From Ruania albidiflava DSM 18029 (lineage in GTDB: Bacteria > Actinomycetota > Actinomycetes > Actinomycetales > Beutenbergiaceae), in contig NZ_ATWL01000008.1 of NCBI RefSeq assembly GCF_000421225.1, forward strand, positions 1 to 64,000: a stretch of 64,000 bases of DNA, in the 5' to 3' direction. A program made the translations under genes and the position numbers. A model generated the notes under the pieces. It ran no database searches. It saw nothing but the letters and a program-made list of their open reading frames with translations, and was not told the origin of the DNA. Positions 1 to 64,000 of the stretch are shown in pieces; the stretch's first letter is position 1, and every line of letters begins with the position of its first letter.

Positions 1-4
1 GGGT

Positions 5-2092
5 GTGTCTTCGCGTGTGGGGGGTGGGGGTTTTCGGCCTGATATTGAGGGGTTGCGGGCTGTTGCGATTGGGTTGGTGCTGGTCTACCACGCGGGTGTG
101 GTGGAGGTGTTCCCTGGTGGGTTTGTGGGGGTTGATGTTTTCTTTGTGATCTCGGGGTTCTTGATCACGGGGTTGTTGATCAGGGAGCTGGAGAAGCAGG
201 GGCGGGTGTCGTTGCCGCGGTTTTATGCGCGGCGGGCGAAGCGGTTGTTGCCGGCGGCGGGGTTGGTGCTGGTGGTGACTGCGGCCTTGACGTGGTGGTC
301 GGTGTCGGTGGTGCAGTGGCGCACTTTTGGTGGGGACATCGTGGGTGCGGCGTTGTATGTGGTGAATTGGGTGTTGGCGGCTCGGTCGGTGGACTATCTG
401 GCTGAGGGGGTGGGGGTTTCTCCGGTTCAGCATTTTTGGTCGTTGGCGGTGGAGGAGCAGTTCTACATCGTGTGGCCGTTGTTGCTGGTGCTGGTGGGCT
501 GGTGGGTGCGTCGGCGTGCCGGTGCGCGGTTGCGGCCGGTGATGGCGGTGGGGATCGGGTTGGTGATCGTGCCGTCGTTCATCTGGTCGGTGGTGATGAC
601 GGCGGGTAATCCGGAGGCGGCGTTCTTTGTGACTCCTACGCGGTTGTGGGAGCTGGGGGTGGGGGCGTTGGTGGCTATCGGTGCTCGGTGGTGGTCTGGG
701 TTGCCGCGTGTGGTGGGTGTGGTGCTGGGTTGGGTGGGCCTGGTGGCGGTGGTGGCTTCTGGGGTGCTGCTGAGTACTGAGGTGGCTTGGCCGGGGTATG
801 CGGCGGCGTGGCCGGTGTTGGGGTCGGCTGCGGTGATCGTGGCTGGGTTTAGCTCTGGTCGTGGGGGTGCGGCGGGGTTGTTGTCGTGGAAGCCGGCGGT
901 GTGGGTCGGTGGGTTGTCGTATTCGTTGTATCTGTGGCACTGGCCGTTGTTGGTGGCGGCGACGGGTTTGTGGGGGGAGCTGGGTGGCAAGAAGGGGTTG
1001 GTGGTTGCTGCGGTCAGCTTTGTCCCGGCGTGGGTGAGCTATAAGTTCGTGGAGAATCCGTTTCGGTTTGCTGCTCCGGTTGCGCGGTCGAATCGGTTGG
1101 CGTTGTCGTTGGGGGCGAACTTCTCCCTGGTGGGGGTTGCTGCGGGGTTGGTGTTGATGTTGGTGGTGCCGCAGGTGGGGGCCAATCCTGAGCAGGAGCA
1201 GCAGGCTCAGGGTGCGGCGGCGTTGCACCAGGGTGGGTCGGCCAGTGCGGAGGCCCCACCAGGATCGGTGGCCTCCCTGGCCTCGGTGGACTGGTTCACC
1301 CCACAAGCCACCCAAGCCACCAGCGACAACCCGGAGTCGTCCGAGGCCGGCTGCTCGCAGAACCAGACCGACCCGGAACCAATCGTGTGCGAGTGGGGGG
1401 ATCTGGAAGGAGATCTCACCGTTGCCATGATCGGCGACTCCAAGGTGATCCAGTGGCAGTCGGCGATCGAGCAGATCGCCAACGACGAAGGCTGGCACGT
1501 CTACTCCTACATCAAGTCCGCCTGCGCCTTCGGCACCGGCGTCCAGGTCGCCAAGGGCGACCCGTACACCAGCTGCCAGCAGTGGAACGAGCAGATGCTG
1601 CCGATCATCCTCGACCAGCAGCCCGATGTGGTCATCGTCTCCAACCGGGTCGCCACCGCGATGGCCAACCCGCCGGACACCGAGTCCCGTACCAGCCAGG
1701 CCATGGAAGATGCTCTGGCCGAACGCTGGACCCAGCTAGCCGACGCGGACATCCCGGTGGTGGTGATGCTGGACTCGGTCAGCCCCGGCGACATCTCCGT
1801 CTACGAGTGCGTGGCGGACAACCTGGACAACCTCCAGGCCTGCACCTTCGACCGCAACGAAGGCGTCCAACGGTCCGGAGCTCCTGTGCAGGAGGCCGCT
1901 GCCGAGCGGGTGCCCGGGGTGCAGACCATCGACATGACCGACCAGGTCTGTCCCGAGGAGACCTGCGTACCGGTCATCGGCAACGTCCTCGTCTACCGAC
2001 AGACCTCCCACCTGACCAGCACCTACGTCCGCACCCTCACGCCGTACCTGGCGGACAGGCTCGTCCCTGCGGTGAACGAGGCGGTGGGGTAG
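5..2092 (+). CDS. OafA/YrhL-type membrane acyltransferase with C-terminal SGNH domain
   Basis: Predicted to O-acylate a cell-surface polysaccharide, lipid or peptidoglycan. Residues 10-390 form an acyltransferase-3 membrane domain: FRPDIEGLRAVAI at the N-terminus, the conserved His of the LVYHAG motif near residue 29, and about ten hydrophobic segments. Residues 420-695 are an extracytoplasmic SGNH hydrolase-like domain with GDSK near 477-480 and SHLT near 668, the likely catalytic Ser and His. This fusion is a known architecture. GTG at 5 is the first start inside the window; the frame is open to the window edge, so an upstream start is possible. Bases 1 to about 1245 use G/T-ending codons (TTG, GTG, GGG, GGT) heavily, while the SGNH half uses the C-rich codons of the neighbours, suggesting separate origins. 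The next gene is a paralogue of the SGNH half. The acyl substrate is unknown. Confidence 0.88.
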   Translation: MSSRVGGGGFRPDIEGLRAVAIGLVLVYHAGVVEVFPGGFVGVDVFFVISGFLITGLLIRELEKQGRVSLPRFYARRAKRLLPAAGLVLVVTAALTWWSVSVVQWRTFGGDIVGAALYVVNWVLAARSVDYLAEGVGVSPVQHFWSLAVEEQFYIVWPLLLVLVGWWVRRRAGARLRPVMAVGIGLVIVPSFIWSVVMTAGNPEAAFFVTPTRLWELGVGALVAIGARWWSGLPRVVGVVLGWVGLVAVVASGVLLSTEVAWPGYAAAWPVLGSAAVIVAGFSSGRGGAAGLLSWKPAVWVGGLSYSLYLWHWPLLVAATGLWGELGGKKGLVVAAVSFVPAWVSYKFVENPFRFAAPVARSNRLALSLGANFSLVGVAAGLVLMLVVPQVGANPEQEQQAQGAAALHQGGSASAEAPPGSVASLASVDWFTPQATQATSDNPESSEAGCSQNQTDPEPIVCEWGDLEGDLTVAMIGDSKVIQWQSAIEQIANDEGWHVYSYIKSACAFGTGVQVAKGDPYTSCQQWNEQMLPIILDQQPDVVIVSNRVATAMANPPDTESRTSQAMEDALAERWTQLADADIPVVVMLDSVSPGDISVYECVADNLDNLQACTFDRNEGVQRSGAPVQEAAAERVPGVQTIDMTDQVCPEETCVPVIGNVLVYRQTSHLTSTYVRTLTPYLADRLVPAVNEAVG

Positions 2093-2102
2093 CCGCACAG
2101 CG

Positions 2103-3140
2103 ATGAAGCACGAGACCTCGGCGCCGGACCGCCCGCAGCACTCCACGACACGGTGGCTGGTCGGCGGGAACGCTGCACTGCTCACCGTGGCGGTCGTGCT
2201 GCTCGCCATGCTGCTCGCCCAGCCCCCGCCCGAGCGCGAGGCGGATACGGCGAACGCTCAGGGAGCACAGGTGCTGGACCAGGCCCAGGACGCCCCGGCA
2301 GACGCCGTGCCCGGCACGATGGCCTCGCTGCGGGACGTGACCTGGTTCATCCCGAGCACGGCTGATGCACGCTACGACATGCCCCGGGGCTACGACTACG
2401 GCTGCGAGCAGAACCAGCAGGACGCCGAGGCGGTCCGCTGCGACTTCGGCGATCCGGACGGGGACGTCACCGTGGCCATGGTCGGGGACTCGAAGGTGCT
2501 GCAGTGGCAGTCGGCCGTGGCGACCCTCGGGCACGAGAACGCCTGGCACGTGCTCTCCTACACCAAGTCCAACTGCGGACTGCACGCCGGTCTGCAGACC
2601 AACCACGGTCAGCCGTACCGCAGCTGCGAACAGTGGAACGACCGAGTGATGGCCGACCTGCTCGCCGACCCGCCCGACGTGGTGCTGGTGTCCAACTATG
2701 TGAACACCGCCCTGGACCCGCCTGCGGACCAGGAGGAGAGCCAGGCGGCGATGGTCGACGCGCTGGTGACCCAGTGGCGCACCCTGACCGAGGCGGGTAT
2801 CGCCGTCGTGGTGATCCTGGACAACCCCAGCCCAGACGGGGACTCGGTGTACGAGTGCGTGGCGACCCACCTGCGCGAGCTGGGCGCCTGCGCCTTCGAC
2901 CGGGAAACAGGCATCGCCCGCTCCGGTCAGCCGGTGCAGCTGGCGGCCGCAGCGCAGCTGCCGCAGGTGCACACTGTGGACCTCACCGACCACATCTGCC
3001 CGGAGGAGATGTGCGTACCGGTGATCGGCAACGTGCTCATCTACCGGCAGGGCTCGCACCTCACCGACGTGTACGTCCGCACGCTCACACCTGCGCTGGG
3101 ACGGCAGCTGGTGCCGGTCGTCGCGGACGTGACCGGGTAG
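2103..3140 (+). CDS. Membrane-anchored SGNH-domain protein, paralogue of the preceding C-terminal domain
   Basis: A 345-residue protein with one N-terminal membrane segment (about residues 19-40), a short linker and an SGNH-like domain. That domain is closely similar along its whole length to the C-terminal part of the upstream acyltransferase: both share MASL or VASL, GDSK followed by WQSA, VYECVA, CPEE and GSHLT or TSHLT. GDSK near 128-131 and the His of SHLT near 320 are the predicted catalytic elements. It has no acyltransferase membrane domain, so it may hydrolyse or transfer acyl groups outside the membrane, or act with the upstream enzyme. It starts 10 bp after the upstream stop, so the two genes are probably co-transcribed. 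It converges on the UDP-glucose dehydrogenase gene with no obvious terminator between them. Exact activity is inferred. Confidence 0.8.
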   Translation: MKHETSAPDRPQHSTTRWLVGGNAALLTVAVVLLAMLLAQPPPEREADTANAQGAQVLDQAQDAPADAVPGTMASLRDVTWFIPSTADARYDMPRGYDYGCEQNQQDAEAVRCDFGDPDGDVTVAMVGDSKVLQWQSAVATLGHENAWHVLSYTKSNCGLHAGLQTNHGQPYRSCEQWNDRVMADLLADPPDVVLVSNYVNTALDPPADQEESQAAMVDALVTQWRTLTEAGIAVVVILDNPSPDGDSVYECVATHLRELGACAFDRETGIARSGQPVQLAAAAQLPQVHTVDLTDHICPEEMCVPVIGNVLIYRQGSHLTDVYVRTLTPALGRQLVPVVADVTG

Positions 3141-3182
3141 GCCGAGCCAGGGTCGGACCGAGCGGAGAGGCGCGGGGTCGGG

Positions 3183-4349
3183 TCAGTCCCGCCGGTACAC
3201 GTCCCGGGTGTAGACCTTCTCGGCCACGTCCTCCAGGTCCGCATCGTGCCGGTTGCTGATGATCACGTCGGCGCGGTGCTTGAAGGCCGCCAGGTCGGTG
3301 ACCACCTCGGAGCCGAAGAACTCCGCCGTCTGCAGTGCCGGTTCGTACACGATCACCTCGACGTCCTCGCTGCGCAACCGGCGCATGATGCCCTGGATGG
3401 AGGAGTCACGGAAGTTGTCCGACCCGGACTTCATCACCAACCGGAACACGCCCACCGTGCGCGGCCTGCGGCGCAGCACGTCAGCGGCGATGAAGTCCTT
3501 CCGGGTCGCGTTCGCCTCCACCACCGCCCGGATGAGGTTCTGCGGCACCTGCTGGTAGTTGGCGAGCAGCTGCTTGGTGTCCTTGGGCAGGCAGTAGCCG
3601 CCGTACCCGAACGAGGGGTTGTTGTAGTGCGAGCCGATGCGCGGGTCCAGGCTCACCCCCTCGATGATCTGCGCGGAGTCCAGGCCGTGGGTCAGGGCGA
3701 AGGTGTCCAGCTCGTTGAAGTACGCCACCCGCAGCGCCAGGTAGGTGTTGGCGAACAGCTTGATCGCCTCCGCCTCGGTGGCGTCAGTCAGCAGCACCGG
3801 CACGTCGGCCTCTACCGCGCCCTCGACCAGCAGGTCCGCGAACCGCTTCCCAGCCTCGCCACGGTCTCCGACCACGATCCGGGAAGGGTGCAGGTTGTCC
3901 CAGAGTGCCTTGCCCTCGCGGAGGAACTCCGGGGAGAACAGCACCTGCAGGTCCGGGTGCTTAGCACGCATGCTGGCGGTGAACCCGACCGGCACCGTGG
4001 ACTTGATCACCACCACCGCCTCCGGTGCCACCGTCTGCACCTGCTCGAGCACCGAACGCACCGAGGAGGTGTCGAAGTAGTTGCTGCCCGGGTCGTAGTC
4101 GGTCGGCGTGGCGATCACCACGAAGGCAGCCCCGGCCAGTGCCTCGGTGGCCGAGGTGGTGGCATGCAGCTGCAGCCGCCCCGAATCCAGGTACTCAGCC
4201 AGCTCCGGGTCGGCGATGGGGGAGCGGCCGGCGTTCACCGCTGCCACCTTCTCCTCATCGACGTCCAGGGCCACCACCTCCTGGTGCTGGGCCAGCAGCG
4301 TGGCGATGGACAGCCCGACGTAGCCACATCCGGCGACGGCGATCTTCAC
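3183..4349 (-). CDS. ugd: UDP-glucose 6-dehydrogenase (nucleotide-sugar dehydrogenase)
   Basis: NAD-dependent oxidation of UDP-glucose to UDP-glucuronate, a precursor for acidic surface polysaccharides. The N-terminus [14 protein letters not shown] holds the GxGxxG Rossmann motif (residues 7-12). FSPEFLREG and [11 protein letters not shown] are present, the latter carrying the catalytic Cys near residue 253. I chose the GTG at 4349, with GGGAG 8 nt upstream, over a longer frame opening at 4388. This gives 388 residues, the length of the short Ugd class (388 in E. coli). The adjacent acyltransferase/SGNH genes suggest a shared role in surface-glycan synthesis. A different nucleotide-sugar substrate cannot be excluded. 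Confidence 0.9.
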
Positions 4350-4452
4350 AGCAGCGACTCCCAGGTTCGGTTGGGTTTGTGACGACACGGTACGCCCACT
4401 GACGGGGGAAAATCGGGAACCCGCGGACGTTCTGGACGCACGGTGAACGGAC

Positions 4453-4486
4453 CAGGGCCCTGCCCGCTGCTGCGGACAGGGCCCTG
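4453..4486 (-). terminator. Hairpin terminator after the osmoprotectant operon
   Basis: Two copies of the 10-mer CAGGGCCCTG (4453-4462 and 4477-4486) can pair as a 10-bp GC-rich stem with a 14-nt loop. It lies 18 bp beyond the stop codon of the substrate-binding protein gene and before the next minus-strand gene. No clear T-tract follows, as is common in high-GC actinobacteria. Confidence 0.6.
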
Positions 4487-4504
4487 AAGTCCTCAGTGCT
4501 TCGC

Positions 4505-5437
4505 TCAGGAGGTCGCTGAGGTGAGCTCGGCGAGCATCGCAGAGGTGGAGGAGGTGACGAACTCCATGTCCTCCAGGCCGTAGGTCGGGATGACCTCGTC
4601 CTCGGTGATGCGGGTCAGGCCAGCACCCGGGTCGATGCCGACGATCCGGTTACCGAAGGCGTCGGCATTGTCTGCCAGCTCGTCCAGCGAGTCGATCGGC
4701 GCATCCTCGTTCACGGCGATGTTCAAGGTCGCCTCGTCGTACCAGATGCCCAGATCCTCGATCTGGTCGCCGTACTGCTCGTAGTAGTCGGCGTGCGTGG
4801 TCGGCAGCCAGCCGTCGAACAGCAGCTCGTACCCGCCGTCACCAGCCAGGGAGGTGAAGATGACGCCGATGTCGGCGTCCTCGGCGTTGACCGTGTAGCC
4901 GAAGTCCTCCAGCATGGCCTTCCAGAGGTGGCTGACCGCCACACCCTCGTCCCAGCCGGCGGGCATACCGATGCTCAGCTCGGTCATGTCATCTGCCGTG
5001 TCCTGCGGCTCACTGGAACCGACTGTGGCTTCCACCCAGTCAGGATTCTCCTCGAGCCACTGTGCTGCGGACTCCTCGTTCTGCTCACCGTCGTTCTCGT
5101 TGAGCATCAGGTTCTCAAGAGAGGCGAGCTGCTCGTCGGAGAGGGTGAAGTTGCCGATCCACTCGGCGAGCTGCGGGTAGTCCTCGGCGAAACCGGTCCG
5201 GCCGAAGGTGTGGATCTCCTCTGCCTCGCCCAGGGCGCCCTCGGGGTCCTCCAGGTCGCGGATCGGGAACTCGTCGTAGGCCCAGTGTGGGTGCCACAGC
5301 GTGACGACGATGTTGTCGCCCTCGGCGGCATTATCGTCACCGCCGCCATCGCCCTCGTCCGAGCCGCAGGCGGCGAGGCCGAGAGCGAACGCCGCAGTTA
5401 CGGCAACGCCGATCATGTTGCGCGTTGTGCTTCGCAT
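4505..5437 (-). CDS. Glycine betaine/proline-betaine-type ABC substrate-binding lipoprotein, circularly permuted
   Basis: Extracytoplasmic binding protein of the OpuAC/ProX-type osmoprotectant importer. It has a lipoprotein signal peptide with lipobox LAAC (Cys24) and an acidic linker. AAAGGAA precedes the ATG. The family blocks are all present but in rotated order: the block with WHPHW, EAEEIHT and WLEENPDW, usually late in the protein, occupies residues 42-140. The block starting TELSIG with [12 protein letters not shown] and LPTTHADYY occupies 152-262, then GIDPGAG (267-273), and the protein ends with [10 protein letters not shown]. In the common arrangement MLAxL runs directly into VVTxWxPHW, so the old join is now the two ends and a linker (141-150) closes the circle. 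Permuted members are known; this break position looks different from the Bacillus one as I recall it. Third gene of the operon, 62 bp after the permease. Confidence 0.85.
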
Positions 5438-5499
5438 GTATTCCTTTCTGGGGGCGTCGCCCCCGGGATCGAATTCGTGGGGTCCGGTCCGCTTCCCGA

Positions 5500-6366
5500 T
5501 CAGGCGGCGCGTGTCTTCAGCGCCTTCGCGACCGGGGAACGGTCGGACAGGGCGGCGGTGATCCGGTCGAGGAACATCGCCAGGATCACCACCGAGAACC
5601 CGGCCTCGAAACCGAGGCCGACGTTCACTCGGGTGAGCGAGCTGTAGACGTCAGCGCCGAGGCCGCCAGCGCCGACCATTCCGGCGATGACGACCATCGA
5701 CAGGGCAAGCATGATCACCTGGTTCACTCCGCCCATGATCGTCGGTAGCGCGAGCGGGATCTGGATCTGGCGCAGGATGCGCCCGGGGGAGGAGCCGAAT
5801 GCATGCCCTGCCTCGACGACCTCCTTGTCCACCTGCCGGATACCGAGCTCGGTGAACCGGATACCCGGGGCGATGGCGAAGATGATGGTGGCGATCATTC
5901 CTGGAACAGCACCGGTGAGGAAGATGACGACGGTCGGGATCAGGTACACGAACGCTGGCATCGTCTGCAGGAAGTCCAGGATCGGTCGTACGACCAGGGA
6001 GACCGTGTCGTTGCGGGCCGCCCAGACTCCCACCGGGATACCGATGAGCAGGGCTATCAAGCTGGCCAGGAGCACCAGGGCGAGGCTGTCCATCGCGTTC
6101 GACCACTGGCCCACGGACTGGATCACGAGCATCCCGACGAGCGTGCCGACCGCGAGCTTCCAGCCCTTGGCGAAGAACGCCAGCAGTGCCAGGACGACGG
6201 CGATCAGCAGCGGTGGCGGTCCACCCAGGACGAGGTCCAACGCGTCGTAGAGACCCTCCAGGACCGTCTTGATGAAGGTGAAGATGACCGCGAACGTGTC
6301 GGTCAGCCAGTCGACGAAGGTCTCGACCCAGCTGCCGAGCGGCAGCGTGAAGAGTGGTTCGTTCAT
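5500..6366 (-). CDS. proW: Glycine betaine ABC transporter permease (ProW/OpuAB family)
   Basis: Inner-membrane channel subunit for osmoprotectant uptake; 288 residues with about seven hydrophobic segments. The cytoplasmic loop EAGHAFGSSPGRILRQIQIPLALP carries the EAA-type motif (EAGxAFGxxxxxxLxxIxxPLA) that contacts the ATPase. MPAFVYLIP and the GLGADVYSSL tail are typical of ProW/OpuAB. Its ATG (6364-6366) overlaps the ATPase stop codon in an ATGA junction, so the two are translationally coupled. The name proW follows family usage; which compatible solute is carried (glycine betaine, proline betaine, choline) is not shown by the sequence. Confidence 0.9.
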   Translation of the reverse strand: MNEPLFTLPLGSWVETFVDWLTDTFAVIFTFIKTVLEGLYDALDLVLGGPPPLLIAVVLALLAFFAKGWKLAVGTLVGMLVIQSVGQWSNAMDSLALVLLASLIALLIGIPVGVWAARNDTVSLVVRPILDFLQTMPAFVYLIPTVVIFLTGAVPGMIATIIFAIAPGIRFTELGIRQVDKEVVEAGHAFGSSPGRILRQIQIPLALPTIMGGVNQVIMLALSMVVIAGMVGAGGLGADVYSSLTRVNVGLGFEAGFSVVILAMFLDRITAALSDRSPVAKALKTRAA

Positions 6367-7643
6367 CGGGTGCCTCCGGCGCTGGTTGTGGTCTGTGCTC
6401 CCTCAGGTTCGGCTGCAGTGATCTCTGTATCACCGTTCGCCGGCGAAGGGGCGGACGACGGTGAGTCCTCAGGGGCCATCGCCTCCAGCAGGCTCACTCG
6501 CGGTATCACTCCGGAGAGCCGGCCCTGGTCGTCGACGACGGCCAGGGGCACCGGCGACTCCGACGACGGGGCGAACAGGTCCACCAGCGGGGTGTCCTCG
6601 TTAACCGGGGTGATCAGAGTACGCACCACGCCTTCGATCGTGTCAGCGCCCTCGCGCTGGGCCTGGAGCAGGTCCTCGTCCACGACCGTGCCGAGCAGCT
6701 TTCGGTCACGGTCCACCACGACCGCGCCGGCGAGCTGTACCTCTTCGAGCTCACGCAGCGCTCGTCGTGGACCGGTGGTGGACCGCAGCGTGAGAGTGGG
6801 CTTACGCATCAGCGATGAGGCCTGCAGGACGCGGGTGCGGTCGACATCGGCGATGAACCGGGCCACGTAGTCGTCTGCCGGCTCGGAGAGGATCTGCTCG
6901 GCGGTGCCAATCTGGACGATCCGCCCGTCTCGCATCACTGCGATCCGGTCGCCCAGGCGCATCGCCTCGTTGAGGTCGTGGGTGATGAAGACGATGGTCT
7001 TTCCCAGTCGCTGCTGCAGGTCGATCAGCTGCTCCTGCATGTCGCGGCGGATCAGCGGGTCGAGAGCGGAGAAGGCCTCATCCATCAGCAGTACATCGGT
7101 ATCTGCCGTCAACGCCCGGGCCAGCCCCACGCGCTGACGCATGCCACCGGAGAGCTGGGAGGGCAGCTTGTCGCCCCAGCCGTCCAAGCCCACCATCTCC
7201 AGCGAACGGTTGGCACGCTCCATCCGCTCACCCTTGGGAACCCGCTGGATCTCCAGAGGGTAGGCGGCGTTGTCCAGCACTGTGCGGTGCGGCAACAGTG
7301 CGAAGTGCTGGAACACCATGGAGACCCGAGTGCGGCGGATCTCCCGCATCCGTGCCGCCGAAACCTCGCTCAGGTCATCCTCACCGAGGTGGATGTGCCC
7401 GCCGTTGGGCCGCCAGATACCGTTGAGCATACGGATGAGCGTGGACTTGCCGGACCCGGAGAGGCCCATGACCACGAAGATCTCACCCTCTTGCACCTCG
7501 AAGGAGGCGTCGATGACCGCCGCAGTACCCAGGTCGGCGACATCGCTGCGGCTGGCCCCCTCGCGCAGCTTCGACACAGCTTCGGCCGGGCGACGTCCGA
7601 AAACCTTGTATACGTTCTGAACACGTAGTGCGTTCACGCTCAC
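6363..7643 (-). CDS. proV: Glycine betaine ABC transporter ATP-binding protein with C-terminal CBS domains
   Basis: Energises osmoprotectant import. The 426-residue chain has Walker A GLSGSGKST, Q-loop MVFQHFALLPH, ABC signature LSGGMRQRVGLARAL and Walker B VLLMDEAFSALDP. After residue about 280 come two CBS-like units (for example VVDRDRKLLGTVVDEDL and VVDDQGRLSGVIPRVSLL), which in OpuA-type importers sense ionic strength. The C-terminus is a low-complexity Ser/Pro/Ala tail. First gene of the operon; the permease follows with a 4-bp overlap. The promoter should lie in the long upstream gap, where a TATCAT box is readable on the minus strand (7892-7897). Confidence 0.92.
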   Translation of the reverse strand: MSVNALRVQNVYKVFGRRPAEAVSKLREGASRSDVADLGTAAVIDASFEVQEGEIFVVMGLSGSGKSTLIRMLNGIWRPNGGHIHLGEDDLSEVSAARMREIRRTRVSMVFQHFALLPHRTVLDNAAYPLEIQRVPKGERMERANRSLEMVGLDGWGDKLPSQLSGGMRQRVGLARALTADTDVLLMDEAFSALDPLIRRDMQEQLIDLQQRLGKTIVFITHDLNEAMRLGDRIAVMRDGRIVQIGTAEQILSEPADDYVARFIADVDRTRVLQASSLMRKPTLTLRSTTGPRRALRELEEVQLAGAVVVDRDRKLLGTVVDEDLLQAQREGADTIEGVVRTLITPVNEDTPLVDLFAPSSESPVPLAVVDDQGRLSGVIPRVSLLEAMAPEDSPSSAPSPANGDTEITAAEPEGAQTTTSAGGTR

Positions 7644-8066
7644 CTCTACCTCACGTCTCCTTCAGACCGGCCCGCCCGATGCCGGAGCACTCGGCGGCTG
7701 CGGTGCTGTGATGACCGCAGGTGAGCACTCGTCCCGCTGCTCACCACTCGTCCCGATCCGGGCACACAAGACCGGACCCACGAGGGCCGCAGACCACCAT
7801 GACGTTATCGGCGTAGTCGTGCCAGCACGACATTCGGGTCAAACACGGTTCTGGGTCCGAGAATGCTCGTTGACATCCCCTCTGACCTGCGATGATACCC
7901 CAAAAGGATCGTTATTCCTTTGTTACTGAAATGACACCGGCGGAAGTAGATTCTCAACTTTCGGAAGACCGCGATCTCGCATCGTGAGATTTTGGCTGCG
8001 TGCTTCCCGCTGCCATGGGTGCGTACCGCCTGCTCTGGCGGCGGCGGGCGGAGTCTCCCTCCCCAG

Positions 8067-8106
8067 GTCCGGGCCCTGCTCCGTGTGCACGAGAGGGCCC
8101 CCGGAC
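8067..8106. terminator. GC-rich hairpin upstream of ahcY
   Basis: GTCCGGGCCCT (8067-8077) pairs with AGGGCCCCCGGAC (8094-8106) with a two-base bulge and a 16-nt loop. It ends 54 bp before the ahcY -10 box. It may insulate ahcY from upstream transcription. I do not see the conserved core of an S-adenosylhomocysteine riboswitch. Confidence 0.4.
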
Positions 8107-8159
8107 GTGCGTCCTGCATGCGAGCCTCGAGCGGATCCGTGGTCCCGTGTCTGAGCCGA

Positions 8160-8165
8160 TACGCT
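8160..8165 (+). promoter_or_regulatory. -10 box of ahcY, leaderless arrangement
   Basis: TACGCT fits TANNNT and stands 7 nt before the ATG at 8173, so transcription would begin at or next to the start codon. No Shine-Dalgarno sequence is present, which agrees with leaderless translation. Confidence 0.55.
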
Positions 8166-8172
8166 GAGCGTC

Positions 8173-9648
8173 ATGACTTTCTCCGAGGTGAGCGGGCGCT
8201 ACAAGGTGCGCGACCTGTCCCTGGCTGAGGCGGGCCGGCACCAGATCCGGCTGGCCGAGCACGAGATGCCCGGGCTGATGGCACTGCGGGCCGAGTACGG
8301 CCAGGCGCAGCCGCTGCGCGGGGCACGGATCGCCGGGTCGCTGCACATGACGGTGCAGACCGCCGTGCTGATCGAGACCCTCACCGCACTGGGGGCGCAG
8401 GTGCGCTGGGCCTCCTGCAACATCTTCTCCACCCAGGACGAGGCCGCTGCTGCCGTGGTGGTGGGCCCGGACGGCACCCCCGAAGACCCCCGTGGCGCAG
8501 CCGTGTTCGCCTGGAAGGGCGAGACCCTGGCTGAGTACTGGGACTGTGCTGAGCAGATCCTGCTCTGGCCCGACGGCGGGCCCAACCTGATCCTGGACGA
8601 CGGCGGCGACGCCACCATGCTGGTGCACGAAGGACACCGCTTCGAGACACTCGGCGCCGTGCCACCTGCGCCGCAGCCTGGGGACGCCGACTACTCCGAG
8701 GAGAAGGTCGTCTTTCTCGACCTGCTCCGCCGCTCCTTGGCCGCCGACCCGACCCGCTGGCAGACCGTAGCCGCGGGGATCCGCGGCGTCAGCGAGGAGA
8801 CCACCACCGGGGTGCACCGGCTCTACCAGCTGGCCGTGGCCGGGCAGCTGCTCTTCCCGGCGATCAACGTCAACGACTCGGTCACCAAGTCCAAGTTCGA
8901 CAACCGGTACGGCATCCGTCACTCGCTGCCCGACGGGCTGAACCGCGCCACCGACATCCTGATCGGCGGCAAGGTGGCCGTGGTCTGCGGCTACGGCGAC
9001 GTGGGCAAGGGCGCTGCGGAGTCGCTGCGCGGGCAGGGCGCACGTGTGGTGGTCACCGAGGTTGATCCGATCTGCGCGCTGCAGGCGGCGATGGACGGCT
9101 ACCAGGTGGCCCGGCTGGAGTCGGTGCTGGACCAGGGCGACTTCTTCATCACCACCACCGGCAACGTGGACGTGATCACCACCGAGCACCTCGCCGGCAT
9201 GAAGGACAAGGCCGTGGTGGGCAACGTGGGCCACTTCGACAACGAGATCGACGTGGCCGGGCTGTCCCGGCTGCCGGGGGTGACCCGTACCGAGATCAAG
9301 CCACAGGTGCACGAGTGGACCTTCCCGGCCACGGCCGAGCGGGAGGAGCACTCGATCATCGTGCTCTCCGAGGGGCGGCTGCTGAACCTGGGGAACGCCA
9401 CCGGGCACCCGTCGTTCGTGATGAGCAACTCCTTCGCCAACCAGGTGATCGCCCAGATGGAGCTGTTCGACGCCGAGAAGGACTACGACACCGAGGTCCA
9501 CCGGCTGCCCAAGGTGCTCGACGAGAAGGTCGCCCGGCTGCACCTGGACGCGCTCGGCGTGGAGCTCACCGAGCTCACCAAGGAGCAGGCGGAGTACATC
9601 GATGTGGACGTGGCCGGGCCGTACAAGCCCGAGCACTACCGATACTGA
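8173..9648 (+). CDS. ahcY: Adenosylhomocysteinase
   Basis: NAD-dependent reversible hydrolysis of S-adenosylhomocysteine to adenosine and homocysteine, recycling the by-product of methyl transfer. The 491 residues include the substrate region [16 protein letters not shown] and [13 protein letters not shown], the NAD-binding CGYGDVGKG (about 270-278), [11 protein letters not shown] and the diagnostic C-terminus YKPEHYRY. The insert around [20 protein letters not shown] matches the longer bacterial form. A leaderless start is likely. nhaA begins 10 bp downstream on the same strand, so the two appear co-transcribed. Confidence 0.96.
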
Positions 9649-9658
9649 GAGAGCTGGC

Positions 9659-11008
9659 GTGAGCGAGAAGACGGACCGGGGACCCGCCGAGGGCGAGCCG
9701 ACCGAGCCGGATGCGAGGACCGACGAGCCCCGCGACGATGCACCGAAGGCACTGTTCTCCGGCCTGACCCCAGGCGGGGAACGCAACTTCATGGACACCC
9801 TGCGCGGGGAGACGATCGGCGGGGTGCTGCTGATCATCGGCGCAGTGGTGGCCCTCGTCTGGGCGAACTCGCCCTGGCAGGACAGCTACACCGCGATCCG
9901 GGACACCCGCCTGACGATCAGCCCGCTCGGGCTAGACCTGAGCGTCGGGGAGTGGGCCGCCGACGGCCTGCTGGCAGTGTTCTTCTTCGTCGTGGGGGTG
10001 GAGCTCAAGCGGGAGATCGTCACCGGTGAGCTGCGCCGGATGTCCACGGCGATCGTGCCGGTGGCCGCCGCCATGGGCGGGATGGCCGCACCAGCGCTCA
10101 TCTACCTCGGTGTGAACCTGGCCATGCCGAACGGGGCCCCAGACGGTTGGGCGATCCCCACCGCCACCGACATCGCCTTCGCCGTGACCGTGCTCGCGCT
10201 CGTCGCCAAGTGGTTGCCGACGGCGTTGCGCGCCTTCCTGCTCACCCTCGCGGTGGTCGACGACCTGCTGGCGATCATCATCATCGCGGTCGCCTACTCC
10301 GACTCCCTCGCCCTGCTCTGGCTGCTGGCCGTAGCGGCGTGCGTGGCGCTGTTCTCATTCCTGATCCGCAAGGGGATCACCGCCTGGTGGGTGCTGCTGC
10401 CGCTGGGGCTGCTCGCCTGGTACTTCATGCACTCCTCCGGGGTGCACGCCACGATCGCCGGGGTGGCGCTCGGTATGGCCACACCGGCACTGCCGCTGAA
10501 GGGCAAGCCCGCTGAGCGGGCACCGGCACGGGCGGCTGAGGAGTCCCCGGCCGCCTACTTCGAGCACGTCTGGAGACCGGCGTCCGCCGGGTTCGTGGTG
10601 CCAGTGTTCGCGCTGTTCACCGCCGGGGTGACCGTGGACCCCACCATTCTCGGGGAGGCGCTCCGCGACCCGGTGGCGATCGGCGTGGCCCTCGGCCTGG
10701 TGGTGGGCAAACCGGTCGGCATCCTGCTGGCGACCTGGCTGGTCACTCGCACCCGGCACGCGAACCTGGCCCGCGGCCTGGCCTGGCTGGACATCGGCGC
10801 GATGGGCGTGCTCGCCGGGATCGGGTTCACCGTGTCCCTGCTGGTGGCCGAGCTGGCCTTCGGGGTGGGGCACCCGCGCGACGAGCACGCCAAGATCGCC
10901 GTGCTGTCCGCCTCGCTGTTCGCCGCGCTGGTCGGCAGTGCGCTGCTGTGGTGGCGCGGGCAGGTGCACCGCAACCACGGTGACGTCACCGCCCCCAGCA
11001 CTGGGTGA
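9659..11008 (+). CDS. nhaA: Na+/H+ antiporter NhaA
   Basis: Electrogenic sodium/proton antiporter of the cytoplasmic membrane for pH and sodium homeostasis. GTG at 9659 with GAGAG just upstream was chosen because an earlier in-frame ATG (9602) lies inside ahcY. The resulting 449 residues contain a hydrophilic acidic N-terminus (about 45 residues), FMDTLRGETIGGVLL, about twelve membrane segments and the paired-aspartate motif LAVVDDLLAIIIIA near residue 200, equivalent to the essential ion-binding aspartates. GIGFTVSLLVAELAF is also typical. Its placement after ahcY is not a common functional pairing. Confidence 0.95.
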   Translation: MSEKTDRGPAEGEPTEPDARTDEPRDDAPKALFSGLTPGGERNFMDTLRGETIGGVLLIIGAVVALVWANSPWQDSYTAIRDTRLTISPLGLDLSVGEWAADGLLAVFFFVVGVELKREIVTGELRRMSTAIVPVAAAMGGMAAPALIYLGVNLAMPNGAPDGWAIPTATDIAFAVTVLALVAKWLPTALRAFLLTLAVVDDLLAIIIIAVAYSDSLALLWLLAVAACVALFSFLIRKGITAWWVLLPLGLLAWYFMHSSGVHATIAGVALGMATPALPLKGKPAERAPARAAEESPAAYFEHVWRPASAGFVVPVFALFTAGVTVDPTILGEALRDPVAIGVALGLVVGKPVGILLATWLVTRTRHANLARGLAWLDIGAMGVLAGIGFTVSLLVAELAFGVGHPRDEHAKIAVLSASLFAALVGSALLWWRGQVHRNHGDVTAPSTG

Positions 11009-11153
11009 CGCCCTCGCCCACCACCCCACCCAACCCATCACCCAGCCACCCCGCCGGCGTGAATTGAATCAGTCGTGAGCTGCCACGTGTGGTCGTGCCC
11101 TCGGGTGTCGCCCCGGTGCAGGAAGTATCGCTCCGGCTCTCCGGGCCTGTAGG

Positions 11154-12155
11154 TCAGGCGTAGTCGGTGATGCCGTAGGGCAGCTCACGCATCCGTTCGG
11201 CCTCGAACAGCTCCCGTTCCTGCCGCCGAACCGCGGTGGTGTACTCCCGGTCCCGCCGAGCGACGAGCACGGCGGCCAGGAACCGCTCCGGGTTCGTGCC
11301 CCAGGGTGCCGGTGGGGCCACGTACGGCTCCACCGCTGCCGCCAGTGCGTAGGCGGCCTGCACCCGGGCCTGCGGCTGCAGCGTGCCGGTACGGGAGAGG
11401 AACACCCGGGCATGCACCGCCAGCTGGTCGGGCAGCCTGCGGATGTCCGCCTGCTGCGCCCACCGCTCCAGGTCTGGGGGCATCAGCAACGGTTGCAGCG
11501 GCATCTCCGAACCGCGGACCCGGGCGGCATACGTACCGGCGAGCAGATCGCCGAGCCGCTTGCCCCGGCGGTTCACCAAGGAGGTGATCACCGCCGCGGA
11601 GCCGAACGTGACCCACACCTCCACAGTGCCCACCAGTGCCCGGACGAACGCCTGCCGGAACCGGACCGGTCCGCCGTCGTCGCGGACGATCCGGATACCG
11701 GTGGCGAACTTGCCCACGGAGACTCCGCGGGTGAGGGTCTCCACGGTCGTGGGCAGGATCAGCATCACCAGCGCCATGGCGACCACGACCACCACGCTCA
11801 GCTGTGCCTCGTTCGTGGTCAGCTGCAGCCCGAGCAGCACGAACACCAGGCCGACGATGCCGTACGTGGCGATGTCGATGATCCCGGAGCCGACCCGGCT
11901 GAGCAGCATCGCCGGGCGCACGTCCAACGCGACTGCCTCCCCGGTGACGATCAGGTCATCGGGCAGCCCGAGCGGGTTGGTCGGGTCCGTCGGACCAGAG
12001 GGGCCGCTGGCCGCTGGGGCTGGTGAGCTCCCCGTTCGCCGTCCGGGGCCACCGTCAGCCTGTGCTCCCGCGGGCCGCGTATCGCTGCCCGCGGGAGCAC
12101 TACGCGTGCCCGCTGCGGCAGTGCCGGGTGCGGCGAATGGGTTCAAGGTACTCAT
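11154..12155 (-). CDS. RDD-family membrane protein
   Basis: A 333-residue protein: a Pro/Ala/Gly-rich N-terminal region (residues 1-60), then an RDD domain with RVGSGIIDIATYG near its start, three hydrophobic segments (about 95-190), GVSVGKFATGIRIVRDDGG, and NRRGKRLGDLLAGTYAARV. RDD proteins are integral membrane proteins of generally unknown function, some linked to ion or small-molecule transport. I chose ATG at 12155 because TAATCT (12163-12168) stands 7 nt upstream as a -10; an ATG at 12182 would overlap the divergent start. The divergent partner is a SpoIIM-like gene, a pairing often seen beside MoxR/DUF58 genes in actinobacteria. Confidence 0.85.
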   Translation of the reverse strand: MSTLNPFAAPGTAAAGTRSAPAGSDTRPAGAQADGGPGRRTGSSPAPAASGPSGPTDPTNPLGLPDDLIVTGEAVALDVRPAMLLSRVGSGIIDIATYGIVGLVFVLLGLQLTTNEAQLSVVVVVAMALVMLILPTTVETLTRGVSVGKFATGIRIVRDDGGPVRFRQAFVRALVGTVEVWVTFGSAAVITSLVNRRGKRLGDLLAGTYAARVRGSEMPLQPLLMPPDLERWAQQADIRRLPDQLAVHARVFLSRTGTLQPQARVQAAYALAAAVEPYVAPPAPWGTNPERFLAAVLVARRDREYTTAVRRQERELFEAERMRELPYGITDYA

Positions 12156-12162
12156 CCATGGC

Positions 12163-12168
12163 AGATTA
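12163..12168 (-). promoter_or_regulatory. -10 box of the RDD gene, leaderless arrangement
   Basis: On the minus strand the sequence reads TAATCT, 7 nt before the ATG at 12155, with no ribosome-binding site between. This also decides the start codon. Confidence 0.5.
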
Positions 12169-12174
12169 GCCTCT

Positions 12175-13170
12175 ATGGACATCGACGCGTTCGTCGCCGT
12201 GAACTCGAGCCGCTGGGACCGGCTCGCCGCGCTGCTGCGTCAGCGCCGCCTGGACGGCGCCGAGACCGACGAGCTGATCCGGAACTACCAGCTCACCGCC
12301 ACCGACCTGTCCCGGGTGCGTACCAGTGCCCCGGACCCGAGCATCGTCTCCCGGCTGTCGATCCTGCTCGCCCGTGCCCGCGGCATGATCGCCGGTGCGC
12401 ACGAGCCCGCCTGGGCGGACGTGACCCGGTTCGCGGTGATCGCACTGCCGGCGGCGTTCTATCGCGTGCGCTGGTGGACCATCGCGGCGATGCTGCTGTT
12501 CTGCGCCTACGGCGTGGCCACCGGGTTCTGGGCCTACCACGATCCTGCAGTGCTGAACCAGATGGGGAGCCCGGCGATGCGCGAGCAGTACGCACGGGAG
12601 GCGTTCGCCGCCTACTACTCCAACTTCCCGGCACCGGACTTCGCCGCGCAGGTGTGGACGAACAACGCCTGGATCGCCGCACGCGCGATCGGCGGCGGGA
12701 TCACCGGGATCTTCCCGATCTTCATCCTGCTGCAGAACGCCCAGGGGATCGGCATGTCTGCCGCAGTGATGGCCGAGCACGACTACCTGGACGTGTTCTT
12801 CGCCCTGATCCTGCCGCACGGGCTGATGGAGCTGACCGCGATCTTCATCTCGGTGGGTGCCGGGGTGAAGCTGTGCTGGGCCTGGATCGCACCAGGCCCG
12901 CGCACTCGCGGCCGGGCGCTCGCCGAAGAAGGCCGCGCACTGGTGACGGTCGCCATCGGACTGGTCGTGGTGCTGGGCGTGAGCGGTCTGGTGGAAGGGT
13001 TCGTCACGCCGTCGAGCCTGCCCACCGGGGTGAAGATCACCATCGGCGCCCTGGTGCTGGCCGCCTACTGGACCTACACGATCGTGCTCGGCCGGCGCGC
13101 AGTACGCGACGGTGAGACCGGCGACGTACGCGCCGAGCACGCTGAGGACACGGTGGCGATGGCGGCCTGA
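12175..13170 (+). CDS. Stage II sporulation protein M (SpoIIM/DUF95)-like membrane protein
   Basis: A 331-residue integral membrane protein with a soluble N-terminus (MDIDAFVAVNSSRWDRLAALL) and five or so hydrophobic segments. The motifs FFALILPHGLMELTAIFISVGAG and NNAWIAARAIGGGI are characteristic of the SpoIIM/DUF95 family. In Bacillus SpoIIM belongs to an engulfment complex; this window shows no other sporulation genes, so a different envelope role is inferred. The start is fixed by ATG at 12175, 19 bp from the divergent RDD start; no Shine-Dalgarno is visible. Its stop overlaps the next start (ATGA), so the serine hydrolase is probably translationally coupled. Confidence 0.85.
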   Translation: MDIDAFVAVNSSRWDRLAALLRQRRLDGAETDELIRNYQLTATDLSRVRTSAPDPSIVSRLSILLARARGMIAGAHEPAWADVTRFAVIALPAAFYRVRWWTIAAMLLFCAYGVATGFWAYHDPAVLNQMGSPAMREQYAREAFAAYYSNFPAPDFAAQVWTNNAWIAARAIGGGITGIFPIFILLQNAQGIGMSAAVMAEHDYLDVFFALILPHGLMELTAIFISVGAGVKLCWAWIAPGPRTRGRALAEEGRALVTVAIGLVVVLGVSGLVEGFVTPSSLPTGVKITIGALVLAAYWTYTIVLGRRAVRDGETGDVRAEHAEDTVAMAA

Positions 13171-14720
13171 TGTCCACCACGCAGGCGATGGCGCTGAGCA
13201 ACGGTCTGAGCGTTGCGGGCACGCCGGACGCTGCAGGTGTGCCCAGCAGCGCGGTGCTGGCCGTCCTCGACCGTCTCGACCAGCGCGGCCTGAACACCCA
13301 CTCACTTCTCATCGCCCACCGCGGAGTGCTCGCCTTCGAAGGGTACTGGGCGCCCTACACGGCCCAGACGCCACACCGGCTGTACTCGGCGAGCAAGTCC
13401 TACGTCGCAGTGGCGATCGGCACCCTCGTCGACGACGCCGCGCTGACCCTCACCGACCGGCTGGCCGACCACTTCCCCGACAAGGTGCCGGCAGACATGC
13501 ACCCGTACGTGGCGGCCATGACGGTCGAGGACCTGCTCACGATGCGCACCGCGCACGCAGGAACCACCTACAAGAAGGTCGACGACCCGGACTGGGTGCG
13601 CACCTTCTTCACCGTGCCGCCGGACCGAGTGCCAGGCATGGTGTTCAGCTATGACACCTCAGCCACTGTAGTACTGACTGCCCTGGTGGAGCGCCTCAGT
13701 GGGCAGCACCTGCCCGAGTACCTCATGGACCGGGTGCTCGGTCCGATCGGGGTGCAGCAACCGGTGACGGCGCTGGTGAGCCCCGCGGGAACCACTGCTG
13801 AGCAGCGGGCCGGGCGGCCCACCTGGCGGGAGATGGCGGACAACCCCCACGGGGTCGCCCATGGCGGGTCCGGGCTGTTCACCACGCCCAGGGACTTCCT
13901 CCGCTTTGCCCAGCTGTGCCTGCAGCAGGGGCGCTGGGGCGGGGAGCAGATCGTCTCGGCAGGTTTCATGCAGGCCGCCACCGGCTACCAGACCTCTACC
14001 GTGCACACGGGCGGACACCTGCCGGACAGCCGCTGCGGGTACGGCTATCAGTTCTGGCGCACCCGGAACGGCGGCTTCTCCGCCCGGGGGATGGGCGGCC
14101 AGATCGCGCTGTGCCTTCCCGAGGAGGAGCTGGTGGTGGTCACGACCGGGGACAACCAGGGCCGCACCGGCACCGAGCAGGCCTTCTTCGACGCGGTCTG
14201 GGACGAGCTGTTGCCTGCACTGCACGGCCTTCGGGCGGACCACCCCGGCGACGACGACGCGCCGGAGGCTGTTGCGGAGCTCGAGCGGGTGCGGGCCGGC
14301 CTGGCGCTGCCCCCTGTGCCGGTTCGTGGCGGCTCCCACGCCGAAGGCGGCTTCACCGGCAGGTGGGCAGTGGATGATCAGCACTCCACGTTCACCACCC
14401 TCGCCGTCTCTGTCGGCGCCCACCGCGGGGACCTGCACCTGACCGACCGGGCTGGACAGCAACGTACGTTCGCCTTCGGCATCGGCGCGCTCGTGCGCGG
14501 CAAACTGCCCGGTTATGGCTACGAGACGCTGACCTCGGGGGCCTGGCTGGACGAGCAGACTCTCTACCTTCGGGTGCACGTGCTCGGCCTGTACCTGGCG
14601 CAGCTCGAGCTGACCCTGTCCGTGCGCGGTGCTGCCGTGACGCTGACGATGAGCAAGGCAGCCGAGGGGTTCGCGCAGGAGTACCAGGGTACGGTCAGCG
14701 GCCACTGGGCAGCTGGATAA
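13170..14720 (+). CDS. Serine hydrolase of the beta-lactamase/class C penicillin-binding family
   Basis: Predicted cytoplasmic serine hydrolase (no signal peptide seen) of the class C beta-lactamase/esterase superfamily, 516 residues. The nucleophile motif SxxK reads SASK near residues 73-76 (LYSASKSYVAV), the second motif YxS/N appears as FSYDTSATV, and RGMGGQIAL near 305 stands where KTG usually lies. TVEDLLTMRTAH and GSGLFTTPRDFLRFAQL are typical. Residues 370-516 form an extra C-terminal beta-rich domain. The family includes esterases and peptidases; the substrate cannot be told. It overlaps the SpoIIM-like gene by one base. Confidence 0.88.
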   Translation: MSTTQAMALSNGLSVAGTPDAAGVPSSAVLAVLDRLDQRGLNTHSLLIAHRGVLAFEGYWAPYTAQTPHRLYSASKSYVAVAIGTLVDDAALTLTDRLADHFPDKVPADMHPYVAAMTVEDLLTMRTAHAGTTYKKVDDPDWVRTFFTVPPDRVPGMVFSYDTSATVVLTALVERLSGQHLPEYLMDRVLGPIGVQQPVTALVSPAGTTAEQRAGRPTWREMADNPHGVAHGGSGLFTTPRDFLRFAQLCLQQGRWGGEQIVSAGFMQAATGYQTSTVHTGGHLPDSRCGYGYQFWRTRNGGFSARGMGGQIALCLPEEELVVVTTGDNQGRTGTEQAFFDAVWDELLPALHGLRADHPGDDDAPEAVAELERVRAGLALPPVPVRGGSHAEGGFTGRWAVDDQHSTFTTLAVSVGAHRGDLHLTDRAGQQRTFAFGIGALVRGKLPGYGYETLTSGAWLDEQTLYLRVHVLGLYLAQLELTLSVRGAAVTLTMSKAAEGFAQEYQGTVSGHWAAG

Positions 14721-14762
14721 CCGGGCCCTCCAGAGCCGTGGGGCCGTGTTCCGGCCGTGTCT

Positions 14763-15257
14763 CTACCTAGTCGCGTTGCTGGCCAGCTCAGCGAGGAACC
14801 GCGGCAGCCGGCCTGCGCCGAAGTCGAAGAACCGCACCCACTGTGGCCGGACCGCGATCCGCGCCATCCGTGGGTACATCGCCCGGCATGCCTGCTCGAA
14901 CTGCGCGGCGGCCGCAGCGTCCATCGTCTGCCGTGCAGCTTCCAGGTACTCGGGCACCACACCGTCCACGATCTGGGTCGCCGCCCGCCCGCGGATGGAG
15001 AGCGCTCGTGCCTGGTCCGGGGTGTTCCCACCGTCGATGCTCAGCGCGACATCCGGGTGCTGTGCCAGGGCGGCGACCTTCGGGGCAGTGTCGGCGGTGG
15101 AGATGACCACCTCCTGCCCGGTCCAGTAGAAGCCGACCGGCACCACCCGGGGTGTGCCGTCGATGCCGGTGTAGGCCAGGTGGGCGGCCGCCGTGGAGCC
15201 GAGCAGCTCCTCGGCACCGGGCAGGGACAGCTCAGCGTCGATCTCGTGCTGGTGCAT
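14763..15257 (-). CDS. Pyridoxamine 5'-phosphate oxidase-family (FMN-binding split barrel) protein
   Basis: A 164-residue protein with the split-barrel pattern: AAHLAYTGIDGTPRVVPVGFYWTGQEVVISTADTAPKVAALAQHPDVALSID in its first half and RIAVRPQWVRFFDFGAGR near the end. Such proteins bind FMN, F420 or haem and reduce or oxidise small molecules; this one is too divergent for a specific activity. The start is the ATG at 15257 with GGAGGA 9 nt upstream; longer frames upstream lack a ribosome-binding site. It converges on the serine hydrolase gene and follows DUF58 after about 130 bp. Confidence 0.85.
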   Translation of the reverse strand: MHQHEIDAELSLPGAEELLGSTAAAHLAYTGIDGTPRVVPVGFYWTGQEVVISTADTAPKVAALAQHPDVALSIDGGNTPDQARALSIRGRAATQIVDGVVPEYLEAARQTMDAAAAAQFEQACRAMYPRMARIAVRPQWVRFFDFGAGRLPRFLAELASNATR

Positions 15258-15387
15258 GGCTAGTTCTCCTCCTTCGCTGGCGCGGCCCGTGTGGCCGCGC
15301 TCATCAAGGAGACGGAACTGGATGCGGCGTTTCGACATCGCCGGGATCGGGCCGCGGTGCACCCAGGAGGCGAGCCCGCGTGCAGGG

Positions 15388-16680
15388 CTACAGCCGCCCA
15401 GCGGCCTTCAGCGCCAGGTAGGTGTCCGCCAGCGCCGGCGGCAGCTGGTCCGGGAGCCGCTCGACCACCTCGGCGCCGGTGCGCTTCAGCCTGGCGGCCA
15501 GCGCCCTGCGCTCCAGGTCGGCCCGCTCGGCGGCGGCCGCGTCGAACAGCTCTGCCGAGCTCTCCCGGGACCGGCGCAGCTCGTCGGCGCCCGGGTCGGT
15601 GGCCGAGGCCACGATCACCTGGTGGTCCCGGGCCAGGGTCGCCACCGCCGGCAGCAGGCCGGTCTCGGCCACACCCGCCTCCATCGCGGTGAGCAGCACC
15701 ACCAGCGCCCGCTGGGACAGTGCGTCGCGCACCTCCTGGGTGGTGTGGGTCCAGTCCGGCTCCACCAGGGTGGGGTGCACCGGGGAGAGCGCGTCGGCGA
15801 GCTTGGCCATCACCGTGGGCCCGTGGTTGCCGCGCACCCGCGCGCGCACCGTGTGGTCCAGGGCGATCAGGTCCACCCGGTCCCCGGCCTTGGACGCCAG
15901 CGCGGCCAGCAGCAACGCGGACTCGATCTGCGCCTCGATCCGCGGTTCGTCGCCCAACCGTGCGGCCGACAGCCGGGAGGAGTCCAGCACGATCATCACC
16001 CGCCGGTCCCGCTCCGGACGCCAGGTGCGCACCACCACCTCCGAGCGCCGGGCGGTGGCCCGCCAGTCGATCGCGCGCACGTCATCACCGATCACGTACT
16101 CCCGCAGCGAGTCGAACTCGGTGCCCTGCCCGCGCACGTTCACCGCGGTGCGCCCGTCCATCTCCCGCAGCCGGGCCAGCCGGGAGGGCAGGTGCCGGCG
16201 GGACTTGAACTCAGGCAGCACCCGCAGCGTGCCCGGCACGTGCTGGGAGGACTGCCGGGCGGCCAGCCCGAGCGGCCCGTAGCGGCGCACGGTCACCAGG
16301 TCGGCGCGCAGGTCCCCGCGCCGGTGCGGGCGCAGCGGCGTGCGCACCCGGCGGGACTCACCCGGCGGCATCGTCACCCGGAACCGGTTCGCCCCCGCCC
16401 CAGCGCTGGGCTGCCAGGCGTCGCGCACCAGTGCTCGCGCCGTGCGCCGGCCGGTGTTGGTCAGCGTGAGCACCGAGGTCGCCTGCTGCTCCCGGCGCAC
16501 CGACCCGAGCGAGCCGCGCCGCACCTGCACCGCTGCCGGCGACCCGGCCAACCACAGGTCCGCGCCCACGGCACCCGCCACGATCACCGCCCACGTCCAC
16601 ACGGTGGCGGCCTGGGGGAGCAGGGCCACCGGGAGGATGCCGAGCGCGACCAGCGCGACCGCCCGTCCGGTGATGACCAT
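15388..16680 (-). CDS. DUF58 domain protein (MoxR-associated)
   Basis: A 430-residue membrane-linked protein. Two hydrophobic segments occupy residues 5-45, followed by a beta-rich region and the DUF58 signature RAIDWRATARRSEVVVRTWRPERDRRVMIVLDSSR, which opens a von Willebrand A-like fold. DUF58 proteins are encoded with MoxR ATPases and are thought to be assembled or remodelled by them at the membrane; molecular function is unknown. The start is ATG at 16680, overlapping the MoxR stop; the frame is open further upstream, but inside MoxR. Last gene of a five-gene operon. Confidence 0.9.
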   Translation of the reverse strand: MVITGRAVALVALGILPVALLPQAATVWTWAVIVAGAVGADLWLAGSPAAVQVRRGSLGSVRREQQATSVLTLTNTGRRTARALVRDAWQPSAGAGANRFRVTMPPGESRRVRTPLRPHRRGDLRADLVTVRRYGPLGLAARQSSQHVPGTLRVLPEFKSRRHLPSRLARLREMDGRTAVNVRGQGTEFDSLREYVIGDDVRAIDWRATARRSEVVVRTWRPERDRRVMIVLDSSRLSAARLGDEPRIEAQIESALLLAALASKAGDRVDLIALDHTVRARVRGNHGPTVMAKLADALSPVHPTLVEPDWTHTTQEVRDALSQRALVVLLTAMEAGVAETGLLPAVATLARDHQVIVASATDPGADELRRSRESSAELFDAAAAERADLERRALAARLKRTGAEVVERLPDQLPPALADTYLALKAAGRL

Positions 16681-18056
16681 CAGCGCGGAACCGGGACGGA
16701 CCCCAGGATGCCGTCGAGCACGGTCTCTGCGGTGACGCCCTCCAGCTCGGCCTCGGCACGCAGCTGCACCCGGTGCCGCAGCGTGGGGTGCGCCAGCGCC
16801 TTGACGTCGTCGGGCGTGACGAAGCGGCGACCGGACAGCCACGCCCACGCCCGGCAGGTGGCGAGCAACGCCGTCGCTCCGCGTGGGGAGACCCCGAGGG
16901 AGAGCGAGGGGGAGGTGCGGGTGGCGCGGCAGATGTCCACGATGTAGCCGAGCACCTCAGGTCCGATCTCCACCTCGGCGACCTCAGCGCGGGCGGCGGC
17001 GAGCTGTTCGGCGTCCGCCACGGCCTGCACCCCGGCGGCGTCCAGGTCGCGGGGGTCGAAGTCGTGGGCGTGCCGGTGGAGCACCTGGATCTCGTCGGCG
17101 CGCTCTGGCAGCGGCAGGATCAGCTTGAGCAGGAACCGGTCCAGCTGCGCCTCCGGCAGCGGGTAGGTGCCCTCGTACTCCACCGGGTTCTGCGTGGCGA
17201 TCACCATGAACGGATCGGGGAGCGGGCGCGGTTCACCGTCCACCGACACCTGCCGCTCCTCCATCGCCTCCAGCAGCGAGGCCTGCGTCTTGGGTGGGGT
17301 GCGGTTGATCTCGTCGGCCAGCATCAGGTTCGTGAACACCGGCCCTTCCCGGAAGGAGAACTCGGCGGTGCGCGCGTCGTAGACCAGCGACCCGGTCACG
17401 TCACCGGGCATCAGGTCCGGGGTGAACTGCACCCGCTTCATGTCCAGCTCCAGGGCCGCACCCAACGTGCGGGTGAGCAGCGTCTTGGCCACACCGGGCA
17501 CCCCTTCGAGGAGTACGTGCCCGCGGCACAGCAGCGCGATCACCAGCCCGGTGACGGCCGCGTCCTGCCCCACGACTGCCTTGGCGACCTCCCCGCGCAC
17601 TGCTGCCAGCGTCTCTCGGACGGCGGAGTCGTTGGCGGGCTCCACGGCCGGCACCCCGGGCTGGGCGGGCTGCGCCTGCGCAGGCTGCTGGCCGTAGCCT
17701 GGAGAGGGTCCCTGCCCCGGGTGGCTCGGACCCTGGTAGGGCTGCGACCCGTAGGAGTACTGCTGCGGCGGGGTTTGCCCGCTGGCCTGCCCGAAGGAGC
17801 CCGCCGGCTGCTGGTACGGACCGGCAGGGTCGTAGCCGCCGGGCTGCCCAGAGCCTACGCTGGCCGGCCCGAACGATCCCGGTGACGGCGGAGCGCCCCC
17901 TGGGGTGGCGCCGTCACCTGGCACGTCCGGTCCGGCAGGCCCGGACTGGCCGGGCTCGGGGGTACCGGGAGCGGCCGGCGGTGGCGGACCGTACGCCGGC
18001 GGCTGGTCACCCTCCTGCTCGGGTCGGGACTCGGAGGGGCCTGAAGGGGTGCTCAT
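16680..18056 (-). CDS. MoxR-family AAA+ ATPase with low-complexity N-terminal extension
   Basis: AAA+ chaperone-like ATPase. Walker A GVPGVAKT near residues 184-191, Walker B LMLADEINRTPPKTQASLLEAMEERQV, sensor-1 VIATQNPVEYEGTYPLPEAQLDRFL, and a C-terminal lid region. Residues 1-145 are an unusual extension rich in Pro, Gly, Gln, Tyr and Ser with repeats such as GYGQQP and YGSQPYQ; most MoxR proteins start close to the AAA domain. The membrane protein at the head of this operon has a very similar extension. The ATG at 18056 overlaps the DUF4350 stop by 4 bp. Role in envelope or complex assembly is inferred from family context. Confidence 0.92.
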   Translation of the reverse strand: MSTPSGPSESRPEQEGDQPPAYGPPPPAAPGTPEPGQSGPAGPDVPGDGATPGGAPPSPGSFGPASVGSGQPGGYDPAGPYQQPAGSFGQASGQTPPQQYSYGSQPYQGPSHPGQGPSPGYGQQPAQAQPAQPGVPAVEPANDSAVRETLAAVRGEVAKAVVGQDAAVTGLVIALLCRGHVLLEGVPGVAKTLLTRTLGAALELDMKRVQFTPDLMPGDVTGSLVYDARTAEFSFREGPVFTNLMLADEINRTPPKTQASLLEAMEERQVSVDGEPRPLPDPFMVIATQNPVEYEGTYPLPEAQLDRFLLKLILPLPERADEIQVLHRHAHDFDPRDLDAAGVQAVADAEQLAAARAEVAEVEIGPEVLGYIVDICRATRTSPSLSLGVSPRGATALLATCRAWAWLSGRRFVTPDDVKALAHPTLRHRVQLRAEAELEGVTAETVLDGILGSVPVPR

Positions 18057-19234
18057 CGGCGATGAACCTCGCTTTCCAGTGTGTCCAGGGCCTGGGTCAG
18101 GGCGACCAGCGACGCATCGTCGGTCGGGGGTGGGCCGTACAGCAGGGAGTCGATCGCCTCCGGTGGGCGACCGGTGGCCCGGGAGAGCGCATCGACCACG
18201 TCGGCACCGGTGGCGGTGCGGGGCAGCCCGATACGGCCGGCCACCCGGGAGATGGTGCCGGCGCGCAGCGCGGCTGCCGCGTGCGCATGGGCCCGCCCGC
18301 GCCGGTACAGGCGGCCGCGGCCGCGGGTGGTCTCGGTGGCGCGCACGATCACCGGCAGCGGTTCCACCACCACCCGGCCCAGCCGCCGACCGCGCCAGAA
18401 CGCGAAAGCGACCACGGTGACCAGCAGCTGCACGATCACCATGCCCGGGATCAGCGCCGGGGTGGCGTCGTCGTCCAGGCCGAACGTGTCGGTCGCGCTG
18501 GGCAGGTACCAGGTGAGGTGCTCCTGGCCGCCGAGGATGCGCAGCACCAGGGCAGCGTTACCGGCCTCGTCCAGCCCGCCGTTGGTCAGCGGGTGGGCGT
18601 TCGGCAGCACCGACCAGGTCCGCTCCTGGTCGTCGGTCCAGCTGCCGTAGGCGAACGCGGTGCCGGCCTCGTCCAGCGGGAAGCAGCCGGTCACGGCCGG
18701 GTTGGCGGTCAGCCCGGGACCAGCGGTGGCCAGCTGTTCGGCGGCCTGTGCGTGCGGATCGGCGCACTCGGCCTGGTACGTGCTCTGGCCCCCGCCACCT
18801 TCGACCGCCACCCGGTCGGTCAGTCCGGTCAGCTCGCCGTAGCCCAGTCCGATGAGCACCACGTCGGACTCCACGTCGGCGAGTGCCTCGAGCTGTTCCG
18901 GGCGCAGCTGGTCGGCGTGGGTGATCAGCAGGGTGCCCTCGGGGCGGGCGTCGGCCAGGGCGGCGGCGGTGCTGGTGACCTCCCGGACCTGCACACCGTG
19001 GGCACCGAGGATCTGTGCGGCGGCACGGGCGCCGTTCGGATCCGGGTTGGTGGCCGAGAGCGGTGTGCTGGAGGTGTTCGGGGACAGCCGGGAGAGCAGC
19101 ACCGCAGCGATGATCATCGCCACCACGGCGGCAGCCAGGATCACGATGGTGCGCCGACCGGAGCGTTTCGTCCCCGGGTCGGCAGGGGCCGAGGCGCGGC
19201 GGCCGAGCGCACTGAACGTCGGCGGGGCGGTCAC
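18053..19234 (-). CDS. DUF4350 membrane protein
   Basis: A 393-residue protein with one N-terminal membrane anchor (about 28-47), an extracytoplasmic DUF4350 domain (TNPDPNGARAAAQILGAHGVQVREV, LLITHADQLRPEQLEAL), a second membrane segment near 270 (GMVIVQLLVTVVAFAFW) and a cytoplasmic tail. DUF4350 has a Rossmann-like fold related to glutamine-amidotransferase-like domains and is a standard member of MoxR/DUF58/DUF4129 operons. No catalytic role is established. Overlaps both neighbours by 4 bp, so translation is coupled. Confidence 0.86.
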   Translation of the reverse strand: MTAPPTFSALGRRASAPADPGTKRSGRRTIVILAAAVVAMIIAAVLLSRLSPNTSSTPLSATNPDPNGARAAAQILGAHGVQVREVTSTAAALADARPEGTLLITHADQLRPEQLEALADVESDVVLIGLGYGELTGLTDRVAVEGGGGQSTYQAECADPHAQAAEQLATAGPGLTANPAVTGCFPLDEAGTAFAYGSWTDDQERTWSVLPNAHPLTNGGLDEAGNAALVLRILGGQEHLTWYLPSATDTFGLDDDATPALIPGMVIVQLLVTVVAFAFWRGRRLGRVVVEPLPVIVRATETTRGRGRLYRRGRAHAHAAAALRAGTISRVAGRIGLPRTATGADVVDALSRATGRPPEAIDSLLYGPPPTDDASLVALTQALDTLESEVHRR

Positions 19235-19968
19235 TGTGGACCTGCTTGGTGGGAGCCGGTGTCCGCGCTGCTGCCCGCGGTCTGCAGAGCGGGTCCGTCG
19301 TGCCGACCCGGTGCGGTGCCTGGTTCTGCACCGGCCAGGCGCACCGGCCGGGCGGCCGCGACCTGCTCGTCCACGCCTACCACGCGCTCGTAGTCGTCCT
19401 GGGTGGCGCGGATGTCCCCGTAGCAGACAGCATCGAAGGTCTGCGAGGCGGCTAGCAGGTCCTGCGCGCAGTCCGGCAGGCCATGACCGGCGTCCGTGGC
19501 GGCTTCGTGCGCCGTGCGGCCCGGCCGGTCCTCGAGCACCACCCGCTCGTCCAGGGAGCGCACGAGCGCGCGGAAGCGTTCCAGCACCGCCAGGGAGAAG
19601 TCACCGGCACGAGCGGCGGCCTCCGCGGCGGCGCGCAGCTCCTTGGCGGTGCGCTCGTCACCGTCCAGCACCACTGCGCTGGTCGCCTGCTGGCGCAGCC
19701 GGCGGCGTCGAACGGGGCCACCGATGAGGATGCCGGCGCCGATGAGCAGCAGCACCACGGCGAGCACCACCAGCGGCAGCACCACCGGACCGACGTCCTC
19801 GTTCCAGGACAGCAGCTCACGCCACAGCCTGCCCAACCAGTCCAGCAACCGCTCCAGCAGCGTCGGCTCGTCGTTGTAGATCGCCTTGGCCAGCTCAGCC
19901 TGGGCCCACTCCCGCGCCTCGTCCGCCGACGGTGTCAGCGGGACGTCCCGTGCCCAGGGGCCCAGCAC
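19231..19968 (-). CDS. DUF4129 domain membrane protein
   Basis: A 245-residue protein: N-terminal segment LTPSADEAREWAQAELAKAIYNDE, typical of DUF4129, one membrane segment (about residues 67-90), then a cytoplasmic helical domain containing AGDFSLAVLERFRALVRSLDERVVLEDRPGRTAHEAA, the DUF4129 signature (in transglutaminase-linked members this lies at the C-terminus). Start is GTG at 19968, 2 bp after the previous stop, with GGAGG inside the end of that gene. Co-transcribed with MoxR, DUF58 and DUF4350; function unknown, probably envelope-related. Confidence 0.85.
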   Translation of the reverse strand: MLGPWARDVPLTPSADEAREWAQAELAKAIYNDEPTLLERLLDWLGRLWRELLSWNEDVGPVVLPLVVLAVVLLLIGAGILIGGPVRRRRLRQQATSAVVLDGDERTAKELRAAAEAAARAGDFSLAVLERFRALVRSLDERVVLEDRPGRTAHEAATDAGHGLPDCAQDLLAASQTFDAVCYGDIRATQDDYERVVGVDEQVAAARPVRLAGAEPGTAPGRHDGPALQTAGSSADTGSHQAGPQ

Positions 19969-19970
19969 GC

Positions 19971-21389
19971 TCAGGCCTCCTGGGCGGCTCGGGCCAGCTC
20001 GACGTCCAGCGCCTCCAGGCGGATGCGCACGTCGATGTAGAGCAGTGCGGTGACCGCTGCCATGAACGGGGTGGTGACCGCCAGCGAGATCGCGCTGCCG
20101 ACCAGGGTGAGCACATAGCTGAACGTGACCGAACCGAGGACTTGTCCGATCATCGTCACCGGGTAGGAGATCACCGAGCCGAGCAGCCCCACCAGCAGCG
20201 CGGTGAGCAGGTAGATGCCCAGCACCCGCCAGAACATCTTCCTGGTGAGCAGGAACGAGCGGCGCAGCGCCGTGAAGACCTTGGACTGCTCCAGCACCAG
20301 CGCAGGGGTGGCAAGCACGGTCAGGGTGACCACTGCGAGCATCGAGACCAGCAACACCAGCAGCATCACCACAGTGCCCAGAGCCATCAGCGCCGTGCTC
20401 CCGCTGAGCGCGAGCAGCACGATGATCCCGACGCTGAGGCCGGCCACAAGGATCAGCAGCAGGCTGACCACCAGGCTCAGCGCCAGCAGCCGTGGGATCT
20501 GCCGCTTCGTGGCGTGCCAGACCTCCTCCAGGCTCATCTTCCGACCGATCACCGCCTGGCTGACGGCGTGGATCAGCAGCCCGTTGAGGATCGTGGTGAT
20601 GAGGAAGGACACCAGTCCGGAGATCGTGTACCCGAGCAGGGCCGACTGCAGGGTGGCCAGCAGCGAGCTGGTGGCCACGTTCTGCAGGGTCTCCGGGTCC
20701 ATCCCGACCAGAGCGTTCAGGTCCTCGAAGACGCCCCAGGTGGCGATGCCCTGCACCAGCGTGGCCAGTGCCACCAGCACGGCCGACAGCACGAACATGA
20801 CGGCCGGGTTGGTGCGGATGGAGCGGATCGCGCCGTCGTAGATCTCCCCGAGGGTCAGCGGACGCAGCGGGATGATGCCGGGTTGTGGGGCCGGTCCCCA
20901 GGCCGGTGGCAGGCCGGCGCCCTGCGCGCCGTACTGCCCGTAGCTGCCCGGCTGCTGGCCGTAGCCGGGCGGAGGCTGCTGGCCGTATGCCGGTGGGCCC
21001 TGCTGCCCGGGCTGCTGACCGTAGCCGCCGGGCGGCGGTTGCGGACCCCACCCGGGCGGGCCCCCTGCCGATCCAGGTGGAGCTCCCGGCCCACCCGCAC
21101 CGGGACCGCCGGTGCCGGGACCGTCCTGTCCTGGCTGCTGGCCGTAGCCCGGGGGAGGCTGCTGGGCGTACCCGGGCGGACCGCTCTGCCCCGGCTGCTG
21201 ACCGTACCCACCGGGGGGCGGGGCGTCACCCCAGCCAGAGGGTCCGGTGTTTCCCTGGCCGCCAGGCCCCGTGGACGATGGGCTCGCAGGCGGCCCTCCC
21301 GGGTGCTGGCTGGGCGCTGGCTGTCCCGGCGGCGTACCCCGTGCGGGCGGCTCCGCGCCGTTCTGCCGTGGCGGCTCCGGGTAGCTCAT
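19971..21389 (-). CDS. GDPD membrane-domain-like multipass protein with Pro/Gly/Gln/Tyr-rich N-terminus
   Basis: A 472-residue protein. Residues 1-165 are low complexity with many GYGQQPGQ-like units (bases about 20880-21250). The rest has six or so hydrophobic segments with LRPLTLGEIYDGAIRSIRTNP at the start, a pattern of the glycerophosphodiester phosphodiesterase membrane-domain family, which lacks the catalytic domain. Start ATG at 21389 with AAGGGGA upstream. Head of a minus-strand operon that continues with DUF4129, DUF4350, MoxR and DUF58. The extension resembles that of the MoxR protein. Function unknown. Confidence 0.8.
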   Translation of the reverse strand: MSYPEPPRQNGAEPPARGTPPGQPAPSQHPGGPPASPSSTGPGGQGNTGPSGWGDAPPPGGYGQQPGQSGPPGYAQQPPPGYGQQPGQDGPGTGGPGAGGPGAPPGSAGGPPGWGPQPPPGGYGQQPGQQGPPAYGQQPPPGYGQQPGSYGQYGAQGAGLPPAWGPAPQPGIIPLRPLTLGEIYDGAIRSIRTNPAVMFVLSAVLVALATLVQGIATWGVFEDLNALVGMDPETLQNVATSSLLATLQSALLGYTISGLVSFLITTILNGLLIHAVSQAVIGRKMSLEEVWHATKRQIPRLLALSLVVSLLLILVAGLSVGIIVLLALSGSTALMALGTVVMLLVLLVSMLAVVTLTVLATPALVLEQSKVFTALRRSFLLTRKMFWRVLGIYLLTALLVGLLGSVISYPVTMIGQVLGSVTFSYVLTLVGSAISLAVTTPFMAAVTALLYIDVRIRLEALDVELARAAQEA

Positions 21390-21717
21390 CGTGGTTGGTG
21401 TCCCCTTCGTGATCGTGCGCCCATCTTTGCACGGACAGCCCCGTGCACCTCGCCCCACTGGCGGGCCGTTCTCCCCACCGGTACCACCATTCCACACCGG
21501 AATCGCGGACCCGGTGCGCGCGCTCAGCCCACAGTGCCCGCCCCAGCACCGCTGCACCACGGGCCCTGAAGAGACTGAGGCACGTTTCGCCGTCGGAGGT
21601 GAGCGCGAGTGACCGCAGACGCACAACCCTGCCTCAGACGGCTGTATAGCGGCTGGCGGCGCTGCAGTGGTGCGGCACCTGCCCCCGATTCGGGGGAGGA
21701 GATGACACCATAGGGTC
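21390..21717. other. 328-bp divergent intergenic region upstream of mtrA
   Basis: Separates the minus-strand envelope operon from mtrA and must hold both promoters. I see a small hairpin CCCCCGATTCGGGGG at 21682-21696 just before mtrA and an isolated CTGAGGCA (21575-21582)/TGCCTCAG (21630-21637) pair that resembles fragments of the palindromic repeat found elsewhere. No clear -10/-35 pair or gene. Confidence 0.4.
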
Positions 21718-22401
21718 ATGAGTGCACGCGTTCTGGTGGTGGACGACGATGCCGCGCTGTCGGAGATGATCGGCATCGTGCTGCAGTCGGAGGGGTACGA
21801 GACGGCGTTCTGCTCCGACGGGGCCAAGGCTGTGGAGGCCTACCGCGCCGAGCAGCCGGACTTGATCCTGCTGGACCTGATGCTCCCCGGGATGGACGGG
21901 ATCGAGATCTGCCGCCGGATCCGCGCCGAGTCCGGGGTGCCCATCGTGATGCTCACCGCCAAGGGCGACACCGCCGACGTGGTGCAGGGTCTGGAGGCCG
22001 GCGCCGATGACTACATGGCCAAGCCCGCCAAGCCCACCGAGCTGGTCGCCCGGGTCAAGGCCCGGCTGCGTAACCGGCAGACGCAGGGCAGCGAGCGGCT
22101 GCCGATCGGGGACCTGGTGATCGACGTTCCCGGGCACCGCGTCACCCGCGGTGGCGAGACCATCAACCTCACCCCGCTGGAGTTCGACCTGATCGTCGCG
22201 CTGGCGCGCAAGCCGTGGCAGGTGTTCACCCGTGAGGTGCTGCTGGAGCAGGTCTGGGGCTACCGGCACCAGGCGGACACCCGCCTGGTGAACGTGCACG
22301 TGCAACGGCTGCGCGCCAAGGTGGAGAAGGACCCGGAGAACCCCGAGGTGGTCGTCACCGTCCGCGGCGTCGGGTATCGGGCAGGCACGCCCGCCTCGTG
22401 A
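21718..22401 (+). CDS. mtrA: Response regulator MtrA
   Basis: OmpR/PhoB-family DNA-binding response regulator controlling cell-wall homeostasis and cell division in actinobacteria. Receiver domain residues 1-120 with VVDDD acidic pocket, phospho-acceptor Asp53 in LLDLMLPGMDG, Thr in MLTAKGD and Lys in MAKPAKP; winged-helix domain residues 130-222 with LTPLEFDLIVALARKPWQVFTREVLLEQVWG and VRGVGYRAG. Very close to mycobacterial MtrA, and the order mtrA-mtrB-lpqB is diagnostic. ATG at 21718; an earlier ATG (21702) runs into a stop. The mtrB GTG overlaps its stop. Confidence 0.97.
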   Translation: MSARVLVVDDDAALSEMIGIVLQSEGYETAFCSDGAKAVEAYRAEQPDLILLDLMLPGMDGIEICRRIRAESGVPIVMLTAKGDTADVVQGLEAGADDYMAKPAKPTELVARVKARLRNRQTQGSERLPIGDLVIDVPGHRVTRGGETINLTPLEFDLIVALARKPWQVFTREVLLEQVWGYRHQADTRLVNVHVQRLRAKVEKDPENPEVVVTVRGVGYRAGTPAS

Positions 22402-24110
22402 ACGCACCCGCCGGGCGCCACCGCCCCTGGCGGGAACGCGCCGTCCGCACCACGATCCGCGCGAGCAGGTGGCTGCGCCGGCGCACCAGGGTGGCGCTGC
22501 GGACCTGGCGGCACTCGCTGCGGCTACGCGTGGCCGCCACCACGGTGGCCGTCGGGTCGCTGGCGCTGGTGCTGCTCGCCGCGGTGCTCGCCGACCAGGT
22601 GCGCGACGGCCTGTTCGACCAGGCCCGCGACCAGGTGCTCGCCGACGCCGCCAGCCGCGCCGAGCAGGCCCAGCAGCAGTTCGACTCTGCCACCGTCTCC
22701 AACGTCCAGGACGTGCAACAGCTCGGTGACGACGTGGTCAGCACCCTGCAGCAGTCCTCGCTGGATGCGGCCGGTGTGCTGCTGCTGCCGTCTCCGGACC
22801 CCTCCTCCTCGGTGCTGATCCAGGCACCGGCCACGGACAACTCGCTGCGCGCGGTGATCCATGACGAGCTGCGCGAGCAGGTGCGTGCCGAGCAGTTCCA
22901 GCAGTGGCAGTCCGTAGCGCTGCCCACCTCCAACGGCGCGGTGGTGCCGGGGATCGCCGTGGGCGCCCCGGTGACCATGCCGGTCGCCGGGGAGAACGAG
23001 CTGTACATCGTCTACTCCCTGGCCTCCGAGCAGGCCCAGCTCGACCTGCTGCAGCGGGTGCTGGCGGTCGGCGCCGGCAGCCTGGTGGTGCTGCTGCTGG
23101 TGATGGCCTGGTACCTCACCCGCCAAGTCCTGGACCCGGTGCAGCAGGCGGCCCGCACCGCCGAACGCCTCGCTGATGGGCACCTGACCGAACGCATGCA
23201 GGTGCGCGGGCACGACGAGCTGGCCAGCCTGGGCAGCTCGTTCAACGAGATGGCCGCCAGCCTGCAGGACCAGATCGAGCGCCTGGCCGAGCTCTCCCGG
23301 ATGCAGCAACGGTTCGTCTCCGACGTCTCCCACGAGCTGCGCACGCCACTGAGCACGGTCCGGATGGCTGCCGAGGTGCTCTACCAGGCACGTGAGTCCT
23401 TCCCGCCCTCGCAGGCGCGCTCGGCCGAGCTGCTGCAGAACCAGCTGGACCGGTTCGAGAACCTGCTGGTGGACCTGCTGGAGATCTCCCGGTTCGACGC
23501 CGGTGCCGCCGTGCTGGACGTCGAGGTCCTCGACCTGCACCTGGTGCTGGACCGGGTGGTGGCGCTCACCGGACCGCTGGCCGCCGAACGCGGCAGCCAC
23601 ATCCTGGTGCACGCTCCGGCCGACCCGGTGACCGTCGACGCCGACGCACGCCGGGTAGAACGCGTGCTGCGCAACCTGCTGGTCAACGCCGTAGAGCACG
23701 GTGAGGGCAACGACATCGACGTGACCCTCGCCGCGCACCACACCGCCGTCTCCGTGCTCGTACGCGACCATGGCATCGGTATGACCCCGGTGCAGGCCGA
23801 GCACGTCTTCGACCGGTTCTGGCGCGCCGACCCGGCCCGGGCCCGCACCCTCGGCGGCACCGGCCTGGGGCTCGCGATCGCCCTGGAGGACGCCCGGCTG
23901 CACGGCGGCGGCCTGGACGCCTGGGGCACCCCCGGAGAAGGTGCGGCGTTCCGGCTCACCCTGCCCCGCCGCGCCGGGCTGGAGATCGGTGAGCCGCCGC
24001 TGGCGCTGTGGCCCGAGCGTGCCGAGGCCGACCTGGACCACCCCGTGGACCCGTCCGACCCGGCCGGGCCGGCAGCGGTGCCACAGTGGGAGCAGGAGGA
24101 GTCCACATGA
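22398..24110 (+). CDS. mtrB: Sensor histidine kinase MtrB
   Basis: Membrane sensor kinase for MtrA. 570 residues: Arg-rich N-terminus, membrane segment about 45-67, extracytoplasmic sensor domain about 68-220, second membrane segment about 222-244, HAMP (DPVQQAARTAERLADGHLTERM), HisKA with phospho-accepting His312 in VSDVSHELRTPLS, then HATPase_c with N-box RNLLVNAVEHGEG, GIGMTPVQAEHVFDRFWRAD and G-box GGTGLGLAIA. GTG at 22398 overlaps the mtrA stop. Ends in an acidic Pro-rich tail overlapping the lpqB start. Confidence 0.96.
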   Translation: MNAPAGRHRPWRERAVRTTIRASRWLRRRTRVALRTWRHSLRLRVAATTVAVGSLALVLLAAVLADQVRDGLFDQARDQVLADAASRAEQAQQQFDSATVSNVQDVQQLGDDVVSTLQQSSLDAAGVLLLPSPDPSSSVLIQAPATDNSLRAVIHDELREQVRAEQFQQWQSVALPTSNGAVVPGIAVGAPVTMPVAGENELYIVYSLASEQAQLDLLQRVLAVGAGSLVVLLLVMAWYLTRQVLDPVQQAARTAERLADGHLTERMQVRGHDELASLGSSFNEMAASLQDQIERLAELSRMQQRFVSDVSHELRTPLSTVRMAAEVLYQARESFPPSQARSAELLQNQLDRFENLLVDLLEISRFDAGAAVLDVEVLDLHLVLDRVVALTGPLAAERGSHILVHAPADPVTVDADARRVERVLRNLLVNAVEHGEGNDIDVTLAAHHTAVSVLVRDHGIGMTPVQAEHVFDRFWRADPARARTLGGTGLGLAIALEDARLHGGGLDAWGTPGEGAAFRLTLPRRAGLEIGEPPLALWPERAEADLDHPVDPSDPAGPAAVPQWEQEEST

Positions 24111-25783
24111 CCCGCGCCCGCAGGCTGCTCACCGGGCTGACCGCCCTCGTGCTGCTCGCCGGCTGCGCCTCCCTGCCCACCGATGGGCAGGTGCAGCCCG
24201 GGGTGGAGGCCGGCCAGGACGAGGGCGTGGGCTACGTGGTGGCCGACGACCCGCGCCCGGGCGCCGAGCCCGCCCAGATCGTCCACGGCTTCCAGACCGC
24301 CGCTGTGGCCGGGATCGCCGACGACTTCAACACGGCCCGCAAGTACCTCACCCAACCGACACGCTCGGACTGGGACCCGGCCACGCAGGTGGTGATCTAC
24401 GACGGCTCCGCCCCGCTGACCTACGACGACTCGGTCGAGGGCACGGTGACCATCGGTGCGACCGTCGTCGCCACTGTGGACACCGACGGGGTCTACACCC
24501 AAGCATCACCCGGCACGACCGCCACGATGACCTACGAGCTGGTCACCGACCCAGCCGGGGAGTGGCGCATCAGCGAGCTTCCGGACGGGGTGCTCATGTC
24601 CGAGGTCAACTTCGCCACCCTGTACCGCAAGACCCCGCTGTACTTCCTCAGCTCCGACGGCACCGCCATGGTGCCCGACCTGCGCTGGTACCCCACCAGG
24701 AACAGCGCCACCTACGCCGTGCGCGGTCTGATGGCAGGGGCAGCGGACTGGCTCGCACCGTCGGTGATCTCTGCGATCCCGGACGGTACCGAGCTGTCCA
24801 TCGACTCGGTCACGGTCAGCGGCGGGGTGGCCACGGTCCCGCTGACCGCCGCGGTGCAGACCGCCAGCGCCACCGACCGCGCTCTGCTGGTGCGGCAGAT
24901 CGAACGCACGTTGACGGCGTTGCCCCAGGTGCAGGGGGTCGAGGTCACCGTGGGTGACGTGCCCCTGGAGGTCAGCGCCAACCCACCGGCGCTGCGGGTC
25001 AACCCGGGCGTGGGGCGGACGATGACGCTGCTCACCGACGAGGACGTGCTGGCCACCTACAACGGCTCCGCGGTCGAGGAAGAGCCAGATGCCGCAGACC
25101 TCAGCACGCTCGACCCAGCCGACCCGGCGGTGGGGTACGAGGACGAGCAGACGGTGCTGCTGTCCGGACGCACCCGGCTGGTCACCGTGGCCACCGGCTC
25201 GGCCGATGCCACCGTGCTGGTGGAGGGCAAGAACCTGCTCGCACCGTCCTATACCTGGTACGGGTGGGTCTGGACCGGGGAGAAGGACAACGCTGGTGAG
25301 CTGCTCATCGCCCGCCCGGAGGGCAACGTGGAGCCGATCGAGACCCCGGCGCTCGCGGACATGCACGTGCGGGCACTGCGGGTCAGCCGGGACGGTGCAC
25401 GCCTGGCGGTGATCGTGGATGCTGACGGGTCGGTGCAGGTGCTGGTGCATGCGATCACCATGGACGCCGACGGCACGCCCACCGGCCTGGGGCCGCCGCT
25501 GCAGGTGGGCCGGGAGCTGACCGACGCCACCGACCTGGTGTGGGTGGACGAGACCCAGCTCGCCGTCCTCGGGGTGAGCCAGACGGCGGAGACTGTGCAC
25601 GTGGTCGAGGTCGGCGGAAGGACCACCCCGTTGCCGAGTGTGCCGGAGACCGTCCGGGTGGCCTCCGCCCGCGGGGTGCGTGACCTGTACCTGGCCACCA
25701 CTGACGGGACGCTCTACGGGCGCTCGGGCAACGGGTGGGCGCCGGTGGCCACCGATGTGCGCTACCCGACGTTCCCCGGGTAG
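24107..25783 (+). CDS. lpqB: Lipoprotein LpqB, MtrAB accessory protein
   Basis: Membrane-anchored lipoprotein that in mycobacteria interacts with the MtrB sensor and modulates its activity. Signal peptide ends in lipobox LLAGC (Cys20). A GerMN domain follows (around PLYFLSSDGTAMVPDLRWYP and YAVRGLMAGAADWL, residues 200-300), then a C-terminal beta-propeller-like region with repeated LRVSRDGARLAVIVD-type strands. ATG at 24107 overlaps the mtrB stop (ATGA) and has AGGAGG upstream; the frame opens earlier, at 24008, but inside mtrB. 558 residues, normal for the family. Confidence 0.95.
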   Translation: MTRARRLLTGLTALVLLAGCASLPTDGQVQPGVEAGQDEGVGYVVADDPRPGAEPAQIVHGFQTAAVAGIADDFNTARKYLTQPTRSDWDPATQVVIYDGSAPLTYDDSVEGTVTIGATVVATVDTDGVYTQASPGTTATMTYELVTDPAGEWRISELPDGVLMSEVNFATLYRKTPLYFLSSDGTAMVPDLRWYPTRNSATYAVRGLMAGAADWLAPSVISAIPDGTELSIDSVTVSGGVATVPLTAAVQTASATDRALLVRQIERTLTALPQVQGVEVTVGDVPLEVSANPPALRVNPGVGRTMTLLTDEDVLATYNGSAVEEEPDAADLSTLDPADPAVGYEDEQTVLLSGRTRLVTVATGSADATVLVEGKNLLAPSYTWYGWVWTGEKDNAGELLIARPEGNVEPIETPALADMHVRALRVSRDGARLAVIVDADGSVQVLVHAITMDADGTPTGLGPPLQVGRELTDATDLVWVDETQLAVLGVSQTAETVHVVEVGGRTTPLPSVPETVRVASARGVRDLYLATTDGTLYGRSGNGWAPVATDVRYPTFPG

Positions 25784-26112
25784 ACCCGGGCGCCCGCACT
25801 CGCGACGGAGGCACTCCTGGTGCACTGAGGCAAGAGAACTGTGCCTCCATGTCACAGGAGTGCCTGCGTAGCCGGAGGGGGCTGCGGGATGGGTGGCGCA
25901 GAGTACCTGGTGTGCCTCGGCAGCGGGTGGAACGAGTGCGCAGCGCCTCTCGATCCACAGCCCCCCGGTCGACGCCTGCGTGCGGCTGGCGGATCTGTTG
26001 GTGTCTGTGACATGGAAGCACCTCTGGACGGCCTGCCGGTGAGAGGCGATGGCCTCATCACCTCCGCCGACGCGACCGCGGTGGGTGCGGTGCGCGGTGA
26101 GAAGGGGCCACG
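25784..26112. other. 329-bp intergenic region between lpqB and comF
   Basis: Contains palindromic repeat copy 1 (25807-25867) just after lpqB. Around 26009-26022 the words TGTGACATGGAAGCAC resemble part of a repeat arm and may be a decayed remnant. The remaining sequence is open in several frames by GC bias but shows no recognisable protein, so I call no gene. Confidence 0.45.
25807..25867. repeat. Large palindromic intergenic repeat, copy 1
   Basis: Left arm (25807-25832) begins GGAGGCACTCCTG and ends CACTGAGGCA; right arm (25842-25867) begins TGCCTCCATGTCACAGG and ends GTGCCTGC. The arms pair over about 24 bp with a few mismatches and a loop near 9 nt. The same element occurs at 57087-57149. 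It lies 23 bp after the lpqB stop and may act as the terminator of the mtrAB-lpqB operon. Confidence 0.75.
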
Positions 26113-26895
26113 GTGAGTGGCGCGAGCCTGGTGCGCTCCGCCGTCGCACTGGGCTCCGACCTGCTCGGCCTCGTGCTGCCGCTGACCTGCGCCGGCTGCG
26201 GGCGAGGAGAACGCTCCCTGTGTCGCACCTGCCTCGCTGCCTTCGGCGCGCCGTACCGCTGCGAGGAGGACACTGTGGTGCTCGCGGCACAGGACTACGC
26301 ACCGGCGCTCGGGCTGGCGACCTGGACCACGGCCAGCTATGCGGGTGCGGCTCGGCACGCGGTGCTGGCGTGGAAGAGCGGTGCGCGACCGGATCTGGGC
26401 CCGGTGCTGACCGCTGTGGCCACGCGAGCGGGTCAGGACCTGGGCGCCCGGCTCAGCCTGCCCCAGCGGAGCGCCAGCGCCCCCGCAGACCTGCTGGTGG
26501 TGCCCGCTCCCTCTGGGTGGCGCCGGAGGGTGAGCCGGCGCCTGGTGGCTGCTGACCTCGCGGCGGCCCTCGCCCGCGGCCTGGCCCGCGGCGCCGGTGC
26601 CGAGGTCTGGGCCGCCGACGTGCTCCGCCGCCGCGGCGGCAGCACCCACCGGCTCGGTGCTGCGGCACGCACCCGCGGTCACGGGGCGGTGCGGGTGGTC
26701 AGCGCGCTCCCAGCCGGGGTGCCAGTGCTGATCGTCGACGACGTCGTCACCACTGGGGCCACGATCCACGCCTCCCGTAGGGCGTTGGTGGCGGCGGGCG
26801 CCCCGGTGGTCGGCGCGTTCGCGCTCGCGGCCACCCCGCCGCCCGGGAGGGCCGCGATTCCCGTGCTCCGAGACGGTCCGCCACCCACATGCTGA
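26113..26895 (+). CDS. comF: ComF-family phosphoribosyltransferase-like protein
   Basis: 260 residues. An N-terminal zinc-ribbon-like pair CAGC and CRTC (residues 26-42) precedes a type I phosphoribosyltransferase fold with the PRPP loop VLIVDDVVTTGATIHASR near 209-226. ComF proteins were named from competence for DNA uptake in Bacillus; their enzymatic role is uncertain and in many actinobacteria they sit between lpqB and hpf exactly as here. Start is GTG at 26113. The chain ends in a short Pro-rich tail. Confidence 0.88.
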   Translation: MSGASLVRSAVALGSDLLGLVLPLTCAGCGRGERSLCRTCLAAFGAPYRCEEDTVVLAAQDYAPALGLATWTTASYAGAARHAVLAWKSGARPDLGPVLTAVATRAGQDLGARLSLPQRSASAPADLLVVPAPSGWRRRVSRRLVAADLAAALARGLARGAGAEVWAADVLRRRGGSTHRLGAAARTRGHGAVRVVSALPAGVPVLIVDDVVTTGATIHASRRALVAAGAPVVGAFALAATPPPGRAAIPVLRDGPPPTC

Positions 26896-27084
26896 GATGT
26901 ACAGGTGTCGGCCCAGACACGGCCCGCGTTGAGGTGTCACAACGCCAGCAGGTGGACTAGCGTCGTGTCATGGAGCTTCCGATGAGCCGGTCGTCAGCGA
27001 TGGCCCGCTCATGTGGCTGCAGGGGAGGTGGTGCGAGCTAGTCGTTGCAGCGACTGCCGCAGTGCCGGCAGCCGCCTCGTCTAT

Positions 27085-27106
27085 GGTCCGGATCTGGTTC
27101 CGGACC
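27085..27106 (+). promoter_or_regulatory. Short leader hairpin upstream of hpf
   Basis: GGTCCGGA (27085-27092) and TCCGGACC (27099-27106) form an 8-bp perfect stem with a 6-nt loop, 25 bp before the hpf ATG. It could shape access to the ribosome-binding site (GGAGG, just before the ATG) or be a regulator site. No more specific assignment is possible. Confidence 0.35.
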
Positions 27107-27131
27107 GCTATGAGACCCGTGGAGGTTCGTC

Positions 27132-27815
27132 ATGGAGATCGTCCTGGTCAGCCGTCACACTGAGACTCCGGAACGGTTCCGGCGTCACGTCGAGGAAAAG
27201 CTGGCGAAGGTGCCACAGCTGTCGCCCTATGCGCAGCGCGTCGACGTCGAGGTGACACACGAGAACAACCCGAGGCTCGCGGACCGCTCCGAGCGGGTCG
27301 AGCTCACGGTTCGGGCCAAGGGCCCGGTGGTGCGTGCAGAGGCGAGTGCGTCCGATCGGTACGCCGCCCTCGACCTGGCTGCCACCAAGTTGTTCGAGAG
27401 GCTGCGCAGGGCCAGGGATCGGCGCAAGTCGCACCATCAGCGCCGCGGCGCCCGTCTGCCGATGCCTGAGCAGCTGGATCTCGTCCCAGAGCAACCTCAG
27501 CCAGAAGACGAGGCGCCGGAGACGCCGCAGCCGCCCACGGAGCCGGGCGTGGCAGTGGAGGCCCAGCTGGGTGACTCGCCGGTGGTGATCCGCCAGAAGG
27601 TGCACGAGACCGAACCGATGACTGTGGACCAGGCATTGGCAGAGATGGAGCTGGTGGGCCACCCGTTCTACCTGTTCATCGACGCCGAGACTCGGCAGCC
27701 GTGCGTGGTGTACAACCGCCGCGGCTGGACCTATGGCGTGATCCGGCTGAACTACACCGCAACCAGCAGCGCAGAGGACGCACCAGAGCAGGAGGTACGC
27801 CCCGCCAGCGCCTGA
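27132..27815 (+). CDS. hpf: Long-form ribosome hibernation promoting factor
   Basis: Dimerises 70S ribosomes into inactive 100S particles in stress or stationary phase. 227 residues: N-terminal HPF/RaiA domain (1-110), including RVDVEVTHENNPRLADRSERVELTV, a Pro/Glu-rich linker (115-155), and the C-terminal dimerisation domain with MTVDQALAEMELVGHPFYLFIDAETRQPCVVYNRRGWTYGVIRL. ATG at 27132 has GTGGAGG upstream. Its position directly before secA is conserved in actinobacteria. Expression is probably independent of comF because of the 236-bp gap. Confidence 0.95.
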   Translation: MEIVLVSRHTETPERFRRHVEEKLAKVPQLSPYAQRVDVEVTHENNPRLADRSERVELTVRAKGPVVRAEASASDRYAALDLAATKLFERLRRARDRRKSHHQRRGARLPMPEQLDLVPEQPQPEDEAPETPQPPTEPGVAVEAQLGDSPVVIRQKVHETEPMTVDQALAEMELVGHPFYLFIDAETRQPCVVYNRRGWTYGVIRLNYTATSSAEDAPEQEVRPASA

Positions 27816-27969
27816 CCGCCGGAAGGACTGCTGACGACCGGCCCTCGTAGCCTGCCCACCAGGTTGCGGGGGCCGGGTTGTGCGCTCTGGGCGGGCGCTC
27901 GCATACCATGGACCCTTGGCCCCGGCGTCCGCACCGACGCTGAACAGTTCCAACCACCTGGGAGTCCGT

Positions 27970-30909
<2,940 letters not shown>

Positions 30910-30913
30910 GCCC

Positions 30914-31450
30914 TCAGGCGATCTGCACGGCCGTGGTGCGCCAGTGCCCGCGGTGCTCCTCGATCCGCACGGCGGCTGCCCGTACTCTGCGCCCCTCGAC
31001 GAGCACGACAGCAGCCTCCCAGACGCCCGGTGCGATCCGGCACGGCCGCACCCGCCGGACCCGGACCGCACCACCCCGTGGCGGACGGGTTCGCACCCGG
31101 GCGGCGAGACTGGCGCGGTGGCTGAGCGCAGTGAACACCTCCGGGTCCAGCCACCGGTGCAGCTGCGTGACAGGGCGGGTGCCGCGCAGTGTCTCCACGC
31201 AGGCTCGGGCCACTGTGCCGGCCCAGGTCTGCGGGTCCGGTAACGATCGGGCACGGCCGTTGGACCACACCAGCCGGGGGCGTGGGCTCGTCCTTGGCTG
31301 CTCCTCGCTGGCGGTCGCAGCGGCAGAGAAGGCCACCGGATCCCAGGCCGCCGGTGCCGTGATCGGTGGTGGGTGCAGTGCGCTCGGCGCCGGCTGGCGG
31401 GTACGGAGAGGTGTTGCTGGTGCCATCGGGTCGGTGGTCAGGACGGACAT
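30914..31450 (-). CDS. Rv3235-family protein (DUF6459-like)
   Basis: 178 residues. The first 60 are Pro/Ala/Ser-rich and probably disordered. The conserved part holds WAGTVARACVETLRGTRPVTQLHRWLDPEVFTALSHRASLAARV and WEAAVVLVEGRRVRAAAVRIEEHRGHWRTTAVQIA, matching the small family next to secA in actinobacteria. Function is unknown. AAAGGAG precedes the ATG at 31450. It lies 36 bp after the LysM gene on the same strand, so the two likely form one transcript, and converges on secA with only 4 bp between the stops. Confidence 0.8.
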   Translation of the reverse strand: MSVLTTDPMAPATPLRTRQPAPSALHPPPITAPAAWDPVAFSAAATASEEQPRTSPRPRLVWSNGRARSLPDPQTWAGTVARACVETLRGTRPVTQLHRWLDPEVFTALSHRASLAARVRTRPPRGGAVRVRRVRPCRIAPGVWEAAVVLVEGRRVRAAAVRIEEHRGHWRTTAVQIA

Positions 31451-31486
31451 GGCAGGAGCTCCTTTGCTGGGGTGGAGGCCGGTGGG

Positions 31487-32416
31487 TCAGTCGGGTCTGG
31501 ACAGTGGGGTGCCAGGAAGGATCAGGTCGGGGTCGGGGCCGATGGCGGCGGAGTTCGCGGCGTACCAGCGGGGCCAGGCGGCCGCGACCTGGGCGTCGTC
31601 GGCCTCCGGGGCGAGGTGCGCCGCGGCGATCGTCCAGAGGCTGTCACCGGGTTGGACGACGTAGTCGGCGCTGCGGGCAGCCTCGGGCTCCTCTGGTGAG
31701 GCGGTCGGCGTGCTCCGGGGCGCATCCTCGAGATCGGGGGCGGAGGTGGTAGCGGCCGGATCGCCGCCGTCGGCGGTGGGGTCCGCGCCCTCGCCGCTGT
31801 CGGTACGGGCGCCACTCTGGCGACCTTCTGCACTCGTGCCCTCGCTGGCCGCGGAACCGTCGTCACTGTCGGCGCGGTCCGCCGCGGAGGCCGGCCCTCG
31901 GCTGGCCGCCGCCCAGGTCAGGTCCTCCGCGATGGTCGGCTCGGGTGCGGGCTCGGTCGGGTCTGCCTGTGCCGGGGTGAGGGACAGCCCGGCAGCAAGG
32001 ACCGCACCGGCACCGGCGCCGAGCCACCGGCTCGCACCCGGCGCGCCGTGGGTGCGCAGCAGCGCTTCCCCCGCCCGCCAGGTTGCCCCGCACAGCTGCG
32101 CGAGGGCGCAGAGCACACCGAGCAGTGCGCTGAGCGCGTACCAGGCGGCCACCCCGGCGCCGATCGCGGCCAGAGCAGCTACGAGCACCTCCTCCACCTG
32201 GTCGGGGGAGGTCGCGGCACTGTCCCAGCGGGAGAACGGCACCAGGGCTCGGCTGCTGGCACGCACCAGCAGCGTGCACAGCGCACTCGTACCGGCCAGG
32301 GCGGTCAGTCCCAGCACCGCACCGCGCACCGCCCGGCCCGCAGGCGGCCGGGCACCGTCTGCGCACCGCAGGTGGGGTTCGGCGACCCGGTCGCCGGATG
32401 GGTGGATGCTGTTCAT
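31487..32416 (-). CDS. LysM-domain membrane protein
   Basis: 309 residues with three hydrophobic segments (about 30-50, 75-105 and 130-150), then an acidic, Ser/Thr/Pro-rich presumably extracytoplasmic region (155-250) and a C-terminal LysM domain: YVVQPGDSLWTIAAAHLAPEADDAQVAAAWPRWYAANSAAIGPDPDLILPGTPL. LysM binds peptidoglycan, so the protein probably anchors or senses cell wall. Related LysM proteins beside Rv3235-like genes are common in actinobacteria. No ribosome-binding site is obvious before ATG 32416; a tandem ten-base repeat (32423-32442) lies immediately upstream. Confidence 0.85.
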   Translation of the reverse strand: MNSIHPSGDRVAEPHLRCADGARPPAGRAVRGAVLGLTALAGTSALCTLLVRASSRALVPFSRWDSAATSPDQVEEVLVAALAAIGAGVAAWYALSALLGVLCALAQLCGATWRAGEALLRTHGAPGASRWLGAGAGAVLAAGLSLTPAQADPTEPAPEPTIAEDLTWAAASRGPASAADRADSDDGSAASEGTSAEGRQSGARTDSGEGADPTADGGDPAATTSAPDLEDAPRSTPTASPEEPEAARSADYVVQPGDSLWTIAAAHLAPEADDAQVAAAWPRWYAANSAAIGPDPDLILPGTPLSRPD

Positions 32417-32422
32417 TTCATA

Positions 32423-32442
32423 TCGGTTCGTGTCGGTTCGTC
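32423..32442. repeat. Tandem 10-bp repeat upstream of the LysM gene
   Basis: TCGGTTCGTG followed directly by TCGGTTCGTC. The two units lie 7 bp from the LysM start codon on its upstream side, in an AT-richer patch. It could be a regulator site or chance; nothing further can be said. Confidence 0.35.
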
Positions 32443-32548
32443 ACATTCAATGGATCTATGTGTACCCTGTGCCGGCGGTGGGCGTCTACCGCTCGGACCA
32501 GAGCTGTGGACGGCCGGCCGCAAGCCCCCGCTACGCCGGACGGACGCC

Positions 32549-32554
32549 TAGGGT
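32549..32554 (+). promoter_or_regulatory. -10 box, leaderless arrangement
   Basis: TAGGGT fits TANNNT and is followed by 6 nt (GAGGAG) and the ATG at 32561. The GAGGAG abuts the ATG too closely for a normal Shine-Dalgarno, so leaderless translation is the simpler reading. Confidence 0.5.
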
Positions 32555-32560
32555 GAGGAG

Positions 32561-33067
32561 ATGGCGTGGGACGAGGTGTTCGCCGAGCTCGCCGCAGAGC
32601 TGGCGGCCGCTGAGCGGGACGAGGAGGAGGCGCGCCTCGGTGACCTGGTGGCGGCCGAGGTGGCCGGTACGACGTTCGCGGACCGGTGCCGGGCCCGTCG
32701 CGGCAAGCCCCTGACCGTCCGGTTGACCGACGGCAGCAGCCGGACCGGCACGGTGCGGGACGCGACTCGCGCCTGGGTGCTGCTCACCGAAGGTGACCGG
32801 CGCGTGCTGGTGCCACTGTCCGCCGTCGTGCTGGCCTGGCCGCTGCGTGGTAGCGCTCCGGAACCCGGTCCTGTAGAAGGCAGGATCGGGCTCGGCCACG
32901 CACTGCGGGCGCTGGCGGAGGAACAGAGCGCAGTGCTGGTGCGCACCGCCGCCGGTGACCATCGCGGCAGGATCGTGCGCGTGGGCGCCGACTACCTGGA
33001 CCTTGCCGCCGAACCAGACGTCCTCACCGTGCCGTGGCGGGCGCTGCTCAGCGTGGACTGCACCTGA
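32561..33067 (+). CDS. Conserved hypothetical protein with two small-barrel repeats
   Basis: 168 residues; not assigned to a characterised family. An N-terminal acidic helix (MAWDEVFAELAAELAAAERDEEEARLGDLVAAEV) is followed by two similar beta-strand units: LTVRLTDGSSRTGTVRDATRAWVLLTEGDRRVLVPLSAVVLAW and AVLVRTAAGDHRGRIVRVGADYLDLAAEPDVLTVPWRALLSV. The pattern (turn Gly, VxDxxxxWVLL, VPLSAV) resembles Sm-like or SH3-type barrels. Homologues are common beside the BldC-like/SAF/CpaE-like genes in actinobacteria; some databases call them Fis-like regulators without real support. Confidence 0.7.
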   Translation: MAWDEVFAELAAELAAAERDEEEARLGDLVAAEVAGTTFADRCRARRGKPLTVRLTDGSSRTGTVRDATRAWVLLTEGDRRVLVPLSAVVLAWPLRGSAPEPGPVEGRIGLGHALRALAEEQSAVLVRTAAGDHRGRIVRVGADYLDLAAEPDVLTVPWRALLSVDCT

Positions 33068-33074
33068 GCGCTGG

Positions 33075-33302
33075 TCAGTCCGTGGACTCCAAGGCTGCTT
33101 CCGCACCCTGGATGCGTGCGTCGGTCTTGGCGTACTGCCTCTGGATGTAGGCCTCCAGCTCGGTGTTCTCCACCCGCCAGGTGCCCTTGCCACCGACCTG
33201 GATCGCGCGCAGCTCTCCGTTGCGCACCAGCGCGCGTGCCTGCGACATGGTGATCGAGAGAATCTCGGTCACATCCGCGAGGGAGAGGAAGCGCTGTTCC
33301 AT
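33075..33302 (-). CDS. BldC-like small helix-turn-helix DNA-binding protein (excisionase family)
   Basis: 75 residues. FLSLADVTEILSITMSQARALVRNGELRAIQVGGKGTWRVENTELEAYIQRQ is a MerR-type helix-turn-helix of the BldC/excisionase kind, with recognition helix at about 18-28 and the wing GGKGTWRV. In Streptomyces, BldC binds direct repeats and controls entry into development. The frame is open far upstream, but only ATG 33302 gives the family N-terminus. Divergent from the SAF gene (126 bp apart), so it may regulate that cluster. Confidence 0.85.
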   Translation of the reverse strand: MEQRFLSLADVTEILSITMSQARALVRNGELRAIQVGGKGTWRVENTELEAYIQRQYAKTDARIQGAEAALESTD

Positions 33303-33428
33303 ACCGCCTAGTCTCCCATCACCGCTGGGCGGAGGGCCACTGCCGACGTACCTGTGGAAAACTCCCGAATCGTGCCCGTGGCCGCGTGTGGTTTGGCACC
33401 ATGAACGCACGCGATCGTGGAGGGGACC

Positions 33429-34064
33429 ATGAGTGAGGCTACGACGCCTCGAATCCGTCGGCCCAGCTGGCGGGACCCACGGCTCGGTGTGGGTGTGCTG
33501 CTGGTGGCCGGATCGGTGGTGCTGGGCTCCTGGACGGTGTCCCGCGCCGATGACACGGTGACGGTCTACACGACCGCCACCGCGCTCTCGCCCGGGGACC
33601 GGGTGGACGTCGAGGACCTGGTCGCTACGCAGGTGCAGGTGCCCGAAGTGGCCCAGACCTACCTGACCCCGGAAGCTGGGACGACCACTGACCTGGTCGT
33701 GCTGCGCACCGTCGGGGTGGGGGAGCTGGTGCCACTGGCGGCCCTCGGGTCCGCCGGCAGCGTGCAGGTGCGCACGGTCACGGTGCCGGTGGACGCGGCG
33801 CTCGCGGACAGCATCGCACCCGGGGCGCTGGTGGACCTGTGGGTGGCGTTGCCGGACGGGCAGGGTGGTGCCGGCGCAGCACTGTCCGCACCGGAACCAC
33901 TGGTGCAGTCGGTGGAGGTGGCGCAGGTGCACGAGGACACCTCGATCTTCGCCGGTGCCGACCAGATGATCGCTCAGGTGCTGGTCCCGGTCGACGACCT
34001 GGCTGATGTGCTCGCCGCGCAGACCGGTGACGGGCAGATCACGATCGTGCCGGTGCCCTCCTGA
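33429..34064 (+). CDS. SAF-domain (CpaB/RcpC-like) membrane protein
   Basis: 211 residues, one membrane segment (about 18-37), then a SAF domain: TATALSPGDRVDVEDLVATQVQVPEVAQTYLTP and RTVGVGELVPLAAL, with the remainder resembling the RcpC-like region of Flp-pilus CpaB proteins. Start ATG 33429 with GGAGGGG 3 nt upstream. Its stop overlaps the start of the CpaE-like ATPase (TGATG). CpaB and CpaE belong to tad/Flp pilus systems, but no secretion ATPase, TadB/C or pilin gene is seen here. Confidence 0.8.
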   Translation: MSEATTPRIRRPSWRDPRLGVGVLLVAGSVVLGSWTVSRADDTVTVYTTATALSPGDRVDVEDLVATQVQVPEVAQTYLTPEAGTTTDLVVLRTVGVGELVPLAALGSAGSVQVRTVTVPVDAALADSIAPGALVDLWVALPDGQGGAGAALSAPEPLVQSVEVAQVHEDTSIFAGADQMIAQVLVPVDDLADVLAAQTGDGQITIVPVPS

Positions 34065-35566
34065 TGCCGCCGCAGTCGGAGGTCGCCGTGCTGCTTGCTC
34101 TGCGCGGTGCACCTGAGGAGGACCTGGTGCGCAGGATCGCCACCGAACCGGGTCTGACAGTGGTGCGGCGGTGTGCCGACCTCGCCGAGCTGACCGCTGC
34201 TGCGGTGGCCGGGCTCGGGACGGTAGCGGTCGTGGACGCCGACCTGGGCGTGGACCGCACGTTCCTGGAGCGCCTGCGTGCGCACGGGGTGCGGCCGGTC
34301 GTCTGCTGCCAGGAAGGGGACGTGGTACGTCACGACGGGCTCGGCGCGCTCGCACTGGCCCACGGGGTGGACCCGTTGCCCGCGATCCGCTCGCTCGCCG
34401 AGGCAGCCGCGAGCGGCACCGAGCAGCTGGCGGACGTGGAGCGGCTCAACCAGGTGCTCGGAGCAGCTCCGTCGCGCGGTGCCGGCGAGACGGATGACCG
34501 CTCCGGCGACGACGTGCCGCCAGCAGCCGAGGAACCACGTGCTGCGCACCACACCCCGAGCACGTCGTCTGACCAGGGTGCAGCGGCAGGCCCGACACCG
34601 GGCCCCGAGCTGCCCGCGACCCGCCGCGAGCGGCGCCGACAGCGTTCCGGCGCCAACCACCCGGTAGCCAGCGCAGCACCTGAGGACCGACCGGATGCCG
34701 CACCGCGCGTGGTGGCCGTGACCGGACCGGGCGGTTCCCCGGGGCGCACCACGATCGCCATCAACCTCGCCCACGAGCTCGCTCAGCACGGGGACGAGGT
34801 GGTGCTCATCGACGCCGACCTGTGGGGCGGCGCGATCGCCCAGACGCTCGGCCTGCTGGCGGAGACCGCCGGCCTGTCCGCCGCAGTGCGCGCCGCCGAC
34901 CACGGCCGGCTCGACGAGGCCACGTTCGCCCGGCTCGCTCCGAAGGTCGCCGACCGGTTGCGGGTGCTGCCCGGCCTGGCGCGGGCCACCCGGTGGCGGG
35001 AGGTGAGCGCGGTGAGCATGCTCGCCCTGCTGGACACGGCGCGCCGGGTCGCCACCTGGGTGGTGGTGGAGCTCCCGGTGCTCGTACCCGAGGAGGAGGC
35101 CGGCTACTCGCTCGGCCCCGGCCGCAACGACGTGGCCCGCAGCCTGCTCGGTGCCGCTGAGGAGATCCTGGTGGTCGGTGCGGCCGAGCCGATCGGTATC
35201 GAGCGCCTGGTGCAGACGCTGCTGGACCTGGACGACGTGCCCACCACCGGCAGGCGTCGGGTGCTGGTCAACCGGCTCCGGACCAGTGCGGCGGGCCCTC
35301 GCGCTGCGGACTCCGTGCGCGAGGCGCTCGCGCGCTTCGCCGACGTGCCCGACCCGGCACTGGTGCCCGACGACCGGGCCCTGTCCGACCGTGCGCTGCT
35401 GGCCGGCACCACCTGGCGCGAGGCGGGCGGACGCTCGGCCGCACGCGTGGCCGTCACCGAGCTGGCTGGTGAGCTGCGCCGTGCCGCTGGACGGCCCACC
35501 CCGGTAGCGGATCGCCGACTTGCCCGGCTGTGGCCCCGGTCGTGGCGTCGGGCTACGGCACACTAG
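34064..35566 (+). CDS. CpaE/MinD-like ATPase with altered P-loop
   Basis: 500 residues. Residues 1-115 resemble a degenerate receiver-like domain (VAVVDADLGVDRTFLERLRAHGVRPVVCC); 116-210 is an Ala/Pro/Arg-rich linker; 211-480 is a ParA/MinD-type ATPase with VTGPGGSPGRTTIAINLAHELAQHGDEVVLIDADLWGGAIAQTLGLL. The deviant Walker A (normally KGGxGKT) here reads GPGGSPGRTT near 222-230, with Arg where the phosphate-contacting Lys is usual and no signature Lys at the front. It may bind nucleotide weakly or act as a scaffold. Coupled to the SAF gene. Function unknown; localisation or septum-site roles have been proposed for such proteins. Confidence 0.82.
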   Translation: MPPQSEVAVLLALRGAPEEDLVRRIATEPGLTVVRRCADLAELTAAAVAGLGTVAVVDADLGVDRTFLERLRAHGVRPVVCCQEGDVVRHDGLGALALAHGVDPLPAIRSLAEAAASGTEQLADVERLNQVLGAAPSRGAGETDDRSGDDVPPAAEEPRAAHHTPSTSSDQGAAAGPTPGPELPATRRERRRQRSGANHPVASAAPEDRPDAAPRVVAVTGPGGSPGRTTIAINLAHELAQHGDEVVLIDADLWGGAIAQTLGLLAETAGLSAAVRAADHGRLDEATFARLAPKVADRLRVLPGLARATRWREVSAVSMLALLDTARRVATWVVVELPVLVPEEEAGYSLGPGRNDVARSLLGAAEEILVVGAAEPIGIERLVQTLLDLDDVPTTGRRRVLVNRLRTSAAGPRAADSVREALARFADVPDPALVPDDRALSDRALLAGTTWREAGGRSAARVAVTELAGELRRAAGRPTPVADRRLARLWPRSWRRATAH

Positions 35567-35570
35567 GCGC

Positions 35571-36017
35571 ATGCGCGTCTACCTGCCGGCCACGTTGACC
35601 GAGCTCACCGAACCCGCGGGTCTGGGGCCACGGGAGGCACGTGCGGTGACACCTTCGCTGCGTGCCGCCCTCGGACCGGACGCCGATGTGGACACCGCTG
35701 AGTATGCCGCGCTGGTGCTTGCCGCCGAGGATTCGTTGCAGCGGCTCGGTCCGGACGATCCGACCCGGCGGGTGGTCGCTGCAGCGGACCTCCCGGATGC
35801 GCAGGTGCCTGCCGGGCAGGAGGTGGGTCGGGTGAGCGCGCCGGCGGTGGCCTGGTCCCAGGTGGTCAGCTTCCACGTGGACGAGGCCGACGACGGCGTC
35901 CGCGGCCTGGTCTCGGCCGCTCGCCGGGGCGAGCGGAGCGCCCAGGCACAGGTGGAGGACCTGGACCTGCTCTGGTACGACGTCACCGAGCGGGAGGTGC
36001 TGGCCGCCGAGGGCTGA
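35571..36017 (+). CDS. DUF6912-family protein
   Basis: 148 residues starting MRVYLPATLTELTE, a conserved actinobacterial family with unknown role. The body has alternating helices and strands, including EYAALVLAAEDSLQRLGPDDPTRRVVAAAD and WSQVVSFHVDEADD, and ends ...LLWYDVTEREVLA. The ATG at 35571 is 4 bp after the CpaE-like stop, so it is probably part of that transcript. The SbcC-like gene converges with only 2 bp between stop codons. Confidence 0.8.
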   Translation: MRVYLPATLTELTEPAGLGPREARAVTPSLRAALGPDADVDTAEYAALVLAAEDSLQRLGPDDPTRRVVAAADLPDAQVPAGQEVGRVSAPAVAWSQVVSFHVDEADDGVRGLVSAARRGERSAQAQVEDLDLLWYDVTEREVLAAEG

Positions 36018-36019
36018 GG

Positions 36020-38740
36020 TCAGCCGGTGGCCGGCAGGGACCGCTCCAGGCGGATCACGGAGGCGGACCCGATGCTGCGGTATCGGTCCGGGGTGCAGGT
36101 GAGCAGGATGACCTGCGCGTCGGCGGCCAGCGAACCGATCATCGTGTTCATCGCAGCCAGACGGTCCGGGTCGGAGTAGCCGAGGGCGTCATCGATGATC
36201 ACCGGTACGCCCTGCTCCGGGTCGACCACCGCTGCACAGGCGAGGCGGGTGATGATCGCCAGCTGTTCCCGGGCACCGGCGGACAGCTGCTCGAACGGCA
36301 CGGTGACCCCGTCGAGGGTGCGGGAGGTGATCGCCAGGTCGTCGTCGACGTCGACGTCGAACCCGGTGCCGTAGACGATCCGGCCGAGGGCGAGCACCTG
36401 GTCGCGGAACGGGCGCACGTACCGGGCCCGAGCGGCGTCCCGTGCGCGGTGCAGGGTCTCGTGCAGCAGGGCACAGGCACGGGCCCGCCGCTCCAGGTGC
36501 TGCAGGTGGGAGTCGGCCGCCTCGCGGGTGCTCAGCGCCTGGTCGTAGTCCTCCTGCAGCCCCTCCTGGCCACGCATCTCCAGGGAGACGCTCAGCCGGC
36601 GCAGGCTGTCCTCGACCTGTTCGTGCTCGGTGCTCAGGCGCTCGACCAGCAGGGTCGCGTTCTGCCGGGCGGCCTCGATCTGCTCCGCCGGGGCGGCGGC
36701 GAGCTCGTCCTGTACCGCAGTGAGTGCGGCCTTGGCCTCGGCCAGGGATGCGGCAGCCTCGGCGGCAGCCTGGTCCAGGTCGGCGTCCGGCGTCCTGGCA
36801 CGTTCGGCTGCCAGCGCGGCGCGCTGGTCGTTGATGTCGGTCTCAGCCATGCTGGCCTTGCCCTCCAGCAGGGTGCAGTCCAGCTCGAGCCGGCTGGCCC
36901 GCTCGGCGAGCGAGTCGCGGACGGCCACCGCATCGACAGTGCGGTCGCGCGCCTGGGCATGGGCGCGCGCGGCGTCCTCCTTCGCCTGCTGGGCCGAGGC
37001 GGGGTCGACCGGTGCCGGGACCTCCTGCGGGGCCGCCGGGGTGGACTCAGCGTCGCTGCCGGCGGCGCCCTCCTCCTGGTCGGTGCTGGCAGTGCTCGCG
37101 GCTTGCTCGGCAGGTGCGACCCGGGCGGCCAGGCGGGCCTGGTCGGCCTGCAGCTGGCTCACCGTCTGGCCGTCCAGCTCCTCCTCGAGGCGCTCCCGGG
37201 CGCGGTCCAGCTCGCTGCGGGTGCGCTGCTCGGACTCGGCAAGCCGGTGTGCGGCGCGCCGGTCGCTCACCCCGGCCTCGCGCAGCAGGTCGTCGAGCCG
37301 CTGCTGTGCTGCAGACAGGGCGGACTCGGTGTCGGCGCTGGAGCGTGCCGGGGTGACCGACACCCGCAGCGTCCCGGGCAGCTCCAGCTGCACGGCCTCG
37401 GTGACCGCGGAGGAGAGCTCCTCCTCGGCGGCCAGGTGCCGTTCGGCGCCGTCGACGGTGAGGTCGAGGTCCCCCAGCGCAGTGACCTGCAGCCGTGCTG
37501 CAGCGGCCTCGTGCTGAGCCCGGCTGACCGCGAGCTCGGTGTCGGCGGTGTCGATGGCGGCGAGCAGGTCGGCATCGATGCGGGAGCCGGCGAGCGTGCT
37601 CTCGCACTCCTCGATCGTGGCCTGTGCGCGTTCGATCGCGGCCAGCGTGCTGCGTACCCGGTCCAGCTCGGCGAGGTCCTGGAGGCGTTCGGCAGCGCGG
37701 GTGGCTGCTTCGACCTTCTGCTGCTGGCGTTGCTCCTCCTGCTGGGCGGCGGTGACCTCGCTGGCGGCTTCGTCCTGCTCGACGCGTGCCTGGTGCAGCT
37801 CGTCGCGTGCCTCGGTGAGCCGGCGAGTCAGTTCCTCCCAGGCGTCGAGCTTCGTCTCCAGTGCGCGGCCGGCGGTGGCGCGTCGTTCAGCGGCTTCGCT
37901 CAGCCAGGCGTGCTCCCGGCCGCAGGTGCGCACCTCTTCCCGGGCCTCTGCCACCTGCTGGCGCTGTGCGCTGAGCCGCTGCCAGGCCTGCTCGTGGGCG
38001 TCGCGGTCCTCGTGCGCCTGCTCCAGCCGGTCAGCGATGGCCGCCAGCTCGGTGGTCAGGTGCGCGTGGCTGTCCACGTCCTGCTGCAGCTGACGCAGCC
38101 GGGCCTCTGCTGCACCGCAGGCCTCTGCCGCCGCAGCTGCCTCCTTGCGGGCGGCGGAGTACTCGCCGGTCTCCCGCCCGGTGGGCGTGAAGTAGGTGGC
38201 ATACTCAGCGTCCACCGCGTCCAGGAGGGCATCGCCCTCCTCGTCGTGCCCGGCGGTGCCGGCGGCACGGTCCAGAGCCGCTGCCAGCGCGGAGCTGTCT
38301 GCTAGCGCGGCCGAGGTGAGCTCATCGGCCTGCAGCACCCGCAGCGCCTGGTACAGGGAGGTGTCCAGCGTCTCGGTGAGGATGCGCTGCACCTCGGCGT
38401 GCGCCTCAGCACCGGTGAGGCTCGCCGGACGTGGTGCGCTCAGCCGCAGCTCGGTGCGGGTCTCCCGCAACCACCGCTTGGTGTAGGTGAACCGGTAGGG
38501 GCCACAGGTCAGCTCGGCCTCCACGAGCGGCCCGACGTCCCGGTGCACCGGTTTGACCTGGCGCACCTCGCGCGCCTTGGAGGAGTCTGGCTTGTCCAGC
38601 AGCAGGTCGATCGCCTCGATCATCGAGGTCTTGCCCACCTCGTTCTCCCCCTGCAGCACCACCACCCCGGAGTCAGGCAGGGTGATCTCCCGTTCGGCGA
38701 TACCGCGGAAGTCGACCAGACGCAGTCGGTGGATCTTCAT
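36020..38740 (-). CDS. SbcC/Rad50-like (YhaN-type) AAA ATPase without zinc hook
   Basis: 906 residues of SMC-like design. N-terminus MKIHRLRLVDFRGIAEREITLP with Walker A GENEVGKTS (31-39); C-terminal signature LSAGAREQLAI (about 819-829) and Walker B VPVIIDDALGYSD (845-857). Between them lie long Glu/Ala/Gln/Arg-rich coiled coils with a small beta domain (about 410-465). At the tip, residues 551-590 are an acidic Pro/Ser/Glu linker, and no CxxC zinc hook is present, unlike Rad50/SbcC. ATG 38740 overlaps the stop of the partner nuclease gene. Likely a DNA-end or DNA-structure processing ATPase working with it. Confidence 0.88.
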   Translation of the reverse strand: MKIHRLRLVDFRGIAEREITLPDSGVVVLQGENEVGKTSMIEAIDLLLDKPDSSKAREVRQVKPVHRDVGPLVEAELTCGPYRFTYTKRWLRETRTELRLSAPRPASLTGAEAHAEVQRILTETLDTSLYQALRVLQADELTSAALADSSALAAALDRAAGTAGHDEEGDALLDAVDAEYATYFTPTGRETGEYSAARKEAAAAAEACGAAEARLRQLQQDVDSHAHLTTELAAIADRLEQAHEDRDAHEQAWQRLSAQRQQVAEAREEVRTCGREHAWLSEAAERRATAGRALETKLDAWEELTRRLTEARDELHQARVEQDEAASEVTAAQQEEQRQQQKVEAATRAAERLQDLAELDRVRSTLAAIERAQATIEECESTLAGSRIDADLLAAIDTADTELAVSRAQHEAAAARLQVTALGDLDLTVDGAERHLAAEEELSSAVTEAVQLELPGTLRVSVTPARSSADTESALSAAQQRLDDLLREAGVSDRRAAHRLAESEQRTRSELDRARERLEEELDGQTVSQLQADQARLAARVAPAEQAASTASTDQEEGAAGSDAESTPAAPQEVPAPVDPASAQQAKEDAARAHAQARDRTVDAVAVRDSLAERASRLELDCTLLEGKASMAETDINDQRAALAAERARTPDADLDQAAAEAAASLAEAKAALTAVQDELAAAPAEQIEAARQNATLLVERLSTEHEQVEDSLRRLSVSLEMRGQEGLQEDYDQALSTREAADSHLQHLERRARACALLHETLHRARDAARARYVRPFRDQVLALGRIVYGTGFDVDVDDDLAITSRTLDGVTVPFEQLSAGAREQLAIITRLACAAVVDPEQGVPVIIDDALGYSDPDRLAAMNTMIGSLAADAQVILLTCTPDRYRSIGSASVIRLERSLPATG

Positions 38741-39927
38741 CGCTTCCCTCCGCCGGCGAGCCGGTAGAGCAGGGCGAGAGAGTCTCGGGCGACGTCCCGG
38801 TCGGCGCCCTCGCCGGCAGCAGCTTCGGTCAGCTCCTCGACCGCCTCGGCGACGAACCCGCCGACGTCGAGCTGGGTCAGGTCGCCCGGGGAGACGTGCA
38901 CGGCCACATCGGTGTGCCGCTGCCACACCCGCACGGAGGCGAACGTCTCCCGGTGTCGCTCGAGCACCTCCTCCACCTGAGCATGCTCGGTCAGGGTCAG
39001 GGTGCCGCGCAGCGCCAGGCGGAGCACGGTGCGGGACTTCTCCGGCATCTCGGCCAGGGCATGATCCATCGCCGCTACGTCCTCGCCGTCGTCGACCTCG
39101 AAGCGCAGGTCGCGGAACGACCAGGTGCCCACGTGGTGGGCCGTGGTGCTGGCCCGGCCGTCGGCCAGGTCGACCACCAGCACGTTGCCCGGGTCGGTCT
39201 CGATGAAGTCGGTGACCTCCGGTGCACCGGAGTAGGCGATCCCGGGAGCGACCTCGGTGGTGGAGTGCCGGTCACCCAGGGCCACGTAGGAGATGGTCCC
39301 TGCCTCGAGCAGCTCACGCAGCCCTGGTGTGCTGATCAGCGAGGGGTCGTGCGCATCGGGGCTGAGCGTGTCCACGGCGCCGTGACCGGCCACGATGCGC
39401 AGCGCACCCGGCTCGCCTGGGCGAGCCGGCGCCCCGGTGACCTCACCTGGCCCGGAGGCTGCGCCGTCGTCGGCCCGGGGGAGAAGGTGCGTGACCGCCG
39501 GGGCGAGAGCATCACAGGTGGGGTGCTTGGAGGTCCAGGGGGCGGGCAGGATCCAGATGTCATCGCCGACGGCGACCGGCTCCGTGCCCCGGAGCACGTG
39601 CACGTGCTCCGGGGCCGCGTCGAGGAAAGCGGGCGAGTCGTAGATGCTCGCCGCGTCCAGCGGGTCGTGGTTGCCGGGCAGCAGGTAGACCGGCACCGGT
39701 ACCTGCCGCAGCGCCTCGCACGCGCGGGCCACCACCCGGCGGGGGAGAGCGTTGGACTCGAACACGTCCCCGCACACCAGCACGAACGCGCAGTCCTCGC
39801 TCGCCGCGAGCTCCCCGATCCGGGCGATCACGTCCGTGCGCGCCGCCGTGAACCGCGCCTGGGCGTCGGCATCGAGGAAGTGCCGGGTCATCCCCAGCTG
39901 CCAGTCGGCGGTGTGCAAGAAGCGCAT
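38737..39927 (-). CDS. SbcD/Mre11-like metallophosphoesterase (exonuclease)
   Basis: 396 residues with the calcineurin-type motifs for a two-metal nuclease: DxH in HTADWQLG (about 5-12), GDVFE (about 53-57), GNHDP (about 84-88), GHGAVD and GDRHS (about 217-221). The C-terminal part is the capping domain. It is encoded immediately before the SMC-like partner with a 4-bp overlap, the usual sbcD-sbcC order, so both should form a complex for DNA double-strand-end processing. Ala/Gly-rich insert around 150-170. The start is supported by a -10 box 6 nt upstream. Confidence 0.9.
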   Translation of the reverse strand: MRFLHTADWQLGMTRHFLDADAQARFTAARTDVIARIGELAASEDCAFVLVCGDVFESNALPRRVVARACEALRQVPVPVYLLPGNHDPLDAASIYDSPAFLDAAPEHVHVLRGTEPVAVGDDIWILPAPWTSKHPTCDALAPAVTHLLPRADDGAASGPGEVTGAPARPGEPGALRIVAGHGAVDTLSPDAHDPSLISTPGLRELLEAGTISYVALGDRHSTTEVAPGIAYSGAPEVTDFIETDPGNVLVVDLADGRASTTAHHVGTWSFRDLRFEVDDGEDVAAMDHALAEMPEKSRTVLRLALRGTLTLTEHAQVEEVLERHRETFASVRVWQRHTDVAVHVSPGDLTQLDVGGFVAEAVEELTEAAAGEGADRDVARDSLALLYRLAGGGKR

Positions 39928-39933
39928 GACCCG

Positions 39934-39939
39934 AGGCTA
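39934..39939 (-). promoter_or_regulatory. -10 box of the SbcD-like gene, leaderless arrangement
   Basis: On the minus strand TAGCCT, then 6 nt, then the ATG at 39927. No Shine-Dalgarno sequence intervenes. Confidence 0.5.
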
Positions 39940-40019
39940 ACCGCCACCACCGACAAGAACGGCGAGCCCCGCCCGAGCTGTGGACAGAGCTGCCGATGCC
40001 CCGAGGACAAGGGCACAGC

Positions 40020-40025
40020 TAGCAT
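40020..40025 (+). promoter_or_regulatory. -10 box for a leaderless leader peptide
   Basis: TAGCAT, 6 nt before ATG 40032. The transcript would start at a short upstream reading frame, not at the phosphodiesterase-like gene itself. Confidence 0.45.
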
Positions 40026-40031
40026 CGTCCC

Positions 40032-40058
40032 ATGACGACGCAGGCGTCCCACCGATGA
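40032..40058 (+). CDS. Putative 8-codon leader peptide (MTTQASHR)
   Basis: A short open frame whose ATG lies 6 nt after a TAGCAT box, suitable for leaderless translation. Its TGA (40056-40058) overlaps the ATG of the next gene (40055-40057) in an ATGA junction, the arrangement that allows a terminating ribosome to restart. The downstream gene lacks its own Shine-Dalgarno, which this coupling would explain. No attenuator-type codon run is present. Whether it is translated is inferred. Confidence 0.4.
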   Translation: MTTQASHR

Positions 40059-40969
40059 GCGCCACGGCGACGCATGTCCTGCTGATCGGCATCGACGGCG
40101 TCCGGCACGACACGTTCGCCGAGGTGCCCACCCCGCACCTGGATGCGATCGGAGCAGCAGGTCTGCACCGGCCGGTCCTGGTGCACCCGGACGTCCCGAC
40201 CATCTCCGGACCGAGCTGGGCGACGATGCTCACCGGTGTGCTGCCGGCCAGCCACCGCATCCTGGACAACGACCTCACCGGGAACGAGCTGGCTGCCCAC
40301 CCCGACGTGGTGCACCGGGCCACCAGCCACCGTCCGGGGATGCAGACGTTCGTCGGGGCGGACTGGCAACCGCTGGTCACCAACCACAGCGGGGGACCGC
40401 TGCTGGCCGGTGGCGGTTTCCTGCCGGACTGCCCGCGCGGGTCGGACGCCGGGCCGGCGGACTGGCACTGCGCCGACCAGCTCGTGGTGGACGCAGCAGC
40501 CGACGCGCTCAGCGGGTTCACCAGCGGCCCCGGGTCGGTATCCTTCGTCTACCTGCACGGTTGTGACACGGCCGGGCACCACAGCGGGGTCGGGCCGCTC
40601 TACCGCGAGCTCATCGCCGCCTCGGACCAGCGGGTGGGGCAGCTGCTGCACGCTCTCGAGGCACGGAGCAGCCGGGCCGAGGAGGACTGGCTGGTGATCG
40701 CGGCCACCGACCATGGTCACCGGCCCGAGGGTGGGCACGGTGGCGACACGGATGCCGAACGCACCGCGTGGATCAGCGCCTGCGGGCCGGGGGTGCCCAC
40801 CGGAGGCAGCGCACCGCTGGAGCTGGCGGACGTGGCCGGGCACGTGAGCCACGTGCTCGGGCTGCCGCCACGGAGCGAGGCCTTCATCGGGCTGCCCTTC
40901 GGCGCCCGTGCGGCCCTCAGGCCCGGTGCAGCTGCGCCAGGACCAGGTCGTGCAGGTGAGAGTTGCTGA
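40055..40969 (+). CDS. Alkaline phosphatase-superfamily hydrolase (nucleotide pyrophosphatase/phosphodiesterase type)
   Basis: 304 residues, no signal peptide. Metal-binding motifs of the superfamily are visible: LLIGIDGVRHDTF near the N-terminus, nucleophile region PTISGPSWATMLTG, HGCDTAGHHSGVGPLYRE (Asp and two His) and AATDHGHRPEGGHGG (Asp-His). This combination fits type I phosphodiesterases/nucleotide pyrophosphatases and related phosphonate hydrolases; the substrate is unknown. The 3' end overlaps the convergent hisN by 53 bp. Start ATG 40055 is coupled to the leader peptide. Confidence 0.85.
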   Translation: MSATATHVLLIGIDGVRHDTFAEVPTPHLDAIGAAGLHRPVLVHPDVPTISGPSWATMLTGVLPASHRILDNDLTGNELAAHPDVVHRATSHRPGMQTFVGADWQPLVTNHSGGPLLAGGGFLPDCPRGSDAGPADWHCADQLVVDAAADALSGFTSGPGSVSFVYLHGCDTAGHHSGVGPLYRELIAASDQRVGQLLHALEARSSRAEEDWLVIAATDHGHRPEGGHGGDTDAERTAWISACGPGVPTGGSAPLELADVAGHVSHVLGLPPRSEAFIGLPFGARAALRPGAAAPGPGRAGESC

Positions 40970-41738
40970 CCACCGCGTTGCCACCGAACGGGCCGTCCTG
41001 GCCGTCCAGCGAGGTGAACCGGCCACCGGCCTCGGTGACCACCGGCACCAGGGCGGCCATGTCGTAGAGCTCCAGCTCCGGTTCGCAGGCGATGTCCACC
41101 GCGCCCTCGGCGACCAGCATGTAGGACCAGAAGTCCCCGTAGGCACGGGAGCGCCACACCGAGGCCTCCAGGCTGAGGAACTCGTCCAGCAGGTCCGCAT
41201 CCTCCCAGCCGGCCAGGCTGGAGTAGGACAGCGAGGCGTCCTCCAGCTCGCGCACCCCGGAGACGTGCATCCGGGTCGCGGCGGAGAGGGACCGGCCGGT
41301 CCAGGCGCCGGAGCCGGTCGCCGCCCACCAGCGTCGGTTCAGGGCAGGGGCGCTGACGACGCCGAGCACCGGGGTGCCGTCGTCGATCAGAGCGATCAGG
41401 GTGGCCCACACCGGCACACCGCGGACGAAGTTCTTCGTACCGTCGATCGGGTCGATCACCCACTGCCGGGGGCCGTGGCCGGTGGTGCCGAACTCCTCAC
41501 CGAGCACCGCGTCCCGCGGCCGGGTGCGGGCGAGCTGGGCGCGCACGATCTCCTCGGCGGACCGGTCTGCGTCGGTCACCGGGCTGGTGTCCGGCTTGGT
41601 CTCCACGTGCAGGTCGATGGCTTTGAACCGCGCCATGGTCTGGGCGTCGACCTGGTCGGCGATCACGTGCGCGAGGCGCAGGTCGTCGTCGTAGCGCGGG
41701 CGAGCCGCGCGCTCGGCCGGGACAGCGTCAGAGGTCAT
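40917..41738 (-). CDS. hisN: Histidinol-phosphatase, inositol-monophosphatase family
   Basis: Removes phosphate from L-histidinol phosphate in histidine synthesis (HisN type of actinobacteria). 273 residues with VETKPDTSPVTDADRSAEE, metal ligands LGEEFG, WVIDPIDGTKNFVRGVP and ELYDMAALVPVVTEAGGRFTSLDG, all as in IMPase-fold phosphatases; the KPDTSPVTDAD segment favours HisN. Some relatives act on inositol phosphates, so the substrate is likely, not proven. ATG 41738 has a -10 box 6 nt upstream. Its last 53 bp overlap the convergent phosphodiesterase-like gene. Confidence 0.88.
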   Translation of the reverse strand: MTSDAVPAERAARPRYDDDLRLAHVIADQVDAQTMARFKAIDLHVETKPDTSPVTDADRSAEEIVRAQLARTRPRDAVLGEEFGTTGHGPRQWVIDPIDGTKNFVRGVPVWATLIALIDDGTPVLGVVSAPALNRRWWAATGSGAWTGRSLSAATRMHVSGVRELEDASLSYSSLAGWEDADLLDEFLSLEASVWRSRAYGDFWSYMLVAEGAVDIACEPELELYDMAALVPVVTEAGGRFTSLDGQDGPFGGNAVVSNSHLHDLVLAQLHRA

Positions 41739-41744
41739 GTCCGC

Positions 41745-41750
41745 AACGTA
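41745..41750 (-). promoter_or_regulatory. -10 box of hisN, leaderless arrangement
   Basis: On the minus strand TACGTT, then 6 nt, then ATG at 41738, without a Shine-Dalgarno. Confidence 0.5.
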
Positions 41751-41964
41751 CCGTCCGGGTCGAGCGGACTGGTCGGGGCGCGCGGGCCGGGCACCGAGGC
41801 GACGTGACGTGGTCGACGTGCCGATACCGCCGGGCGAAAGGAGCTGCGGTCGTCCTTCGGCGATGCCAGCACGGTCATCGAGTAGCTGAGGCGCCCGGGG
41901 TACCACCGCGTCGATCCGCGTACCCTCTGGCTGTGAGCACCTGTCTGCGTCCCCGGAGCCTCGG

Positions 41965-42726
41965 ATGAACGATCCCTCTCCGATGGGCAGCGTGGACAAG
42001 GCGCTGCTGGTGCTCACCGAACTCTCCGGAGCCGGACCGCAGGGACGAAGCCTTGCCGAGCTCGCCGCAGCGCTCGGCGTCGCCAAGTCCACCCTGCACC
42101 GCACGCTCGCCGCGCTCCGGCACCGCCACTTCGTCAGCCAGGAACCTGCCGGCGGGCGGTACCGTCTCGGACACGCGGCCCTGGCGTTGAGCGCGAACTT
42201 CCTGGACCACGAACACCTTCCGGCACTGCTGCACCCGCTGCTGGCGTCGGTGCGCGACGAGTTCCAGGAGCTGTGCCAGCTGGGTGTGCTGGACGGCACG
42301 GACATCGTGTACCTGGACAAGGCGGAGCCACCCCGGGCGATCCGGGTGTGGAGCGAGGTGGGCCGCCGGTTGCCGGCGATCACCACAGCCCTCGGCCGGG
42401 CGATCCTTGCCTGCCAGGAGGTAGACCGGAGCACACTGTCGAAGTTCGCCCCGGCGGCACAGTTCACCGACGAGGAGGTGTCTCGCTCCTGGCAGGGGAT
42501 CGTCTCCGCCCGGTTGGAAGGCTATGCCTGCGAGGACGGCGACTCCGAACCAGGTATCGGTTGTGTCGCGGTGGCAGTGCTGCGTGCTCGGCGGCCGACG
42601 GCGGCGATCAGCGTGACGATGCCCGCCGAACGTCTCCGGCCCCAGCTGCCGGGGATCGGCCGCAGGCTCAGGGAGATCGTCGAGACGGGGCTGCCGGAGT
42701 CGCTGGCGGTCCCACGGGCGCTCTGA
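41965..42726 (+). CDS. IclR-family transcriptional regulator
   Basis: 253 residues: winged helix-turn-helix (about 8-70; SLAELAAALGVAKSTLHRTLAALRHRHFVSQEPAGGRYRLG) and an IclR effector-binding domain (80-245; LCQLGVLDGTDIVYLDKAEPP, TALGRAILA, GYACEDGDSEPGIGCVAVAV). IclR proteins typically sense small organic or sugar acids. Positioned at the head of the carbohydrate island, it is the likely local regulator; a GAAC/GTTC palindrome before the next gene is a candidate operator. A start slightly downstream at the second Met (PMGSVDKAL) is also possible. Confidence 0.9.
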   Translation: MNDPSPMGSVDKALLVLTELSGAGPQGRSLAELAAALGVAKSTLHRTLAALRHRHFVSQEPAGGRYRLGHAALALSANFLDHEHLPALLHPLLASVRDEFQELCQLGVLDGTDIVYLDKAEPPRAIRVWSEVGRRLPAITTALGRAILACQEVDRSTLSKFAPAAQFTDEEVSRSWQGIVSARLEGYACEDGDSEPGIGCVAVAVLRARRPTAAISVTMPAERLRPQLPGIGRRLREIVETGLPESLAVPRAL

Positions 42727-42786
42727 GTCGTCCGCCGCAGCGCGCACCGCACCGGCAGCTCCCTTGACCAGGTCCTGACCACATGA

Positions 42787-42808
42787 CATCGTTCTGGAAC
42801 GATCGTTC
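42787..42808. promoter_or_regulatory. Candidate IclR-type operator before the secreted DUF5005-like gene
   Basis: GAACGATCGTTC (42797-42808) is a perfect 12-bp palindrome and overlaps a second inverted pair TCGTTC-TG-GAACGA (42789-42802). Together they read TGGAACGATCGTTC, close to a TGGAA-N6-TTCCA layout often bound by IclR proteins. It lies about 67 bp before the ATG at 42875, directly downstream of the iclR gene. Confidence 0.45.
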
Positions 42809-42874
42809 GCTACGACGGAATGACGCACCGGAAAGGTGCCCGCCGATCTTCGACCAGGTGGCAAAGGAGCTCCG

Positions 42875-44131
42875 ATGCCCAGACCGATGTCCCGCCCCCG
42901 CCCGTGGAGTGCAGCTGCTGCCACTGGTGCGGGTGTCGCCCTGGCGCTCACAGCACTACCAGGCACCAGCGCTCCGGCGGGGGCCACACCGCCGGAGCGG
43001 TCCTGTGAGCTGGTGGATGCGCAGATCGCGAGCGCTGCTACCCCCGCCGCGGACCTGACGGAGCTGTTCACCGACTATGCCGACACCGGCGCCGGGTGGA
43101 CCGGAGGAGACTCTACGTACTCGATCCCGCTCCGCGACGGCCGAGACGTGTGGGTCTTCTCCGACACCTTCCTCGGACCGGTCAACGCCGATGGCACCAG
43201 ACCGGAGTCCGCCCCGTTCATCAACAACAGCTTCGTGGTCCAGGAGGGCACCGAGCTGAGCACCGCCCACGGTGGCACCGCCGAGGAGCCCGAGGCATTG
43301 CTGCCTCCGCCGGAGGAACCGGGCTGGTTCTGGGTAGGCGACGGTCTGCAGCGCAGGGACGGAGTCATCCAGCTGATGGCGCTGCAGTACTGGGACGGCG
43401 GCGGTGGGATGTGGGACTTCGGCTGGGACAGCAACCACCTGGCTACCTTCGACCCGGACAGCTTTGAGCTGCTCGACCTGGTCGACCTGCCCTCGGCCAC
43501 GGGGGTGCAGTGGGCGAGCTGGATCGAGCCAGCAGGTCAGTACACCTACATCTACGGCGTCGAGGACCAGGGTGAGCGCAAGTACATGCACGTCGCCCGG
43601 GTGGTCGGCAGCGACCTGAGCCGACCGTGGAAGTTCTGGGACGGTCGGCGCTGGTCGCCGCACGAGTCCAGCAGCGCGCGGGTGATGGACGGGGTTGCGA
43701 ACGAGTACAGCGTGGCGGCATTCGCCGACGGATACCTGCTGATCACCCAAGACACCCACGAGGAGTTCAGCGCCACCATCAACGCCTATGTTGCCTGTTC
43801 GCCGGCGGGCCCGTTCGAGCTGGTCGGCGAGGTGGCGCAGATGCCCGAGGTCGGTGCTGCGGGCAGCTACGGCGACCCGAACATCTTTGCCTACAACGCT
43901 CACGAGCACCCCGAGCTGCGCGCCGAGGACTCGTTGACGATCAGCTACAACGTGAACAGCTTCGACTCCGAGGACCTGTACGAGGACGTCACCATCTACC
44001 GGCCACGGTTCGTGACCATCGACCTCGACATCGTCTGGCCCGACAGCGAGCCCTGCGCCCACGGCCTCGGCGGTGGCAATGGTCAGGGTCACGGGCACCG
44101 CCCCGGGCCCGGCGGACCCGGGCACTGCTAG
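42875..44131 (+). CDS. Secreted beta-propeller protein, DUF5005/DUF4185-like (glycosyl hydrolase-like)
   Basis: 418 residues with a Sec signal peptide (Arg-rich start, hydrophobic 15-33, cleavage near AGA at 37). The mature part has WTGGDSTYSIPLRDGRDVWVFSDTFLGPVN, FINNSFVVQEG and GDPNIFAYNAHEHPEL, a five-bladed-propeller pattern seen in DUF5005/DUF4185 and GH43-like proteins. An acidic catalytic set cannot be assigned safely. The C-terminus is a Gly/His/Pro-rich tail ending in Cys, possibly metal-binding or a wall spacer. AAAGGAG sits 5 nt before ATG 42875. Probably acts outside the cell on the polymer whose pieces are imported by the neighbouring ABC system. Confidence 0.75.
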   Translation: MPRPMSRPRPWSAAAATGAGVALALTALPGTSAPAGATPPERSCELVDAQIASAATPAADLTELFTDYADTGAGWTGGDSTYSIPLRDGRDVWVFSDTFLGPVNADGTRPESAPFINNSFVVQEGTELSTAHGGTAEEPEALLPPPEEPGWFWVGDGLQRRDGVIQLMALQYWDGGGGMWDFGWDSNHLATFDPDSFELLDLVDLPSATGVQWASWIEPAGQYTYIYGVEDQGERKYMHVARVVGSDLSRPWKFWDGRRWSPHESSSARVMDGVANEYSVAAFADGYLLITQDTHEEFSATINAYVACSPAGPFELVGEVAQMPEVGAAGSYGDPNIFAYNAHEHPELRAEDSLTISYNVNSFDSEDLYEDVTIYRPRFVTIDLDIVWPDSEPCAHGLGGGNGQGHGHRPGPGGPGHC

Positions 44132-44246
44132 CGCCTGGCCGATTCGAGCCTCCGGACCTGCTCGCGCCACCACCTGCTCGCCGGGCGGCCCCAGGCCATC
44201 ACGTCACCAGGGCCTCTCGACCTCGCCGTCCGAGTTGCTGCCACGG

Positions 44247-44275
44247 GTCATAAAATGATTAGATCACTTTATGAC
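44247..44275. promoter_or_regulatory. Palindromic operator covering promoter and start codon of the GntR gene
   Basis: Arms GTCATAAA (44247-44254) and TTTATGAC (44268-44275) are exact complements; inside them TGAT (44256-44259) and ATCA (44263-44266) extend the symmetry. The 29-bp site contains a TAAAAT -10-like box (44251-44256) and includes the ATG at 44271. There is no Shine-Dalgarno, so a short-leader or leaderless transcript is likely. A GntR dimer bound here would block its own promoter. Confidence 0.7.
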
Positions 44276-44963
44276 CTCGTCCGCTGACTTCCGACGCACG
44301 CTCTCGAGCGACCTCGCCCGCGCCGTGGTGCGGATGGTCAACGACAACGGTCTGGGCCCTGGTGACGCGCTGGACTCGGTCAAGGTGCTCGCCGCACGTT
44401 TCGACGTCGCCGTGCCGACCATGCGGGAGGCGCTCCGGCGGTTGGAAGGCCTGGGCGTGCTGGAGTTCCGGCACGGCTCTGGTATCTACGTCGGTGCGAA
44501 CGCCGGCCGCCGGGTGCTCGCCAACCCGTTGAGCCCCCGGCCGAACCAGGGTCAGCTGATCGAGCTGCTCGAGGCCCGACGACGGATCGAGCCGCCGATC
44601 GCCGCGCTCGCCGCACAGGTGCAGGACGCAGTCGGGCTCGCCTGGATGGAGGAGAGCCTCGCGCGGGCCCGGCAGCAGATCGCCGAGCGGGACGACGCCC
44701 TATGGCTCACCAACCTCGACTTCCACCGTGCCGTCGCCGCCACCGGTGGCAACGGAGTCCTCGCCGAGGTACTCGACTCCATCGTCCTCATCCACGCTGA
44801 TGCGCAGCGGGAGATCCTGCGCTTGCACGGAGACGCGGTGGAGGACTACGACGAGCACGCGCGCCTCGCTGCCGCTGTGCGTGAGGGCCACCCGGCCGAT
44901 GCAGAGAGAGCTGCGGCCGGGCACCTCGAACATGTGGCAACGATCGTCCGGGCGCGCTCCTAG
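44271..44963 (+). CDS. GntR-family regulator, FadR/FCD subgroup
   Basis: 230 residues: GntR winged helix (1-75; VKVLAARFDVAVPTMREALRRLEGLGVLEFRHGSGIYVG) and an FCD effector domain (85-225) with metal-ligand-type residues in LDFHRAVAATGGN and HARLAAAVREGHPADAERAAAGHLEH. FCD regulators usually answer to uronates, aldonates or other organic acids. A palindrome spans its start codon, implying autoregulation. It precedes the ABC importer and probably controls the downstream catabolic genes. Confidence 0.92.
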   Translation: MTSSADFRRTLSSDLARAVVRMVNDNGLGPGDALDSVKVLAARFDVAVPTMREALRRLEGLGVLEFRHGSGIYVGANAGRRVLANPLSPRPNQGQLIELLEARRRIEPPIAALAAQVQDAVGLAWMEESLARARQQIAERDDALWLTNLDFHRAVAATGGNGVLAEVLDSIVLIHADAQREILRLHGDAVEDYDEHARLAAAVREGHPADAERAAAGHLEHVATIVRARS

Positions 44964-44975
44964 CGACGTCCCACC

Positions 44976-45002
44976 GACCCGCCGGCCCGCGCCGGACGGG
45001 TC
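44976..45002 (+). terminator. Hairpin between the GntR gene and the ABC importer
   Basis: GACCCG-CCGGC (44976-44986) pairs with GCCGG-a-CGGGTC (44991-45002): 11 bp with one bulge and a 4-nt loop. It lies 13 bp after the regulator stop and could terminate or attenuate transcription into the importer operon. Confidence 0.45.
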
Positions 45003-45058
45003 CTCGCACCACCCGACCCTCAGTTCCACCTACCACCCGACCACGAAGGGGTGTCTCG

Positions 45059-46318
45059 ATGAAAACCAGGATGGCGATGGCCACGGCAGTGCTTGCCTCA
45101 GCCGCCCTCGCGTTGACCGCATGCTCGGGCGGCGGCGACGGAGGCGGCGACCCGGCCGAGACGACGCTGAGCTTCTTCACCGACAAAGCAGCCTGGGAGT
45201 CGTCCTTCGACGACATGAACGATGCCTCCGACGGGGTCGCCCCGCAGCTGGACTTCACCGGCTACTCGGACCCTACGGCCTACGACGCGTTCATCAAGCA
45301 GTCGTTCCGCACCAACGAGCGTCCGGACCTGTTCACCTGGCACACCGGCGACCAGCTGGCCGAGCTGGTGGACCAGGGACTGGTGGCCGAGACGACAGAC
45401 ATCTGGGACGAGGCGATCGCCGACGGGTATGTCACCGAGGAGCTCGCCGAGAACTACACCTACGAGGGTGCGCAGTACTGCGTGCCGATGAACGTCGTCT
45501 ACTGGGTGATGTACTACAACACCCAGGTCTTCGAGGACAACGGCCTCGACGTGCCGACCACGTGGGAAGAGTTCATCGACGTGGCCGACACGCTGGTGGC
45601 CAACGGCGTGACGCCGCTGCACCAGATGAACATCATCTTCGAGTTCGTCTGGTTCCAGGCGATCCTGGCCGGACTGGACCCGGACGCCTATGACGGGCTG
45701 TCCGACGGCAGTGTCAGCTACACCGACCCGCCAGTCGTCGAGGCGATGGAGATCTGGCACCAGATGCAGTCCGACGGCTACTTCATCGACCCTGGTGTGG
45801 AGACCGATCCCCAGGTACTGCTGCAGAGCGGTGACGTGGCGATGGCCTACTTCGGTACGTTCTTCACCGGCCAGCTGAACGATCTGGACATGGTCTCCGG
45901 CGAGGACTACGGCTCGTTCCTCCTGCCGGCCGTGGACGGGGACCTGCCGCAGACGCCGGTGATCGTGGAGACCGGGCCGTTGTGCGTGGGGGCCGACAGC
46001 GACAACGAGGAGGCAGCCCTGGCCTACTCGCAGTGGTGGATGACCACCGATGCGCAGTCCGCCTGGAGCGAGTCCCGCGGAGATGTCTCCTTCAACCCTG
46101 AGGCCACCGTGACCGACGAGGGGCTGGCGGAGATCACCACGCAGGCCACCAGTGACGACTCGTTGCAGATGCGCCGGTACCTCGAAGCCACCCCGAACGA
46201 GATCTACACGGTCGCCTCGGAGGAGTTCGGTGCCTTCGTGACCAACAACGACGACCCGACGGGCCACCTGCAGGCCATCCAGGACGCTGCGGACGCCTAC
46301 TGGGCCGACAACTCCTGA
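45059..46318 (+). CDS. Carbohydrate ABC transporter substrate-binding lipoprotein
   Basis: 419 residues, lipoprotein signal peptide with lipobox TACS (LALTACSGG, Cys about 22). The mature chain is a cluster B/type I sugar-binding protein (SBP_bac family) with LPFASDxx-type elements such as YCVPMNVVYWVMYYNTQVFEDNGLDVPTTWEEFIDVADTL and AYSQWWMTTDAQSAWSESRGDVSF. Sugar-binding proteins of this kind take oligosaccharides; the ligand is unknown. AAGGGG precedes the ATG. First gene of the importer operon. Confidence 0.9.
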   Translation: MKTRMAMATAVLASAALALTACSGGGDGGGDPAETTLSFFTDKAAWESSFDDMNDASDGVAPQLDFTGYSDPTAYDAFIKQSFRTNERPDLFTWHTGDQLAELVDQGLVAETTDIWDEAIADGYVTEELAENYTYEGAQYCVPMNVVYWVMYYNTQVFEDNGLDVPTTWEEFIDVADTLVANGVTPLHQMNIIFEFVWFQAILAGLDPDAYDGLSDGSVSYTDPPVVEAMEIWHQMQSDGYFIDPGVETDPQVLLQSGDVAMAYFGTFFTGQLNDLDMVSGEDYGSFLLPAVDGDLPQTPVIVETGPLCVGADSDNEEAALAYSQWWMTTDAQSAWSESRGDVSFNPEATVTDEGLAEITTQATSDDSLQMRRYLEATPNEIYTVASEEFGAFVTNNDDPTGHLQAIQDAADAYWADNS

Positions 46319-46324
46319 CCTCCC

Positions 46325-46358
46325 AGGTGGGGCGGACCATACGTAGTTCGCCCCACCT
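46325..46358 (+). promoter_or_regulatory. Intercistronic hairpin between binding-protein and permease genes
   Basis: AGGTGGGGCG (46325-46334) and CGCCCCACCT (46349-46358) are perfect 10-bp complements with a 14-nt loop. Such hairpins downstream of binding-protein genes commonly stabilise that part of the mRNA or reduce read-through, giving more binding protein than permease. Confidence 0.65.
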
Positions 46359-46386
46359 CTGCCCACGCTGAGAATAAGGAGACCGC

Positions 46387-47307
46387 GTGTCTGCTCCGAC
46401 CGCCCGGCGGGCCGAGCTGCTCCCGAGGGGGAACAAGCCGAAGAATCCGTACTGGACCTCCAGCATCGGATTCGTCGCACCCGGGGTGCTGCTGGTAGCC
46501 GTCGTCCTCTACCTCCCGTTCATCTGGACCAGCTGGATCAGCCTCACCGAGTACAACGGCCTCGGCGATCCCGAGTTCGTCGGTATCGACAACTTCACCG
46601 CGATGTTCGCCGACCCGGGATTCCTGGTCTCGCTGCGGAACACGTTGTTCTGGGTGATCGGGACCATCTTGCTCCCCGTGGGTCTGGGCCTGCTGATCGC
46701 AGTGCTGAGCCACGGGATGCCGAACGCCACCTGGTTCCGGCTCCCGTTCCTCATCCCGTACGCGATCTCCGGGGTAGCCGTCGGTGTGATCTGGTCCTTC
46801 GTGCTGCAGACCAACGGAGCACTGAGCCAGGCGCTGTCGTTTCTGCACCTGCCCGGCGCCGACCTGCGCTGGCTGCTCGACGGGCCGCTGAACACCGTCA
46901 TGATGATCCTGGCCGCCAGCTGGCAGGGCGCCGGTGTGAACGCGCTGCTGTTCGGTATCGGGCTGCAGTCCATCCCGAAGGAGCCGATCGAGGCCGCTCG
47001 AGTCGACGGAGCCAGCGGGTTCACCCTGTTCCGGACCATGACGTGGCCGATGCTCGCTCCGTTGACCACTGTGGTGGTCGGTCTGGCGATCGTGGGCAGC
47101 CTGAAGACCTTCGACGTGGTGTGGGCGATGACCCAGGGCGGGCCAGGGCGAGTCTCCGAGACGCTCGCGCTGACCATGTACAAGGAGACGTTCGTGAACA
47201 ACGACTACGGACTCGGGGCAGCGGTCGCGCTGTTCCTGACCGTGATCACGGTGCTCGCCTCGATCCTGTACCTGCGCCGTCAGCTGGCCGACAGCCGAGC
47301 GATGTGA
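46387..47307 (+). CDS. Sugar ABC transporter permease (MalF/UgpA type)
   Basis: 306 residues with six hydrophobic segments. The ATPase-contact loop reads EAARVDGASGFTLFRTMTWPML, the EAA motif of the MalF type, and the N-terminus PYWTSSIGFVAPGVLLVAVVLYLPFIWTSWISLTEYNG is typical. GTG start at 46387 with AAGGAG upstream. The companion permease follows 14 bp later. No ATP-binding gene is found in the island, so a shared ATPase (MsiK type) elsewhere is expected. Confidence 0.93.
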   Translation: MSAPTARRAELLPRGNKPKNPYWTSSIGFVAPGVLLVAVVLYLPFIWTSWISLTEYNGLGDPEFVGIDNFTAMFADPGFLVSLRNTLFWVIGTILLPVGLGLLIAVLSHGMPNATWFRLPFLIPYAISGVAVGVIWSFVLQTNGALSQALSFLHLPGADLRWLLDGPLNTVMMILAASWQGAGVNALLFGIGLQSIPKEPIEAARVDGASGFTLFRTMTWPMLAPLTTVVVGLAIVGSLKTFDVVWAMTQGGPGRVSETLALTMYKETFVNNDYGLGAAVALFLTVITVLASILYLRRQLADSRAM

Positions 47308-47321
47308 GGAAGGAGCCCACC

Positions 47322-48131
47322 ATGATTGCGCGCAAGATCGTACTCGCCATCCTCGGCCTGCTCTGGCTCGTACCGGTGTACCTGCTGCTGGCGAACGCCT
47401 CGAAGCTTCCTGCGGAGTTCGGCAACTACGGCCTGTGGGAGCCGGGGACCCTTGGGGGACTTGGGCAGAACATGCTCGATGCCTGGAGCCGCGGCAAGCT
47501 GAACAGCGGTGTGCTCTCCACTGCGATCTACGCGATCGTCGCCCCGGCCATCGCAGTCGTCGTCGGCGCTGCCGCAGGGTTCGCCATCGTGGCGCTCCGG
47601 CTGCGGAACGGGTTCTTCTGGCTCGTGGTGATCTTCGCCGCGTCCATCTTCCCGCTGCAGATGATCCTGATGCCGTTGTTCGTCGGATATGCCCAGACCG
47701 GACTGTTCAACACTCGGGTCGGGATGATCCTGGTCTACACCGTGATCGCGGTGCCGTTCTCGGCGTTCGTGATGCGCAACTTCTTCACCGGAGTGGCGCA
47801 CCAGGTGTTCGAGGCCGCCGTGGTAGACGGTGCCACCACCTGGCGGATCTTCTGGCGGATCTACCTGCCGATGGCCGTCCCAGCGCTCGTGGCGGTGTTC
47901 ATCCTGCAAGCCACGTTCGTCTGGAACGACCTGCTGCTCGGCCTCACCCTCACCCAGTCGGCCGAGGTACGCCCCATCGTCACCGCGCTCTCGGCACTGC
48001 AGAGCACCTATGGCGGTTCGACGATGTCCACAGTGCTCGCCGGTGGACTGCTGGTCTCGCTGCCCACCGTGGTGCTGTTCCTGGCCACCCAGCGCATATT
48101 CACCCGGGGCCTGTCCCTGGGCCAGTTCTAG
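47322..48131 (+). CDS. Sugar ABC transporter permease (MalG/UgpE type)
   Basis: 269 residues, six hydrophobic segments. EAAVVDGATTWRIFWRIYLPMAVPAL is the EAA loop, and MNLxxxS-like start elements plus FVWNDLLLGLTLTQSAEVRPIVTALSALQSTYGG are typical of MalG-like subunits. I chose ATG 47322 with GGAAGGAG upstream; the frame open before it overlaps the other permease. The C-terminus ends ...FTRGLSLGQF, near the family end. Confidence 0.93.
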   Translation: MIARKIVLAILGLLWLVPVYLLLANASKLPAEFGNYGLWEPGTLGGLGQNMLDAWSRGKLNSGVLSTAIYAIVAPAIAVVVGAAAGFAIVALRLRNGFFWLVVIFAASIFPLQMILMPLFVGYAQTGLFNTRVGMILVYTVIAVPFSAFVMRNFFTGVAHQVFEAAVVDGATTWRIFWRIYLPMAVPALVAVFILQATFVWNDLLLGLTLTQSAEVRPIVTALSALQSTYGGSTMSTVLAGGLLVSLPTVVLFLATQRIFTRGLSLGQF

Positions 48132-48154
48132 TCGTCCACCTTCAGGAGGTCGTC

Positions 48155-49024
48155 ATGTCCCAGAACCGTCCCGACGGCGGGGCCCACCTCGCGTCATCCA
48201 CGCACCTGGGCCAGGAGGCCGCCCGGTCGCCGGCCTGTGCTGCGGTCACCGGTGCTGCCGCCGGTATCGGCGAGGCCGTCGCCGTGCTGCTCGCCGAGCA
48301 GGGCGCCGTCGTCTACGCGATCGACGTGAACGCCGAAGCACTCGAGGCGCTGGCCGCACGGCAGACCGGGCCGGGGCGGATCATCGCCGTGCCCGCCGAC
48401 GTCACCGACGAGGCAGCGATGACCGCCGCCTTCGAGCAGGTCGCCGCCGGCGGCGGTGTCGACTCCTTGGTGTGCGCTGCCGGAATCCAGACCTACGGCA
48501 CGGTCGACGGCACCCCGATGTCCACCTACGACCGGACGATGGACGTGAACGTACGCGGCGCGTTCCTGGCCGCGCACCTGGCCATCCCGCAGATCCGCAG
48601 CCACGCAGGAGGCGCCGTCGTGCTGGTCGCCTCGGTCCAGGCCTATGTCGCCCAGCAGGGCGTGGCCGCCTACGCCGCGACCAAGGGGGCGCTGCTCTCC
48701 CTGATGCGCGCGATGGCGGTCGACCATGCTGCCGAGGGGATCCGCGTGAACGCTGTGTGCCCCGGCTCGGTGGACACGCCGATGCTGCGCTGGGCAGCGT
48801 CGTTGCACGCTGACAGCGACGCCGACGTGGAGGCGATCGTCGCCGACTGGGGCCGGGCCCACCCGATCGGCCGGGTCGCCCAGCCACGGGAGGTGGCGGA
48901 CGTGGTCGCCTACCTGCTCGGTCCGCACTCCTCGTTCGTGACCGGCGCCGATGTCAAGGTGGACGGCGGGCTCACCGCGGGCAACGCCGTCGCCCTTCCC
49001 GATGACGAGACCAAGGAGAGCTGA
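48155..49024 (+). CDS. Short-chain dehydrogenase/reductase
   Basis: 289 residues. Cofactor motif TGAAAGIGE (about 32-40), acidic residue in AIDVNAEALEAL favouring NAD over NADP, NAG equivalent CAAGIQ, catalytic Ser in VASVQAYVAQQG (Ser about 152), and YAATKG (Tyr about 165, Lys about 169). The classical SDR ends with FVTGADVKVDGG. AGGAGG lies 6 nt before ATG 48155. Between permease and enolase-superfamily genes it probably oxidises a sugar or sugar acid released from the imported glycan; the substrate is inferred only from context. Confidence 0.9.
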   Translation: MSQNRPDGGAHLASSTHLGQEAARSPACAAVTGAAAGIGEAVAVLLAEQGAVVYAIDVNAEALEALAARQTGPGRIIAVPADVTDEAAMTAAFEQVAAGGGVDSLVCAAGIQTYGTVDGTPMSTYDRTMDVNVRGAFLAAHLAIPQIRSHAGGAVVLVASVQAYVAQQGVAAYAATKGALLSLMRAMAVDHAAEGIRVNAVCPGSVDTPMLRWAASLHADSDADVEAIVADWGRAHPIGRVAQPREVADVVAYLLGPHSSFVTGADVKVDGGLTAGNAVALPDDETKES

Positions 49025-50296
49025 ATGAGCTCGCTACGCATCGCCCAGGTCCGGGCGACCACTGTGGCCATGCCGCTGGAGGCGCCGTTGCGGCACTCCA
49101 ACGGTGCGCACTGGGGCTACTTCGTGCGCACCATCGTGGAGGTGGAGGCCACCAACGGGCTGGTCGGCCTGGGGGAGATGGGCGGCGGCGGGCAGAGCGC
49201 CGAGCAGGCGATCCTCGCCCTGCAGCCCTACCTGGTCGGCCACGACCCGGCGAACCTCGAGGCGTTGCGGTTCATGATCGCCAACCCCACCGCCAGCCTG
49301 TACAACAACCGCACCCAGCTGCTCGCCGCGATCGAGTTCGCCTGCCTGGACCTGCTCGGTCAGGACACCGGGCTCCCAGTGCACGACCTGCTCGGCGGCC
49401 AGGTGCGCGAGGAGGTGGAGTTCGCCTCCTACCTCTTCTACCGGTACCCGGGCCGGGACGGCACCGGGGAGGTGCGCACCATCGACCAGCTGGTCGACGA
49501 GGCGAGGCGCTTGAAGGAGCAGCACGGGTTCCGGGTGCACAAGCTCAAGGCCGGGGTCTTCGACACCGACTTCGAGCTCGAGGGCTACCGGGCGCTCGCC
49601 GAGGCGTTCCCGGACGACCGGTTCCGCTACGACCCCAACGGGGCACTCAGCACCGAGGACTCCATCCGGTTCGCCCACGCCATCGAGGACCTGCCGAACG
49701 ACTACCTCGAGGACCCGGTCTACTCCCTGACCGGGATGCGCCGGGTGCGGGAGAACACCCGGGTGCCGCTGGCCACCAACACGGTCGTGGTGAACTTCGA
49801 GCAGCTCGCCGCGAACGTGCTCAACCCGGCTGTGGACGTGATCCTGCTGGACACCACCTTCTGGGGAGGTATCCGCCCCTGCATCCGTGCCGGCGGCATC
49901 TGCGAGGCGTTCAGCCTCGGCGTGGCCGTGCACTCCTCCGGCGAGCTCGGCATCCAGCTGGCCACTATGCTGCACCTCGGCGCCGTACTGCCGAACCTGA
50001 CCTTCGCCGCCGACGCGCACTACCACCACCTGCTCGACGACGTGGTGGTCGGCGGGCTGCGGCCCTACACCGACGGCAAGATGGCCGTGCCCACCGAGCC
50101 GGGCCTGGGCGTACAGCTGGACCGCGACAAGGTCGCCCAGTACGCCGAGCTCTACCGCGAGCTCGGGCCCTACCCCTACGACCGGGACCCGAGCCGACCG
50201 GACTGGTACCCGCTGCTGCCGAACAGCAGCTTCGCCGACCACACCGACGACCAGCTCCCACCGGCCCTGGCTGACCTGTACGCCCGGTGGCCCTGA
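49025..50296 (+). CDS. Enolase-superfamily dehydratase (glucarate dehydratase/mandelate racemase-like)
   Basis: 423 residues. N-terminal capping domain (1-130) with [11 protein letters not shown], then a TIM-like barrel with KxK in HKLKAGVFD (about 173-177), metal ligands in [17 protein letters not shown] and ATNTVVVNF, and [18 protein letters not shown]. The layout is that of the glucarate dehydratase-like subgroup, which removes water from acid sugars to give 2-keto-3-deoxy sugar acids. ATG follows the SDR stop directly, with AAGGAGAG upstream. The precise acid sugar is unknown. Confidence 0.88.
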
Positions 50297-51267
50297 TGGT
50301 GCTGGTCGACCTGCCGCTGGCGCAGCTGCGCGAGTACCGCTGCCCGCGGCCGGCCCCTGCCGGGCACACCGAGTTCTGGGACCGGACCCTGGCCGAGAGC
50401 CGGGCCGCCGCCGGACCGACCCGGTGCGAACCGGTCACCGCCGGGCTGGCCGTGGTGGACAGCTACGACGTCACCTTCTCCGGCTTCGGCGGGGAGGAGG
50501 TGCGCGGCTGGTGGCTGCTGCCGCGAGGTGCGAGCAGCCCGCTGCCGGTGGTGGTGGAGTACCTCGGCTACGGCGGCGGCCGCGGCCTGGTGCACGAACG
50601 GCTCACCTGGGCCGCCCACGGGTTCGCCCAGCTCGTGGTCGACTCCCGTGGTCAGGGCGGGGTGTGGAACACCGGTGACACCCCGGACCCGCACGGCAGC
50701 GGACCGGCCGGCAACGGGCTGCTGACCAAGGGCGTGGACCATCCCGACCACCTGTACTACCGCCGTCTGCTCACCGACGCGGCGCTCGCCGTCGATGCTG
50801 CAGCCCAGCTGCCCGGCGCTGACCCCGGACGGATCGCGACCGTGGGGCACAGCCAGGGTGGGGCGATGGCGCTGGCAGCCGCTGCGCTGCACCCCGGGGT
50901 CGCTGCGACCGGCGCACGGACCCCGTTCCTGTGCGGTATCGCGCGCTCCCTGGAGGTCACCGACGCCGTCCCGTACGGGGATCTCGCGGCCTACCTGGGG
51001 GTGCACCGCACCCGCGCTGAGGAGATCCTCACGGTGCTCGACCACGTCGACCTGACCCACCTGATGCCACGGATTGCCTGCCCCACCTGGGTGTCGGTGG
51101 GCCTGGCTGACCTGGTCTGCCCACCCTCAGGCATCTTCGGTGCGATCAACGCGATCGAGCAGGTGACACCCGAGGTACGCACCTGGCGCTACAACGGCCA
51201 CGAGGCCGGCGGTGCCCACGACGATGCCCACCTGGCCGGCTGGCTGCACCAGCAGCTGTCCGGCTGA
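50296..51267 (+). CDS. Acetyl xylan esterase/cephalosporin-C deacetylase-like (AXE1) esterase
   Basis: 323 residues, alpha/beta hydrolase of the AXE1 type: VVEYLGYGGGRGLVHERLTWAAHGFAQLVVDSRGQGGVWNTGDTPDP, nucleophile elbow GHSQGG (Ser about 195), acid residue in VGLADLVCPP and His in NGHEAGG. The family removes acetyl groups from sugars or short oligosaccharides. There is no signal peptide, so it should act inside the cell on imported acetylated pieces. ATG 50296 overlaps the dehydratase stop (ATGA); a GTG 9 bp earlier is possible. Supports an acetylated substrate for the island. Confidence 0.86.
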   Translation: MVLVDLPLAQLREYRCPRPAPAGHTEFWDRTLAESRAAAGPTRCEPVTAGLAVVDSYDVTFSGFGGEEVRGWWLLPRGASSPLPVVVEYLGYGGGRGLVHERLTWAAHGFAQLVVDSRGQGGVWNTGDTPDPHGSGPAGNGLLTKGVDHPDHLYYRRLLTDAALAVDAAAQLPGADPGRIATVGHSQGGAMALAAAALHPGVAATGARTPFLCGIARSLEVTDAVPYGDLAAYLGVHRTRAEEILTVLDHVDLTHLMPRIACPTWVSVGLADLVCPPSGIFGAINAIEQVTPEVRTWRYNGHEAGGAHDDAHLAGWLHQQLSG

Positions 51268-51319
51268 CCGACACCCACGTTCTTCGACCGACACGACCGG
51301 AACAACAGGAGAGATCCAC

Positions 51320-53395
51320 GTGCCGAACCCGCTCATCCCCACCTGCGCCGACCTGTCCGGCGACGAGGTGCTGGACCGCTACGACGACATGGTCAACCCG
51401 CCCGGGCTGACCAACCACTGGGCCACCGCACAGGTTGACCACGACGTGCTGGCAGTGCGCAGCCTGAACGTGCCGCCGGTGTCCCAGGGCGACTCGATCA
51501 GCGCGCAGCTGTACCTTGACGGTCGCCTGGCCCGGTCCTTCGGCCAGCCGGTGCACACCCGCTGGCGACCGGACCGGGTGGAGCGCCGCACCGAGATCGA
51601 CGGCTGGCAGATCGAGACGGTCACCGTGTGCCCGCCGGGGGAGCCCGGGGTCAGCGTGCAGCTGCGCGTGCGCAACACCGGCCCGCAGCGCACGCTGCGG
51701 CTCGGCGTCTGGCTCACCTCGACCGTGACCCGGTCGCCAGAGCCCTGGCGAGCAGCCGAGCCGCCGCAGGCGGTCAACCGCACCAGTCGCTCCGGGGCTC
51801 GGGTGCTCGGCAGCGACCAGCGCGCGTGGGCGGTGCAGGAGCTCGTGCTGCCGGAGGGCGCTCGGCTGCTCGACGGGGGCCCTCGGGTGGTCGAGGCGGA
51901 GGTGCAGGTCCCGGCGGGCGGCGAGGTGACGTGGGGGTACGTGCACGCGATCGCGGCGGAGCAGACGGACGCGGTCGCTGCTGCCGACCGGATGGTCGCA
52001 GGCCTGGACCGAGCCGCCGCGGACAGCGAGCGGACCTGGGACGCCTCCATCGCCGCACTCTTCGACCCGCAGGACGGGGAGTTCTCCGGCGCGCTGCCCG
52101 TCCTGGACACCAGCAACGAGGCGTTGCGCCGGCTGTACTGGTGGGGCGCGGTCGGAGTGCTCTGGTTCCGGCGGGACAACCCAGCCTCGGTGCTCGGGCG
52201 CACCTACGACACGTTGATGCCCAGGTACTGGCAGACCACCACGTTCATCTGGGACTACTCGTTGTCCTCGCAGGTGCACGCGTTGCTCGACCCTGCGGTG
52301 ATGCGCCGCCAGATCGCGCACTGGGTGGGCCTGGACATCGACTCCCACTTCGGCACCGAGTGGCTCACCGGTGGGCCGGTCGGCTACTGGTACTCGGTCA
52401 ACCACTATGCGATGACCCGCCTGGTACGTGACTACATCGCCTACACCGGAGACATCGGCTTCCTCGACGAGGAGCTCACCACACCGGATGGTGTCACCCG
52501 CCCGCTGCGCGAGCACGTACGGTCCTGGGCGCGGGCCTGGCACAGGATCCGGTCCAGCAGCGGCCTGGCGGACTACGGCGAGATCGACAACCTGCTGGAG
52601 TGCGTGTCCACCTACGTGCACGAGGTCGCCAGCCTGAACGCCGCGAACGTCTGGTGCATGCGTACCGCGGCCCGGATCGCCGAGCTGGACGGTGACGTCG
52701 AGGAGGCCGCCCAGCTGCGCACCGAGGCCGATGAACTCGCCGAGCTGGTCAAGGAGCTGTACATCCCCGGGGCTGGGTTCTTCCACGCCCGCCAGCCCGA
52801 CGGCACGCTGCTGCCCACCCGGCACTGCTACGACTTCGCCACGGTCGGCACCACGATCGCCGACGACCTCGACGAGCAGGTCCGCGCCGAGATGGTGGAC
52901 TTCTTCACCAGAGAGCTGCAGACCCCCTCCTGGATGCGGGCGCTGTCGCCGCTGGATGCCGATGCTGGCTACTCGCTACGCGCCGACCACCAGTGGAACG
53001 GCGCCTACCCGGCCTGGCCGGCCGATGCGGCCCGTTCAGTGATCGAGCTCGGCCGCCCGGACGTGGTGGCGCACTGGTTGCCCGGCCTGGCTCGCACTGC
53101 CAACCAGGGCCCCCCGGGGCAGGCGCACTTCGTCGAGGAGGCCGCCGAGCCGGTGAACGGGGGAGCACGCAAGACCCCACCGCAGTTCCCGTACCTGATC
53201 GACTGGTCCTGCTCCTCCGCAGGTTCCTGGGTGGAGCTGGTCGTCTCCGGGCTGTTCGGTCTGCACGTGGACCCCTCCGGTGAGGTGAGTGCGACACCGC
53301 GGCTGGCGGACGTGGATCCGGATGCGGTGCTGCGCGGCCTGCGCGTGGGCGGCGTGAGCTATGACGTGGACGCCAGCGGGGTCTCCAGGAGCTGA
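51320..53395 (+). CDS. Six-hairpin (alpha/alpha)6-barrel glycoside hydrolase-like protein
   Basis: 691 residues, no signal peptide. Residues 1-270 are beta-rich (VRNTGPQRTLRLGVWLTSTVTR, LDTSNEALRRLYWWGAVG); 275-640 is an alpha/alpha barrel with YWQTTTFIWDYSLSSQVHALLDP, GYWYSVNHYAMTRLVRDYIAYTGD, DYGEIDNLLECVSTYVHEVASLNAANVWCM and DHQWNGAYPAWPADAARSVIELGRP. The pattern fits MGH1/GH63-like six-hairpin glycosidases. The Asp in FIWDYS and acidic residues in DYGEIDN and QFPYLIDW are candidate catalytic positions. GTG 51320 has AGGAGAG upstream. Last gene of the catabolic operon; cytoplasmic, probably cleaving imported oligosaccharides. Exact GH family not assigned. Confidence 0.8.
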   Translation: MPNPLIPTCADLSGDEVLDRYDDMVNPPGLTNHWATAQVDHDVLAVRSLNVPPVSQGDSISAQLYLDGRLARSFGQPVHTRWRPDRVERRTEIDGWQIETVTVCPPGEPGVSVQLRVRNTGPQRTLRLGVWLTSTVTRSPEPWRAAEPPQAVNRTSRSGARVLGSDQRAWAVQELVLPEGARLLDGGPRVVEAEVQVPAGGEVTWGYVHAIAAEQTDAVAAADRMVAGLDRAAADSERTWDASIAALFDPQDGEFSGALPVLDTSNEALRRLYWWGAVGVLWFRRDNPASVLGRTYDTLMPRYWQTTTFIWDYSLSSQVHALLDPAVMRRQIAHWVGLDIDSHFGTEWLTGGPVGYWYSVNHYAMTRLVRDYIAYTGDIGFLDEELTTPDGVTRPLREHVRSWARAWHRIRSSSGLADYGEIDNLLECVSTYVHEVASLNAANVWCMRTAARIAELDGDVEEAAQLRTEADELAELVKELYIPGAGFFHARQPDGTLLPTRHCYDFATVGTTIADDLDEQVRAEMVDFFTRELQTPSWMRALSPLDADAGYSLRADHQWNGAYPAWPADAARSVIELGRPDVVAHWLPGLARTANQGPPGQAHFVEEAAEPVNGGARKTPPQFPYLIDWSCSSAGSWVELVVSGLFGLHVDPSGEVSATPRLADVDPDAVLRGLRVGGVSYDVDASGVSRS

Positions 53396-53414
53396 CCGCC
53401 CGAGCACAGACCGT

Positions 53415-53450
53415 CTGCTCGGTCGGCCCGTCCGGCGGGTGACCGAGCAG
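53415..53450 (+). terminator. Terminator hairpin at the end of the catabolic island
   Basis: CTGCTCGGTC (53415-53424) pairs exactly with GACCGAGCAG (53441-53450), with an inner CCCG/CGGG pairing in the 16-nt loop. It lies 20 bp after the glycoside hydrolase stop and before the sdh promoter. Confidence 0.7.
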
Positions 53451-53610
53451 GCGGGGAACGGCGGAATTTCGCGCCATCGGCGTTCGCTATGACGTCGGTC
53501 ACCCAGACAGCCTGCGGCCAGCTGCGCACTCTCGCGCCCGCTCGTCGACGCGACCTGTCGGTTCGGCCCTCCGCGCGGCGATCCGGGCACGTCTCACCCT
53601 GCGGAAGGGA

Positions 53611-53616
53611 TAGGTT
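53611..53616 (+). promoter_or_regulatory. -10 box of sdhCAB, leaderless arrangement
   Basis: TAGGTT, then 6 nt, then the GTG start at 53623. No Shine-Dalgarno at a usable distance. Confidence 0.5.
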
Positions 53617-53622
53617 AGAAGG

Positions 53623-54342
53623 GTGGCAACGCGAACGGTGACATCTTCGACCAGATCAGTGTGGCGGTCGACCATCGTGCTGAAAGTCGCGATGGCGATC
53701 AGCGGACTGATACTCGTGCTCTACCTGCTGGCGCACATGTACGGCAACCTCAAGGTCTTCGCCGGTCAGGAGGCCTTCGACGGCTACTCGCACCACCTGC
53801 GCACGATGGGCGAACCGCTCCTGCCCTACGCCGGTGCGCTGTGGATCATCCGCGTGGTGCTGCTGGTGGCGGTCATCCTGCACATCTACTGCGCCGTCAC
53901 CCTCTGGCGGAGGATGCGCCTGGCCACCGCCGGCGGCGGAGGACAGCGGTATGAGTCCACCAAGGCCCGGCGCGGCAACCAACGCACCTATGCCTCGTTC
54001 ACCATGCGCTGGGGCGGGGTGGTGATCGCGCTGTTCGTGGTCTACCACCTGCTGCACCTGACCTGGAACACCATCTCCCCGGGCGGAGCCTCGGGCAGCC
54101 CGTACGAGCGGGTGGTGAACGGGTTCTCGATCTGGTGGGTGGTGCTCAGCTACACCGTGGCACTGCTCGCCGTCGGGTTCCACCTGCGCCACGGCGTGTG
54201 GGCAGCGCTGGCCTCCCTCGGCGCCAACACCAGCCAGCGCCGCCGCCGGCACCTGAACGTGCTGGCCACCGTCGTGGCCCTCCTGATCACAGTGGGCTTC
54301 CTCATCCCACCCTTCGCGATTCTGTTTGGATTGGTCGGCTAA
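53623..54342 (+). CDS. sdhC: Succinate dehydrogenase cytochrome b subunit
   Basis: Membrane anchor and haem-binding subunit of complex II. 239 residues with five hydrophobic segments and several His in or near them (LLAHMYGN, YSHHLRTMG, ILHIYCAV, YHLLHLTWN, GFHLRHGVW), as in the B. subtilis-type/actinobacterial single-chain cytochrome b that carries two haems; no separate sdhD is present. GTG 53623 fits a leaderless mRNA. sdhA starts immediately at the next base after the stop, and sdhB overlaps, giving a compact sdhCAB operon. Confidence 0.93.
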   Translation: MATRTVTSSTRSVWRSTIVLKVAMAISGLILVLYLLAHMYGNLKVFAGQEAFDGYSHHLRTMGEPLLPYAGALWIIRVVLLVAVILHIYCAVTLWRRMRLATAGGGGQRYESTKARRGNQRTYASFTMRWGGVVIALFVVYHLLHLTWNTISPGGASGSPYERVVNGFSIWWVVLSYTVALLAVGFHLRHGVWAALASLGANTSQRRRRHLNVLATVVALLITVGFLIPPFAILFGLVG

Positions 54343-56291
<1,949 letters not shown>

Positions 56292-56295
<4 letters not shown>

Positions 56296-57038
56296 ACATC
56301 ACCTTGCGGGTCTGGCGTCAGCCCGACAGTGACGCGCCCGGGAAGATGCACACCTACCAGGTGGCCGACGTGTCCGAGGACATGTCCTTCCTGGAGATGC
56401 TCGACGTGCTCAACGAACAGCTCACCATCGACGGCGAGGACCCGATCGCGTTCGACTCCGACTGCCGTGAGGGCATCTGCGGCATGTGCGGTCTGGTGAT
56501 CAACGGCCTCGCCCACGGTCCGGGCAAGAACGTCACCACCTGCCAGCTGCACATGCGCAGCTTCGCCGACGGCGACGTGATCGATGTGGAGCCGTGGCGC
56601 GCGGAACCGTTCACCGTGATCAAGGACCTGGTGGTGGACCGCTCGTCGTTCGACCGGATCATCCAGGCCGGCGGGTACATCACCGCGCCGACCGGCACGG
56701 CGCCGGAAGCGAACTCCATCCCGGTGAACAAGGCTGACGCCGACGCCGCGTTCGACGCCGCCACCTGCATCGGCTGCGGGGCCTGCGTGGCCGCCTGCCC
56801 GAACGGGTCCGCCTCGCTGTTCATGGCCGCGAAGGTCGCGCACCTGGGGCTGCTGCCGCAGGGGCAGCCCGAGCGGCACTCCCGGGTGCTAGACATGGTT
56901 GACCAGCACGACGCCGAAGGTTTCGGTGGCTGCACCCAGATCGGGGAGTGCACGGCCGCATGCCCGAAGGGCATCCAGATCGACCTGATCTCCCGGATGG
57001 ACCGGGACGTGCTCTCGGCCATCGCGCACCGGAAGTGA
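56292..57038 (+). CDS. sdhB: Succinate dehydrogenase iron-sulfur subunit
   Basis: Electron-transfer subunit of complex II. 248 residues: ferredoxin-like domain with [10 protein letters not shown] and later TCQLHM for the [2Fe-2S] cluster, then [14 protein letters not shown] and [15 protein letters not shown] for the [4Fe-4S] and [3Fe-4S] clusters. GTG 56292 overlaps the sdhA stop (GTGA); the longer open frame upstream lies inside sdhA. The palindromic repeat 49 bp downstream may serve as terminator. Confidence 0.97.
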
Positions 57039-57086
57039 CCGGCGCCGCCTGACCGGGCGGCCGTGCCGCCGGGTCGCCAATGCCTG

Positions 57087-57149
57087 CGGAGGCACTTTTG
57101 TGACACTGAGGCACGCAATGACTGCCTCGGTGTCACAAAAGTACCTCCG
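57087..57149. repeat. Large palindromic intergenic repeat, copy 2
   Basis: Left arm 57087-57113 (starts CGGAGGCACTTTTGTGACAC, ends TGAGGCA) and right arm 57123-57149 (starts TGCCTCGGTGTCACAAAAG, ends CCTCCG) match as reverse complements at 25 of 27 positions, with a 9-nt loop. It is the same element as at 25807-25867. It lies between the convergent sdhB and rsgA and covers the last codons and stop of rsgA. Likely a bidirectional terminator and member of a dispersed repeat family. Confidence 0.85.
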
Positions 57150-58176
57150 TGCAGGGAGGGTGCGGTCCGTCGTCGCCGGCGAGGCGAGAGGCCAGCAGCC
57201 GGCGGAACGACTCCAGGCGGGCCCGGCCCACCGGCCCGGCGGTGGCCGCCCACTCGTCCAGTGCACAGTCCGGGGCATCGTCAGCGTGGGTGCAGCCACG
57301 CGGGCAGGCCTGGGCCACCTCCGCCAGGTCGGTGAACGCCGCTAGGAACCGGTCCGCCTCCACGTGCGCCAGCCCGAAGGACCGCACCCCCGGGGTGTCG
57401 ATGATCCAGCCGCCCTCAGGTAGCGCGAGCGCCACTGCCGAGGACGAGGTGTGCCGGCCACGCCCGGTCACCACGTTCACCCCGCCGGTGGCCCGCTCGG
57501 CATCCGGCACCAGGGCGTTGACCAGCGTGGACTTGCCCACCCCGGAGTGCCCGACCAGCACCGACACCCGGCCGGTGAGGCGCTCATGCACCTGCTCCAG
57601 GCCGTGCACCTGGTCGCCGGCCAGGCGGGTGGTCACCGCCGGCACGTCCAGCCCGGCGTAACGCTGCAGGAACGGCTCCGGCGGGGCCAGGTCCGCCTTG
57701 GTGAGGAACAGCAGCGCGTCCATCCCCGCGTCGAAGGCGGCGACCAGGCACCGGTCCACCATCCGCGGGCGGGGCTCCGGGTCGGCCAGCGCGGTGACGA
57801 TCACCAGCTGGTCGGCGTTCGCCACGATCACGCGCTGATGAGAGTCGCTGTCCTCCGCGCTGCGCCGCAGCACCGTGCTGCGCTCGTGCACCCGCACCAC
57901 CCGCGCCAGGCTGCCCTCGGCGCCGGAGACGTCGCCGACCAGGTCCACCCGGTCGCCGACCACGATCGCACCTCGTCCGAGCTCCCGTGCCTTGATCGCC
58001 ACCACCGGTGTCCCGGCGTCGGTGAGCACGTGGTAGCGGCCACGGTCGACGGCGGTGACCAGTCCCGGAGCTGCGTCGGCGTGGTCCGGGCGCTGCTTGG
58101 AGCGGGGGCGCGTCCCGCGCCTGTTCGGGCGGACGCGCACGTCCTCCTCGGTGTAGTGCTGGAACCGCCGGGGCAT
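57133..58176 (-). CDS. rsgA: Ribosome small-subunit-dependent GTPase RsgA
   Basis: Circularly permuted GTPase that checks 30S maturation. 347 residues: N-terminal OB-like domain with VVVGDRVDLVGD, then G-motifs in permuted order: LLFLTKADL (G4), GHSGVGKSTLVNAL (G1), GRGRHTSS (G2) and IIDTPGVRSFGL (G3), then a zinc site CPRGCTHADDAPDC. Start ATG 58176 overlaps the aroA stop. The final TEVLL and stop codon are encoded by the right arm of the palindromic repeat, so the natural C-terminus has probably been replaced or trimmed by the insertion. Confidence 0.95.
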   Translation of the reverse strand: MPRRFQHYTEEDVRVRPNRRGTRPRSKQRPDHADAAPGLVTAVDRGRYHVLTDAGTPVVAIKARELGRGAIVVGDRVDLVGDVSGAEGSLARVVRVHERSTVLRRSAEDSDSHQRVIVANADQLVIVTALADPEPRPRMVDRCLVAAFDAGMDALLFLTKADLAPPEPFLQRYAGLDVPAVTTRLAGDQVHGLEQVHERLTGRVSVLVGHSGVGKSTLVNALVPDAERATGGVNVVTGRGRHTSSSAVALALPEGGWIIDTPGVRSFGLAHVEADRFLAAFTDLAEVAQACPRGCTHADDAPDCALDEWAATAGPVGRARLESFRRLLASRLAGDDGPHPPCTEVLL

Positions 58177-59513
58177 CAGCGCCCGCTGCCGCCGAACAGC
58201 TCGCGCCAGAGCCCGGGGAAGTCCGGGATCGTCTTGGCCGTGGTGGCCACGTCGACCACCCCGACCTCCGGCACTGCGATGCCGATCACCGCGGCGAACG
58301 TGGCCATCCGGTGGTCGGCGTAGGTCTCCACCCGGGCCCCGTGCAGGTGCCCGCCACGGATCACCAGCCCGTCCGGAAGCTCCTCGGCCTGTCCGCCCAG
58401 GCGGGTGATCTCGGTGACCAGGGCTGCCAGCCGGTTCGTCTCGTGCCCGCGCAGGTGAGCGATCCCGCGAAGGTGAGTGACGCCGTCAGCCAGCGCCGCC
58501 AGTGCAGCGATCACAGGCGTGAGCTCACCGGCCGCGGACAGGTCCAGGTCGACCGGGGAGACGGTACCGGTGCCGGTGACCGCCAGGACGCCGCCGGCGT
58601 GCTCGACCTGGGCACCGAGCTGCTCCAGGAAGCCGGGCAGCAGCATCCCGGGCTGCGTGCTCTGGGCAGGCCAGCCGGGGATGCGCACCGTGCCGCCAGC
58701 GGCGAGCGCCGCGGCGAGGAACGGAGCGGCGTTGGACAGGTCCGGTTCGATGGTGACCTCGCCACCGGCGATCGCGCCCGGGGCCACGCGCCACACGCCG
58801 TCGGCCGGCTCGGTCACCTGCACACCGCGCTCGCGCAGGCAGGCGATGGTCATGTCGATGTGCGGCTTGCTCGGCAGCACCTCGCCCACGTGCCGTACGG
58901 TCAGCCCCTCGGTGAACCGGGGCGCGGCCAGCAGCAGCGCGGAGACGAACTGGGAGGAGGCGGAGGAGTCCACCTCGATCTCCCCGCCGCGCACCTGGCC
59001 GGTGCCGTGCACGACGACGGGCAGGTACTCCGGCACGTCAGCAGCACCAGCCCCGGCACCGGGCGCATCCTTCGCGGTGACCCCTACGCCCAGGTCGACC
59101 AGGGCGCGCAGCACCGGTCCCATCGGGCGCTGGCGCGCGGCCGGGTCGCCGTCGAGGGTGACCGGACCGTCGGCCAGGGCGGCGATCGGCGGGATGAACC
59201 GCATCACCGTGCCGGCCAGGCCGCAGTCCACCTGTGCGTCACCGGTCACCGGGCCCGGGGTGATGCGCAGCGTGTGGCCGTGGTCGCTGACCTCGACCTG
59301 GGTGCCCAGCGACCGGAGCGCGCCGATCATCAGGTCGCTGTCCCGGGAGGTGAGCGCGCCGCGGACCGTGGTGGGTTCGCTCGCCAGGGCAGCCAGCGGC
59401 AGAGCGCGGTTCGTCAGCGACTTCGACCCGGGGATGGTGATGGTGGCGTCCAGCGGGCCGGCCGCAGTGGGTGCAGGCCAGGCAGGCTCGACGGACTCGG
59501 TGAGGTTCGACAC
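58176..59513 (-). CDS. aroA: 3-phosphoshikimate 1-carboxyvinyltransferase (EPSP synthase)
   Basis: Sixth step of the shikimate pathway, joining shikimate 3-phosphate and phosphoenolpyruvate. 445 residues with the substrate loop IPGSKSLTNRALPLAALA near 28-45, CGLAGTVMRFIPPIAAL (in place of the common GNAGTAxR), DPAARQRPMGPVLRAL, SSASSQFVSALLLAAP and DHRMATFAAVIGIAVP. The start is GTG 59513, supported by a TAGGCT box 6 nt upstream. aroA-rsgA is a conserved actinobacterial pair with ATGA overlap. Confidence 0.96.
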   Translation of the reverse strand: MSNLTESVEPAWPAPTAAGPLDATITIPGSKSLTNRALPLAALASEPTTVRGALTSRDSDLMIGALRSLGTQVEVSDHGHTLRITPGPVTGDAQVDCGLAGTVMRFIPPIAALADGPVTLDGDPAARQRPMGPVLRALVDLGVGVTAKDAPGAGAGAADVPEYLPVVVHGTGQVRGGEIEVDSSASSQFVSALLLAAPRFTEGLTVRHVGEVLPSKPHIDMTIACLRERGVQVTEPADGVWRVAPGAIAGGEVTIEPDLSNAAPFLAAALAAGGTVRIPGWPAQSTQPGMLLPGFLEQLGAQVEHAGGVLAVTGTGTVSPVDLDLSAAGELTPVIAALAALADGVTHLRGIAHLRGHETNRLAALVTEITRLGGQAEELPDGLVIRGGHLHGARVETYADHRMATFAAVIGIAVPEVGVVDVATTAKTIPDFPGLWRELFGGSGR

Positions 59514-59519
59514 CCTCCC

Positions 59520-59525
59520 AGCCTA
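59520..59525 (-). promoter_or_regulatory. -10 box of aroA-rsgA, leaderless arrangement
   Basis: On the minus strand TAGGCT, then GGGAGG, then the GTG at 59513. The GGGAGG abuts the start codon, too close for a normal ribosome-binding site. Confidence 0.5.
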
Positions 59526-59582
59526 GTGGGAGCGCGTCGCCCACCGGCCGGTACGCGGCGAGGCCGGAGCCGCGCTCAGCGG

Positions 59583-60122
59583 TCAGGACTTCGCGCGGGC
59601 CACCTTCTCCTTCGCCTTGGCCTTCACCTCGGCCAGCTGCTCCTCGAAGTCGTCGCTGACCTGGGCGAGGTCCTCACGGTGCTCGCGCCAGTTCTGGTAC
59701 TGCCAGGCCAGCGACGGCTTGCCACGCCGGTCCGTGGCGGCGAACACGGCGCCAGCGGTCACGGCACCGCGGCTGAGGAACGCGCTGAGCTCCTCGCGGC
59801 GTTCCTCCCCCTTCTTCGACCAGAACGGGTGCCGGACCACGGTGGAGCCCAGGCCGATGACGGCGAGGGTCGCCGCGGCCAGGCGCGGCGCCTTGCCGAG
59901 CGCCAGCAGCAGGCCAGCGGCCACCGAGGCGCCGCCGCTGACCCGCACCAGCGTGGTGCGGCTGGTGGGCACACCGGGAACGGTCTCGGCCGCCTTGTCC
60001 AGGGCGGGGCCGTACGGCTCGAGCATGGCGGTGTGCTTCTCCGGGTGACGGAGGGCGTCGACGCCGTCGACCACGAAGACAGAAGCGAGCAGGGGGCGGG
60101 CGAGTGCGCGCACAGGATCCAT
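59583..60122 (-). CDS. DoxX-family membrane protein
   Basis: 179 residues. The N-terminal part MDPVRALARPLLASVFVVDGVDALRHPEKH is typical of actinobacterial DoxX proteins. About four hydrophobic segments follow (10-30, 62-80, 84-100, 115-130), then a charged Lys/Glu-rich C-terminal tail (about 140-179). DoxX proteins are linked to redox and thiol-stress responses in mycobacteria, which fits the adjoining sigR-rsrA locus, although this gene is transcribed away from it. Function otherwise unknown. Confidence 0.88.
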   Translation of the reverse strand: MDPVRALARPLLASVFVVDGVDALRHPEKHTAMLEPYGPALDKAAETVPGVPTSRTTLVRVSGGASVAAGLLLALGKAPRLAAATLAVIGLGSTVVRHPFWSKKGEERREELSAFLSRGAVTAGAVFAATDRRGKPSLAWQYQNWREHREDLAQVSDDFEEQLAEVKAKAKEKVARAKS

Positions 60123-60211
60123 GCTCCATTGCTACCGCAGATCGGGCCGAGGTGCGAACTCTGGCAGGTGAGGAGTCTCCGCTCGCGCTCCCGACCACGG
60201 TGCCCGGACTG

Positions 60212-60278
60212 GGCACAGCGGGCTACGCCGTCGAGAAGAGCCTGGTCAGCGAGGTAGGCACAGTGGGCTGCGCCGTCG
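60212..60278 (+). repeat. Direct repeat upstream of the sigR stress promoter
   Basis: Two 22-bp units starting GGCACAG and ending GCCGTCG (60212-60233, 60257-60278) differ at two positions. The second ends at the first base of the GGAAT -35 element. The 45-bp spacing (about four helical turns) and promoter-proximal position suggest an activator or repressor site; it could also be a small duplication. Confidence 0.45.
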
Positions 60279-60303
60279 GAATGGATCGGTGGCCGATGCG
60301 GTT
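60278..60303 (+). promoter_or_regulatory. SigR-type promoter (GGAAT-N18-GTT)
   Basis: GGAAT at 60278-60282 and GTT at 60301-60303, separated by exactly 18 bp, match the SigR/SigH consensus for thiol-oxidative-stress promoters. The start of transcription would fall close to 60310-60313, at the in-frame ATG codons 60312 and 60315. Implies positive autoregulation of sigR, as known in Streptomyces and mycobacteria. Confidence 0.75.
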
Positions 60304-60311
60304 GTGCCTGG

Positions 60312-60533
60312 ATGATGAGCATGCAGACTGCCCTCGGTCCCGGTTCGACACCAGCGTTCGGCATGGTGTGCGGTCCGGACTCCTGCACGACTCCGGCCGC
60401 GGTGCCCGTGTCCGCGACGGCCACGCAGCCCTGGGATGCTGCGGCCGGTCCGCGCACGATGCTCTCACCCCAGCACGGGGAGGGCGTCGACGCCGTGATG
60501 CACAGCGGCCAGGCCAGGCTAGGCTCGAGGGTG
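60312..60533 (+). other. Predicted 74-residue N-terminal extension of SigR (long isoform)
   Basis: The sigR frame stays open upstream from ATG 60312 to the main start, adding 74 residues (begins [10 protein letters not shown]; two Cys near residues 20 and 25; Pro/Ala/Gly-rich). The SigR-type promoter would generate a transcript starting right here, suited to leaderless translation of the long form. In S. coelicolor a stress-induced, unstable longer SigR isoform is made from an upstream start in the same way. Translation here is not proven; long open frames also arise by GC bias. Confidence 0.45.
60520..60525 (+). promoter_or_regulatory. -10 box for the short SigR transcript
   Basis: TAGGCT stands 5 nt before GTG 60531 and 8 nt before ATG 60534, both in frame. 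It would give a leaderless mRNA for the short sigma factor, independent of the upstream stress promoter. The -35 region is weak. Confidence 0.5.
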
Positions 60534-61139
60534 ATGACGGAAGAGACTGAGCGCGCGCCGCGGGACGAGACCGCCCTGGAGCGGGAGCGGCGGTTCGAGA
60601 CTGACGCGATGCCCTATCTCGACCAGCTCTACGGAGCCGCGCTGCGGATGACCCGCAACCCGGCCGACGCCGAGGACCTGGTCCAGGAGACGTTCGCCAA
60701 GGCGTTCGCTGCGTTCCACCAGTACAAGCCGGGCACCAACCTCAAGGCCTGGCTCTACCGGATCCTGACGAACACGTTCATCAACACCTATCGCAAGAAG
60801 CAACGCGCGCCGCAGGAGTCGGACTCCGACTCGGTGGAGGACTGGCAGATCCACCGGGCGGCGTCGCACACGTCCACCGGGTTGCGCTCGGCGGAGACCG
60901 AGGCCCTGGACGCGCTCGGCGACACCGAGGTGAAGGACGCGCTGGCGCAGCTGCCGGAGGACTTCCGTCTGGCCGTGTACCTTGCCGACGTCGAGGGCTT
61001 CGCCTACAAGGAGATCGCCGAGATCATGGACACCCCGATCGGCACAGTGATGTCTCGGCTGCACCGTGGTCGCGGCCAGCTGCGGCAGCTCTTGGCCGAT
61101 CACGCTCGGTCGTTGGGGATGAAGGTGGAGAAGGTATGA
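60534..61139 (+). CDS. sigR: ECF sigma factor SigR/SigH (thiol-stress response)
   Basis: Directs RNA polymerase to thiol-oxidative and heat-stress genes. 201 residues from ATG 60534. Region 2: [64 protein letters not shown]; region 4: [48 protein letters not shown]. These match the SigR/SigH/RpoE-ECF12 group. The gene overlaps the anti-sigma gene by 4 bp, the standard sigR-rsrA layout. An upstream SigR-type promoter and in-frame extension suggest two isoforms. Confidence 0.94.
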
Positions 61140-61402
61140 CCGAGGAGATCGGCCCTGAAGGGTGCCGGTGCGAAGAGGCGCTGGAGCACCTGTACGAGTA
61201 CCTGGACGCGGAGATGTCCGAGATCCAGCTCGACCGGCTGCGGGCACACATCGAGGAGTGCACCACGTGCCTGGACGAGGTCAGCCGGGAGCGTGAGCTG
61301 CGCATCGTGCTGAAGCGTTCCTGTGCGGAGGTCGCCCCGGACGCACTGCGCATGCGGGTGCGCACCCAGCTGACGCTGCTGCGGCAGACCCGCACCCGCT
61401 GA
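61136..61402 (+). CDS. rsrA: Redox-sensing anti-sigma factor (RsrA/RshA-like)
   Basis: 88 residues, zinc-binding anti-sigma (ZAS) type: the HxxxCxxC motif reads HIEECTTC (about residues 38-45), with further Cys in GCRCEEA near 10-12 and KRSCAEV near 62. In RsrA oxidation of such thiols releases zinc and the sigma factor. The ATG overlaps the sigR stop. A strong bidirectional hairpin follows. Confidence 0.93.
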
Positions 61403-61441
61403 CCGGAGAGCTGCTCACGGCCGGTTTCCGGGCAGAGACGA

Positions 61442-61473
61442 CGGTGCCGAGCCCAGGAGAGGGCTCGGCACCG
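61442..61473. terminator. Bidirectional terminator between rsrA and the bL37 gene
   Basis: CGGTGCCGAGCCC (61442-61454) and GGGCTCGGCACCG (61461-61473) form a perfect 13-bp stem with a 6-nt loop, placed between convergent genes. Confidence 0.8.
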
Positions 61474-61505
61474 GAGGATCGCTGGCGTCCGTGCTGCGGA
61501 CGCGA

Positions 61506-61580
61506 TCAGGAGTTGGGGCGCTTGCCGTGGTTGGCGGCGCTGTGCTTACGGGACTTGCGCTTGCGACCGCGCTTGCTCAT
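61506..61580 (-). CDS. 50S ribosomal protein bL37 (AURKAIP1/COX24-domain type), 24 residues
   Basis: A 24-residue very basic peptide that begins MSKRGRKRKSRKHS and ends NHGKRPNS. It matches the tiny actinobacterial ribosomal protein bL37 seen in mycobacterial 50S structures, with the shared KRGRK, ANHGKRP pattern. AAGGAG stands 6 nt before ATG 61580. The ORF is too short for usual gene-length cut-offs and would often be missed. It converges on rsrA across a strong hairpin and diverges from the quinone-oxidoreductase-like gene. Confidence 0.9.
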   Translation of the reverse strand: MSKRGRKRKSRKHSAANHGKRPNS

Positions 61581-61682
61581 CGGTGTCTCCTTGCTGGTGA
61601 CGGATGTGGACCGCCCCCTATCGTTCCACATCTGACGGTCCGCACCGAACGGTCACCCCTGGCTGCCTGGCTGGCCCGCCCG

Positions 61683-61688
61683 TACGGT
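61683..61688 (+). promoter_or_regulatory. -10 box of the oxidoreductase gene, leaderless arrangement
   Basis: TACGGT, then 6 nt, then ATG 61695. The intervening G-rich hexamer abuts the ATG and is badly spaced for a Shine-Dalgarno. Confidence 0.5.
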
Positions 61689-61694
61689 GGGGGT

Positions 61695-62675
61695 ATGCGA
61701 GCCGTCTACGCTGCCAGCCAGGATGCCCAGGATCCGCTGTCCGGACTGCAGCTGGGCCAGCTGCCAGATCCTGCCCCACCGCAGGGGTGGGTCCCCGTCC
61801 AGGTGCGTGCTGCCGCGCTCAACCACCACGACCTGTGGAGCCTGCGCGGGGTAGGACTGCCGGCCGACCGGCTGCCCATGGTGCTCGGTACCGACGCCGC
61901 CGGCACCGCCCCGGACGGCAACGAGGTGCTCGTGCACTCGGTGATCGCCTCGCCGACCTGGTCGGGGGAGGAGACTCTGGACCCGAAGCGCACCCTGCTG
62001 TCCGAGCTCCACCCGGGGACGCTCGCCGAGACCGTCTGGGTCCCGGCCCGCAACCTGGTGCCCAAGCCCGCCGAGCTGACCTTCGCCGAGGCGGCCTGCG
62101 TGCCCACGGTCTACCTGACCGCCTACCGGATGCTCTTCCACGCGGCGGGCGTGCGGCCCGGGCAGCGGGTGCTGGTGCAGGGCGCCGGCGGGGGAGTAGC
62201 CAGCGCCGCGATCCAGCTCGCCCGCGCCGCCGGCTGCTACGTGCTCGCCACCTCCCGCAGCGAGACCAGACGAGCTGCCGCCGTCGAGACGCTCGGTGCC
62301 CACGAGGCGGTCCCTACCGGCACCCGGGTGGCCCCGGTGGACGTGGTGCTGGAGACCGTCGGCGAGGCCACCTGGGAGCACTCGCTGCGCTCGCTGCGCC
62401 CCGGCGGGGTGGTCGTGGTCGCTGGCGCCACCAGCGGCCCGGCGCCCTCGGCAGACCTGAACCGGGTGTTCTTCCGCAGCCTGCGGGTGATCGGCACCAC
62501 GATGGGCACCCTGGACCAGCTGCACGAAGTGGTCGCCATGCTGCTGACCACCGGGGTGCGGCCGGTGATCGACTCCCGCTTCGACCTGGACTCCCTCGAC
62601 GACGTCCGGTCCGCATTCGCCCGTCTTGCCTCGGGCGAGGTGTTCGGCAAGGTGGTGCTCACCCGCGAGGGCTGA
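61695..62675 (+). CDS. Zinc-type alcohol dehydrogenase/quinone oxidoreductase-like protein
   Basis: 326 residues of the medium-chain dehydrogenase/reductase superfamily. GroES-like N-terminal domain with VQVRAAALNHHDLWSLRGVG and LGTDAAGTAP, then a Rossmann domain with VLVQGAGGGVASAAIQLARAAGCYVLATSRS (AxGxxG-type NADP site), and DVVLETVGEATWEHSLRSLRPGG. The structural-zinc Cys cluster is absent, and the catalytic-zinc region is only partly kept, so a quinone oxidoreductase or enoyl reductase activity is more likely than alcohol oxidation. ATG 61695; the frame is open upstream without support. Confidence 0.87.
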   Translation: MRAVYAASQDAQDPLSGLQLGQLPDPAPPQGWVPVQVRAAALNHHDLWSLRGVGLPADRLPMVLGTDAAGTAPDGNEVLVHSVIASPTWSGEETLDPKRTLLSELHPGTLAETVWVPARNLVPKPAELTFAEAACVPTVYLTAYRMLFHAAGVRPGQRVLVQGAGGGVASAAIQLARAAGCYVLATSRSETRRAAAVETLGAHEAVPTGTRVAPVDVVLETVGEATWEHSLRSLRPGGVVVVAGATSGPAPSADLNRVFFRSLRVIGTTMGTLDQLHEVVAMLLTTGVRPVIDSRFDLDSLDDVRSAFARLASGEVFGKVVLTREG

Positions 62676-62814
62676 GGTGTCCGGTACGCACTGGCACCAC
62701 GAGGGGGCAGGTGCGTGACTCGACGACGCGGAGTCGCTACGGTGTGGGCAACCGAGCAGATGAGCGGGTGGACGAGGACGTCCGCACAGACATGTCGATC
62801 TTGGAGGCTCAGAG

Positions 62815-64000
62815 ATGAGTGAACGACAACAGTTCAAGGGGCGGAGCGCATTCATCTTCGCGGCCATGGGCTCCGCCATCGGCCTGGGGAACATCTGGCG
62901 CTTCCCCTACGTCGCCTACGAAGGTGGCGGCGGGGCATTCATCGTGCCCTACCTGGTAGCGCTGCTGACCGCAGGTATCCCGCTGCTGTTCATGTACTAC
63001 GCGATCGGGCACAAGTACCGCGGTTCGGCGCCGCTGAGCTTCCGCCGGCTCAGCCGGGGGACCGAGGCGATCGGCTGGTGGCAGGTCGGCATCTCGTTCG
63101 TGATCGCTGTCTACTACGCGGTGGTGATCGCCTGGGCGGTGCGCTACATCGGGTTCTCCATCAGCCAGGACTGGGGCGAGGACCCGGAGGGGTTCTTCGG
63201 CGGCGAGTTCCTGCAGCAGAGCGGTGACTTCAGCATCGGTGGCGGTTTCGTGGCCGGTGTGTTCGTTCCGCTCCTGCTCATCTGGCTGTTCACCCTGATC
63301 GTGCTGCGGATGGGCATCCAGTCCGGGATCGCCCGACTGGCCCAGGTGTTCATCCCGGTGCTCATCGTGATCTTCGTGATCTTCGTGATCCAGGCGCTGC
63401 GCCAGCCCGGTGCCCTGGACGGCCTGAACGCTCTGTTCACCCCGGACTGGGGCGCACTGGCCAGCTCCGATGTCTGGGTCAGCGCCTACGGGCAGATCTT
63501 CTTCTCCCTGTCCATCGCGTTCGGCATCATGATCACCTACGCCGCACACGTGAAGCGCAGGACCAACCTGACCGGCTCCGGCCTGGTGGTGGCGTTCTCC
63601 AACTCCGGGTTCGAGATCCTCGCCGGCATCGGCGTGTTCGCAGCGCTCGGGTTCATGGCACACGCCTCCGGGGTGCCGGTCGGCGAGGTCGTGGAGAGCG
63701 GCATCGGGCTGGCGTTCATCGCGTTCCCCGCGATCATCTCCACGATGCCCGGCGGGGCGCTGCTCGGTGTGCTGTTCTTCGCCTCCTTGGTGCTGGCTGG
63801 TATCACCTCGTTGGTGAGCATCGTGGAGGTGGTCATCGATGCTTTCGAGGACAAGTTCAACCTCGGCCGGACCGCCTCCGTGGCAGTCGTCGGCGGGCTG
63901 ATGGCAGTGGTGTCCCTGGTGCTGTTCCCCACCACCACCGGCCTGAACCTGCTGGACATCGTGGACAACTTCGCGAACAACTTCGGCATCGTCGGTGCCG
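62815..64000 (+). CDS. Sodium-dependent transporter, NSS family (partial, runs off the window)
   Basis: The first 395 codons are present. MSERQQFKGRSAFIFAAMGSAIGLGNIWRFPYVAYEGGGGAFIVPYL is the defining start of neurotransmitter:sodium symporters, with sodium and substrate ligands in the unwound first helix (GSAIGLGNIWRFPY). About ten hydrophobic segments follow up to the window end, including ISIAF-type segment FFSLSIAFGIMITYAA and SNSGFEILAGIGVFAALG. Bacterial members import amino acids with Na+. ATG 62815 has GGAGG upstream. The C-terminus lies beyond the window. Confidence 0.93.
   Translation, partial: MSERQQFKGRSAFIFAAMGSAIGLGNIWRFPYVAYEGGGGAFIVPYLVALLTAGIPLLFMYYAIGHKYRGSAPLSFRRLSRGTEAIGWWQVGISFVIAVYYAVVIAWAVRYIGFSISQDWGEDPEGFFGGEFLQQSGDFSIGGGFVAGVFVPLLLIWLFTLIVLRMGIQSGIARLAQVFIPVLIVIFVIFVIQALRQPGALDGLNALFTPDWGALASSDVWVSAYGQIFFSLSIAFGIMITYAAHVKRRTNLTGSGLVVAFSNSGFEILAGIGVFAALGFMAHASGVPVGEVVESGIGLAFIAFPAIISTMPGGALLGVLFFASLVLAGITSLVSIVEVVIDAFEDKFNLGRTASVAVVGGLMAVVSLVLFPTTTGLNLLDIVDNFANNFGIVGA

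Follow-up and report, generated by a model that had tools for sequence, protein, structure and literature searches.

Glycine-betaine binding proteins of the OpuAC/ProX family (PF04069) share three sequence blocks, referred to here as block 1 (WHPHW...EEIHT...NPDW), block 2 (GWDEG...LNIAV) and block 3 (GIDPGAG...MLAEL), and the closest described proteins carry them in two different rotations. The OpuAC domain of Lactococcus lactis (3l6g, 3l6h), which is fused to its permease, and Escherichia coli ProX (1r9l) have the order 2-3-1, and Bacillus subtilis OpuAC (2b4l, 2b4m) has the order 3-1-2. Permutation relations among 2b4l, 1r9l and 1sw1 were reported in 2008, in the passages of PMC2395249 that deal with these proteins. 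For L. lactis OpuAC, the hinge passages of PMC2861598 place the hinge centres at Lys404 and Ser508. Outside the family, the parts of PMC4990184 concerning TpMglB-2 (Tp0684) describe a circularly permuted glucose-binding lipoprotein that still binds its ligand; as in the protein described below, a tethered binding protein has been permuted in nature, but TpMglB-2 has a Type I fold, belongs to another family, and gains a fourth hinge crossing through its permutation.

The window, the whole stretch of 64,000 nucleotides of Ruania albidiflava DSM 18029 that was analysed, contains a member of this family that fits neither the 2-3-1 (ProX/L. lactis) layout nor the 3-1-2 (B. subtilis OpuAC) layout. 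The open reading frame list places the gene at 5437-4505 on the minus strand, with an ATG start and a product of 310 aa that is a lipoprotein by its sequence (LGLAAC), and an RBS-like AGAAAGGA lies ahead of the ATG (5442..5449, minus strand). The protein has the block order 1-2-3. From its N-terminus, with all coordinates on the minus strand, it comprises a signal peptide with the lipobox LAAC (residues 1-24, 5366..5437), in which C24 would be lipidated; an acidic spacer (residues 25-42, 5312..5365), which comparison with the loop of relatives places at the opened loop (AAEGDN), to which it is joined; block 1 (VVTLWHPHW...EEIHT..., residues 43-140, 5018..5311), which is C-terminal in ordinary relatives; a fusion linker (residues 141-152, 4982..5017), which by comparison with the ordinary-order relative L012 leads from the old C-terminus to the old N-terminal spacer; block 2 (GWDEG...DGWLPTTH...LNIAV, residues 153-262, 4652..4981), delimited by motifs and block alignment; and block 3 (GIDPGAG..., residues 263-310, 4508..4651), with the stop codon at 4505-4507. 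The motifs VVTLWHPHW and AEEIHT of block 1 lie at residues 44-52 and 72-77, GWDEG and DGWLPTTH of block 2 at 161-165 and 208-215, and GIDPGAG and the end motif containing MLAEL of block 3 at 267-273 and 296-305.

The Pfam OpuAC profile, for which the cut-off is 21.2 bits, matches the protein with 178.6 bits, split over two stretches, and the genome Pfam search finds these in swapped order on the minus strand, with profile positions 166-257 (bases 5329-5048) ahead of positions 4-167 (bases 4975-4508). With phmmer, residues 43-242 and 252-306 align with positions 63-253 and 1-54 of the B. subtilis chain 2b4l, and residues 161-307 and 41-133 align with positions 10-152 and 158-247 of the L. lactis chain 3l6g. 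Separate alignment of both parts to OpuAC structures, proposed in an earlier note on this DNA, therefore shows the segments exchanged, and exchanged differently for the two proteins. The claim of that note that all family blocks are present but rotated is borne out by Pfam, phmmer and the motif positions, and it was also right, by phmmer against the PDB sequences, in starting the Bacillus order at GIDPGSG and the Lactococcus order at the GWDEG block. Its statement that the chain stops right after MLAEL holds in so far as MLAEL lies near the end, but the stop comes five residues later. The block matches are not due to chance, because the identities to two loci of the same family are 61-80%, amounting for blocks 2, 3 and 1 to 68%, 80% and 61% with L009 and to 63%, 78% and 73% with L012. 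The protein passes no NCBIfam cut-off, reaching at best 84.6 of 379.05 bits with the choline-binding model TIGR03414 and 26.6 of 215 bits with the ProX model NF008334. Family features found for OpuAC/ProX (PF04069) are the profile, a predicted class II two-lobed fold, the ligand site and the operon. The Ruania protein is thus confirmed as a circularly permuted OpuAC/ProX-family protein in a third arrangement.

Many natural circular permutations are of such age that the route to them is difficult to trace. Here, both junctions are readable residue by residue because an ordinary relative of about 70% identity shares the operon, signal peptide and spacer. This relative, L012 (genome G023, the ordinary actinobacterial type), is 70% identical to the Ruania protein over 262 columns once re-ordered. 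It resembles the rotated gene in having ATPase and permease matches ahead of it and a similar signal peptide and spacer, and it differs in its order 2-3-1 and, by homology, in the placement of its termini and of the lipid anchor, which are on lobe I. The corresponding loop in 2-3-1 relatives mostly reads MLAEL-xxAT-(D/E)(A/S)G(E/D)N-(I/V)xVTLW; the rotated protein opens the loop equivalent to a relative's MLAELQGAT/DSGDNIAVTLW, and its old C-terminus (VESVTG) is fused to the old N-terminal spacer (DDLDTVTIGIPAGWDEG). In L012 the loop is MLAELQGATDSGDNIAVTLW, the chain ends NPDFVESVTGA followed by the stop, and the mature domain starts DDLDTVTIGIPAGWDEG. An extra linker of about seven residues, SSEPQDT, lies between the old ends and is absent from the seven family members compared, and a signal peptide resembling that of L012 (MRST...LGLAACG) is retained. 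The domain is complete, with junction residues agreeing on both sides and no part missing, and both new junctions are in frame and within loops. Third-codon-position GC is 0.88, 0.92 and 0.92 for blocks 1, 2 and 3, 0.81-0.92 for the neighbouring genes, 0.76 for the signal peptide plus spacer and 0.69 for the linker. The longest direct repeat inside the gene, 75% over 32 nt, is weak and was not taken as a trace of duplication, and no second copy of any block better than E 0.19 was found in the 64-kb window.

For structure prediction, an initial alignment (A1) was discarded because block 1 fragments of relatives were put on block 2. The alignment used with AlphaFold2 (A2) consisted of unpaired fragments of relatives chosen so that MAFFT placed them correctly, namely 55 of 86 fragments (the best random draw, all in place), together with two Halalkalibacter fragments covering blocks 1-2 as a bridge. 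The fold prediction, suggested in the earlier note as a check, gave a confident two-lobed model with a mean pLDDT of 86.0 and a pTM of 0.81. From residue 41 onward, 21 of 27 ten-residue blocks have a pLDDT of at least 90; segments below 50 occur only within residues 1-28 and 30-38, and the mean at residues 141-150 is 73. In the model, the first strand of the domain spans residues 44-49 and the last helix residues 298-309. The Foldseek ranking was headed by a wide margin by B. subtilis OpuAC chains, with E values of 1e-16 or better and a query TM-score of about 0.6. Neither L. lactis OpuAC nor ProX is among the best 50 Foldseek matches listed, and both were found only by VIA. VIA aligned model residues 38..256 with residues 62..272 of 2b4m (Z 24.4, rmsd 1.9 over 210 residues) and model residues 151..310 with residues 320..474 of 3l6h (Z 11.3, rmsd 1.8 over 154 residues), and model residues 145-310 are collinear with 1r9l, whose alignment to blocks 2-3 starts at its residue 1. 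None of the glycine-betaine proteins listed by VIA spans the whole model. The VIA matches to the predicted structure cover the 1-2 and 2-3 parts, as would be expected of a third rotation.

Counting residues by hand on the phmmer alignment, the hinge centres given in those passages for L. lactis correspond to T237 (Lys404) and A72 (Ser508), with a numbering offset of 319 that also fits L. lactis G437, V438 and W484. T237 lies within the model strand 226-243, the first inter-lobe crossing (4709..4762, minus strand), and A72 adjoins the model strand 73-80, the second (5198..5221, minus strand). An opened or single-stranded hinge was ruled out, as the published centres map into or beside these retained crossing strands, and the moved hinge proposed in the earlier note is not borne out, both crossings being still present. 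By this mapping, lobe I consists of residues about 73-236, unbroken, and lobe II of two parts, residues 43-72 and 238-310; the continuity of the lobes is reversed in the 2-3-1 layout. The termini and lipid anchor would accordingly have shifted from lobe I to lobe II, with the new termini predicted to fall in a loop between a lobe-II helix and strand, and Venus-flytrap closing would be expected since the chain still crosses twice between the lobes. B. subtilis OpuAC shares the fold, is collinear over model residues 38-256 and probably also has its termini in lobe II, but its order is 3-1-2 and its chain is cut ahead of the GIDPGSG strand, which puts the cut about 45 residues, or one strand-helix unit, before that of the Ruania protein. 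The L. lactis domain and ProX have the same fold as the rotated protein with the order 2-3-1.

Ligand-site residues were also assigned by hand counting, and W48, W162, W210, H215 and G273-L274 align with the ligand site of L. lactis OpuAC as given in the relevant parts of PMC2861598, where the ligand histidine is printed as H392; the offset fitting G437, V438, K404, S508 and W484 gives 382. The alignment thereby recovers a Trp-prism, common to L. lactis OpuAC and the rotated protein, a carboxylate-binding His and the PGAG/PGSG backbone site.

Among the related loci taken from genome contigs, 53 of 55 have the order 2-3-1, two have 3-1-2 and none has 1-2-3. The 53 comprise 52 actinobacterial loci and one from Gracilimonas (L092), and include the broken-frame locus L087; both 3-1-2 loci (L088, L090) are from Halalkalibacter. 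In L087 (Paraoerskovia sediminicola, about 3106-3900) the gene, of ordinary order, does not run in a single frame, reflecting a frameshift or a sequencing error. In the wider samples, layouts were read mostly from match ranges at E limits of 1e-20 to 1e-40, at which distant 1-2-3 forms may be missed; the figures for the nearest relatives up to the phylum count the Ruania genome itself. A match contiguous over all blocks was counted only in Ruania among the nearest relatives (25 of 39 genomes with a match at 1e-20), in the genus (8 of 8 at 1e-25) and in the family (19 of 24 at 1e-30), and in the order (174 of 396 at 1e-30) it was again confined to Ruania among the matches listed, to E about 1e-38. 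Some order-level matches start at residues 114-140, near the end of block 1; of these, L016, L017 and L109 proved to be 2-3-1 on checking. At class level 63 of 394 genomes match at 1e-40, and contiguous matches besides Ruania occur in 16, all of group f37/g126; at phylum level 19 of 396 match at 1e-40, with contiguous matches in six besides Ruania, all among the same 16.

The samples around the Halalkalibacter locus L088 gave matches in 46 of 299 genomes of its phylum at 1e-24 and in 105 of 240 genomes of its class at 1e-30. Among the matches listed for the class, those of 12 genomes are full-length, with frame lengths of 862-1138 aa, and G1177, one of the 12, has such a match at phylum level too. 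Most matches listed for this class and phylum have ranges fitting 2-3-1 or 3-1-2, and two Bacilli matches starting mid-block (G1714:C10 and G1796:C3) were read as 2-3-1. The phylum of Gracilimonas yielded matches in 4 of 178 genomes at 1e-20, none contiguous. Across the three-phylum samples, contiguous 1-2-3 besides Ruania was present in 28 genomes among the matches listed, always in long frames, and the 10 that were read, seven from the 16 and three from the 12, are all tandem units. The single-unit 1-2-3 form was seen in one genome, Ruania, among those surveyed. The third arrangement anticipated in the earlier note is accordingly seen in no other surveyed member of the clade nor in the thinner samples of two further phyla, and the survey of related actinobacteria that it set as a check indicates that this break point is not the clade's standard form.

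All seven f37/g126 loci read encode a permease fused to two 2-3-1 units, in frames that measure 872-960 aa over the 16 genomes, and their contiguous 1-2-3 spans the junction between the units. In Bacillota, all three loci read (L145, L146, L147) encode a permease with two (G1177 and G1652, 868 and 863 aa) or three (G1783, 1138 aa) 3-1-2 units. These fusions share an internal 1-2-3 with the rotated protein but consist of several whole units, none trimmed to stand alone. Seven of the 55 loci (L042, L063, L065, L073, L074, L078 and L081) carry two whole binding-protein units next to each other. In L063, two tandem frames in the same frame are separated by one stop, and L050 has a partial second binding-protein match. 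A 2-3-1 ancestor may have been duplicated head to tail and fused to 2-3-1-2-3-1, after which the leading 2-3 and trailing 1 would have been lost, leaving signal peptide-spacer-1-linker-2-3; no such fused intermediate was seen in the Ruania lineage. The occurrence of tandem genes in 7 of 55 loci and of fused units in two phyla makes this the simplest route. With the junctions, the tandem fusions make duplication or fusion plus trimming, as the earlier note had implied, the best explanation.

The rotated gene follows an ATPase gene (6363..7643, minus strand) and a permease gene (5500..6366, minus strand) in the same operon. The ATPase scores 405.1 bits with TIGR01186 proV, above the curated cut-off of 326.6. 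The permease is 77% identical to the one adjoining L012; its best NCBIfam matches are two choline/betaine permeases, both below cut-off, and it matches choline and ProW models under their equivalog cut-offs. The order ATPase-permease-binding protein is found in 52 of the 55 related loci, the exceptions (L077, L082 and L083) having neither gene within 3 kb. Beyond the stop codon, a GC-rich hairpin with 15-nt arms and a 4-nt gap (4453..4486, unstranded) may be a terminator with no T run, and it holds two copies of the self-complementary CAGGGCCCTG; searches for T-run terminators and sigma-70 promoters found none. Elsewhere in the window, an ORF at 5-2092 (plus strand), labelled acyltransferase-like from the look of its sequence, is followed by a shorter ORF at 2103-3140 (plus strand), which is similar to the C-terminal portion of the first (..VAMIGDSKVxQWQSA.. 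/ ..VAMVGDSKVLQWQSA..) but lacks the membrane part. The Ruania genome gave seven OpuAC-family matches, of which two are the rotated gene and five lie on contigs C19, C17, C2, C6 and C32; the C17 copy has the ordinary order.

Taken together, the gene very probably encodes the lipid-anchored binding protein of an OpuA/ProU-type ABC importer for glycine-betaine (or a similar quaternary amine), permuted at a new place through duplication, fusion and trimming. Mis-assembly or sequencing error turning an ordinary gene into a rotated one is very unlikely, even for a draft genome of 60 contigs in a single assembly, given two new junctions that are in frame and in loops, block 1 preceded by a signal peptide, lipobox and spacer of native appearance, block 3 followed by a stop and hairpin, a linker found in none of the seven relatives compared, and no second block copy within the window. 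There is practically no prospect that the arrangement is a standard layout of the clade already on record. The literature does describe permutation among glycine-betaine binding proteins in general, but those in the relevant passages of PMC2395249 are 2b4l (3-1-2), 1r9l (blocks 2-3 from its first residue) and 1sw1; the locus, family, order, class and phylum surveys all contradict a standard layout, and no paper on this break point was found in the open-access literature searched.

A real but decaying by-product, folding or working poorly with another importer active in its place, is improbable. Its status as a singleton and the five further family matches in the genome would fit such a gene, but the frame is open, the ligand residues are present, the predicted fold is confident, and in a tree of re-ordered blocks its end branch of 0.17, above the median of 0.095, is half of the 0.34 of L012. 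Equally small is the probability of a chimera, in which half-genes of two paralogues or species were fused rather than one gene rotated. The closest rows do differ between the halves (L012 at 73% for block 1, L042 at 72% and L009 at 71% for blocks 2-3), and the separate half-gene trees, poorly resolved, disagree weakly, block 1 being nearest L012 and blocks 2-3 nearest L038 (Oerskovia), with neither placement within a starred set. Against this, L012 is first for block 1 and still ninth of 116 for blocks 2-3 (68%), the two halves show correlated identities (r = 0.80) to the 116 units of relatives, and the rotated protein pairs with L012 of the same family in the tree of re-ordered blocks (61 rows, being 60 of these units and the Ruania protein), with support of 91/81, not starred.

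Under the preferred reading, permutation of one gene by duplication, fusion and trimming, the third permutation is probably functional with its fold kept, as the model suggests. That its lobe-II anchor is convergent with Bacillus OpuAC and alters permease docking or ionic regulation of the importer is a tentative extension, and a rather unlikely one. The rotated gene, together with the two- and three-unit tandem fusions, makes the route of duplication, fusion and trimming testable, and it suggests that the binding-protein fold accepts a third pair of termini. The rotated gene is a probable natural experiment in how gene copying can move both ends of a protein and leave its fold intact. If the tentative extension to a convergent lobe-II anchor is true, this gene and the ordinary one related to it would be a naturally matched pair for testing how the position of the termini affects a flytrap protein.
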